A DNA stretch of 38,748 nt from Erysipelotrichaceae bacterium (lineage in GTDB: Bacteria; Bacillota_I; Bacilli_A; Erysipelotrichales; Coprobacillaceae): positions 1 to 38,748 of the forward strand of contig JAETPY010000016.1 of the NCBI GenBank assembly GCA_021770925.1. Direction: 5' to 3'. The notes under the pieces are model-generated. The model was not told where the DNA came from. It saw nothing but the letters and a program-made list of their open reading frames with translations, and made no database searches. The first letter of the stretch is position 1. Each line of letters starts with the position of its first letter. Below are positions 1 to 38,748 of this stretch, piece after piece. The position numbers were made by a program, and so were the translations under genes.

Positions 1-2
1 AA

Positions 3-413
3 GATATCTTAGCTAATGATAAGGCAACACAAAAAGAAGTAGATGGATCATTTGCAAGATTAGCAGCAGCAATGCATATGTTACAGTTCTATAAAGGTGA
101 TAAAGCTGAATTAGAAAGTTTGATCACTTCAACAAATGAATTAGTAGAAGGAAACTATACACCTGAATCATGGCAGACATTAGCGGATGCATTAGAAACA
201 GCAAACACTGTAATGAATAATGTAAATGCAATGCAGGAAGAAGTAGATAAAGCAAAAGCTGCTTTAACAAAAGCAATGAATCAGCTGATATTAAAAACAA
301 AAGCTGCAAGTGCTGTTAAAACTGGGGATATTAGTAATATAAATCAATTAGTAATGATGCTATTAACAGGATTTGTATTAATAGAAATTAAAAATAAAAA
401 AATTATAAGATGA
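3..413 (+). CDS. C-terminal end of a FIVAR-repeat surface protein (5' truncated)
   Basis: The reading frame is open from the left edge, so the true start lies outside the window. About 137 residues are visible. The middle (about residues 29-95) is a FIVAR-type helical repeat of the kind found in large Gram-positive surface and glycan-binding proteins. The C-terminus has a VKTGD motif, a hydrophobic stretch (NQLVMMLLTGFVLIEI) and a basic tail (KNKKIIR). This is the layout of a cell-wall sorting signal with KTGD in place of LPXTG. From this I infer an extracellular, wall-attached protein, perhaps a glycoside hydrolase or adhesin whose catalytic part is upstream. A terminator follows at once, so it is the last gene of its unit. 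The family call is good; the function of the whole protein cannot be read here. Confidence 0.75.
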   Translation, partial: DILANDKATQKEVDGSFARLAAAMHMLQFYKGDKAELESLITSTNELVEGNYTPESWQTLADALETANTVMNNVNAMQEEVDKAKAALTKAMNQLILKTKAASAVKTGDISNINQLVMMLLTGFVLIEIKNKKIIR

Positions 414-420
414 TTTTTTG

Positions 421-453
421 AAAACTGTCTGTAACTAATTACGACAGTTTTTA
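421..453 (+). terminator. Rho-independent terminator after the surface protein gene
   Basis: A perfect 9-bp stem (AAAACTGTC at 421-429 with GACAGTTTT at 443-451) encloses a 13-base loop and ends in T residues. It starts eight bases after the stop codon and separates this gene from secA. Confidence 0.8.
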
Positions 454-515
454 ATTAAAAAAAATTATTGAAAATGAAACTCAAATAATTGGGGCTTTTA
501 AATATATTAATAAAA

Positions 516-524
516 TGTTATAAT
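516..524 (+). promoter_or_regulatory. Extended -10 promoter for secA-prfB-yitT
   Basis: TGTTATAAT at 516-524 is a perfect extended -10 element. No convincing -35 is seen at the usual distance. The secA ribosome binding site (AGAGGAG, 546-552) follows about 22 bases later, which fits a short leader. Confidence 0.6.
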
Positions 525-560
525 ACTGTAGACTAAAGCTATAAAAGAGGAGCGTATTTC

Positions 561-3194
561 ATGGCAAGTAGAAAAGAAGAAATTAGAAAAGAAATAAAAA
601 AGAAAAATGAAAAGGAAGGTCTTAATCCTGAGGCAGTAAATAATATTGTTGATTTACAAGACCAAACTGGTGAAGATATTAAGGTTGAAGATTTTAAGGG
701 GGTTTACAATGGGAATGTTATTCCTTTTAGTACAACGCCACACTCAACTAAAAAAAGTTTAGTTGGGCGTATTAAAGGAATCTTTGATGATGAAAATAAG
801 CAATTAAAGAAATTAAGTAAGATGGCTGATGATATCATAGCATTAGAATCAAAATATCAAGCTATGTCAGATGATGAATTGACAAATAAGACAAATGAAT
901 TTAAAGAAGCTTTAGCTAACGGTAAAACATTAGATGATATTATTATTGATGCTTTTGCTACAGTAAGAGAAGCTGCTTACCGTAAATTAGGATTAAAAGC
1001 TTTCAAGGTTCAGTTAATGGGTGGTATTACTTTGCACGAAGGTGATATCGCAGAAATGAAAACTGGTGAAGGTAAAACATTAACATCAATTTTTCCTGTT
1101 TATTTAAATGCTTTAACAGGTAAAGGGGTTCATGTTGTTACTGTAAATGATTACTTAGCTGGTCGTGATGCAGAAAATAATGGTCAAGTTTTTAACTTTT
1201 TAGGACTTACAGTTGGTTTAAACAAACGAGAACTTACACCAGCTCAAAAACAGGCGGCTCATGGATGTGATGTTACTTATACGACTAATGCTGAACTTGG
1301 ATTTGATTATTTAAGAGATAACATGGTTACTAGATTAGAGGATAAAGTACTGGTTAATGGACTAAATTATGCTTTAATTGATGAGGTCGATTCTATTTTA
1401 ATTGATGAATCTAGAACACCATTGATTATTTCTGGAGGACGTAAAAATACTGCTGCTTTATATTTACAGGCAGATCGTTTTGTTAAATCATTGAAGGCGG
1501 ATGTAGATTATGAAGTCGATATTGAAAGCAAGACAGTTGCCTTAACTGCAGAAGGTATTGCTAAAGCCGAACGAGGATTTAAATTGGCAAATTTATATGA
1601 TCCACAACATACATCATTAGTGCACCATATTAACCAGGCTTTAAAAGCTAATTATACAATGACTCGTGATGTTGAATATATGATTGCAACTGAAGATGGC
1701 AGCCGTGATATTAGAAATGCTAAAATTATGATCATTGATCAATTTACAGGACGTGTTATGCCAGGACGTGCTTATTCTGATGGATTGCATCAGGCGATTG
1801 AAGCAAAAGAAGGAGTACCAATCAAAGAAGAAACAGAAACACGTGCAACGATCACATATCAAAATTTCTTTAGATTATTTAATAAGTTGTCAGGGATGAC
1901 TGGTACTGCTAAAACTGAAGAGGAAGAATTTAGATTGATTTATAATATGCGTGTAATTGAAATTCCAACTAATAGACCAGTAATTCGTGATGATCGTAAT
2001 GATAAAATTTATTCAACAAGAGTTAATAAATTTAAAGCCTTATGTGATGAAGTTGTAGCTCGTAATTCATATGGACAGCCAATTTTAATTGGTACAGTTT
2101 CTGTAGAAACATCAGAAGTATTATCTAAAATGTTAGATCGACGTAAAATTAGACATAATGTTTTGAATGCAAAAAATCATGCTAAAGAAGCTGAAATTAT
2201 TGAAAGAGCTGGTCAACGTGGAGCAGTAACGATTGCAACCAATATGGCAGGTCGTGGTACTGATATTAAATTAGGTGAAGGTGTTGCTGAAATTGGTGGT
2301 TTAGCAGTTATTGGTTCAGAGCGTCATGAATCAAGACGTATCGATAATCAGTTAAGAGGACGTTCCGGTCGTCAAGGAGATCCAGGATATTCTGTTTTCT
2401 ATGTTTCTTTTGAAGATGATTTAATGGAACGTTTTGCTGGCGAAAGATTAAAATCATTTACAGAATATCTAGAAGATGATCAAGCAATTGAAAATAAAGT
2501 GGTTACTAAAGCAATCGAAGGAGCTCAAAAACGAGTAGAAGGGCAAAACTTTGATTCACGTAAACATATTCTTGAGTATGATGATGTGATGCGTCAACAA
2601 CGTGAAATTATGTATAAAGAACGTGATGATATTATGTCGGAGGAAAAATTAGACGATATTATTAAAGGAATGTTTAACCAGGCAATTGAAATGACAGTAA
2701 AACAATTTACTAAAAATGATGGTAAACATGATGTAATCGATGTCGAAGGTGTTGTAGATTTTGTCGCTAAAAATTATATGTTGTTAGTAGAGATACAAGC
2801 TAGTAATTGCGAATCATTAGTACATGAACCACAAAAATTAATCGATACTCTTACAGACTTAGTATTTAATCAATATAACAGCCGTTATAATAAAGAATTA
2901 GAACCTGAAAAACGAATACGATATGAAAGAAGTATACTTTTAGGGGTAATTGATTATACTTGGATTAATCATATTGATGCGATGACAAAATTACGTAATG
3001 GTATTTATTTACGAGCATATGCCCAAAAAGACCCATTGGCTGAATATACAGAAGAAGCATTTTATATGTTTGAACAGATGACTGCTAGTATTGCAGATAC
3101 TATTTCTCGTAATATTGTTCATATGGGAATCCGTCCAGGTAGCGAAATTGAGGAATCTATTCCACATTTAAAAATGGAACTTACGTTTAAATAA
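561..3194 (+). CDS. secA: Preprotein translocase ATPase SecA with N-terminal extension
   Basis: SecA is the ATPase motor that drives unfolded preproteins through SecYEG at the membrane. Visible marks are the Walker A region MKTGEGKT near residue 168, the DEVDSILIDESRTP box near residue 274, and the helicase motif ATNMAGRGTDIKLGEG in the second ATPase domain, followed by the wing and scaffold region. Two things are unusual. Homology to ordinary SecA begins only around residue 67 (LVGRIKGIFDDENKQL), so there is a lysine- and acid-rich extension of about 66 residues. The protein also ends at HLKMELTFK without the cysteine-rich zinc tail common in SecA. The start at 561 has a good ribosome binding site eight bases upstream, and no ATG is placed at the canonical N-terminus. 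Its stop overlaps the prfB start by one base (TAATG), which suggests translational coupling. The usual upstream neighbour hpf is absent. Confidence 0.97.
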   Translation: MASRKEEIRKEIKKKNEKEGLNPEAVNNIVDLQDQTGEDIKVEDFKGVYNGNVIPFSTTPHSTKKSLVGRIKGIFDDENKQLKKLSKMADDIIALESKYQAMSDDELTNKTNEFKEALANGKTLDDIIIDAFATVREAAYRKLGLKAFKVQLMGGITLHEGDIAEMKTGEGKTLTSIFPVYLNALTGKGVHVVTVNDYLAGRDAENNGQVFNFLGLTVGLNKRELTPAQKQAAHGCDVTYTTNAELGFDYLRDNMVTRLEDKVLVNGLNYALIDEVDSILIDESRTPLIISGGRKNTAALYLQADRFVKSLKADVDYEVDIESKTVALTAEGIAKAERGFKLANLYDPQHTSLVHHINQALKANYTMTRDVEYMIATEDGSRDIRNAKIMIIDQFTGRVMPGRAYSDGLHQAIEAKEGVPIKEETETRATITYQNFFRLFNKLSGMTGTAKTEEEEFRLIYNMRVIEIPTNRPVIRDDRNDKIYSTRVNKFKALCDEVVARNSYGQPILIGTVSVETSEVLSKMLDRRKIRHNVLNAKNHAKEAEIIERAGQRGAVTIATNMAGRGTDIKLGEGVAEIGGLAVIGSERHESRRIDNQLRGRSGRQGDPGYSVFYVSFEDDLMERFAGERLKSFTEYLEDDQAIENKVVTKAIEGAQKRVEGQNFDSRKHILEYDDVMRQQREIMYKERDDIMSEEKLDDIIKGMFNQAIEMTVKQFTKNDGKHDVIDVEGVVDFVAKNYMLLVEIQASNCESLVHEPQKLIDTLTDLVFNQYNSRYNKELEPEKRIRYERSILLGVIDYTWINHIDAMTKLRNGIYLRAYAQKDPLAEYTEEAFYMFEQMTASIADTISRNIVHMGIRPGSEIEESIPHLKMELTFK

Positions 3195-4297
3195 TGGAGT
3201 TATATGAAATTAAAAATGGGCTTACTAAAGCCCATTTATTAATAGATGAATTTTATCACTCAATTGATATTGAGAGCTACCGCAGAGAAATAGAAGGACT
3301 TACAGTTGTTACAGAACAAGAAGGATTTTGGGACGATGCTAATAGAGCTAAAATTACTTATGATAAATTAAATAAAATGAAAAAAATTGTTGATCAATAT
3401 GATACATTGAATAATCTTTTAACTAATCTTGATGAAACTTATGAGTTAGTAAAAAGTACAGAAGATTTAGAATTTAAAGAAATTCTAGAGAGTGATTATA
3501 TAACTTTTGAGACTGATTTAAATGAATTTGAAAAGATGCTTCTTTTATCAGGTGAGCATGATAATTTAAATGCAATTATGGAAATTCATCCTGGGGCTGG
3601 GGGAACAGAAAGCCAGGATTGGGCTGAGATGTTATTTAGAATGTATCAGCGTTATGCTCTAGCAAAAGATTGGAAGGTTGAAGTACTTGATTATCTTGAC
3701 GGTGATGTGGCGGGAATTAAATCAGTTACATTGCTGATAAAAGGAAGTGATGTTTATGGACATTTAAAAGCTGAAAAGGGAGTTCATCGGTTAGTTCGTT
3801 TGTCGCCGTTTGATTCTGCTAAACGTCGTCATACTTCATTTGCTTCAGTTGATGTCATGCCGGAATTTAATAATGAAATTGAGATTGATATAAAAAATGA
3901 AGATTTAAAGATTGATACTTATCGTGCTAGTGGGGCTGGAGGACAGCATATAAATAAGACTGATTCAGCAGTTAGAATCACTCACCTTCCTACAAATACG
4001 ATCGTTACTTGTCAAAGCCAGCGCAGTCAGATTCAAAACCGTGAGCAGGCAATGATCATGCTTAAAAGTAAACTTTATCAGTTAATGTTAGAAAAACAAG
4101 CAAATGAATTACAGGAAATAAAGGGGGAACAAAAAGAAATAGCCTGGGGATCACAGATACGTTCTTATGTTTTACATCCATATTCATTAGTAAAAGATAA
4201 TCGCAGTAATTATGAATCAAATAATCCTAAGGCTGTTTTGGATGGTGATCTTGATGGATTTATTTATGCCTATTTAAAAAGTGCTATAGGAGGATGA
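3194..4297 (+). CDS. prfB: Peptide chain release factor 2 (no programmed frameshift)
   Basis: RF2 ends translation at UGA and UAA codons. The protein has the GGQ catalytic loop (GAGGQHINKTDSAVR) and the SPF anticodon-like tripeptide (LVRLSPFDSAKRR) that marks RF2 rather than RF1. At 367 residues it is full length. In most bacteria prfB needs a +1 frameshift at an early in-frame UGA. Here the equivalent region, near residue 23 (FYHSIDIES), reads through in a single frame with no internal stop, so that autoregulation is absent. The gene follows secA with a one-base overlap, the common secA-prfB order, and is followed two bases later by yitT. Confidence 0.97.
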   Translation: MELYEIKNGLTKAHLLIDEFYHSIDIESYRREIEGLTVVTEQEGFWDDANRAKITYDKLNKMKKIVDQYDTLNNLLTNLDETYELVKSTEDLEFKEILESDYITFETDLNEFEKMLLLSGEHDNLNAIMEIHPGAGGTESQDWAEMLFRMYQRYALAKDWKVEVLDYLDGDVAGIKSVTLLIKGSDVYGHLKAEKGVHRLVRLSPFDSAKRRHTSFASVDVMPEFNNEIEIDIKNEDLKIDTYRASGAGGQHINKTDSAVRITHLPTNTIVTCQSQRSQIQNREQAMIMLKSKLYQLMLEKQANELQEIKGEQKEIAWGSQIRSYVLHPYSLVKDNRSNYESNNPKAVLDGDLDGFIYAYLKSAIGG

Positions 4298-4298
4298 A

Positions 4299-5156
4299 AT
4301 GAAAAAAAATGTTTATGAGCCAATCATTATTGTTATTGGTAATTTTATTTTAGCTTTAGGAATTTGTGCTTTTATTACTCCAGCTGGTTTAATTACTGGT
4401 GGTGCTTCAGGTATAGGAATTGCAATAAAATCATTGATAGGTATTAATATTTCATATACTGTTTATATAATAAATATTGTTATGTTTATTGTTGGTTATT
4501 TTTATTTAGGTAAAAAATTTGCTGTAGGAACATTACTAAGCACATTATTATATCCGACTTTTTTAGCAGTATTAGAGAAAATTCCTCAATTAGCCAGTAT
4601 TACTAATGATGCATTACTTTCAACCTTATATGCTGGTCTTTGTATTGGTTTAGGTTTAGGGTTAGTTTTAAGAGTAGGTGCTAGTACTGGGGGAATGGAT
4701 ATTCCACCATTGATTGTTAATAAAAAAACAGGGATTTCAATCGCCTGGTTAATTAATATTTTTGATTGTGTTATTTTATTGATTCAGGTTATTTTTTGTC
4801 CTATTTCAATTGAACAGGTTTTATATGGAATTACAGTAGTCATAATTACAACGATTGTAATGGATAAGGTGATCATGCTTGGAGAAACAAAGGTACAGGT
4901 AACAATAATTTCACCTAAATGGAAGGAAATTCGTAAAGTTGTATTTGATGATATTAATCGCGGCTGTACATTGTTAAATATTACTACTGGATATTATCAA
5001 AAGAATCAATATGCAGTCATGTCTGTTGTTTCTAAGCGTGAATTGCATCTTTTAAATGAGGTGATTTTAAATATTGATCCGACTGCATTTATTATTAGTA
5101 ATGAAACGCATAGTGTTAGAGGAAGAGGGTTTACATTACCACCAGTTGAATTATAA
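4299..5156 (+). CDS. YitT family membrane protein (DUF161/DUF2179)
   Basis: This 285-residue protein has about five or six membrane segments in the first 200 residues, with conserved-looking glycine motifs (TGGASGIGIAIK, GASTGGMDIPPLI). A soluble C-terminal domain (about residues 205-280) resembles DUF2179, including the PxAFIIxxxxxxVRGRGF pattern near the end. YitT proteins are widespread in Firmicutes and of uncertain molecular function; some have been suggested to be transporters. The gene starts two bases after prfB with a GGAGG site at 4290-4294, so it is very likely the last gene of the secA operon. A strong terminator follows after about 100 bases. Confidence 0.85.
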   Translation: MKKNVYEPIIIVIGNFILALGICAFITPAGLITGGASGIGIAIKSLIGINISYTVYIINIVMFIVGYFYLGKKFAVGTLLSTLLYPTFLAVLEKIPQLASITNDALLSTLYAGLCIGLGLGLVLRVGASTGGMDIPPLIVNKKTGISIAWLINIFDCVILLIQVIFCPISIEQVLYGITVVIITTIVMDKVIMLGETKVQVTIISPKWKEIRKVVFDDINRGCTLLNITTGYYQKNQYAVMSVVSKRELHLLNEVILNIDPTAFIISNETHSVRGRGFTLPPVEL

Positions 5157-5261
5157 AAGGAATTTTTGTTTACTTAGTGAAAGAGCAAAAATACATCAAA
5201 GATGATAACTTTATGAATGGTTTGAAGAGGTTAAAGATGTAAATAAAAATATGGTTTTAAT

Positions 5262-5295
5262 CGAAGTCACTTTTTTTAGTGACTTCGTATTTTTT
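5262..5295 (+). terminator. Terminator of the secA-prfB-yitT operon
   Basis: A perfect 9-bp stem (CGAAGTCAC at 5262-5270, GTGACTTCG at 5279-5287) with an eight-base T-rich loop is followed by TATTTTTT. Confidence 0.85.
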
Positions 5296-5645
5296 AGTGA
5301 ATTTATTTTATAGTTTAATATTAAAACGAAATATTATAACTTTAGTTTTTAAAGAAGGGTTGCAAGTTTTTTATTTATTTTCTCACAGCTCTAAAATAAT
5401 ATGTTCTTATTAAATTTATTATTTCTATACTTTTTACAAAAAATACATTGTGGTGATAGATACATAATGTGTAGAAAAGATATTTGAATATCTGTGATGA
5501 TAAAAAATTGGGATCAAAGTAGATCCCGTTTTATCTGATAATTAAGAATCTCATAGTTTTATGTTATCTTAATTATCATTTTTACATAAAAAGTTTTCAA
5601 TCACAATATTTATTTGCAAACTTCTATACTTCTGCTAATTAAAAA
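5296..5645. other. Non-coding stretch between yitT and the zinc-ribbon gene
   Basis: I see no gene here. There is a small hairpin GGGATC-AAAGTA-GATCCC (5510-5527) followed by GTTTTA that could act as a weak terminator. A longer 11-bp inverted repeat (5537-5547 with 5567-5577) has a 19-base loop. Just upstream (5170-5260), short open stretches in two frames encode fragments such as LYEWFEEVKDVNKN that could be remains of a lost gene. Confidence 0.4.
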
Positions 5646-5840
5646 TTACTTATTTAAATCAATATAAAATTCAACATGACCACAATTAGGACAGTAACAG
5701 CTTTTAAGCTCATAATTTTTTTTCTTTAAATTATCATCTTTTATGATTAATTCCAGGTAGCTTAAAGCGGCTGTACCATTATCTTTGACATAGCAGTTTG
5801 TATTAAATGCAGTTTGACAAATAGGACATTTTCTTTTCAT
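5646..5840 (-). CDS. Small zinc-ribbon protein
   Basis: A 64-residue protein starts MKRKCPICQT. Two CXXC knuckles (CPIC near residue 5 and CPNC near residue 52) suggest one structural zinc site, as in zinc-ribbon proteins; I do not recognise a named family. I chose the ATG at 5840 because a strong GGGGTGA ribosome binding site lies just upstream of it on the minus strand. An open extension of 25 codons further upstream has no comparable site. It is transcribed divergently from ftsE. It probably acts in the cytoplasm, as no signal or membrane segment is visible. No function can be assigned. Confidence 0.65.
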   Translation of the reverse strand: MKRKCPICQTAFNTNCYVKDNGTAALSYLELIIKDDNLKKKNYELKSCYCPNCGHVEFYIDLNK

Positions 5841-5919
5841 ATCGTCACCCCTTTGATTTATATTGTACCATAAAAATTTCGAGATAATAATACTAATTGT
5901 CCCCTTATTTGTCAAAATG

Positions 5920-5928
5920 TGCTATAAT
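5920..5928 (+). promoter_or_regulatory. Extended -10 promoter for ftsEX
   Basis: TGCTATAAT at 5920-5928 is a perfect extended -10. It lies about 75 bases before the favoured ftsE start. The -35 region is poor. Confidence 0.55.
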
Positions 5929-5971
5929 GAGTCTCGAAGTGGAAGATGCTTCAAAAATATGATATAGAAAG

Positions 5972-5995
5972 AAAGGAGATAGTCGAGAAAACGAC
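5972..5995 (+). promoter_or_regulatory. ftsE ribosome binding site followed by a small hairpin
   Basis: The only strong Shine-Dalgarno sequence (AAAGGAG, 5972-5978) is 24 bases from the ATG at 6003, much further than normal. Between them is a short inverted repeat, GTCG (5982-5985) and CGAC (5992-5995), with a six-base loop. If this folds, the effective spacing drops to about 10 bases. No ATG, GTG or TTG lies in frame closer to the site. Confidence 0.45.
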
Positions 5996-6002
5996 AAAAT
6001 AT

Positions 6003-6686
6003 ATGATAAAACTTACCAATGTAACAAAAGTATATAAAACTGGTGTAAGAGCATTAAATAATATGAATCTTACAATTGAACCAGGTGAATTTGTATATGT
6101 TATCGGAACTACTGGTGCTGGAAAATCAACTTTTATCAAATTGTTATATCGTGAAGAAAAGGCAACTTCTGGAAAAGTAGAAGTTGTTGGACGTGATGTA
6201 TCAAAAATAAAGAATCGAAAAGTACCATATTTCCGTCGAAATATTGGGGTAGTATTCCAAAATTTTAGATTATTACCTAAAAAAACAGTTTTTGAAAATG
6301 TTGCTTTTGCTTTAGAAGTAATTGATACACCTCGGGTTGAAATTCGTCGGCGAGTTAGAGCAACTTTAGAATTAGTTGGACTTGAAGATAAAGTAAATGC
6401 ATTCCCTCATGAATTATCTGGTGGACAGCAGCAAAGAGTTGCAATTGCAAGGGCAATTGTTAATAAACCTAAAGTATTGATTGCAGATGAACCAACAGGT
6501 AACCTTGATCCAGAAACATCAAAAGAAATTATTAATTTATTAGAAAGGATCAATGAACAGCAGCATACGACAGTATTGGTTGTTACTCATGATAGTAAAA
6601 TTGTTCAGGAACACAAAAAAAGAACTATTTTAATTGAAGATGGTTGTGTTAATGCAGATACTAGTTTAGGAGGTTATGAAATTTAA
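6003..6686 (+). CDS. ftsE: Cell division ATP-binding protein FtsE
   Basis: FtsE is the ATPase of the FtsEX complex, which couples the division machinery or cell-wall hydrolases to ATP hydrolysis at the membrane. The protein has Walker A (GTTGAGKST), Q-loop (VVFQNF), signature (LSGGQQQRVAIARA), Walker B (VLIADEPTGNLD) and H-loop (VVTHD) in order. I place the start at MIKLTNVTKVYK (6003), giving 227 residues, the normal FtsE length. A longer frame from 5946 would add 19 residues without family similarity. Its stop overlaps the ftsX start by one base (TAATG), so the two are probably translationally coupled. Confidence 0.95.
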   Translation: MIKLTNVTKVYKTGVRALNNMNLTIEPGEFVYVIGTTGAGKSTFIKLLYREEKATSGKVEVVGRDVSKIKNRKVPYFRRNIGVVFQNFRLLPKKTVFENVAFALEVIDTPRVEIRRRVRATLELVGLEDKVNAFPHELSGGQQQRVAIARAIVNKPKVLIADEPTGNLDPETSKEIINLLERINEQQHTTVLVVTHDSKIVQEHKKRTILIEDGCVNADTSLGGYEI

Positions 6687-7597
6687 TGGATGAATTAATT
6701 AGTTGTATTAGAAATCTTCCTAAACATTTTAAAACAGCTTTGCAAAATATTTGGCGAAATGGTGTAATGTCATTTTCATCTATTTTTGCAGTTACAATTA
6801 CTTTAGTGTTAATTGGGGTTATTGGTGTACTTGCTTTAAATATTCAAGATATGAGTTTAAATATTGAAGAAGGTGTACGGATTTACGTTAAATTAGACCG
6901 GGATATTGATAGTACTGCTGAACAGGCGGTTGGAGAACAAATAAAGGCTATAAAGGATGTAAAAACAGTCACTTTCTTTACTAAAGACCAGGAATTAGAT
7001 AAATTGATTGAAAAACAAGGTGAAGATGGTGCACAGTTATTTGAATCGTATCGTGAAGATAATCCATTAGGTGCGGCTTACGAAGTAGAAGCTAAAGATG
7101 CTTCAAAATTGGCTAGTATTTCTAAGAAAATTAGAAACATTTCTGGGGTTAATACGGTTAATTATGGTGGTGAATCAACCCAGGATATGGTAAAAACATT
7201 ACAAACAATTCAAACTGGTGGAACAGTATTCATTATAGGTCTAGCAATAGTTGCTTTATTTATGATTGCTAATACCATCAAAATTACTATTACTGCTCGT
7301 CAAACTGAGATAAGTATTATGCGAATGGTCGGTGCAAGCAACTGGTATATTCGCATCCCGTTCATGCTGGAAGGAATGTTGATTGGATTGTTAGGAGCAA
7401 TTATTCCAATTATTGTTTTAGTATATGGTTATGGAATAATTTATGATTATGCTGGAGGAATGTTAATGTCAGCAATGTTAGCGTTAAAAGAACCTATGCC
7501 ATTTATTCGCGATTTTTCATTAGTTTTAGCAGCCTTAGGTGCTGGGGTCGGATTGATTGGAAGTTTTGTTTCAATTAGACGTTTCTTAAAGTTTTAG
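6686..7597 (+). CDS. ftsX: Cell division membrane protein FtsX
   Basis: FtsX is the four-helix permease-like partner of FtsE that transmits conformational change to cell-wall hydrolases outside the cell. The 303-residue protein shows a first membrane segment (about residues 28-50), an extracytoplasmic domain (about 51-165), then three membrane segments, with the family motif RQTEISIMRMVGASNWYIR in the cytoplasmic loop. Length and topology are typical. It is directly coupled to ftsE and followed by a terminator. Confidence 0.95.
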   Translation: MDELISCIRNLPKHFKTALQNIWRNGVMSFSSIFAVTITLVLIGVIGVLALNIQDMSLNIEEGVRIYVKLDRDIDSTAEQAVGEQIKAIKDVKTVTFFTKDQELDKLIEKQGEDGAQLFESYREDNPLGAAYEVEAKDASKLASISKKIRNISGVNTVNYGGESTQDMVKTLQTIQTGGTVFIIGLAIVALFMIANTIKITITARQTEISIMRMVGASNWYIRIPFMLEGMLIGLLGAIIPIIVLVYGYGIIYDYAGGMLMSAMLALKEPMPFIRDFSLVLAALGAGVGLIGSFVSIRRFLKF

Positions 7598-7622
7598 AAA
7601 GCAGGCAAAAGTCTGCTTTTTT
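7598..7622 (+). terminator. Terminator after ftsX
   Basis: AAAGCAG (7598-7604) pairs with CTGCTTT (7613-7619) and is followed by a T run. The next gene starts only 14 bases later, so some read-through into it is possible. Confidence 0.65.
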
Positions 7623-7635
7623 AAAGGAAAATTAT

Positions 7636-8325
7636 ATGAAAAAAGAAATTTTAAAATATTTAAATCAAAACTATCTTAATAACCTTGATTTAATTTATGC
7701 TGTTAATCATGGTGCATCAATTATTTATTTTGGCGAAAAAGGAATAATGATAAAGTTTGGCGATATATATATGATATCAATCATGGATACCAATTTAGTG
7801 TATCAATTATTAAATGATCTTGATGATTGTAAAATGCTGGCAGTTCATAATGATTGCTATCAGAGTTTTATTAAAGAAAGATTTAATCTTGATCAGGCAA
7901 TCGTTGCTTATCAATATGGCTATTTAAAGAATTATGTTACATTAATAGATATTCCACAAATAGAGATAAGAGAAATTGGAATAGAATATTATAATTTTAT
8001 TAAACAAAATTATTCAACTCCAATTGATCAGGAATATTTGATTAAGCGGATTCTGGCTAATGTTTTTATTGGTGCCTTTGATCATGATAGAATTGTTGGT
8101 TTTGCAGGAATTCATGATGAAGGAACAATTGGTTTTGTTGAAGTGATTGAAGAATATCGACGAAGAAAAATAGCTAGTATGTTAGAAATATATATGATTA
8201 ATAAGTTATTAAAGAAAAAAGAGTTAGTATATTTACAAGTTGAAATCGATAATATCCCTTCAATGAAGCTTCATGAAAAGTTAGGATATAAACGGTCTAA
8301 TGATATTATCACCTGGTATATGTAG
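7636..8325 (+). CDS. GNAT family N-acetyltransferase
   Basis: The C-terminal half (about residues 115-229) is a GNAT domain that transfers an acetyl group from acetyl-CoA to an amine. The acetyl-CoA loop region is VEVIEEYRRRKIASMLEIYM, and the typical last strand motif is VEIDNIPSMKLHEKLGYKR. The N-terminal half (about 1-110) is a separate domain that I do not recognise. The substrate is unknown. The gene lies 14 bases before the transglutaminase-like gene on the same strand, suggesting a two-gene unit. The ribosome binding site AAAGGA sits at the expected spacing. Confidence 0.8.
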   Translation: MKKEILKYLNQNYLNNLDLIYAVNHGASIIYFGEKGIMIKFGDIYMISIMDTNLVYQLLNDLDDCKMLAVHNDCYQSFIKERFNLDQAIVAYQYGYLKNYVTLIDIPQIEIREIGIEYYNFIKQNYSTPIDQEYLIKRILANVFIGAFDHDRIVGFAGIHDEGTIGFVEVIEEYRRRKIASMLEIYMINKLLKKKELVYLQVEIDNIPSMKLHEKLGYKRSNDIITWYM

Positions 8326-8339
8326 AGGAGACAAAAATT

Positions 8340-9710
8340 ATGGAAAAGTATGAATTTGATGATTTGAAATATTTACAGATTCCTTTACCAGAAGAGTTAT
8401 TAAAGTTAAAATGGTATGGGTGTTTTGAACGAATGAATAAAGTTATTGAGGCAAAATTAGCTAAAGATATTCCTTTAGCCTTAAAAAAAAGATTACTTCA
8501 TGAAAAAGAGATAATAAAGAGGATTTCTAAAGAATATCCTTTATCTTATCAAGAAGCATTAAAAATATGTCATGATAACTTTATTGATTTTAAAGACGAG
8601 GAATTAGAACAGTTACAGGATGAAAATGCAGTTGAGTGGATTTTTGTTGAAGGAAAAGCTCAGTTTAGAAATGATTTTTTTGATAATATTCTTAAAACAA
8701 GAAATGATTATGTTAAAAGATTAAAGGATATAAGTAAGGTAGAAAGCCGTGAGGCTAATTTTGCATTATTAAATAATGCGATAAGTGAAATAAAGAAAAA
8801 AGGGAAATTAGCTTATCATTTTCATTTAAAAACAGGGATGAAAATTAAAACTATTGATTCTAATAAAAAGATTAGGGTTCATTTACCATTGCCACTAGAA
8901 AACTGCCAGATAAATAATTTTAAATTGTTAAAAACAGTACCTCAATATAAATCGTTAAATGAAAAGGACCATCCCCAGAGGGCAATCTATTTTGAGGAAA
9001 ATATCAATGATACAAAAGAATTTTATGTTGAATATGAATATGATAACATTATAGAATATCAAGAATTTGATTTCAGTAAAGTTTTAAATAATCAACCTAA
9101 CTTCTATTTACATGAACAAGCTCCTCATATTGTCTTTACCCCTTATTTAAAATCATTAGCTAAAGAAATTGTTAAAAATGAAACAAATAATTTAATTAAA
9201 GCTAAATTGATTTATGAATACATTACAACTCATATTACTTATTCATTTGTTCGTAATTATTATACAATTCCTAATATTCCTGAATATGCAGCTTTAGGCG
9301 GTAAAGGTGATTGTGGGGTTCAGGCATTATTATTTATTACTTTATGTCGTTATGTAAAAATACCAGCAATGTGGCAGGCTGGTCTTTATGTAACTCCTTA
9401 TGATATTGGGAATCATGATTGGGCACGATTCTATGTTGCACCATATGGCTGGTTGTATGCTGACTGCTCATTTGGAGGAGCGGCTTATCGTAATGGTGAT
9501 AAGGAAAGATGGCAGTATTATTTTGGGCACCTAGATCCATTTAGAATGGTTGCTAATAGTGAGTATCAGTTTGATTTGTATCCTGCTAAAAATTTTATTC
9601 GTCAAGATCCTTATGATAATCAAACAGGTGAAGCTGAATATGAGGATCGGGGATTATATTTAAATGATTATGATTTACATTTAGAAGTAAAGGAAATTAA
9701 AAAAATTTAA
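8340..9710 (+). CDS. Transglutaminase-like domain protein
   Basis: This 456-residue protein has a transglutaminase/protease-like core in the C-terminal half with a visible Cys-His-Asp set: Cys in GGKGDCGVQALLF (near residue 325), His in GNHDWARFYV (near 360), and Asp in WLYADCSFGG (near 378). Such domains act as cysteine peptidases or amide-forming enzymes. There is no signal peptide or membrane segment, so it should be cytoplasmic. The N-terminal 150 residues are helical and charged. It probably shares a transcript with the upstream acetyltransferase. Substrate and role are unknown. Confidence 0.8.
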   Translation: MEKYEFDDLKYLQIPLPEELLKLKWYGCFERMNKVIEAKLAKDIPLALKKRLLHEKEIIKRISKEYPLSYQEALKICHDNFIDFKDEELEQLQDENAVEWIFVEGKAQFRNDFFDNILKTRNDYVKRLKDISKVESREANFALLNNAISEIKKKGKLAYHFHLKTGMKIKTIDSNKKIRVHLPLPLENCQINNFKLLKTVPQYKSLNEKDHPQRAIYFEENINDTKEFYVEYEYDNIIEYQEFDFSKVLNNQPNFYLHEQAPHIVFTPYLKSLAKEIVKNETNNLIKAKLIYEYITTHITYSFVRNYYTIPNIPEYAALGGKGDCGVQALLFITLCRYVKIPAMWQAGLYVTPYDIGNHDWARFYVAPYGWLYADCSFGGAAYRNGDKERWQYYFGHLDPFRMVANSEYQFDLYPAKNFIRQDPYDNQTGEAEYEDRGLYLNDYDLHLEVKEIKKI

Positions 9711-9725
9711 TTATTAAGTATTAAT

Positions 9726-9778
9726 AAAAAGAGCACAGATTATTATGATTACTTCATAATAATCTATGTTCTTTTTTA
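9726..9778. terminator. Bidirectional terminator between convergent genes
   Basis: A long stem (9726-9748 with 9754-9776) with only two non-Watson-Crick positions, A-rich on one side and T-rich on the other, lies between the transglutaminase gene and the convergent ABC-F gene. It can serve both strands. Confidence 0.85.
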
Positions 9779-9823
9779 TAATACGCTGTTTAGTTATTAT
9801 TCAATAATAATTTTTTAAGATAT

Positions 9824-11587
9824 TTAATTTTGACTCTTTTCTTGTTTTTCTAGTAATTCTAACCAGCGTTCATTTTTGATTTCTAATTGTTCTGTTAAAT
9901 TATCACGCTGATTAGATAACTCTGTTAGTTTTTTAAAATCATTTTGATATTCATTCATTTGTTCATTAAGTGCTTCAACTTGTTGTTCTAAGCCTAAAAT
10001 AATACCCTCCATTGATTCTAGTTCTTGTTTTTCTTTAGAAGATAATTTTATTTGATTAAGTTTCTGTAATTTTTTTTGTTCCTTGTATTTAAGAGCTCCA
10101 TCACTTTTAGTTTTATATGATTTATCATCAATACTAATATAACTGCTATAACCACCATTACAATAAGTGATTTGTTTGTTTTTAAAAACAAATAAACCAT
10201 CACAAATACGGTCTAAAAAATAACGATCATGGGAAACAGTAATCACAATACCATTAAAACTATCTAGATAATCTTCTAAAATTGCTAGTGTTGTAATATC
10301 TAAATCATTAGTTGGTTCATCAAATAATAAAACATTTGGAGCCTGCATTAAAATATGCAGTAAATACAAACGTCTTTTTTCACCGCCGGATAATCTGGAA
10401 ATATATGTATGTTGTAAAGTTGAATCAAATAAGAAGCGTTCGCACATTTGCTTAGCGCTAAAATTTCCTTCTAAAGTTTTTATATTATTACTTGTTTTTT
10501 TAATATAATCAATAACTCGCATATTTTCATCAAGATCATCACTCATTTGTTTAAAATAGCCAGTTTTAATAGTATCACCATAAATAACCTCGCCATCACT
10601 AGGCTCTAATTCTTTAGCGATAATCTTTAATAAAGTACTTTTGCCGCAACCATTAATTCCTAAAATCCCAATTCGATCTGTTCTTTTAAATAAATAAGAA
10701 AAATTATCAAATAAAATTAAATTATCATAATGCATACTAATATTTTTAAGTTCAATAGTTTTTTTACCGAGTCTTGAAGCTGTACTAATCATTTCAACTT
10801 GATTTATAGTTTGGATATCAGCAACACTATTTAATTGTTCAAAGCGTTGTAATCTTTCTTTACTTTTAGTTGTTCTTGCTTGTACGCCAGCTCGTACCCA
10901 CTCAAGCTCTTTTTTTAAAAATAATTTTCTTTTTCGTTCACTAGCTATAGCTTCCTCTTCACGTTTTGCTTTTAAAGCTAAGAATTTAGAATAATTAGCT
11001 TCATATTCATATATTTTACCACGATCAATTTCCATGATCTTGTTTGTAACTCTTTCTAAAAAATAACGATCATGGGTAACCATAAAAATAGCTTTATTAA
11101 ACTTAATCAGATATTTTTCTAAATACTCAATCATCTCATTATCTAGATGATTAGTCGGTTCATCAAGAATTAATAAGTCACAAGGTTTTAGTAAAGTAAT
11201 CGCTAGAGCAACACGCTTTTGCTGTCCACCTGATAACTCTTTAATTAATTGATCATGATTAGTAATTCCTAATTTATTCAAAATTGCTTTGACTTCATAT
11301 TCATTAACTTTATTTTGGTTAAGCATGTCATAGACCTGTTTAATGATTGTATTATTAGAATTAAAATTAGGATTTTGTGGTAAATATGATATTTGTAGAT
11401 CTTTTTTTTGAATAATATCACCCTGATAAGTTTCAGTACCTGCAATAATCTTTAATAAAGTACTTTTACCAGTACCATTAATACCGATTAAAGCAATTTT
11501 ATCAGTTTCTTCTATCGAAAATGATACGCCATTAACAATATTTTTAATTCCATTAGTTTTAGATAAATTATTTACACTTATTAACAT
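9824..11587 (-). CDS. ABC-F ATPase, Uup-like
   Basis: ABC-F proteins have two ATPase domains without membrane parts and act on the ribosome, in translation control or antibiotic protection. The first domain has GINGTGKST, LSGGQQKRVALA and LLILDEPTNHLD; the second has GINGCGKST, LSGGEKRRLYLL and VLLFDEPTNDLD. Both sites therefore look intact. An interdomain linker (about residues 200-275) is rich in Lys, Arg and Glu. A C-terminal coiled coil (about 500-587) is typical of the Uup group, which also binds DNA in E. coli. The start at 11587 follows AAGGAG at proper spacing. It stands alone between a convergent neighbour and a MerR pseudogene. Whether it has a resistance or housekeeping role cannot be told from sequence alone. 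Confidence 0.88.
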   Translation of the reverse strand: MLISVNNLSKTNGIKNIVNGVSFSIEETDKIALIGINGTGKSTLLKIIAGTETYQGDIIQKKDLQISYLPQNPNFNSNNTIIKQVYDMLNQNKVNEYEVKAILNKLGITNHDQLIKELSGGQQKRVALAITLLKPCDLLILDEPTNHLDNEMIEYLEKYLIKFNKAIFMVTHDRYFLERVTNKIMEIDRGKIYEYEANYSKFLALKAKREEEAIASERKRKLFLKKELEWVRAGVQARTTKSKERLQRFEQLNSVADIQTINQVEMISTASRLGKKTIELKNISMHYDNLILFDNFSYLFKRTDRIGILGINGCGKSTLLKIIAKELEPSDGEVIYGDTIKTGYFKQMSDDLDENMRVIDYIKKTSNNIKTLEGNFSAKQMCERFLFDSTLQHTYISRLSGGEKRRLYLLHILMQAPNVLLFDEPTNDLDITTLAILEDYLDSFNGIVITVSHDRYFLDRICDGLFVFKNKQITYCNGGYSSYISIDDKSYKTKSDGALKYKEQKKLQKLNQIKLSSKEKQELESMEGIILGLEQQVEALNEQMNEYQNDFKKLTELSNQRDNLTEQLEIKNERWLELLEKQEKSQN

Positions 11588-11690
11588 ATTATTAGCTCCT
11601 TAAATTAACTATATTCTATCATGTAATCGATATTTGTATACTCTTATTTATTAAAAATTTATTCTTGATATAATTTTTTTAGCGATATAA

Positions 11691-12020
11691 ATGAAACGTT
11701 GTACAATTGGTGAAATAACAAAATTAAATAATATAATTGAACAAACATTAAGATTATATGATAAAAAGGTAAATATGTATGACTGTGGTTTAAATATTCA
11801 TGAAAGTTTGTTAAAAGGATTGGTTTGACTAAATAAAATTTACTACCAGCTTTTTTTAGCTGGAGATGATTTTAAGAAAAGAGTAGGTAAAAAGAAATAA
11901 TCTTTGAAACTGATTGAAGAATTAGAAACTGAAAATTATACAATAATCGGGAACTATTGCTGTGAAAATTCAAATAATATCTTGATATTTAACGATAAAA
12001 AAAGAAATGTGTATTTATGA
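11691..12020 (+). pseudogene. MerR-type regulator remnant
   Basis: A 45-codon open frame from ATG 11691 begins MKRCTIGEITKLNN and continues IIEQTLRLYDKK, the classic MerR N-terminal helix-turn-helix. It stops at 11826-11828. Further on, 11904-12020 is open for 38 codons (LIEELETENYTIIGNYCC) and resembles the C-terminal part of an effector-binding domain. Between them the frame is broken, with a small hairpin (CCAGCT/AGCTGG, 11846-11863). This is a decayed regulator. It may once have controlled the dehydrogenase gene just downstream, but that is inference. Confidence 0.6.
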
Positions 12021-12033
12021 CTACAGGTTGTAG

Positions 12034-13152
<1,119 letters not shown>

Positions 13153-13271
13153 TATATGCAAATAGAAATATCATCATGATTATGCATAAAATATGTGTTT
13201 TGATTTTTTGAGAAAAGACGGATAGGACGGTAATCCAGGTTTTAACTTGTTTATGGATAAAAGGACTAATT

Positions 13272-13300
13272 AAACAGTGCAAGAAATTGTGCTGTTTTTA
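13272..13300 (+). terminator. Terminator after the dehydrogenase gene
   Basis: AAACAG...GCAA pairs with TTGT...CTGTTT across a GAAA tetraloop, with an imperfect centre, followed by T residues (13272-13300). Confidence 0.6.
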
Positions 13301-14390
13301 TGTTATAAAAGATCAGTTAATTTAAAACCTTCATTATTTATCAAAAACAGTACATAACATTTCTTAAATAGATTGATTATTTTATACAATATACATTTGA
13401 TAAATTTGAATTTATTATTGTTTTCTTCAATAATTTTGAACTATATGGCTAAGATATTGAGTTCTTAATAGGGGTAATATCTTTTTATGACTTTTATAAA
13501 TCCTTTTAATATCGCTGCTCTATAGTTTTCAATAAATGTATCTAATTTATCAGTATTTTTACCTATGATTTTTGATTGTTATAATTTGCTAATTAAAAAT
13601 AGGAGAAATGGTTATATGGATAAACCATTAATAACATTCTAAGAAGAAGCAATTATGTTAAATATTTTTAAATAAACATTAAGAAGACACATCAGAAATA
13701 GAAGATCAAAAGTAATTAGGTTTTTACTACATTACAAAAAAATTGAATAATTTTTTAAAAATAAGATCTGGACATTAAAAGAAAACAATAAAAATTAGTA
13801 AACTTTATATTCAAGACATTATTTGTAATTTAAAAAAATACGAAACTGAGGAGTCTATAATGAACTTTAAAATATTATTTCTATATAAAAATGCTAGGGA
13901 CTTAAGATGTTAGGATTAATGGATAAAATGATATTTGCTGTTTATATATTTGAAAAAGATAATTAATAGAGGTTGAAGATTTAATCTCTATATTTTTTAC
14001 GATTGAATGGAAAAGAAAATTGAAATAAGCAGGGTTGTATTTGTTGTTAAAATATATGAAGCATTGACATATAAAAAAGATAGATTATATTGTACTTTTG
14101 AATGGGAATTATCTTAATATGTTAAAGAAAATGTACTGTTCTATTTTATATGAGATGACATTAATTTGCATATTGTTTGATATGTGTTATAAGGAAGATA
14201 ATAAATGTTATCAAAATAATATTAACAAGGTAGTTCTATTGTATTGGAAAGAATGTCTTCTTTGGGAATTTTTGATATTAAACGTCTGTACGATATGTAT
14301 TGAATCATGATTGAATTATCTAATCATGATATAAATGATACATAAATATATGGGATTATTAATAAATAATTGAAAATTAATTAAACAGGT
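13301..14390. other. Gene-poor decayed stretch (left part of island)
   Basis: No intact gene is supportable. A short minus-strand open run ending at 13465 encodes a C-terminal-looking fragment (DKLDTFIENYRAAILKGF) without a start. A good promoter-like pair, TTGACA (14064-14069) and TATATT (14086-14091) with 16 bp spacing, precedes a 70-codon TTG-start frame (14098-14310). That frame has an odd Cys/Ile/Leu-rich composition and no ribosome binding site, so I do not call it a gene. Stop density and A+T content are high throughout, as expected for decayed mobile DNA. Confidence 0.5.
13616..13798 (+). pseudogene. Degenerate excisionase-like helix-turn-helix
   Basis: From ATG 13616 (AGGAG upstream) the frame reads MDKPLITF, stop, EEAIMLNIFK, stop, TLRRHIRNRRSKVIRF. 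With the two stops bridged this resembles the HTH_17/excisionase pattern (EAAxMLNIxxxTLRRHI). Such small proteins belong to integrative elements. The match is short and only pattern-based. Confidence 0.35.
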
Positions 14391-14668
14391 ATGGATATAT
14401 ATGGTCAAGAGGATAAAGAATATGATTCTAAAGTTATTATTAAATATTTCAATTTTTATGGATTGGGAACATGGTTAATGACAGATATTGAAAAATAAAA
14501 TGACGAATACTATTTGGTTTTGCATATTTGATGTATAAGAACTAGGTTATATACATTTAACGAAGTTAGAAGAATAAAGATTAAAAAAATATATAATGTG
14601 ATAAGTATCTTCAAGCTGGTATAATTGTTTCTTATGAAGATTTAAAGTTAGGTATAGGGTGTGTTTAA
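14391..14668 (+). pseudogene. DUF2958-like remnant
   Basis: Pieces in shifting frames read MDIYGQEDKEYDSKVIIKYF, NFYGLGTWLMTDIEK, then DEYYLF, ELGYIHLTKLEE and AGIIVSYEDLKLG. The order (KYF...TW, ...ELGYIHLTKLEE) follows DUF2958, a domain common in plasmid- and ICE-borne genes. At least three frame changes and several stops make it a pseudogene. The identification is from memory of the family pattern and is moderate at best. Confidence 0.4.
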
Positions 14669-14669
14669 A

Positions 14670-14867
14670 ATGGATAAAAATGAATTGAATGAAATATATT
14701 ATGATTTAAAGGAGATTGAGGCAGTATTAGGGCTATTTGCTTCTATAGAGGAAGATTTAAGTTTTGAATATGTAAATATTGTTTCAACGGAATATTGTAA
14801 AAAAGTTAAAGATATAAGAAAACGTATTAAAAATAGACTTGATAATAAAGCAACCTTAGCTAGATAG
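14670..14867 (+). CDS. Small charged protein of unknown function
   Basis: The 65-residue product (MDKNELNEIYYDLKEIEAVL...) is predicted helical, rich in Glu and Lys, and has no membrane segment. I prefer ATG 14670 because the AGGGTG stretch lies about nine bases upstream; an in-frame GTG at 14661 overlaps that site. The stop codon sits inside a strong bidirectional terminator shared with the convergent XRE gene. I do not recognise a family. It may be a small accessory protein of the decayed element. Confidence 0.5.
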   Translation: MDKNELNEIYYDLKEIEAVLGLFASIEEDLSFEYVNIVSTEYCKKVKDIRKRIKNRLDNKATLAR

Positions 14868-14882
14868 CTAAGGTTGTCATTC
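14851..14882. terminator. Bidirectional terminator overlapping a stop codon
   Basis: A perfect 12-bp inverted repeat (CAACCTTAGCTA at 14851-14862, TAGCTAAGGTTG at 14865-14876) with a two-base centre contains the TAG stop of the small ORF. It abuts the stop of the convergent XRE gene. Confidence 0.7.
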
Positions 14883-15209
14883 TTCTATTATTATTTTTGA
14901 TAGTTTAATAATAAGGTTAAGCTGTTTATTTGAAGCTTTTGAACACAGCTCATCCAATTGTTTTAAATAATAATTTTTTTCTAATGTCGAAGTACCAGTG
15001 ATTAAAAAAGCAAGATCTAAAGATAGATAATTGGCAATAATTGATAAGGTATCTAATGTAGGACATGATTTACCATTTTCTATTTTAGATATATAAAATG
15101 TTGATAAATCAAGTTCACCTGCCATTTGTTCTTGTGTTATCTTTAATTCTGTGCGTTTATTTTTAATTCTTTTACCAATCATTGCATAATCTACAGTTGA
15201 ATTAATCAT
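14877..15209 (-). CDS. XRE-family transcriptional regulator
   Basis: A Cro/C1-type helix-turn-helix covers about residues 10-65 (GKRIKNKRTELKITQEQMAG, then FYISKIENGKSCPTLDTL). A helical C-terminal tail of about 45 residues has no known sensor domain. I place the start at ATG 15209, six bases after GGGGTG; the GTG codon nine bases upstream lies inside that site. It is divergent from the membrane-protein gene at 15346. A palindrome (15279-15295) in the shared region is a likely operator. The pair is reminiscent of phage- or element-type regulator/effector couples. Confidence 0.8.
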   Translation of the reverse strand: MINSTVDYAMIGKRIKNKRTELKITQEQMAGELDLSTFYISKIENGKSCPTLDTLSIIANYLSLDLAFLITGTSTLEKNYYLKQLDELCSKASNKQLNLIIKLSKIIIEE

Positions 15210-15278
15210 TTTTATCACCCCATATATTATTTATCATACAAATAAATCAAAAATTTATACATAAACTATAAAGACAAG

Positions 15279-15295
15279 TTGAATTGATAATTCAA
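15279..15295. promoter_or_regulatory. Palindrome, likely XRE operator
   Basis: TTGAATT-GAT-AATTCAA is a perfect 7-bp inverted repeat with a 3-bp centre. It overlaps the -35 element of the gene at 15346 and lies in the divergent regulatory region of the XRE gene. Assignment to this regulator is inferred from position. Confidence 0.5.
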
Positions 15296-15311
15296 TATAT
15301 GTTATTATAAT
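15284..15311 (+). promoter_or_regulatory. Promoter for the small membrane-protein gene
   Basis: TTGATA (15284-15289), a 16-bp spacer and a perfect TATAAT (15306-15311). The -35 lies inside the palindrome, so binding there would block transcription. Confidence 0.65.
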
Positions 15312-15345
15312 TCTGTAAATTTAATGACATGTTAGGAGGATAACT

Positions 15346-15777
15346 ATGAAAATAGTTCCAAAAGTAGTGAAAAATTTAAACGAATTAGAAGATGCATTAA
15401 AAGCAAAAGAGAAAGTTATTTTAGTATCAAATACAGAATTAATTAATCCATTAAAGAATAAAGTAGCTAAAATATCAAACAGACGAAAAAACACTACAAA
15501 AGGAATAATTGGAGGAATTTCAATGATGGCAGCAGGTGTGCTTGTTGGAGTATTTGCTCCCTTTGTTATTGCTGGAGTAATAGCAGGTGCAACAATTAGT
15601 ACAGTTGGTATTTATCTTACAGGGGGATCGATTATATTAAAATCAATAAATTTTTTTAAAGGGCACTTAAAAAATTACACGTATATGGAAACTAATGATA
15701 AAAGTATATTGATTTTGATAAAAGAAAAAGGTAATAATTCTTTTGATTTTGCTAATGATATAATTAATTATGATTAA
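15346..15777 (+). CDS. Small glycine-rich membrane protein, unknown function
   Basis: The 143-residue protein has a charged N-terminal part (about 1-48). A double hydrophobic block follows (about 52-100), rich in Gly and Ala (GIIGGISMMAAGVLVGVFAP, then AGVIAGATISTVGIYLTGGS), and then a polar C-terminal domain. This gives two closely packed membrane helices. The ribosome binding site is TAGGAGG. I do not recognise the family. Its divergent pairing with an XRE repressor and a palindromic operator suggests controlled expression, as for an element-encoded membrane effector or toxin-like protein. That is only inference from context. Confidence 0.65.
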   Translation: MKIVPKVVKNLNELEDALKAKEKVILVSNTELINPLKNKVAKISNRRKNTTKGIIGGISMMAAGVLVGVFAPFVIAGVIAGATISTVGIYLTGGSIILKSINFFKGHLKNYTYMETNDKSILILIKEKGNNSFDFANDIINYD

Positions 15778-16800
15778 TAGTGAAAAATAATTGATTTAAA
15801 TTGTCAAGAGAAGAGGATTGTATTATTAAATTATAAAAATAATTCATATATGTTAACTCATTTGAGTTCATAAAAATTAGATGAAGAAATATATTTAACT
15901 TGACGGATTAAAAGAGGAAAATCAAGAATTTAATAATTATATGATCGAATATGGTAAAAGCAAATTGCTGATATGTTTATAAATATGACAAGATATAATG
16001 ACGGATTAACAGCGCTCGTATACTTAATTATATTAAAATAAAAGAAGATGGGTATTATTATAAAGACTTAATGTCAGTTTTTTCAATATCTTATGGTAAT
16101 AATAGGAAATGGGTAAGAAATTTATGTAGATTAGTTAGTAAATATAAAAAAGATGAATTTAAAATAATATAATTAGGTGGTATATTGATTATAAATAACA
16201 AAGCACTATTTTACGAAGAAGCAAGTGAAGTGACAGCACAATCAAAATTGTTAGTGATATATAATAAATATAAGTTCACAGCAAAAAAATGCAAAATAGT
16301 GTTTATTTATATTTTTATGAACTTTTTTAAAAGTAACAGTTTAATGGAGATGTAAATGTAAGTTAAAATTACATCATAAAAGAATTGATTATTTATTTAA
16401 GAAGAACAAATGTACCTTGAAAATAATCAAGATATCAGATATGAAGTTTTTAGTTCAAGCGGTAAAGGCAGGTAAAATATAAACAAGGTATTAACAGATA
16501 TGTTGACAGCTTTGGACAAAGAAGCGATAAAAAATAGGAGAGCAGCTTATTTAAAATTAATGAAAAAGATTGATAAATAAAATTTATCAATCAATGCTTT
16601 GATTTAATAGGATAATTAGAACAATCATAATGCATAGCAATATGGAAACCTATTGGAATGTATAAAGAATTAAATTTTTAAAAATATTATAATTAAAAGA
16701 ATATATATAAATAGAAACATATTTGTTCTCGTTTATGTTTTCTATATCTTAAAATATTTTAAAATTTTCGTCTAGAATTCAACCACTAATCTCGCCTATC
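15778..16800. other. Decayed stretch with short open fragments (right part of island)
   Basis: No full gene is supportable. A TTG-start frame (16185-16355, 56 codons, AGGTGG upstream) begins MIINNKALFYEEASEVTAQS and may be a gene start fused to noise. A fragment ending at about 16580 reads NINKVLTDMLTALDKEAIKN and continues RRAAYLKLMKKIDK before its stop. A perfect 11-bp inverted repeat (16568-16578 with 16582-16592) directly after it looks like its terminator. These are probably remains of several element genes. Confidence 0.4.
16568..16592. terminator. Hairpin after a decayed open fragment
   Basis: A perfect 11-bp inverted repeat (GATTGATAAAT / ATTTATCAATC) with a three-base loop contains the stop codon of the fragment ending KLMKKIDK. 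The following T run is weak. Confidence 0.45.
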
Positions 16801-16801
16801 T

Positions 16802-16943
16802 TTAAATTTTTTCAAATAATTTCTTATATTCATTATAGGTGAGAACAACAAAATGAGATTCATTATTTTTCATGAAAATTGCTATTTCCTTCTTCAGCAA
16901 GATTAGAAGCTTTAGATAGGACTGAATTTGTATCAATAATCAT
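16802..16943 (-). pseudogene. Phd/YefM-like antitoxin remnant
   Basis: On the minus strand from ATG 16943 one frame reads MIIDTNSVLSKASNLAEEGN. After a frameshift, another frame reads MKNNESHFVVLTYNEYKKLF, then EKI and a stop at 16802-16804. Joined, the pieces follow the Phd/YefM antitoxin pattern: a short DNA-binding N-terminus, a 'kNnxxxxVvLtxxEYxkL' strand, and the toxin-binding end. A conserved-looking PIKKEAAN precedes the ATG in frame. No toxin gene is visible next to it. The frameshift makes it a pseudogene. Confidence 0.5.
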
Positions 16944-17011
16944 ATTAGCGGCTTCTTTTTTTATAGGTTATATTTAGCCGATAATTTCTTACAATTAATT
17001 TCTTACAATAA

Positions 17012-17036
17012 ATAAAAAACGGCTATTTAAGCCGCT
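17012..17036 (-). terminator. Terminator of tRNA-Trp
   Basis: On the minus strand a GC-rich stem (CGGCT at 17034-17030 pairing with AGCCG at 17024-17020) ends in a run of six T. It lies 14-36 bases past the tRNA 3' end. Confidence 0.75.
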
Positions 17037-17047
17037 TGTTTATATCA

Positions 17048-17121
17048 TGGCAGAGGTAGTAGGAGTCGAACCCACATCAACGGTTTTGGAGACCGGTATT
17101 CTACCATTGAACTATACCTCT
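17048..17121 (-). tRNA. tRNA-Trp (anticodon CCA)
   Basis: A complete 74-base cloverleaf on the minus strand. The acceptor stem AGAGGTA pairs perfectly with TACCTCT. The anticodon loop is CTCCAAA, giving CCA for tryptophan. The T-arm is GTGGG-TTCGACT-CCTAC, the discriminator base is G, and the 3' CCA is encoded. The first pair of the anticodon stem is a mismatch, the rest fits. It is a single gene, not in a tRNA cluster. Its 3' end faces the decayed island at 13.3-17.0 kb, the usual side for integrase-mediated insertion. Confidence 0.95.
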
Positions 17122-17247
17122 ATTTCTGACTGCTATATAATAATAGCATATCTTAGTTGACTTGTAAATAAAAAAATTAAAAAATAAATAATTGTCTAAT
17201 TAATGGATGTTATAAAAATCTTAAGAAAATCATAAGGTTTTTATTAT

Positions 17248-17275
17248 TGAACGAAGTATAATCTTCGTTTATAAT
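17248..17275 (+). promoter_or_regulatory. Promoter of the glycosylation cluster with internal palindrome
   Basis: TTGAAC (17248-17253), a 16-bp spacer and TATAAT (17270-17275). The spacer region contains an inverted repeat AACGAAG (17250-17256) and CTTCGTT (17263-17269) whose six-base loop is itself TATAAT. It could be an operator, or part of an overlapping second promoter. Confidence 0.5.
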
Positions 17276-17301
17276 AATCAAAGTATTAAGGAAGTGTGAT
17301 C

Positions 17302-18843
17302 ATGAGCGAAAAATTATCTATGGTGATAAATAAATTAGGACATAGTTTAGGTGTCATTTTATTAATGTGTGTAATTGCTACGGTTACAATCAATTTTTGG
17401 ATTGGCGGGGTGTATTTTAGTTCATATAATTTAGCCAGCCCATACAACAAGATCATTGTTTTAGTAACTATTATCCTGGTTTTTATATTAATGTATTTTT
17501 TGTTTAAAAAAATAAAACAACTTGATTTAAAAAACAAGCATATATATTATTCAATTTTAGCGATTGTTGTAATTGTAATCGTAGGATTACAAATATATAG
17601 TATTTATGCTATTAGTGTTAAACCAAGCTGGGATTTTGGGGTAGTACATCGAGAAGCAGTTCGTTTAGCAACTAATAAAAGCCAAATAACAAATACATCT
17701 TATTTTAGTACTTATACAAATAATAATTTAATGTTATTGATGCTAAGTGCAGTATATAAGTTTTTAGGCTGGTTTAATATTAGTAATTATACAACTGCTA
17801 GTTCTTTTATTAATATCTTAATGATTGATATACCGTTAGTAATTAATTATTTTAGTGTGAAAAGATTATTTGATCGTAACATGGTTATTATGTTTATGGT
17901 CTTAACAATGTTTTGTTTACCTGTTTATACCTATGTTCCTATTTTTTATACAGATACATATCCAATGATTTGGGGCTCATTAATTGTTTTATTGTATATA
18001 AAAATCAATCAGACAACTAATATTAAAGAAAAATATATTGATGCAGTTTTAATAGGCGTTTGCGCATTGATTGGTTTTGAATTAAAAGCAACAATTTCAA
18101 TATTGCTGGTTGCTATTATTCTTCATTATTTATTTACAAATAAAGGAATAAAAAAACTAATTGTCATTGCATTAGTACTAGTTTCGTTTATAACTTCGAT
18201 GACAGTTTATAATAAAATAATTGATTGTACTAATCTTTTTAATGAGTTAGATTATGAAGCAGAAGCTCTTCCGTATGTTCATTGGGTGATGATGGGATTA
18301 AATAAAACAGGAGGATTTAATCGTAAAGATTATAATTATTCCAAATCGATTATTGGAAAAGAGGCCAAGCAGGAAGCTGCAATTCAAATAATTGGTAAAA
18401 GATTAAATGATTATGGATTTAGCGGTTTAATTAAACATTTGGGTACTAAAATAAATTATACTTATGGAGATGGTACCTATTACTCAGTTTCCTTATTATC
18501 ACGTAAACCAAAAAATACAGATTCATTAGGTTACAATCTGTTATCAAAAAATGGTAAATATATAAATAAGACGATTTATCTTGCTAATAGTTATAATATT
18601 TTTATTTTAACGATGCTTATGTTATCGATGTTTAGCGGATTAAGAAAAGAAAAATTGGATTTATTGAGCTTTCTTAGAATTTTGTTATTTGGTTTAATGT
18701 TATTTCTATTGATTTGGGAATCGAAACCGAAATATCTAGTAAACTTTTTACCAGTATTTAATATTTTAGTTTTAGATGGAATGATATTTTATGAAAAAAT
18801 TATTGAAAAGATAAAAAGGGGTAAATTATCATGGATACATTAG
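17302..18843 (+). CDS. Predicted GT-C membrane glycosyltransferase
   Basis: The 513-residue protein is mostly membrane (about 11-12 segments). Like GT-C enzymes (ArnT/PMT type), it has an acidic residue in the first large outer loop (KPSWDFGVVHREAVRLA, near residue 112) and a soluble outer segment (about 310-400). GT-C enzymes use a polyprenyl-phosphate sugar as donor and act outside the membrane. The next two genes are a GtrB-like enzyme that would make such a donor and a GtrA-like protein that may flip it. Together they form a classic three-part glycosylation system. The acceptor is probably a wall or teichoic-acid polymer, but this is inferred. The start is ATG 17302 after AAGGAAG; a GTG six bases earlier is possible. 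It overlaps the next gene by 13 bases. Confidence 0.7.
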   Translation: MSEKLSMVINKLGHSLGVILLMCVIATVTINFWIGGVYFSSYNLASPYNKIIVLVTIILVFILMYFLFKKIKQLDLKNKHIYYSILAIVVIVIVGLQIYSIYAISVKPSWDFGVVHREAVRLATNKSQITNTSYFSTYTNNNLMLLMLSAVYKFLGWFNISNYTTASSFINILMIDIPLVINYFSVKRLFDRNMVIMFMVLTMFCLPVYTYVPIFYTDTYPMIWGSLIVLLYIKINQTTNIKEKYIDAVLIGVCALIGFELKATISILLVAIILHYLFTNKGIKKLIVIALVLVSFITSMTVYNKIIDCTNLFNELDYEAEALPYVHWVMMGLNKTGGFNRKDYNYSKSIIGKEAKQEAAIQIIGKRLNDYGFSGLIKHLGTKINYTYGDGTYYSVSLLSRKPKNTDSLGYNLLSKNGKYINKTIYLANSYNIFILTMLMLSMFSGLRKEKLDLLSFLRILLFGLMLFLLIWESKPKYLVNFLPVFNILVLDGMIFYEKIIEKIKRGKLSWIH

Positions 18844-19784
18844 CAATTATTGTACCTTGTTATAATGAACAGGAGATTCTTTTAACAACAATAAAGCAAT
18901 TAGATCAGTTGTTATTGTCATTGATTGAAAAAGGTAAAATTTCTAAGGAAAGTTATGTTATATATGTAAATGATGGCAGTAAAGATAGTACGTGGAAGAT
19001 TATTGTAGATAATTATGAAGTTCATCAACATTTGCAGGGTTTAAATCTATCTGGTAATGTAGGCCATCAAAATGCTTTGCTTGCAGGATTACATCATGTA
19101 TGTAATAAATGTGATATGGCGATATCAATTGATGCAGATCTTCAGGATGATATAAATGTAATAGAGCAAATGATTGATAAATATTATCAGGGATGTAATA
19201 TTGTTTATGGGGTTAGGGATGATCGTAGCAGCGATACAGCATTTAAACGAATTACTGCGCAGTCTTTTTATAAATTAATGCATTTTTTAGGAGTTAAGTC
19301 TGTTTATAATCATGCAGATTTCCGTTTGCTGGATAAAAGGGCATTGGAATTTTTAAAAGAATATCCAGAAAGAAATTTGTTTTTAAGGGGAATGGTTACA
19401 ATGCTTGGTTTAAATAGTGATTATGTTTATTATTCTCGTAAAGAAAGAATGGCTGGAGAATCTAAATATCCGTTAAAAAAGATGCTGTCATTTGCTTTTG
19501 ATGGAATTACTTCATTTAGCATAAAACCAATTACAATGATTTTATTTTTGGGTATTATAATTATGTTTTTTTCTATTTTAGCGATTATTTATACTTTATT
19601 TTCATATATAAATGGTCATAGTGTGGCTGGATGGGCTTCTTTAATGATTTCGATTTGGTTTTTAAGTGGAGTTCAGCTGTTTGGAATTGGACTGATCGGG
19701 GAATATGTAGGTAAAGTTTATATGGAAACTAAAAGACGACCTCGATACCATATTGCTAAATGGTTAGGTGAAAAAGATGATTAA
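18831..19784 (+). CDS. GtrB/DPM1-like polyprenyl-phosphate glycosyltransferase
   Basis: A GT2-family enzyme (317 residues). The catalytic domain is at about 1-215: IIVPCYNEQEIL, VNDGSKDSTW, the metal-binding SIDADLQDD, and RKERMAGESKYP. Two C-terminal membrane helices (about 232-255 and 268-292) anchor it to the inner face. Enzymes of this type move a sugar from a nucleotide donor to undecaprenyl phosphate. It overlaps the upstream GT-C gene and the downstream GtrA gene, so the three are one operon. The sugar is not predictable. Confidence 0.85.
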   Translation: MDTLAIIVPCYNEQEILLTTIKQLDQLLLSLIEKGKISKESYVIYVNDGSKDSTWKIIVDNYEVHQHLQGLNLSGNVGHQNALLAGLHHVCNKCDMAISIDADLQDDINVIEQMIDKYYQGCNIVYGVRDDRSSDTAFKRITAQSFYKLMHFLGVKSVYNHADFRLLDKRALEFLKEYPERNLFLRGMVTMLGLNSDYVYYSRKERMAGESKYPLKKMLSFAFDGITSFSIKPITMILFLGIIIMFFSILAIIYTLFSYINGHSVAGWASLMISIWFLSGVQLFGIGLIGEYVGKVYMETKRRPRYHIAKWLGEKDD

Positions 19785-20181
19785 GGAATATTACCAGAGA
19801 TATCGTGAGGTTATTTTATATTTATTTTTTGGTGCAGGAACTACATTAGTTAATATAATAGTATATTATTTTTGTGGACATGGGTTTGATTTGTCAATTT
19901 CTTTGAGTACTATTATTGCATGGGTTTTATCAGTAATTTTTGCGTATATTACTAATAAAATTTGGGTATTTAATTCTGATCGTAGGAAATTAAAAGATAT
20001 TTTAATTGAATTTACTCGTTTTGTTGGTTGTCGTTTAACAACAGGATTGATAGATTTAGTGATTATGGTAGTGTTTTGTACTTGGTTAGGTTTTAATGAT
20101 TTAGTAATTAAAATTATGTCTAATGTATTAGTTATTATTATGAATTATATTTTTAGTAAATTAATTATTTTTAGGAGATGA
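19777..20181 (+). CDS. GtrA-like membrane protein
   Basis: A 134-residue protein with four membrane helices and the GtrA family pattern (FLFFGAGTTLVN-like near residue 20, then NKIWVFNS and EFTRFVGCR). GtrA proteins are thought to flip the polyprenyl-linked sugar made by GtrB-type enzymes. I place the start at ATG 19777 (site TTAGGTGA upstream); a GTG at 19768 is possible. It overlaps the preceding gene by eight bases. It completes the three-gene glycosylation module. After it comes a sporulation operon, so the two units are unlikely to be co-regulated. Confidence 0.85.
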   Translation: MIKEYYQRYREVILYLFFGAGTTLVNIIVYYFCGHGFDLSISLSTIIAWVLSVIFAYITNKIWVFNSDRRKLKDILIEFTRFVGCRLTTGLIDLVIMVVFCTWLGFNDLVIKIMSNVLVIIMNYIFSKLIIFRR

Positions 20182-20210
20182 TAATGACCCAAGCTAAATT
20201 TCAATTTATT

Positions 20211-20218
20211 CATATAGT
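20211..20218 (+). promoter_or_regulatory. Possible sporulation-sigma -10 element before cotJ
   Basis: CATATAGT matches seven of eight positions of the mother-cell sigma-E type -10 (CATACANT). It lies about nine bases before the cotJA ribosome binding site. The -35 side is weak, so this is tentative. Confidence 0.3.
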
Positions 20219-20238
20219 AGAGTAGAAGGAGGAATAAA

Positions 20239-20370
20239 ATGAATAAATTGGAATTAGCAATTTCATCGATCAAATGTCAAAAATTTAGAAAAATATATCC
20301 AATTATGAAGGCTTTTCATACAGGGACGATCTTTGAAGAGCTGGACTTACCATGGGGTGAGCTTCAGTAA
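20239..20370 (+). CDS. cotJA: Spore coat protein CotJA (short form)
   Basis: This 43-codon gene has a strong site (AAGGAGG at 20227-20233) and ATG 20239. The product ends GTIFEELDLPWGELQ, which matches the typical CotJA end (GTxFxxLxxPW). CotJA is a small protein needed for incorporation of the CotJ complex into the inner spore coat. At 43 residues it is shorter than the Bacillus form (about 80). Its stop overlaps the cotJB start by one base. Confidence 0.8.
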   Translation: MNKLELAISSIKCQKFRKIYPIMKAFHTGTIFEELDLPWGELQ

Positions 20371-20651
20371 TGAATAACAATGATTTATTGATGCAGATCA
20401 TGATGTTAGATTTTGCAGTTCAAGAGGCTTCATTATTTTTAGATACTCATCCTTGTGATGAAGAAGCGATGAGATATTTTAATGAAGCTGCGACACGTTT
20501 AAAAAGCGCTAAAAGAGAATATCGTAAACAAGGAAATGTTTTGGTTAACCGTGAGATAGATGCTTATCAAAATGGTTATTTAAATGCTCCTTGGCCATGG
20601 GAAGGTGACAGAAAATGTGGTTGTATGAAAAACGCTTGCAATACCCAGTAA
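20370..20651 (+). CDS. cotJB: Spore coat protein CotJB
   Basis: The 93-residue protein matches CotJB in length and pattern (LLMQIMMLDFAVQEASLFLD, then AWPWEG-like PWPWEGDRKCGCM near the end). It belongs to the CotJ spore-coat operon. It overlaps cotJA by one base and cotJC by 37 bases, so all three are surely one transcript. Confidence 0.9.
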   Translation: MNNNDLLMQIMMLDFAVQEASLFLDTHPCDEEAMRYFNEAATRLKSAKREYRKQGNVLVNREIDAYQNGYLNAPWPWEGDRKCGCMKNACNTQ

Positions 20652-21229
20652 ATATTACAAAGCCTGATGCCAAGGCAGCGGCAGTAATCATTGATCAGTT
20701 AGGGGGTCCTGATGGTGAATTGGCAGCGGCTCTTAGATATATATCACAACGATATACTATGCCTTATCCTGAAGTTCAAGCATTATTGACGGATATCGGT
20801 ACCGAGGAGCTGGCTCATGTTGAGATTATTAGTGCTATTTTATATCAGTTAACTATAGATTTGACGATTGATGAGATTAAAGCTCAAGGATTTGACAAGT
20901 ATTTTGTTGACCATACTTTAGGAATTTATCCTCAAGGTGCCAGCAATGTGCCATTTACAGCTGCATACTTCCAATCTAAAGGAGACCCAATTACGGATTT
21001 AACTGAGAATATGGCGGCTGAACAAAAGGCAAGAACAACTTATGATAACATTTTAGCACTTGTTGATAATGAAGAAATTAAAAAGCCAATTCGTTTTTTA
21101 AGAGAACGTGAAATTGTTCATTATCAAAGATTTGCTGAAGCTTTAGAATTAGTTAAATCACGCTTAGATTCACAAAATTATTATAAACATAATCCGGCTT
21201 TTACTAATGGTAAATGCAGAAAACAATAA
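20615..21229 (+). CDS. cotJC: Spore coat protein CotJC (manganese-catalase family)
   Basis: The 204-residue protein is a four-helix-bundle manganese-catalase-like protein. Likely metal ligands lie in GTEELAHVEIISA (near residue 67), NMAAEQKARTTY (near 132) and REREIVHYQRF (near 168). In Clostridia and Bacilli it sits in the inner spore coat and may protect against peroxide. Its presence with cotJA and cotJB is good evidence that the organism makes endospores. The start overlaps cotJB by 37 bases, as is usual in this operon. Confidence 0.93.
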   Translation: MWLYEKRLQYPVNITKPDAKAAAVIIDQLGGPDGELAAALRYISQRYTMPYPEVQALLTDIGTEELAHVEIISAILYQLTIDLTIDEIKAQGFDKYFVDHTLGIYPQGASNVPFTAAYFQSKGDPITDLTENMAAEQKARTTYDNILALVDNEEIKKPIRFLREREIVHYQRFAEALELVKSRLDSQNYYKHNPAFTNGKCRKQ

Positions 21230-21251
21230 TTTTGTATGACAAATGACTGCT

Positions 21252-21286
21252 AGATGTCATGTTCATTAGAACATGACATCTTTCTT
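21252..21286 (+). terminator. Terminator of the cotJ operon
   Basis: A perfect 13-bp stem (21252-21264 with 21269-21281) and a four-base ATTA loop, followed by TTTCTTT. Confidence 0.85.
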
Positions 21287-21583
21287 TGCATAGCACATGT
21301 CTATTTGGTGAGAATCCAACCAGTAGTAGTTTTAGCCAGGTTCAACAAGCAATAAGCATTAACAGTGATTCCATGAATGAAAGAAGTACTGCAGTAAATT
21401 TTTTCAGCTTATAAACAGAAACTTAATGAGGCTAAGTGGTGGAAGAAGTTGTATGTTAAACTAAAGTTTAAGTGTTATCGATCAAAAAAGGGGTGTCGTA
21501 AGAAGTCAGCTTAGGTCATATTAGATAGGAATCAAATAATCTTTTAATTTTTGTTAATTATCTAATAATAAGAATAAATTATA
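21287..21583. other. Non-coding stretch with a lysine-rich open fragment
   Basis: No gene is supportable. A start-less open run reads AYKQKLNEAKWWKKLYVKLK, then FKCYRSKKGCRKKSA before a TAG near 21513. It is very basic and may be the tail of a lost mobile-element gene. There is also a small hairpin TTGG-TGAGAAT-CCAA near 21303-21318. Neither matches a family I can name. Confidence 0.3.
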
Positions 21584-21612
21584 TTGATTTAATCATAACT
21601 TTGTGACATAAT
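21584..21612 (+). promoter_or_regulatory. Promoter for the ABC-F gene at 21645
   Basis: TTGATT (21584-21589), 17 bp, CATAAT (21607-21612). The ribosome binding site AAGGAG follows before ATG 21645. Confidence 0.5.
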
Positions 21613-21644
21613 AATATGACTTTAATAAAAAGGAGTTATTATAA

Positions 21645-23240
21645 ATGATATCTACACAAAATGTATCTTTAAGATATGGCGATAGAGCTTTATTTGAAAA
21701 TGTTAGTGTTAAATTCACAGAAGGAAATTGTTATGGAGTCATTGGTGCTAATGGTGCTGGTAAAAGTACATTTTTAAAAATTCTAGCTGGAGAAATTGAG
21801 CCTAATAAGGGAGAAGTTATTTTAGAACCTCATAAACGTTTATCAGTTTTAAAACAAGATCACTTTGCTTATGATGATAAGGGTGTGGTTGAAACTGTAA
21901 TTATGGGTAATAAACGTCTTTATGAAATTATGCAGGAAAAAGAAAAACTTTATGCTAAACCTGATTTTAATGATGAAGATGGGATTAGATTAGGTGAACT
22001 TGAAGGCGAATTTGCAGAAATGGATGGCTGGAATGCTGAAGTTGATGCAGAAATTTTATTAAATGGATTAGGAATTACATCAAAATTTCATGAATTGAAA
22101 ATGAAAGAACTGGATGGTAACCAAAAAGTCAAAGTATTACTTGCCCAAGCTTTATTTGGTAATCCAGATGTTCTTTTATTAGACGAACCAACGAACCATT
22201 TGGATTTAGAAAGTATTCGCTGGTTAGAAAACTTTTTAATGAATTTTAAAAACACAGTTATTGTTGTTAGTCATGACCGTTATTTCTTAAATAAAGTTTG
22301 TACCCATATTGCTGATATTGATTATTCAAGAATTCAATTATATGTTGGTAACTATGATTTTTGGTACGAATATAGTCAATTACAATTACAGCAGGCTAAA
22401 GACCAAAATAAGAAAGCTGAAGCTAAGAAAAAAGAATTAGAAGAATTTATTGCTCGTTTTAGTGCTAATGCTTCTAAAGCAAAACAAGCAACGTCTAGAA
22501 AAAAATTATTAGATAATTTGGAAATGGTGGATATAAAACCATCTCTTCGCCGTTATCCATTTATTGCTTTTAAACCAGGACGTGAAGTTGGAAATATTGT
22601 TTTAAAAGTCGAAGGGTTATCAAAAACGATTGAGGGTGTTAAATTATTAAATAATGTTAGCTTTTCAATTAATCCTAAAGATAAAGTTGCTTTCGTTGGT
22701 GATGTAAAAGCTACTGAAGCATTCTTTAAAATCATCATGGGGGAAATTGAGCCTGATGAAGGAACATATCAATGGGGTGTAACTACATCACAATCATATT
22801 TTCCTAAAGATAATTCTAAGTTTTTTAATGACTGTGATCTATCGTTAGTAGACTGGTTACGTCAATTCTCTGTTAAAGATGAATATGAGCAGGATTTGCG
22901 AGGATGGCTTGGAAGAATGTTGTTCTCTGGTGAAGAAGCGCTTAAAAAAGCTTCAGTATTATCTGGAGGAGAAAAGGTTAGATGTATGCTGGCTAAAATG
23001 ATGATGGCTGAGGCAAATGTTTTAGTTCTTGATGAACCAACCAATCATCTTGATTTGGAATCGATTCAAGCTTTAAACCAGGGGTTGATCAACTTTAAAG
23101 AAAATATTTTGTTTACTAGTCATGATCATCAGTTTGTTCAAACAATCGCTAATCGAATTATTGAATTTAATGAAAATGGTATCTTAGATCGTTTATCTAC
23201 TTATGATGAATACTTAGAATATAAAGAAAATAACAAGTAG
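21645..23240 (+). CDS. ABC-F ATPase, YkpA/YbiT-like, with one degenerate ATP site
   Basis: A 531-residue soluble protein with two ATPase domains, acting with the ribosome by family analogy. Domain 1 has Walker A GANGAGKST and Walker B VLLLDEPTNHLD, but its signature is LDGNQKVKV (residues 156-160 LDGNQ) instead of LSGGQ. Domain 2 has a good signature (LSGGEKVRC) and Walker B (VLVLDEPTNHLD), but its P-loop reads VGDVKATEAF (residues 351-360), without GxGKS/T. In the head-to-tail dimer, P-loop 2 pairs with signature 1, so all losses fall in one composite site and the other stays intact. I believe a modified second P-loop is common in the YkpA-like subgroup, but this one looks further changed. 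It is a monocistronic gene. Confidence 0.88.
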   Translation: MISTQNVSLRYGDRALFENVSVKFTEGNCYGVIGANGAGKSTFLKILAGEIEPNKGEVILEPHKRLSVLKQDHFAYDDKGVVETVIMGNKRLYEIMQEKEKLYAKPDFNDEDGIRLGELEGEFAEMDGWNAEVDAEILLNGLGITSKFHELKMKELDGNQKVKVLLAQALFGNPDVLLLDEPTNHLDLESIRWLENFLMNFKNTVIVVSHDRYFLNKVCTHIADIDYSRIQLYVGNYDFWYEYSQLQLQQAKDQNKKAEAKKKELEEFIARFSANASKAKQATSRKKLLDNLEMVDIKPSLRRYPFIAFKPGREVGNIVLKVEGLSKTIEGVKLLNNVSFSINPKDKVAFVGDVKATEAFFKIIMGEIEPDEGTYQWGVTTSQSYFPKDNSKFFNDCDLSLVDWLRQFSVKDEYEQDLRGWLGRMLFSGEEALKKASVLSGGEKVRCMLAKMMMAEANVLVLDEPTNHLDLESIQALNQGLINFKENILFTSHDHQFVQTIANRIIEFNENGILDRLSTYDEYLEYKENNK

Positions 23241-23263
23241 ATTATTGTACTACTTGTTTTTTC
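23232..23263 (+). terminator. Terminator of the ABC-F gene, overlapping the next promoter
   Basis: AACAAGTAG (23232-23240, containing the stop codon) pairs with CTACTTGTT (23250-23258), followed by TTTTTC. Confidence 0.75.
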
Positions 23264-23272
23264 TTGTATAAT
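23245..23272 (+). promoter_or_regulatory. Promoter of the nitroreductase gene
   Basis: TTGTAC (23245-23250), 16 bp, perfect TATAAT (23267-23272). The -35 lies in the loop of the preceding terminator, so the two signals share DNA. Confidence 0.6.
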
Positions 23273-23291
23273 ATTTACAAGGAGGATCAAT

Positions 23292-24053
23292 ATGAATAAT
23301 ATAATCAAAGAATTATTTGAACGAAAATCAGTTAGAGTTTACGAAGAAAGACAAATTGAACCAGAAAAAAAGCAATTAATAATAGAGTCGGCTATTCAGG
23401 CACCAACAGCTGGAAATATGACTTTGTATTCAATTATTGATATTCAAGATCAAGAAGTTAAAAATAAGTTAGCTAAATCTTGTGATAATCAGCCATTTAT
23501 TGCTAAAGCACCATTAGTACTGATTTTTGTTGCTGATTATCAAAAATGGTATGATGCGTTTAAATATTATCATAATAATGAAAAAGTTAGAGAACCATCT
23601 TATGGGGATTTTTTATTAGCCTATAGTGATGCATTGATTGCCGCACAAAATGCTGTTGTTGCTGGCGAAAGTATGGGGATTGGAAGCTGCTTTATTGGAG
23701 ATATTATTGAGCAGTATGAATATCATAGGGAGCTGTTAAACTTACCACAATATTGTGCACCTGTAGGAATGTTAGTGATGGGATATCCAACAGATCAACA
23801 AAAAAGAAGGCCAAAACCAGTTCGTTTTGCTTCTAAATATATTGTGAGTACAGATAAATATGAAAGATTTACAAGTGAAAAATTAGTTGCAATGTTTGAT
23901 GATCGTGCTATTAAAGCAAATAAATCTAGTGGTGGTAAGGGATATGTTGATGATATTTATAATCGTAAATGGACTAATCCTTTTATTGAAGAAATGACAC
24001 GTTCATCTAAATTATGGTTTGAACAATGGGGTAAAGATGATGAAGAATCTTAG
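23292..24053 (+). CDS. Nitroreductase-family flavoprotein
   Basis: A 253-residue FMN-binding oxidoreductase. The N-terminal FMN phosphate region is ERKSVRVYEERQIEP, followed by AIQAPTAGNMTLYSIIDIQD. The central part (ALIAAQNAVVAGESMGIGSC, then FIGDI) is typical of the NfsA/Frp-like group. Such enzymes reduce nitro compounds, quinones or flavins with NAD(P)H in the cytoplasm. Start and site (AAGGAGG) are clear. It has its own promoter. The MarR-exporter operon follows, which makes a role in xenobiotic response possible but unproven. Confidence 0.85.
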   Translation: MNNIIKELFERKSVRVYEERQIEPEKKQLIIESAIQAPTAGNMTLYSIIDIQDQEVKNKLAKSCDNQPFIAKAPLVLIFVADYQKWYDAFKYYHNNEKVREPSYGDFLLAYSDALIAAQNAVVAGESMGIGSCFIGDIIEQYEYHRELLNLPQYCAPVGMLVMGYPTDQQKRRPKPVRFASKYIVSTDKYERFTSEKLVAMFDDRAIKANKSSGGKGYVDDIYNRKWTNPFIEEMTRSSKLWFEQWGKDDEES

Positions 24054-24069
24054 GATTCTTTTTTTAGAG

Positions 24070-24097
24070 TTGACATTTTTGTTGTTATGGATATAAT
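24070..24097 (+). promoter_or_regulatory. Promoter of the marR-ABC exporter operon
   Basis: Perfect TTGACA (24070-24075), 16-bp spacer, perfect TATAAT (24092-24097). This is the strongest sigma-A promoter in the window. Confidence 0.85.
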
Positions 24098-24099
24098 AT

Positions 24100-24111
24100 A
24101 TAGCGTGCTAT
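24100..24111. promoter_or_regulatory. MarR operator candidate 1
   Basis: ATAGC-GT-GCTAT, a perfect 5-bp-arm palindrome at the transcription start just behind the -10. The same core recurs at 24577-24594. Binding by the downstream MarR protein would repress its own operon; this is inferred. Confidence 0.65.
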
Positions 24112-24130
24112 CTATTTGAGGAGGGATATA

Positions 24131-24559
24131 ATGCCTAATGAAAAAACAGGATTTTTAATTAAACAGGTTCATATTCTTCAAGAACAGCGATTGAATAAAA
24201 GATTTGAACGTTTTGGTTTAACTGGAGCGCAAACTTTTACTTTAGTTAGTCTATTTAAAGCAAGAGAAAAAAATAAAAAATTAAATCAAAAGGATCTTGA
24301 AAGAATATTAGATATTTCAAATCCGACAGTAACTGGAATCTTAAATCGTTTAGAAGCAAAAGATTTGATTAAGCGGGTGTCTTGTAAACATGATGCAAGG
24401 ATTAAATATATTGAAGTCACCCAGAAAGCTATTGAATTGGATAAGGAAATTCGTAAAACTTTTAAAGAATCAGAACAAGAGCTGGTTAGTTCTTTAACTC
24501 CAGAAGAAATAGATAGATTAAACGAATATTTAATTAAGATATTAAGGAGTAATTCTTAA
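24131..24559 (+). CDS. MarR-family transcriptional regulator
   Basis: A 142-residue winged-helix regulator. The recognition helix region (DLERILDISNPTVTGILNRL) and wing (KDLIKRVSCKHDARIKYIEV) are clear. MarR proteins usually repress and are released by a small ligand or by oxidation. I place the start at ATG 24131, just after GAGGAGGG; a TTG 15 bases upstream lies before that site. The gene is first in an operon with two ABC exporter genes. Palindromes at 24100-24111 and 24577-24594 fit autorepression. Confidence 0.9.
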   Translation: MPNEKTGFLIKQVHILQEQRLNKRFERFGLTGAQTFTLVSLFKAREKNKKLNQKDLERILDISNPTVTGILNRLEAKDLIKRVSCKHDARIKYIEVTQKAIELDKEIRKTFKESEQELVSSLTPEEIDRLNEYLIKILRSNS

Positions 24560-24576
24560 TATTTATTTTAATTTAA

Positions 24577-24594
24577 TACATAGCACGCTATGTA
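24577..24594. promoter_or_regulatory. MarR operator candidate 2, between marR and the exporter genes
   Basis: TACATAGC-AC-GCTATGTA, perfect 8-bp arms. It contains the same ATAGC-NN-GCTAT core as the promoter operator. It lies between the marR stop and the exporter ribosome binding site (AGGAGG, 24599-24604). No clear -10/-35 is seen, so it could control a weak internal promoter or act as a roadblock. Confidence 0.6.
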
Positions 24595-24610
24595 TTTAGG
24601 AGGTATGTAA

Positions 24611-26344
24611 ATGTTAAAAACACTTTTAGCTCAAGTAAAAGAGTATAAAACAGCGGCTATTTTAACTCCAGTATTAGTTATTATAGAAGTAATTCTAGAA
24701 GTTGTAATTCCGTTTTTAATGGCGATGATCATTGATCAGGGAATATCAGTAAGTAATATGGATAAGGTTGTTAAATTAGGAATTATTACATTATTAGCTT
24801 CATTTGTTTCATTGGTGGCAGGGGGACTTGCAGGAAAGTATGCAGCTGCTGCTTCAACTGGATTTGCTAAAAATTTAAGAAAAGCAATGTATTACAATAT
24901 TCAAAATTTCTCTTTTGCAAATATTGATAAATATTCAACTGCAGGTCTGGTTACTCGTATGATGACTGATGTAACAAATGTCCAGAATGCTTTTCAAATG
25001 ATTATAAGAGCATGTATTAGAGCACCGTTAATGATGATTAGTGCAATGATCATGGCTTTTACTATCAATACTAAAATTGCTTTAGTATTTGTTGTGGCAA
25101 TTATCTTTTTAGGGATAGTTTTAACCTTTTTTATGACTAGAGCACATCCTTATTTTAAAAAAGTATTTAATACTTATGATGATTTAAATGCTTCAGTTCA
25201 AGAAAATGTTAATGGGATTAGAGTTGTAAAAGCATATGTTCGTGAAAATTATGAGGATAAAAAATTTAAAAAGACATCAGCTTTAATATATAAATTATTT
25301 GTTAAGGCTGAAAATTGTCTAGTTTTTAACCAGCCCTTAATGCAATTTACTGTTTATGGATGTATTATTGGTGTTTCGTGGTTTGGGGCTCATTTAATTG
25401 TTGGTGGCAGTTTGACTACTGGTGAACTTACTAGTCTATTTACTTATATTATGATGATTTTGATGAGTTTAATGATGTTTTCAATGGTCTTTGTCATGAT
25501 CGTTATGTCAGTTGCTTCGGCACAGCGTATTAGTGAAGTAATCAACGAAAAGTCAACTTTATATAATCCTGAAAATCCTGATTATGAAATTAAAGATGGT
25601 TCAATTGATTTCAACAATGTTAGTTTTTCATATTATGATGATCAGGAAGAAATAAATTTAAAAGATATTGATGTGCATATTAAATCAGGTCAAACAATTG
25701 GGATTATTGGTGGAACTGGTAGTGCTAAATCAACTTTTGTTCAATTGATACCGAGATTATATGATACTACTTGTGGTGAAGTACTTGTAGGTGGTAAAAA
25801 TGTTCGTGATTATGATTTAGAGACGTTAAGAAATGAAGTTGCTATGGTATTACAAAAGAACGTATTATTTTCAGGAACAATTAAAGAAAATCTTCGCTGG
25901 GGTAATAAAAATGCTACTGATGAAGAAATTATGGAAGCTTGCAAATTAGCCCAGGCTGACGAATTTATCCAACGTTTTCCAGATAAATATGATACCTATA
26001 TTGAACAAGGTGGTACAAATGTATCAGGGGGACAAAAACAAAGATTATGTATTGCAAGGGCACTGCTTAAAAAACCAAAAATTTTAATTCTTGATGATTC
26101 TACTAGTGCTGTCGATACAAAAACTGATGCACTGATTCGTAAAGCATTTAAAGAAGTTATTCCAGGAACTACTAAATTAATTATTGCACAAAGAATTAGC
26201 TCAGTTGAAGATGCTGATTTAATCATTGTTTTAGATGATGGTAAAATTAGTGCGATGGGTACTAATGACGAATTGTTAGAATCTAGTGATATTTATCGTG
26301 AGATTTTTGAAACCCAAAAGAAGGGAGGAACTTTAAGTGAATAA
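24611..26344 (+). CDS. ABC exporter half-transporter, degenerate-site subunit
   Basis: A 577-residue type IV exporter half: six membrane helices (about 1-310), then an ATPase domain with GGTGSAKST, VSGGQKQRLC and LILDDSTSAVD. The catalytic Glu after Walker B is Asp, and the H-loop is IAQR with Gln for His. These are the marks of the degenerate subunit of heterodimeric exporters such as TM287/288 or BmrCD. Its partner is the next gene, which overlaps by eight bases. The MarR gene upstream suggests induction by a toxic compound. A drug or lipid efflux role is likely, but the substrate is unknown. Confidence 0.9.
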   Translation: MLKTLLAQVKEYKTAAILTPVLVIIEVILEVVIPFLMAMIIDQGISVSNMDKVVKLGIITLLASFVSLVAGGLAGKYAAAASTGFAKNLRKAMYYNIQNFSFANIDKYSTAGLVTRMMTDVTNVQNAFQMIIRACIRAPLMMISAMIMAFTINTKIALVFVVAIIFLGIVLTFFMTRAHPYFKKVFNTYDDLNASVQENVNGIRVVKAYVRENYEDKKFKKTSALIYKLFVKAENCLVFNQPLMQFTVYGCIIGVSWFGAHLIVGGSLTTGELTSLFTYIMMILMSLMMFSMVFVMIVMSVASAQRISEVINEKSTLYNPENPDYEIKDGSIDFNNVSFSYYDDQEEINLKDIDVHIKSGQTIGIIGGTGSAKSTFVQLIPRLYDTTCGEVLVGGKNVRDYDLETLRNEVAMVLQKNVLFSGTIKENLRWGNKNATDEEIMEACKLAQADEFIQRFPDKYDTYIEQGGTNVSGGQKQRLCIARALLKKPKILILDDSTSAVDTKTDALIRKAFKEVIPGTTKLIIAQRISSVEDADLIIVLDDGKISAMGTNDELLESSDIYREIFETQKKGGTLSE

Positions 26345-28199
26345 TAATCGTGGAAAAACAATGAAAAGACTGTTTAAATTTGTTGTCTCTAGACATCGTA
26401 ATGCTTGTTTAGCGATACTTTTATTAATTATTGTTAGCAGTATATCTAGTGTTATGGGAACGATTTTTATCAAAAGTTTAATTGATGATTATATTACTCC
26501 CTATCTTAATACAGCTAATCCGGACTTTGGTCCCTTATTAAATGCAATTTTAAAAATGATAGCAATATATGCAGTAGGTGTTATTGCAACCTTTATTTTC
26601 AATAAGTTATTAATTAATGTATCTCAAGGATCATTAAAAGAAATCAGAGATACAATGTTTGAACATATGGAACAATTACCAATTCGTTATTTCGATACTC
26701 ATAATCATGGTGACATTATGTCTATTTATACTAATGATACAGATACTTTAAGACAAATGATTTCTCAAAGTATTCCTCAGGTAATTGTTTCAGCAACTAC
26801 GATAATTTGTGTCTTTGTTTCAATGCTGATTATGAGTATTCCACTTACGATCATCAGTGTTATTATGGTTTGTGTAATGCTTGGTGTTTCTAAGTATGTA
26901 ACAAATAGAAGTGGTAAATATTTCTTTGCACAACAAACTAACTTAGGTAAAGTTAATGGTTTTATCGAAGAAATGATGGAAGGACAAAAGGTTGTTAAAG
27001 TCTTTACTCATGAAGAAGAAGCAAAAATTGATTTTGATAAGGTTAATGAAGAATTATTTGAAAGTGCTTATGAGGCTAATAAATATGCTAATATCTTAAT
27101 GCCGCTGATTGGAAACTTAGGATATGTAAGTTATGTATTAGTAGCAGTAGCTGGCGGTGTTTTGGCAATTAATGGTTATATGGATTTAACAGTAGGAACA
27201 CTTGCTTCTTTTTTACAATTAAATCGTTCATTTAATCAGCCAATCAGTCAAATTTCACAACAAATCAATATGGTATTAATGGCCTTAGCTGGAGCTGAAA
27301 GGATCTTTGCACTAATGGATGAAGAAATTGAAATTGATGAGGGACATGTCACTTTAGTAAATGCTAAGGAAAATGAAGATGGTACACTAACATTAGTGGA
27401 TCATCGTACAGGTATCTGGGCTTGGGAGCATAAACATCCTGATGGTTCAATTGAGTACGTTCGTTTAGCGGGAGATGTTCGTTTCCATGATGTGACATTT
27501 GGTTATAATGAGAATAAAACGATTTTATATGATATGAACTTATTTGCTAAACCAGGTGAAAAGTTAGCCTTTGTAGGAGCTACTGGAGCTGGTAAAACTA
27601 CAATTACAAATCTAATTAATCGTTTTTACGATATCCAAAAAGGATCGATTACTTATGATGGTATTGATATTAAATTAATTAAAAAAGCTGATTTAAGAAG
27701 ATCTTTAGGAATCGTATTACAAGATACTCATTTATTTACAGGAACGATCATGGATAACATTCGTTATGGAAAACTAGATGCAACTGATGAAGAATGTATT
27801 GAAGCAGCTAAACTTGCTAATGCCCATGAATTTATTATGCATTTAGAACATGGCTATCAAACAGTTCTTAGCGGTGATGGTTCAAGTTTATCACAGGGGC
27901 AGTGTCAGTTACTAGCGATTGCTAGAGCAGCAGTTGCTAACCCGCCAGTATTGATCTTAGATGAAGCAACGTCAAGTATTGATACTCGTACTGAAAGTAT
28001 CGTTCAAAGCGGGATGGATAAATTGATGGAAGGACGTACAGTATTTGTGATTGCGCACCGTTTATCAACGATCAAAAATTCTGATGCAATCATGGTTCTT
28101 GATCAAGGAAGAATCATTGAACGTGGCGACCATGATAAATTAATAAAAGAAAAAGGAACTTATTACCAGTTATACACAGGTGGTTTAGAATTAGATTAA
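26337..28199 (+). CDS. ABC exporter half-transporter, catalytic-site subunit
   Basis: A 620-residue exporter half with six membrane helices (about 1-320). A roughly 40-residue linker insertion before the ATPase domain (DGTLTLVDHRTGIWAWEHKH, then PDG) is common in this BmrD-like clade. The ATPase domain has GATGAGKTT, LILDEATSSID with the catalytic Glu, and IAHR, while its signature is LSQGQ instead of LSGGQ. That altered signature faces the degenerate Walker B of the partner, so one ATP site is canonical and one is not. The start is GTG 26337 with GGGAGG upstream, overlapping the previous gene by eight bases. An ATG eight codons later is the alternative. Confidence 0.9.
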   Translation: MNNNRGKTMKRLFKFVVSRHRNACLAILLLIIVSSISSVMGTIFIKSLIDDYITPYLNTANPDFGPLLNAILKMIAIYAVGVIATFIFNKLLINVSQGSLKEIRDTMFEHMEQLPIRYFDTHNHGDIMSIYTNDTDTLRQMISQSIPQVIVSATTIICVFVSMLIMSIPLTIISVIMVCVMLGVSKYVTNRSGKYFFAQQTNLGKVNGFIEEMMEGQKVVKVFTHEEEAKIDFDKVNEELFESAYEANKYANILMPLIGNLGYVSYVLVAVAGGVLAINGYMDLTVGTLASFLQLNRSFNQPISQISQQINMVLMALAGAERIFALMDEEIEIDEGHVTLVNAKENEDGTLTLVDHRTGIWAWEHKHPDGSIEYVRLAGDVRFHDVTFGYNENKTILYDMNLFAKPGEKLAFVGATGAGKTTITNLINRFYDIQKGSITYDGIDIKLIKKADLRRSLGIVLQDTHLFTGTIMDNIRYGKLDATDEECIEAAKLANAHEFIMHLEHGYQTVLSGDGSSLSQGQCQLLAIARAAVANPPVLILDEATSSIDTRTESIVQSGMDKLMEGRTVFVIAHRLSTIKNSDAIMVLDQGRIIERGDHDKLIKEKGTYYQLYTGGLELD

Positions 28200-28202
28200 G
28201 AT

Positions 28203-28232
28203 ATGGATAGGCATTAGCCTATCCATTATTGT
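28203..28232 (+). terminator. Terminator of the marR-ABC operon
   Basis: A perfect 10-bp stem (ATGGATAGGC at 28203-28212, GCCTATCCAT at 28217-28226) with an ATTA loop, three bases after the stop codon. The following T tract is modest. Confidence 0.7.
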
Positions 28233-28248
28233 TAAAAAATAGATTAAT

Positions 28249-28667
28249 GATATTGCATTAATTTTATGTTTTATTAAAGAACTGGCAGAATATGAACGAA
28301 TGTTTGATGAGGCTGTTGTAAACTGAAGAATTATTGAATGAGTGGTTATTTAAAAAAGAAAGCTGAAGTAATTTTTGCCCTTATTGATGGAAAAGAAATT
28401 GGGGTTGCTTTATTTTTCGACATTTTTAGGACGCTCTGGTATATATTTAGAAGATTTATATATTAAATTTGAATATTTGGCCGAGGTTATGGAAAAGCAT
28501 TGTTTAAACAGCTGGCTAAAGAAGCAGCTGAAAGAAATTGTGGATGCTTAGAATGGTAGTGTTTGGATTGGAATAAGTTTAAGTGTTAATTTTTATTTAT
28601 CATTAGGCGATAAAGCGATGGATGACTAGATAGTATATAAATAACTAGAGAAATATTAGGAAAATAA
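28249..28667 (+). pseudogene. GNAT acetyltransferase pseudogene
   Basis: Pieces in three frames line up with a diamine-acetyltransferase-like GNAT protein: DIALILCFIKELAEYERMFD, then AEVIFALIDGKEIGVALFF, FLGRSGIYLEDLYIKFEY, a frame-shifted RGYGKALFKQLAKEAAERN, CGCLEW, and TREILGK before a TAA at 28665-28667. At least four frame changes and several stops are present, and the start is lost. This is clear gene decay. It is unrelated to the exporter operon upstream. Confidence 0.75.
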
Positions 28668-28691
28668 AAAAACTACATTTTGTAGTTTTTT
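28666..28691. terminator. Bidirectional terminator
   Basis: AAAAAACTACA pairs with TGTAGTTTTTT across a TTT loop, giving an A run on one side and a T run on the other. It serves the minus-strand gene at 28690 and formerly the GNAT gene. Confidence 0.8.
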
Positions 28692-28968
28692 ATGCATGTT
28701 TAACACGATCTTTTTCTTCAGCTGCCTTAGCATCGTTAAAGCGATCAAGCGTTCCGACTAAATAACCAGTAATTCTTCTAATTCTTTCAAAGTTTTGGGG
28801 CTGGAAAACATAATCTAAATCAACATCATCACCATCAATTGTGATTGAAAGAGATTTTAATGTTTCATCAGGAAACTTTTTTTCTAAATATTTTATATAT
28901 GCTTTAATTTCCTCTTCGTCCATATATCCATTTTTTACTTTTACTTGAACATTATTAAAATCTTCCAT
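28690..28968 (-). CDS. Small protein resembling the C-terminal tail of anaerobic ribonucleotide reductase
   Basis: The 92-residue protein ends RIRRITGYLVGTLDRFNDAK and then AAEEKDRVKHA. This closely resembles the end of class III NrdD proteins (RxxGYL...N..K..E...RVKH). The upstream part (GYMDEEEIKAYIKYLEKKFP, then a beta-rich segment) is not NrdD-like. The zinc cysteines and glycyl-radical site are absent. Similar small proteins are often labelled anaerobic ribonucleotide reductase in gut Firmicutes, but it cannot be the enzyme. It may be a stand-alone accessory or a domain of unknown role. Ribosome binding site GAGGTGA and start 28968 are clear. No nrd genes are nearby. Confidence 0.6.
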   Translation of the reverse strand: MEDFNNVQVKVKNGYMDEEEIKAYIKYLEKKFPDETLKSLSITIDGDDVDLDYVFQPQNFERIRRITGYLVGTLDRFNDAKAAEEKDRVKHA

Positions 28969-29027
28969 ATTATCACCTCGAAAATATTATAGCAGTTTAA
29001 GAACTATTTGACATCTAAAATGCACTA

Positions 29028-29114
29028 TTACAGCCAATAACAAATAATCATAAAGATGATCATTGAAAGAATGATTGAAAGAACCTGGTTAATTTTTTTA
29101 AACATATATTTCAT
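29028..29114 (-). CDS. Possible 28-residue membrane peptide
   Basis: On the minus strand ATG 29114 follows GGTGAT at seven bases. It opens a 28-codon frame, MKYMFKKINQVLSIILSMII and then FMIICYWL. This is a basic N-terminus followed by one membrane helix, the form of small membrane proteins. A TATAAT (29134-29129 on minus) lies 15-20 bases upstream of the start, close for a promoter. It is too short for homology calls; the site, composition and an otherwise empty 200-base gap are the only support. Confidence 0.4.
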   Translation of the reverse strand: MKYMFKKINQVLSIILSMIIFMIICYWL

Positions 29115-29195
29115 GCTATCACCACTATATTATATGTATATAGCAATGATATTAGTCATAACATTAAACTAAGTAATTTTATTGTAAAGAATAAT

Positions 29196-31445
29196 TTATT
29201 TTAAAAGATTGCGTTTTTTAGCTTTCCATAAAACAATAAATATGATAATAAAAATAGTTAAAATGATAATATGAAAGAGGGAAAATTCATTGATTATAAG
29301 ATTACCTGAAAACAAACTGTTTAAGGATATATAATTTATAAATAAAACATCTATAATTCCGATTCCTAAGGGTAAAACGAGGGTAGTACAAAGCAGTAAT
29401 AAAGCGGGATAAGTATTTTTAAGTATTTGTGAAATTATAAAGGTAAGTGCAGCTGTGATATAAGCCATAGATAATCTAAGGATGTAGAGTAAGATGATTT
29501 GGCAAATTAATGGCATAGAAAAACTTATTTTGGCTAATTCAGGAATAGATTGGTTAGATGCAAATAGATTAGATAATCCGTATTGTTTAAAAAGGATGAG
29601 AAATTGTGGCATATAAGCAATAAATATGCATAAAGCAGTAATGATAATGCATATTTTACCTTTTTGTTTAAATACTTCTTTTTTGTCATTTTTTTGTACG
29701 TTGATGAGCTGTATCATGCCTGAGGAATATTCATTTGCAATAAATGGAGTAAATAGAATAATAATAGTTAGAATCAAAAGTAAACTTAACGTAAAATCTG
29801 TTTTATAACCGACATAGCTTTTTCCGAATAATTCTAAGTACCCAGTTTCATAAATGATTGGATAGTCAGGATGTTTTACTGCATAATCTATTCGTTTTAA
29901 AACTTTTTGAAATGCGTGTTCACTTATTAACTGACTGGAAATGTAGTTGGTAATTGCATTTTTTTCGTTTTCTGAGATTTTACCTGATTGGAAATCATTT
30001 TCAGCCTGCAGACTTTGTTGATGTAGTTCTTCAAAACGAAGCGTTTCTTTTTCGATGATTTTTTGTTTTTCTTGATCATAGGGACCTTCTAATATCTTCA
30101 TATAATTTTGATAATAATATTCATCAGTTGAAAGATCATAGTTTAGGTTTATTGTAAACCAAGAAGCAGCTGCACTAAATATTACTAATATTATAAGACC
30201 TTTTTGGATTATAAATAGTTTATAACATTCATGATAAAAGATATTTACATTTATTTTAAAGCTTTTTTTTCTATTTAAGTGAAATGATTTTAAAGTATCA
30301 GCTGTTTTATTTTTAGAAAATAAATAGATATTTAAAAAGATAAAAAGTGATAATAAGATAATTACAGTGAACCAGGCGATATTGATAGTATTGACGGGAT
30401 ATCCAATAATATCAAGATTTAAATAATTTTGATAAATGGGATTAACAAGAATATAGGGAATAATATTGATATGTTTTAAGATGCTGAAAAATGAATTATC
30501 TGGAATTGTTAAATATAGAGTGAAGGATATGCCAAATATAAGAGCAACTAGAAAATATATTTCAACAGTTTTCTTTGACATTAATGTAATGAATAAAAAG
30601 ATCATTGCTAATAATGAATAGATACATATTTTTGATAAAAAGAATATAAGTAAGTATTGCCCAGATGAAATAGCTAATGTAGAAGTTGTAAAACTAGTAA
30701 TCGATTGAATACTTACAGATAAAGGGACAGAACCATATTTTAGATAGCTTATAAAGATATTGCTGCCCCAAAATAAAAATGTAGTTAAAATCGTTGTAAA
30801 GAGAATTACTGAAGTTTTAGTACTGATTAAACCAGTTCGACCTTCTTTGGTAGATTTTAATAAAAAGAAGAGCTTATGTTCTTTTTCGTAGATAAGAAGA
30901 GTGCTGATGATAAAGAAAATAAAGGTTAATGCAAAAAGATCAGTAGGTGCAAAATCAATAATATTTACAAATGCTTTGACATTTGCAAATGTAAGCTTAA
31001 CATCATTTATTGATTGATAATCATTTATTGTTTTATCAGTATTTCTTTTTTGAAAATCACTTTGATTTTTAAATATTGCTGCTTGAAATTCCTGGGCACT
31101 TTGTTTTATTGAAGCAAGAAGTTCTGGATAGGAAGTTAATGTATTCCATTGAGTACGATAGTCATCAAATAATTCCATTTCTCCCATAAAACTATTAGTA
31201 TATTCATATTTATCAATATTGTTAGATATAATAGCTTGATAATATTCATCAATATATTCACCTTTTTTATCATCACTTAAACTATTGATTTTGTCATAGC
31301 TTTTTTGATAAGCATCACTACTATAATATTTATTAGGACTGGTTGCTAATAATAAACCGATATTTAATAAAAGGGCAATAATAAGTACTAGGATACATGT
31401 TTTATTTTTAAAGATTTTATAGAATTCTTGCAAAAATATTGACAT
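29196..31445 (-). CDS. ABC-2 type permease, tandem duplicated (749 aa)
   Basis: A large membrane protein built of two similar halves. Each half starts with FYK-like or FYHECYK, a first membrane helix, a long outer loop of about 130 residues, and then about five to six helices (first helix about 13-32 and about 405-425). This equals two ABC-2 permease units fused in one chain. The gene starts four bases after its ATPase gene and belongs to one operon with it. The operon is read from a LytTR-type promoter (32361-32428). By context it may export, or give immunity to, the secreted cysteine protein encoded on the other side of the regulator. Similar two-gene sets serve in bacteriocin immunity. The substrate is not proven. 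Confidence 0.8.
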   Translation of the reverse strand: MSIFLQEFYKIFKNKTCILVLIIALLLNIGLLLATSPNKYYSSDAYQKSYDKINSLSDDKKGEYIDEYYQAIISNNIDKYEYTNSFMGEMELFDDYRTQWNTLTSYPELLASIKQSAQEFQAAIFKNQSDFQKRNTDKTINDYQSINDVKLTFANVKAFVNIIDFAPTDLFALTFIFFIISTLLIYEKEHKLFFLLKSTKEGRTGLISTKTSVILFTTILTTFLFWGSNIFISYLKYGSVPLSVSIQSITSFTTSTLAISSGQYLLIFFLSKICIYSLLAMIFLFITLMSKKTVEIYFLVALIFGISFTLYLTIPDNSFFSILKHINIIPYILVNPIYQNYLNLDIIGYPVNTINIAWFTVIILLSLFIFLNIYLFSKNKTADTLKSFHLNRKKSFKINVNIFYHECYKLFIIQKGLIILVIFSAAASWFTINLNYDLSTDEYYYQNYMKILEGPYDQEKQKIIEKETLRFEELHQQSLQAENDFQSGKISENEKNAITNYISSQLISEHAFQKVLKRIDYAVKHPDYPIIYETGYLELFGKSYVGYKTDFTLSLLLILTIIILFTPFIANEYSSGMIQLINVQKNDKKEVFKQKGKICIIITALCIFIAYMPQFLILFKQYGLSNLFASNQSIPELAKISFSMPLICQIILLYILRLSMAYITAALTFIISQILKNTYPALLLLCTTLVLPLGIGIIDVLFINYISLNSLFSGNLIINEFSLFHIIILTIFIIIFIVLWKAKKRNLLK

Positions 31446-31449
31446 TATA

Positions 31450-32325
31450 TTAGTCCTTTATTTCATCGCTGAAATAATATAAATAAACATCTTCAAGATT
31501 TGCAACAGCTTCAATATATTGATATTGAAGAGGTTTTTGATTCGCTAAAATCCGTACTAATAAACCATTTGCCTGTTGTGAAATATTGCTGATAAGAAAT
31601 TCACCCTGTACTTTTTTTAATTCCTCTTCCTGAATCGATAACTCAAAGACTTTTCCCTGGATTGCTTTGCAAAACTCTAATGGTGAGCGATGATCTAATA
31701 GATTACCATTTTTCATAAGAATGACTTCTTTAGCGATATGTTCAATATCAGATACTACATGTGTGGCAAATAAAACGATCTTTTCTCTTGCTATTTTAGA
31801 AATAATATTTCTGATTCGAATCCGTTCTTTAGGATCAAGCCCAGCTGTAGGTTCATCTAAAATGATGATTTTGGGCTGATTCATGATTGCCTGGGCAATA
31901 AGGATTCTTTGTTTCATTCCACCTGAATATTGTCCTAAAAGACGATGAGCATCTTTTTGTAAATTTACTATTTTTAAAACATTTTCGATTTCCATTTTAG
32001 CTGTTTTAGCATCCATTCCCTTTAAAGCGGCCATATAATTTAAAAAGCGATAACCATTAAATTGTTCATACAATTCCTGCTGCTGGGGCATATAGCCTAA
32101 TATAGCACGATAATCTTTCTTTAAATCATTAATATTTTTACCATTATATAAGATCTTTCCTTTATTTGGTTTTAAATTGCCAGTTAATAAATTAATAAGG
32201 GTTGACTTACCAGCACCATTAGATCCTAGCAGAGCATATATTCCTGGAGTCAGAGTGAGATTGAAGTCATTTAGAGCTAATAAACTGCCATATGATTTTG
32301 TCAGCTGTTGGATCTCTAATTTCAT
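31450..32325 (-). CDS. ABC transporter ATP-binding protein
   Basis: The 291-residue ATPase has Walker A (GSNGAGKST), Q-loop (YMPQQQ), signature (YSGGMKQRILIAQA), Walker B (IIILDEPTAGLD) and H-loop (FATHV). This is the DrrA/bacteriocin-immunity type of ATPase that works with ABC-2 permeases. A C-terminal extension of about 80 residues follows the ATPase core. The start at 32325 follows TAGGAGG. It is the first gene of a two-gene operon with the permease, and the leader from the LytTR-type promoter is only about 30 bases. Confidence 0.92.
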   Translation of the reverse strand: MKLEIQQLTKSYGSLLALNDFNLTLTPGIYALLGSNGAGKSTLINLLTGNLKPNKGKILYNGKNINDLKKDYRAILGYMPQQQELYEQFNGYRFLNYMAALKGMDAKTAKMEIENVLKIVNLQKDAHRLLGQYSGGMKQRILIAQAIMNQPKIIILDEPTAGLDPKERIRIRNIISKIAREKIVLFATHVVSDIEHIAKEVILMKNGNLLDHRSPLEFCKAIQGKVFELSIQEEELKKVQGEFLISNISQQANGLLVRILANQKPLQYQYIEAVANLEDVYLYYFSDEIKD

Positions 32326-32360
32326 AGTCTACCTCCTATCTAAATAGTTTATTTATTTTC

Positions 32361-32428
32361 ACTATAGCATAAAAAAAGGAAAAATTATTAATTTCCCCTT
32401 TTAGTGGTTAAATATCTAATTAAACGGT
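32361..32428 (-). promoter_or_regulatory. LytTR-type promoter P2 driving the ABC transporter operon
   Basis: Read on the minus strand: half-site A ACCGTTTAAT starts at 32428, half-site B ACCACTAAAA followed by GGGGAAAT starts 20 bases on at 32408, and the extended -10 TGCTATAGT has its TATAGT at 32366-32361, 42 bases after B. There is no recognisable -35. Half-site A fits the known LytTR-site pattern ([TA][AC][CA]GTTN[AG][TG]) at eight of nine positions. The same layout occurs at 33365 and 38547. It begins ten bases after the LytTR regulator gene. Confidence 0.75.
32370..32400 (-). terminator. Possible terminator of the LytTR gene inside promoter P2
   Basis: On the minus strand AAGGGGAAA can pair with TTTTTCCTT (two G-U pairs), followed by a T run. 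It lies between half-site B and the -10 of P2. If real, the regulator transcript ends within the next promoter. Confidence 0.4.
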
Positions 32429-32438
32429 AGTATTGATA

Positions 32439-33104
32439 TTAAAAATTTTCTTCATAAAAAGTTTGAGAAACTAAATTTTTTTTACGACGACTAACATCAA
32501 ATAAACAATTAACACCTTTTAAATAAATACCCTCTTTTGATAATTTAGAAATTTTCTTTTTATTAATAATTACACTACGATTAATTTGAATAAAATTATT
32601 TTCTAAAAGTTTCAATAGTTGTTTTAATGATTTATTTTTTATTATTACTTGTTTATCATCAAATATTATTGCGATATTCATATCTCCTAAGTACATGCAA
32701 TATATTATACTGCTTATTTTTATGTCAAGTATTTCACCATCTATTTTTAAGTTAATAATATACTGCTTTTTAATTCTATCAATCATTTTTGAAACATTCT
32801 CAATTAATTCTTTTTCTAAATTTTCTTTATTAATAAAGCCATAAACATTAGGTCCAAAAGCTTCTTTATAGCGACGATTATGACTAGTCACAAAAATTAT
32901 TTTTTTATCTTCATTAGCTTTTGCATACTCGATTCCATCATGATCAGGCATATCGATATTCAAGATCATAAAATCAAAATCTTGATTAATTTCATTTATT
33001 GAATTATATGTAAATGTTCTGATACAATCAAACTCTAATAACAATATATTTTTTATTTTATCACAAAATATTTGTTCATCATCTATTATGCCCACTGTAA
33101 TCAT
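32439..33104 (-). CDS. LytTR-family response regulator with Asn at the phospho-site
   Basis: The 221-residue protein has a receiver domain (about 1-115) and a LytTR DNA-binding domain (about 120-221; IIKNKSLKQLLKLLENNFIQ, then INRSVIINKKKI). In the receiver, the acidic pocket (IIDDEQ, residues 6-11), the Thr/Ser (FVTSH) and the Lys (FINK) are kept. The phospho-acceptor position in 'LDIxMP' is Asn (residue 49, codon AAT, 32960-32958), giving LNIDMP. Normal Asp phosphorylation is therefore unlikely. No histidine kinase gene is nearby. LytTR regulators bind paired direct repeats; three such pairs lie around this gene. I infer that it controls the ABC operon and the peptide operon. The start follows AAGGGA on the minus strand. 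Confidence 0.9.
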   Translation of the reverse strand: MITVGIIDDEQIFCDKIKNILLLEFDCIRTFTYNSINEINQDFDFMILNIDMPDHDGIEYAKANEDKKIIFVTSHNRRYKEAFGPNVYGFINKENLEKELIENVSKMIDRIKKQYIINLKIDGEILDIKISSIIYCMYLGDMNIAIIFDDKQVIIKNKSLKQLLKLLENNFIQINRSVIINKKKISKLSKEGIYLKGVNCLFDVSRRKKNLVSQTFYEENF

Positions 33105-33364
33105 TTTTCTCTATCCCTTAATCTCTCTTAATATTATTAAAATCCCGTTCTTCTTATATGATAACATTAAATCAAATAATAGTAAAATGAAAGATAATAT
33201 TTTTAAATAAATAACTTTTAATATCAGAAAATCAATGTATTAAATCATGATAATACGACTATTTTTAAAATATTAATACTATATTAATATCAATATTTAT
33301 GCATTTCTATTTAATAATTTGTTTCTTATAGTAGATGTAAATATTATATTTTATATGAGATACT
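33105..33364. other. Divergent intergenic region between the LytTR gene and promoter P1
   Basis: About 260 bases, extremely A+T-rich, with no open frame. It must hold the LytTR gene promoter; a candidate on the minus strand is TTTACT, 17 bp, TATCAT (around 33155-33190). I see no LytTR half-site pair facing the regulator gene, so autoregulation is not evident. Confidence 0.4.
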
Positions 33365-33432
33365 ACCATTTAATGGGAAATTTAACCATTAAATAGGGAA
33401 ATCAATAATAGCTTATTTTATTGTGTTATAGT
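33365..33432 (+). promoter_or_regulatory. LytTR-type promoter P1 driving the secreted-protein operon
   Basis: Half-site A ACCATTTAAT (starts 33365) is followed by GGGAAAT. Half-site B ACCATTAAAT (starts 33385) is followed by AGGGAAAT. The extended -10 TGTTATAGT has TATAGT at 33427-33432. Spacing A-B is 20 and B to -10 is 42, identical to P2 and P3. The -35 region is plain A+T, which fits an activator-dependent promoter. Confidence 0.75.
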
Positions 33433-33918
33433 AAAGATAAGAAAAGAGATAGTAATAAAAATTGATAATATACTAGGAAAAGTTTTCATTATATAAATAA
33501 TTTATATTAGTATTCAATAGTTTTGGTAATTAATAAAACATGCTTCATTAATTAAACAGATGGGGAGGGAGTGAAAATATTTATATCAAGATTAATGGAG
33601 TATGATAATATTATTTTTATTAAATTAATAAAAAAGTATTACACATGATTAATTGTGTAAAGGTAATAAGAATAATTGATGTCAATGGGACGAAAAAGTG
33701 ATGTTTAAAATTAAAAGTAGATCTATATTTAGCTTATATAGTTATGATGAAAAAATTTCTTTTTGTTATGAATCTTTGCCTATAGGTCTATTATTGGACA
33801 ATATTTAACAGCTATATATTATATCTATCATTATAGAAAAGAGAGTTAATAAAAATAAATTAATTATTAGATAGTTTAAATATTCTTTATTAATAACTTA
33901 AAATGGAGGGGAAAACAA
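33433..33918 (+). other. Long leader of the secreted-protein operon with two tiny open frames
   Basis: The region has no ordinary gene but two short frames. One starts GTG 33571 directly after a strong GGGGAGGGA (25 codons, MKIFISRLMEYDNIIFIKLI, ending KKYYT). Its stop lies in the loop of a 7-bp hairpin (33639-33660). The other starts ATG 33701 (35 codons, MFKIKSRSIFSLYSYDEKIS, ending FCYESLPIGLLLDNI). Either could be a leader or signal peptide, or a remnant. Confidence 0.35.
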
Positions 33919-34371
33919 ATGAAACTTAAAAGAAATTGGTTTGTTTTAGTATTGTTGATGCTGATGATTGTTGGTTGTAATTCAAATAAACAAAATAAAC
34001 AAAATGAGACAAATAAAGATAATGAAATAATAGAATTAAATGAAAAGGGGGCACTTGAAAAAATAGTAAATGGATATGTATATTTTTCAATGACAGATTG
34101 CCCGTTATGTTTAGAGGTATATCCTTTAGTCAAGGAAGAAATAAAAAAATATGATGATAAAGTATATTATTTTGATATAAAAAAAATGTTAGATAATAAA
34201 ATTTATACAAGCGAAGAACTCCAAGAAATATGCATTAGATATAATGTTAGGGTAACTCCAACGATTATAAAAACTAAAAATGGAGATGAGGTTTCTAGAT
34301 TTCCATCGAACTATGATCAAGAGATAGAAGAATTATCCAGTGAATTAAAAGACTTTTTAAAGGAAAAGTAG
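33919..34371 (+). CDS. Thioredoxin-like lipoprotein, bacteriocin-accessory type
   Basis: The 150-residue protein has a lipoprotein signal (lipobox MIVGC, Cys20), an Asn/Lys-rich linker, and a thioredoxin-like fold. The CPLC active site is at residues 61-64 (FSMTDCPLCLEVYP), with the cis-proline motif RVTPTII. It would be anchored outside the cell membrane as a thiol-disulfide oxidoreductase. The form recalls the bacteriocin transport accessory (Bta) proteins. It stands upstream of a secreted protein with four cysteines and is read from LytTR-type promoter P1, so making or proofreading disulfides in that product is a sensible guess. The site GGAGGGG before ATG 33919 is strong. Confidence 0.75.
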   Translation: MKLKRNWFVLVLLMLMIVGCNSNKQNKQNETNKDNEIIELNEKGALEKIVNGYVYFSMTDCPLCLEVYPLVKEEIKKYDDKVYYFDIKKMLDNKIYTSEELQEICIRYNVRVTPTIIKTKNGDEVSRFPSNYDQEIEELSSELKDFLKEK

Positions 34372-34373
34372 TA

Positions 34374-34638
34374 ATGAAAGAAGAAAATTATTTAAAATTT
34401 GATAAATTTTTTCAAAAATAGCATTTATCTGTATTATATTAATTCCCTTTTTCTTCCTGGAAAGAAATAGAATAATATTTATTTGTTTTAGTTTACTGTT
34501 TTTTATAGAAAGATTATTTTATATGTGCTATATGGAAGATGATTTTTCAAAGACAAAAAAATATTTTACTTATTAGCGGCTATACTTTATATTGCTTGTT
34601 CAATATATGGGGTTATTGAATTATTTGGCTTAATTTAA
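34374..34638 (+). pseudogene. Broken small membrane protein, possible immunity gene
   Basis: ATG 34374 with AAAGGA upstream opens MKEENYLKFDKFFQK and stops at 34419. One base earlier in frame, the sequence goes on as IAFICIILIPFFFLERNRII, then FICFSLLFFIERLFYMCYME. A second shift at 34555-34561 leads to IFYLLAAILYIACSIYGVIE and a TAA at 34636-34638. Both breaks are single-base losses in A runs (five and seven A). The restored protein would have about 88 residues and three membrane helices, lying between the thioredoxin-like and secreted-protein genes, where an immunity protein is often found. It could also be a homopolymer sequencing error or phase switch. Confidence 0.6.
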
Positions 34639-34714
34639 TTTTATGTTTGGAATGTATTAAAACAACTAAGCTTATTACTGCATAGATTTAAAATGCGGAG
34701 AAAAGGAGGATAAT

Positions 34715-35248
34715 ATGAGAAGTTATTTAAAGCTATATCAATCTTTTGTGATTTTATTAGTTGCTGTTGCTATGGTTATTGGAATGTTTGGGTTTAGTAT
34801 ACCAGTAGAAGCAAAAGAGTTTAGACATCAATATGAAACTGAAATGATTGATCCAGTCTATGATGAAAATGGTGAACTAATTGAATTTACTCTTGTCTTA
34901 AAAGATGCTAATCCTGCTTTATTGGAACAATTATATAAAGAAGTTGAAGAAAGAGATATTAATTTAATGACCGCACAGATGAATGAAAATGGAATTGTAC
35001 CTTTAGCTTCATCAGGAAGAGGTACTTATAAATTTTCGGTAGGTGTATGTGATGTTATTGAAGTTTTAACAGGGTATAGTTGTGCAAGCATAGCTAGATA
35101 TATTGGGTTAGAGTTAGTTAATGGATGGTATATGTATAATGGCAAAAAATATACTGGAACATGGCAGGTTACTCGTGGATATATTCCAGGATGTGAGCCA
35201 AGACATTCAGAAGGATGCTTTAGAACAACTTATACAAAAATAGCATAA
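34715..35248 (+). CDS. Secreted four-cysteine protein, bacteriocin-like candidate
   Basis: A 177-residue protein with a Sec signal peptide (membrane core about 11-28, likely cleavage after PVEA, residue 33). A mostly acidic middle follows (about 34-95), then a compact C-terminal part (about 98-177) that is basic to neutral, rich in Gly, Tyr and Trp, and carries all four cysteines (112, 123, 160, 168). The layout of leader, acidic propeptide and Cys-bearing C-terminus resembles bacteriocins cut from the end of a larger precursor, but I recognise no family. Context is the strongest clue: a LytTR-type promoter, a thioredoxin-like lipoprotein, a broken membrane protein and an ABC-2 operon with the same promoter type. 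The site AAAGGAGG before ATG 34715 is strong. A hairpin follows the gene. Confidence 0.7.
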   Translation: MRSYLKLYQSFVILLVAVAMVIGMFGFSIPVEAKEFRHQYETEMIDPVYDENGELIEFTLVLKDANPALLEQLYKEVEERDINLMTAQMNENGIVPLASSGRGTYKFSVGVCDVIEVLTGYSCASIARYIGLELVNGWYMYNGKKYTGTWQVTRGYIPGCEPRHSEGCFRTTYTKIA

Positions 35249-35313
35249 TTAAAAATGAAATATACATTCCTAAATATATTAAAAATTAAATTTTGTCAGA
35301 AATGCAATATACG

Positions 35314-35345
35314 AGGGCTGTTATAAAAATAAACAGCCCTTTAAT
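35314..35345 (+). terminator. Terminator of the secreted-protein operon
   Basis: A perfect 9-bp stem (AGGGCTGTT at 35314-35322, AACAGCCCT at 35332-35340) with a nine-base A-rich loop. The T tract is short, so it may be imperfect. Confidence 0.6.
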
Positions 35346-35698
35346 GATTTGATATATATGGTATAAAACTAGATGGTGAAAGATTGTTCTGGTAGTTTTG
35401 CACTACTAACTGTTAGCCAAAAATAAAGGTATCCTATAAACTGAAGTTTAACAGTATGGTAAAATATAAGATGTAAAAATAGTGGGCACGTTGATGAAAG
35501 TGATATGTCTTATCGTAAAAAGTTTTAGGAATGTGATATTTGTAGTAGCCTAAATTATAGAAGAAAGTATAATGATAAAGAATATTGTTATTTTTAAGTT
35601 TTATATGGGGAAGCATAATAAATTTCAATTTATCTTACCGTTTAATTAGATTAATGATTGTTTAATGTGAAATTTAAAAATTTTCTTGAATATCCATA
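35346..35698. other. Decayed stretch with a possible zinc-finger fragment
   Basis: No intact gene. Around 35465-35590 the plus strand reads CKNSGHVDESDMSYRKKF, a stop, then ECDICSSLNYRRKYND. This looks a little like a TnpB-type zinc ribbon with one Cys lost. I see nothing else. Confidence 0.3.
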
Positions 35699-36392
35699 TC
35701 AACAGGTTGATACATTCAAAATATATACTATCTGTTTATGACTGGTAGGAAAGGATCTCTGTATGTATTCTTTCACCTTGTCCATCATATGTTTGCCTGT
35801 ATATCTATGGTTAAAACGGTATTCTTGCTCATTCATAAATAACGGCATTTCTCGTTTTGTTACACCATGATATATACCTGTTTTATTGTTTTTGATATTG
35901 CCGATGATGGTATTCAACCATTTCAATCTATAATCGGGTTCATTATAGTTGATTTTTTCATTTTTGACCTGAATCTGTTTTTTGAGAATATTGAATTCTT
36001 TTTCACCATAGCTTCATAAAATGAACTTTCAAGCAGTTTTTGTGAATTACTTAATGACATAAGTATTTTGCTTTTTGTTTCTAATAATAAGGCAAATTTA
36101 TAGGTAGCATCTAGATGAAACATTAAAGTTATCGCACTTATTCCCTTGTTTTTATTGAAAAAGGAATATACCTAAAAGAAGCTTATAAAGATTCGAGCCT
36201 GCAGCTTTGAAAAATAGTATCAGATAGAGAATACAGCTTATGACATTATTTACATTCCAAGACATAAGATACTTTAGTTTTACTAACACGTTTAATGAGC
36301 CAGTATTTATGGCATTGGCACCTATTGCAAGAAAAATCGCTAGGCCATTTCATATAAAGACATTTTTTAGATTTAAGAATTTTATAAGACAT
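35699..36392 (-). pseudogene. IS1595-family (ISXO2-like) transposase pseudogene
   Basis: On the minus strand from ATG 36392 (GGAGGG upstream) the N-terminal zinc ribbon reads MKWPSDFSCNRCQCHKYWLI, then a KTKVSYVLECK segment, a stop and CHKLYSLSDTIFQS. This fits the ISXO2/IS1595 'KWPxGFxCxxC' start. After several frame breaks, the C-terminal end (35735-35926) reads KWLNTIIGNIKNN, then IYHGVTKREMPLFMNEQEYR and FNHRYTGKHMM, the typical IS1595 end. The catalytic core between is scrambled. It is an inactive insertion remnant; terminal repeats are not identified. Confidence 0.75.
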
Positions 36393-36675
36393 ACGAACAC
36401 CCTCCATCTAATGTAACAATATTAATTGTACATTAAAAGGAAAATTCATGATTTCTACGTTTTGTATGTTGCCCTAAAAAGCAGTGTTAAAATCAAAAAA
36501 TATATAACCTGTGGATTATGGGAATTCAAGAAAACTTTTATTTTTTCATGTCCTTTAGAAATTAAAAGATGGTTAGATGTTATATACAAATATTTAGGGA
36601 AACATTCATTCTAAAGAGGATGAAGAGAGATAGCTATTAATATAAAATTATTATAATGAAAGGGAGGATGAAATA
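36393..36675. other. Non-coding stretch before the solute-binding protein gene
   Basis: I see no gene. A 62-codon open frame (36426-36614) lacks a ribosome binding site and family likeness. A TATAAT at 36652-36657 is too close to the AAAGGGAGG site (36659-36667) to act as promoter for the next gene. No LytTR-type half-site pair is present here. Confidence 0.4.
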
Positions 36676-38196
36676 ATGAGGAAACGATTACTATTTATTT
36701 TAATTTTATTATTGTGCCTGCAAATAACAGCTTGTACACAAAATAATAATACAAAAACAGATAATATAGATAAGAAAACTGTCGTATGGAGGATTGAAGA
36801 TCCTGGTAGTATGGCTTCTTTAGGTGATGGATTAATTGAAACATGGGAGGAACCTCTTAATGAATTATTAAAGAAAAAGGGAGCTTCTTATCAAGTTAAG
36901 ATCGTGACTTTTAATACTCAAGAAACAGATAATAAAATAAATGAGTTAAAAGAACTAAAAAAAGATGGTAATCAAACTGATCTTGTATCAATGATCTTTG
37001 CGTCTTATAACGATACGGAAGTGGAACCTTGGAATAATACATATAAATGTGCAGTTGATAATAAACTGCTTATGAATTTAGATGAATGGAAAGAAAAAAA
37101 TAAAGAAATATTAGAAAAAGTATTAGTACCCTATGATTTTGAACTATCAAAAATCGATAATAAGTTATATGGCATTTCAAGTCATGTTCCTACTATTAAT
37201 GGTTTTATGTATAATAAAAAGATGTTAGATGAATACGGAATTAATATAGAAGATATTAAGGGGAATATATTTGATAATAATGAATTGTTGATTCAGGCAA
37301 AGAAAAATAATGGGAATATTCCAATTCAATTTATAGGATTTGATACTAGTATGACAGGCTTGTGGGTTGTACCACCAACAAATAATTTGGCATGGAAAAA
37401 AGGTGAAGGTTTTATTTCTTTGAGTCAATCAAAGGAGTATAAAAATTTATTGGCTAACTATTCATTACTAAAACAGCAGGGTTTGCTTGATCAGGGTCTT
37501 TTTAAAAACGGTGTTGTTCCTTTTGTTACAGCGGCTATAATGAGTAAGCAAGATACATTTGAAGTCAATATGGCTTCTCGCTCTATGCCAGAGACAAAAG
37601 ATGATTTTGTTGTTGTCCCTAATCAATCTACACCAAATATGGAATTGTATTGGGGAGATAACAAAACATCAATTGCATCTTGGTCAGAAAATGTTGAAAA
37701 TGCAGAAGATTTTCTTTTGAAATTATTTACAGATAAGGATATTGCAAATCTTATTCAATATGGTATTAAGGATCAGGATTACACCCTTGATAAAGACGAT
37801 CATATTACTGTAACTACTAAAAATAGTGGATTAGCTATATTTGGATATCAGTTTACAAACCCTAAAATCACTTATTCTTCAGATCTTGAAGAAGATGATA
37901 AAGTCAGTTACTCTAACTGGTTTTATTCAACATATGGTGATAATTTTCCTAAAGGCTTCAGATTTGATCCAATTCCAGTTTTAAATGAAATTAATGCTAC
38001 TAATAAAATAATGACAGGAGATTTCATTAATGAATTTCAAGAAAGTGAATGGATGAATAAAATAGCTAAATTAGAAATAAAAGATCTAGATACATTCTTA
38101 AAAGATATGAATAAGGAATTAGATAAAGCTGGGATGCAAAAGATAGTTGATGAAGCCAATCGTCAATATCAGGAGTGGTTAAAAGGGGTTGAATAA
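36676..38196 (+). CDS. Extracellular solute-binding lipoprotein
   Basis: The 506-residue protein has a lipoprotein signal with Cys20 (LQITAC) and the fold pattern of family 1-type solute-binding proteins of ABC importers: VVWRIEDPG, a GISSHVPTINGFMYNKKMLD hinge-like segment, and a C-terminal region near residues 390-450 resembling DUF3502. It would bind a sugar or small peptide outside the membrane. No permease or ATPase for it is in view, so it either uses distant subunits or acts as a sensor. It stands in the accessory region next to a broken second copy of the thioredoxin-like lipoprotein gene. Start and site (AAAGGGAGG) are clear. Confidence 0.8.
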   Translation: MRKRLLFILILLLCLQITACTQNNNTKTDNIDKKTVVWRIEDPGSMASLGDGLIETWEEPLNELLKKKGASYQVKIVTFNTQETDNKINELKELKKDGNQTDLVSMIFASYNDTEVEPWNNTYKCAVDNKLLMNLDEWKEKNKEILEKVLVPYDFELSKIDNKLYGISSHVPTINGFMYNKKMLDEYGINIEDIKGNIFDNNELLIQAKKNNGNIPIQFIGFDTSMTGLWVVPPTNNLAWKKGEGFISLSQSKEYKNLLANYSLLKQQGLLDQGLFKNGVVPFVTAAIMSKQDTFEVNMASRSMPETKDDFVVVPNQSTPNMELYWGDNKTSIASWSENVENAEDFLLKLFTDKDIANLIQYGIKDQDYTLDKDDHITVTTKNSGLAIFGYQFTNPKITYSSDLEEDDKVSYSNWFYSTYGDNFPKGFRFDPIPVLNEINATNKIMTGDFINEFQESEWMNKIAKLEIKDLDTFLKDMNKELDKAGMQKIVDEANRQYQEWLKGVE

Positions 38197-38197
38197 G

Positions 38198-38381
38198 ATG
38201 CAGCATAAATTAAAAAAATCATCATTTTTATGGTCTTGAGCATTGTTTTTATAGGTGGCTGTAGTACAAATATATATATGAACAGTTTGGAACATTAGAA
38301 TTTTCAATGAAAGATGGCTTTTATCATACAAAGAATAGTGGTTATTTATATTTTTTTGATTATGAAAGTTGTATGCAGTAA
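38198..38381 (+). pseudogene. Truncated second thioredoxin-like lipoprotein
   Basis: ATG 38198 begins MQHKLKK; a one-base loss in an A run then breaks the frame, and the next frame gives IIIFMVLSIVFIGGCSTNIY, a lipobox. A second break in an AT repeat leads to EQFGTLEFSMKDGFYHTKNS and GYLYFFDYESCMQ before a TAA at 38379-38381. The segment GYLYFFDYESC matches GYVYFSMTDC of the intact lipoprotein at 33919 just where its CPLC site starts. It is thus a decayed paralogue cut at the active site. Confidence 0.6.
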
Positions 38382-38467
38382 AGCTAATTGTAAAATGGAA
38401 GCAGAATTAAAATAAAATTTTTAATTGTTTCTCATTTAGTATCAAATATTATGATAAATATCTAATC

Positions 38468-38520
38468 AGTTTTTATTTCAAGCATTTCACCAGTTATTTT
38501 TAAATCAATATAAATCATAT
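38468..38520 (-). pseudogene. Fragment of a second LytTR regulator gene
   Basis: On the minus strand this reads MIYIDLKITGEMLEIKTD then stop. It parallels YIINLKIDGEILDIKISS at about residues 114-131 of the intact regulator, and DNA identity is visible across about 50 bases (compare 32711-32765). Only this linker between receiver and DNA-binding domain survives. Confidence 0.55.
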
Positions 38521-38546
38521 TAATAAGATAATTTTTAAAAGTTACG

Positions 38547-38614
38547 ACCGTTCGATTGGATATCAAACCATTAAATGGGGAAATGAACAATATCATTATT
38601 TATTATGTTATAGT
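38547..38614 (+). promoter_or_regulatory. LytTR-type promoter P3 pointing out of the window
   Basis: Half-site A ACCGTTCGAT (starts 38547), half-site B ACCATTAAAT then GGGGAAAT (starts 38567), and extended -10 TGTTATAGT with TATAGT at 38609-38614. Spacings are 20 and 42, the same as P1 and P2. The initial transcribed bases (AAAGGTAAGAAAAG) also match those after P1. A good AAGGAGGG follows near the window end, so the gene it drives lies mostly outside. Confidence 0.7.
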
Positions 38615-38748
38615 AAAGGTAAGAAAAGCAGCTAAAAGAAATGATGCTTCTGTTTATTATATGAATAAGTTATGGTAACGTTAAATAGTTTTAATTTCAT
38701 CAGATAGGTAAGGAGGGAAAATAAATTAAAGAAATGATAAGAAAGTAA
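38615..38748 (+). other. Leader downstream of P3 at the window end
   Basis: It resembles the start of the P1 leader and ends with a strong ribosome binding site (AAGGAGGG around 38710). The only start codon in view gives a four-residue frame, so no gene can be called before the edge. Confidence 0.35.

Follow-up and report, generated by a model that had tools for sequence, protein, structure and literature searches.

Three 68-bp promoter blocks in the analysed window, a 38,748-nt stretch that makes up contig C1 of a draft genome of 2.88 Mb and 89% completeness, are probably LytTR-dependent activator promoters of the ComE/BlpR kind, which would drive a bacteriocin-like regulon through a neighbouring regulator that appears to have lost both its kinase partner and the phospho-acceptor aspartate. 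The block architecture and the existence of a small LytTR regulon are well supported, and the architecture, judged by its sequence, is of the classical ComE/BlpR/HdrR type already known for LytTR activators; what is new is confined to an orphan regulator without the Asp, taken together with its targets, and to the arrangement of a probable terminator within a promoter. The features of the region are listed in Table 1.

Table 1. Features of the regulator locus and its candidate target operons, in positions of the window
Feature	Position	Strand	Remark
749-aa hydrophobic protein, probable ABC-2-type permease	29196..31445	-	adjoins ATPase
ABC transporter ATPase	31450..32325	-	block A operon
Block A, putative promoter of ABC operon	32361..32428	-	
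Block A extended -10 TGCTATAGT	32361-32369		
Hairpin and T-run in block A (AAAAGGGGAAATTAATAATTTTTCCTTTT then TTT)	32374..32402	-	putative terminator of regulator transcript
Block A GGGAAAT	32391-32397		
Block A half-site 2	32399-32408		
Block A half-site 1	32419-32428		
LytTR response regulator (receiver and LytTR domains)	32439..33104	-	orphan, Asn at residue 49
Block B, putative promoter of thioredoxin/secreted-protein operon	33365..33432	+	divergent from regulator
Block B half-sites	33365-33374 and 33385-33394		
Block B GGGAAAT	33396-33402		
Block B TGTTATAGT	33424-33432		
Thioredoxin-like lipoprotein, CPLC motif	33919..34371	+	block B operon
MEM88 small membrane protein remnant	34409..34635	+	split over two frames
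177-aa secreted protein	34715..35248	+	bacteriocin-like candidate
Weak block match, decayed-looking	35637..35686	+	16.7-16.8 bits
Solute-binding-related lipoprotein, DUF3502	36676..38196	+	
Regulator-gene relic	38470..38510	-	41 bp, 85%; upstream of block C
Block C, putative promoter pointing at contig edge	38547..38614	+	

A preliminary description of this DNA had placed the three blocks correctly, in position as well as in strand, and each of them is exactly 68 bp long. Numbered within the block, half-site 1 occupies positions 1-10, half-site 2 positions 21-30, the GGGAAAT motif positions 32-38, a TGN positions 60-62 and the TATAGT hexamer positions 63-68, and the two half-sites of every block resemble ACC.TT.AA. 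Two distances reported earlier call for more exact wording: 20 bp is measured from the start of one half-site to the start of the other, and the gap between them is 10 bp (11 bp for 9-bp repeats), and 42 bp separates the start of half-site 2 (position 21) from TATAGT (position 63), but not GGGAAAT, whose end (position 38) lies only 21 bp before the TGN (position 60). The lack of a -35 element was borne out in all three blocks, where hexamers placed 16-18 bp before TATAGT agree with TTGACA at one to three of six positions. Pairwise identity between the blocks is 75-78%, that of their 100-bp flanks is 33-49%, and random 68-mers average 30%.

The pattern AACCATTAAATNGGGAAAT, with up to three mismatches allowed, gave three matches against 0.14 expected. 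With a matrix of the half-sites and the extended -10, which was trained only on sites of paralogous regulators from C83, G001, G004, G005 and G008, the blocks ranked first to third in the window (35.1, 30.7 and 26.7; next-best place, 8.2), and the maximum over 100 random (Markov-1) windows was 16.3. The repeat pair, ACCGTTTAA-11-ACCACTAAA and variants, has a spacer within the 11-13 bp of ComE/BlpR-type promoters, and with transcription assumed to start 7 bp after TATAGT the half-sites lie at about -74 to -65 and -54 to -45. The half-sites of S. pneumoniae ComE boxes were searched at -77 to -63 and -56 to -42 (PMC6560143), BlpR promoters combine 9-bp repeats with an extended -10 (PMC4739728), and the S. 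mutans HdrR promoter reads ACCTCTTAG-12-ACCACTTAA followed by TGCTATAGT, spacers of 11-13 bp being known (PMC6193735). The blocks thus show the repeats within about -77 to -42, the extended -10 and the poor -35 of ComE/BlpR-type promoters, and their repeat geometry supports the earlier identification of LytTR-type paired direct repeats.

The genome and the genus were scanned with a sequence-only covariance model built from 22 sites. The whole-genome scan, which the preliminary description had proposed as a check, supported a small regulon: about seven sites in four places were found (three in the window, C128:563, C83:9666, C83:12430 and C7:20062, plus weak ones), and the motif was not spread before unrelated genes. 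The contig C83 bears a paralogous regulator of its own. Within the genus, orthologous loci are present in T. saccharogumia DSM 17460, T. cocleata DSM 1551 and strain VE202-01 (Thomasclavelia). Strong sites (E<1e-10) occur in five of the nine genus genomes, G000, G001, G004, G005 and G008, precisely those whose regulators share at least 53% identity with the window regulator, and no site below E=0.001 was detected in the remaining four, whose regulators are only 42-48% identical. A loose pattern, which also missed block A, found no repeat pair with an extended -10 near the regulators of G002, G003, G006 and G007. Among 34 genomes from 19 other genera of the family there was no full-length match, and only three partial ones.

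The gene beside the blocks encodes, as proposed earlier, a LytTR protein (Pfam LytTR, 39.8 bits, cutoff 22.6, E=5e-10), which is 221 aa long and carries a receiver domain (Response_reg, 37.3 bits, cutoff 30.2) with Asp8, Asp9 and Lys93 kept. Residue 49, the phospho-acceptor position, is the D of LLDIxMPD in the paralogues and Asn in the window protein, which is thus without the phospho-acceptor Asp of a conventional two-component regulator. The orthologues of G001, G004 and G005 likewise have Asn49, the next relative in G005 has Ser at this position, and Asp49 is kept in the C83-type paralogues, in G008 and in more distant relatives in G002, G003, G006 and G007; in the tree, the Asn/Ser regulators group together, with G001:C41 as a separate Asn case. 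A phmmer search of the regulator against the PDB gave no match. No HATPase_c_5 kinase is encoded on the window contig, and since the genome is only 89% complete, a kinase may be absent from the draft or encoded elsewhere. Relatives in G002 and G003, with regulators 44-48% identical, have a HATPase_c_5 kinase directly downstream. Because such distant relatives keep the adjacent kinase and the C83 type keeps the Asp without one, separation from the kinase probably preceded loss of the Asp. In S. mutans, ComE D60N and D60A activate the PnlmA bacteriocin promoter without ComD under constitutive expression (PMC12323615), so that Asn at this position is compatible with activator function; the activation mechanisms of pseudo-receivers are largely unknown according to a recent review (PMC12632262). 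With the kinase partner and the phospho-acceptor lost, the regulator probably acts independently of phosphorylation and would be controlled by its own amount. Autoregulation is not indicated, as no match to the site model precedes the regulator gene in the same orientation.

Alternatively, the sites might be part of a conventional two-component loop, in which a kinase encoded elsewhere acts through the C83 paralogue to drive them and the window regulator would be a copy in decay or with a modulating role. The C83 regulator belongs to the same clade, is 61% identical to the window regulator, keeps Asp49 and has a similar site right behind it, so that this clade member could also act on the window sites, and four HATPase_c_5 kinases are encoded elsewhere in the genome. 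We nevertheless regard such a loop as unlikely: none of these kinases lies on C83 either, sites of the C83 type differ from the window type in half-site 2 and beyond, and the Asn49 regulator is retained as an open reading frame beside intact sites in three species (G000, G004 and G001), which argues against simple decay.

The window regulator would instead act on its own neighbouring blocks, one of which appears to serve its transcript as well. Block A begins 10 bp 3' of the regulator stop codon, and its hairpin, with a folding energy of -9.3 kcal/mol, probably terminates the regulator transcript; a consensus terminator scan did not report it. Sites directly behind regulator genes have an inverted repeat, followed by T's, in the stretch from half-site 2 to the -10 (-6.9 to -14.3 kcal/mol), and most other sites fold more weakly (-0.1 to -6.9 kcal/mol; the differently placed L098, -7.4). 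In T. cocleata, the ABC operon has been relocated away from the regulator with an intact block of its own. What remains behind the regulator is a relic that no longer has half-sites or a -10 and still has a good hairpin, the bases of which differ on both arms. Since this relic preserves the hairpin without the other elements, the two functions appear separable, the half-sites and the -10 serving the downstream operon and the hairpin the regulator transcript.

Block C had been taken to drive a third operon beyond the contig edge. This reading needs modification. The sequence past block C is missing from this contig; in its two relatives T. saccharogumia and VE202-01, the corresponding syntenic stretch (~97% identical) runs past the block C position into a cassette of the same type that has decayed, comprising a broken C128-type protein, another 68-bp block and a broken thioredoxin gene, with a small membrane protein and a DUF3502 lipoprotein further on. 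Block C itself is near-identical to the C128 block, which precedes an intact secreted protein. Blocks B and C have a partly common origin, because they share ~78% over about 107 bp, and the regulator relic and block C repeat the divergent arrangement of the regulator and block B. This shared stretch and the relic, along with transposase remnants in the region, could mean that all the blocks go back to one duplicated or mobile segment and owe their likeness to descent, not to regulation. We consider this very improbable, as the flanks of A, B and C are far less alike than the blocks inside them, the same fixed columns are common to the sites of regulators that are 53-61% identical, and in T. 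cocleata it is precisely the half-sites and the -10 that have disappeared from the copy with no target operon. Just as improbable is a repressor operator by which the LytTR protein silences bacteriocin-like operons, a role for which an unphosphorylated orphan could bind constitutively, since the half-sites lie upstream of a promoter core without a -35, where an activator would sit, and their geometry is the one seen in LytTR promoters known to depend on an activator.

The genes behind the sites are mostly those of small or Cys-containing secreted proteins, the thioredoxin lipoprotein and transporters. The 749-aa protein of the block A operon has no Pfam match and no significant similarity between its two halves that would point to a tandem origin, and its position next to the ATPase is kept in G001, G004 and G005. 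In the block B operon, the thioredoxin lipoprotein resembles the PedC/BrcD disulfide isomerase (TIGR01295) weakly, at 26.1 bits and short of the cutoff of 120, and the 177-aa protein has a signal peptide, a propeptide-like region, four Cys and a GYIPGCEPRH motif. The C128 site precedes a secreted protein of 176 aa that carries this motif too, plus a small membrane protein, and in T. cocleata a paralogue of the DUF3502 lipoprotein stands directly behind a 68-bp block. Paralogous sites in the genus are followed by other small secreted proteins and, after these, by a TIGR01654-like 730-aa protein (L044), a lactococcin-972-type ABC protein (L043) or small membrane proteins, the matches to TIGR01654 bact_immun_7tm and L_ocin_972_ABC being below cutoffs. 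The secreted products matched none of the known bacteriocin and library families, including PHROGs, the 177-aa protein had no match in plasmids, and a profile search with the secreted family returned one insignificant match (E=0.41); an AlphaFold model of the 177-aa protein from a two-sequence alignment reached a mean pLDDT of 57. A 25-codon open reading frame with a good ribosome site in the ~480-nt block B leader was considered as a peptide pheromone and was not supported; an indel in T. saccharogumia alters its C-terminus. The signal peptide and four Cys, the thioredoxin lipoprotein and the small membrane protein would suit a bacteriocin locus, and with a product outside the libraries the cargo is best called bacteriocin-like. 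Of the earlier term "compact peptide-export regulon", the small size therefore stands (about seven sites), but the label does not, as the products look bacteriocin-like instead.

Compared with known systems, the locus is most readily set beside ComE/BlpR of Streptococcus, with which it shares two ~9-bp direct repeats at about -75 and -50, an extended -10 and several bacteriocin-type promoters around one LytTR regulator. It differs in having no adjacent kinase or known pheromone, Asn in place of the phospho-acceptor Asp, a repeat period of 20 bp (11-bp spacer), a hairpin in the block A spacer and products that are not recognised class II peptides. The HdrRM/BrsRM LytTR Regulatory Systems of S. 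mutans resemble it in their kinase-free LytTR control of bacteriocin-type genes, which we infer here from the locus, and the HdrR promoter is very close to the blocks in sequence and spacing; however, the window system is not a LytTR Regulatory System, because its regulator keeps the receiver and no membrane inhibitor gene is adjacent, and it also has an ABC ATPase downstream, with no autoregulatory repeats found by the site model. The pseudo-receivers HP1043 and ChxR likewise lack a cognate kinase and have a changed phosphorylation site, but they are of the OmpR/PhoB type, whereas the window regulator is of the LytTR type and retains Asp8, Asp9 and Lys93 alongside Asn49. Lactococcin 972 loci are matched at paralogous sites by the order of a small secreted protein and then a TIGR01654-like 730-aa or ABC protein; the window operon, in contrast, contains neither, its secreted protein matches no library model, and only L043 and L044 carry TIGR03608- or TIGR01654-like proteins, below cutoff.

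In the mechanism that we propose, the LytTR regulator, probably as a dimer, would bind the two direct-repeat half-sites at about -74 to -65 and -54 to -45, substitute for the missing -35 and bring in the housekeeping RNA polymerase at the extended -10 TGNTATAGT. Activation would turn on a few operons for bacteriocin-like, Sec-exported, disulfide-containing proteins, and these operons would also supply the thioredoxin that matures them, small membrane proteins and an ABC transporter acting in self-protection or export; the hairpin between half-site 2 and the -10 of block A would end the regulator transcript. As a more tentative reading, with the odds slightly against it, Thomasclavelia may harbour a ComE/BlpR-like lineage that lost its kinase and then its phospho-acceptor and became a dose-controlled LytTR activator of a bacteriocin-like regulon that works independently of phosphorylation, with its own terminator inside a target promoter.

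A literature search for Thomasclavelia and bacteriocin returned passing mentions only, and a 68-bp site model with a regulator and target set is now defined for this gut-commensal genus. The regulators form a natural series, from Asp with a kinase next door through Asp without an adjacent kinase to Asn/Ser without a kinase, which is useful for testing LytTR activator function without phosphorylation, and the secreted Cys-containing family with the GYIPGCEPRH motif provides candidate antibacterials.

Secreted proteins of one Thomasclavelia family shared an invariant GYIPGCEPR(H/Y) sequence together with additional cysteines, and a 'TRA' or like motif, often lying N-terminal to the conserved C-terminal part, is a possible propeptide cleavage site. 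DUF3502 solute-binding-like lipoproteins recurred in the L039, L046 and window loci and were followed at several loci by a 386-aa lipoprotein; an immunity or sensing role is possible for these recurring proteins.

Within the island, several genes were broken. Downstream of block B, the predicted LytTR-type promoter of the thioredoxin/secreted-protein operon, the long leader contained a 25-codon ORF with a strong ribosome-binding sequence, of which the T. saccharogumia counterpart had a similar start and a C-terminus altered by an indel.

Coordinates of the features (L numbers denote loci)
Feature	Locus	Position
GYIPGCEPR(H/Y) family	L006	849-1376
GYIPGCEPR(H/Y) family	L101	
GYIPGCEPR(H/Y) family	L059	
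GYIPGCEPR(H/Y) family	L060	
GYIPGCEPR(H/Y) family	window	34715-35248
DUF3502 lipoprotein	L039	6455-7951
DUF3502 lipoprotein	L039	9047-10573
DUF3502 lipoprotein	L046	3533-5053
DUF3502 lipoprotein	window	36676-38196
Leader ORF	window	33571-33648
Small membrane protein, divided across two frames	window	34409-34635
IS1595-type transposase remnants, separating operons	window	35699-36123
386-aa lipoprotein, only a fragment left	window	38274-38369
C92-like secreted protein	L044	3015-3665

The secreted, site-linked protein of L044 resembled C92 papain-like amidases just under the cutoff (E=1.6e-5), and therefore some regulon products may be enzymes.
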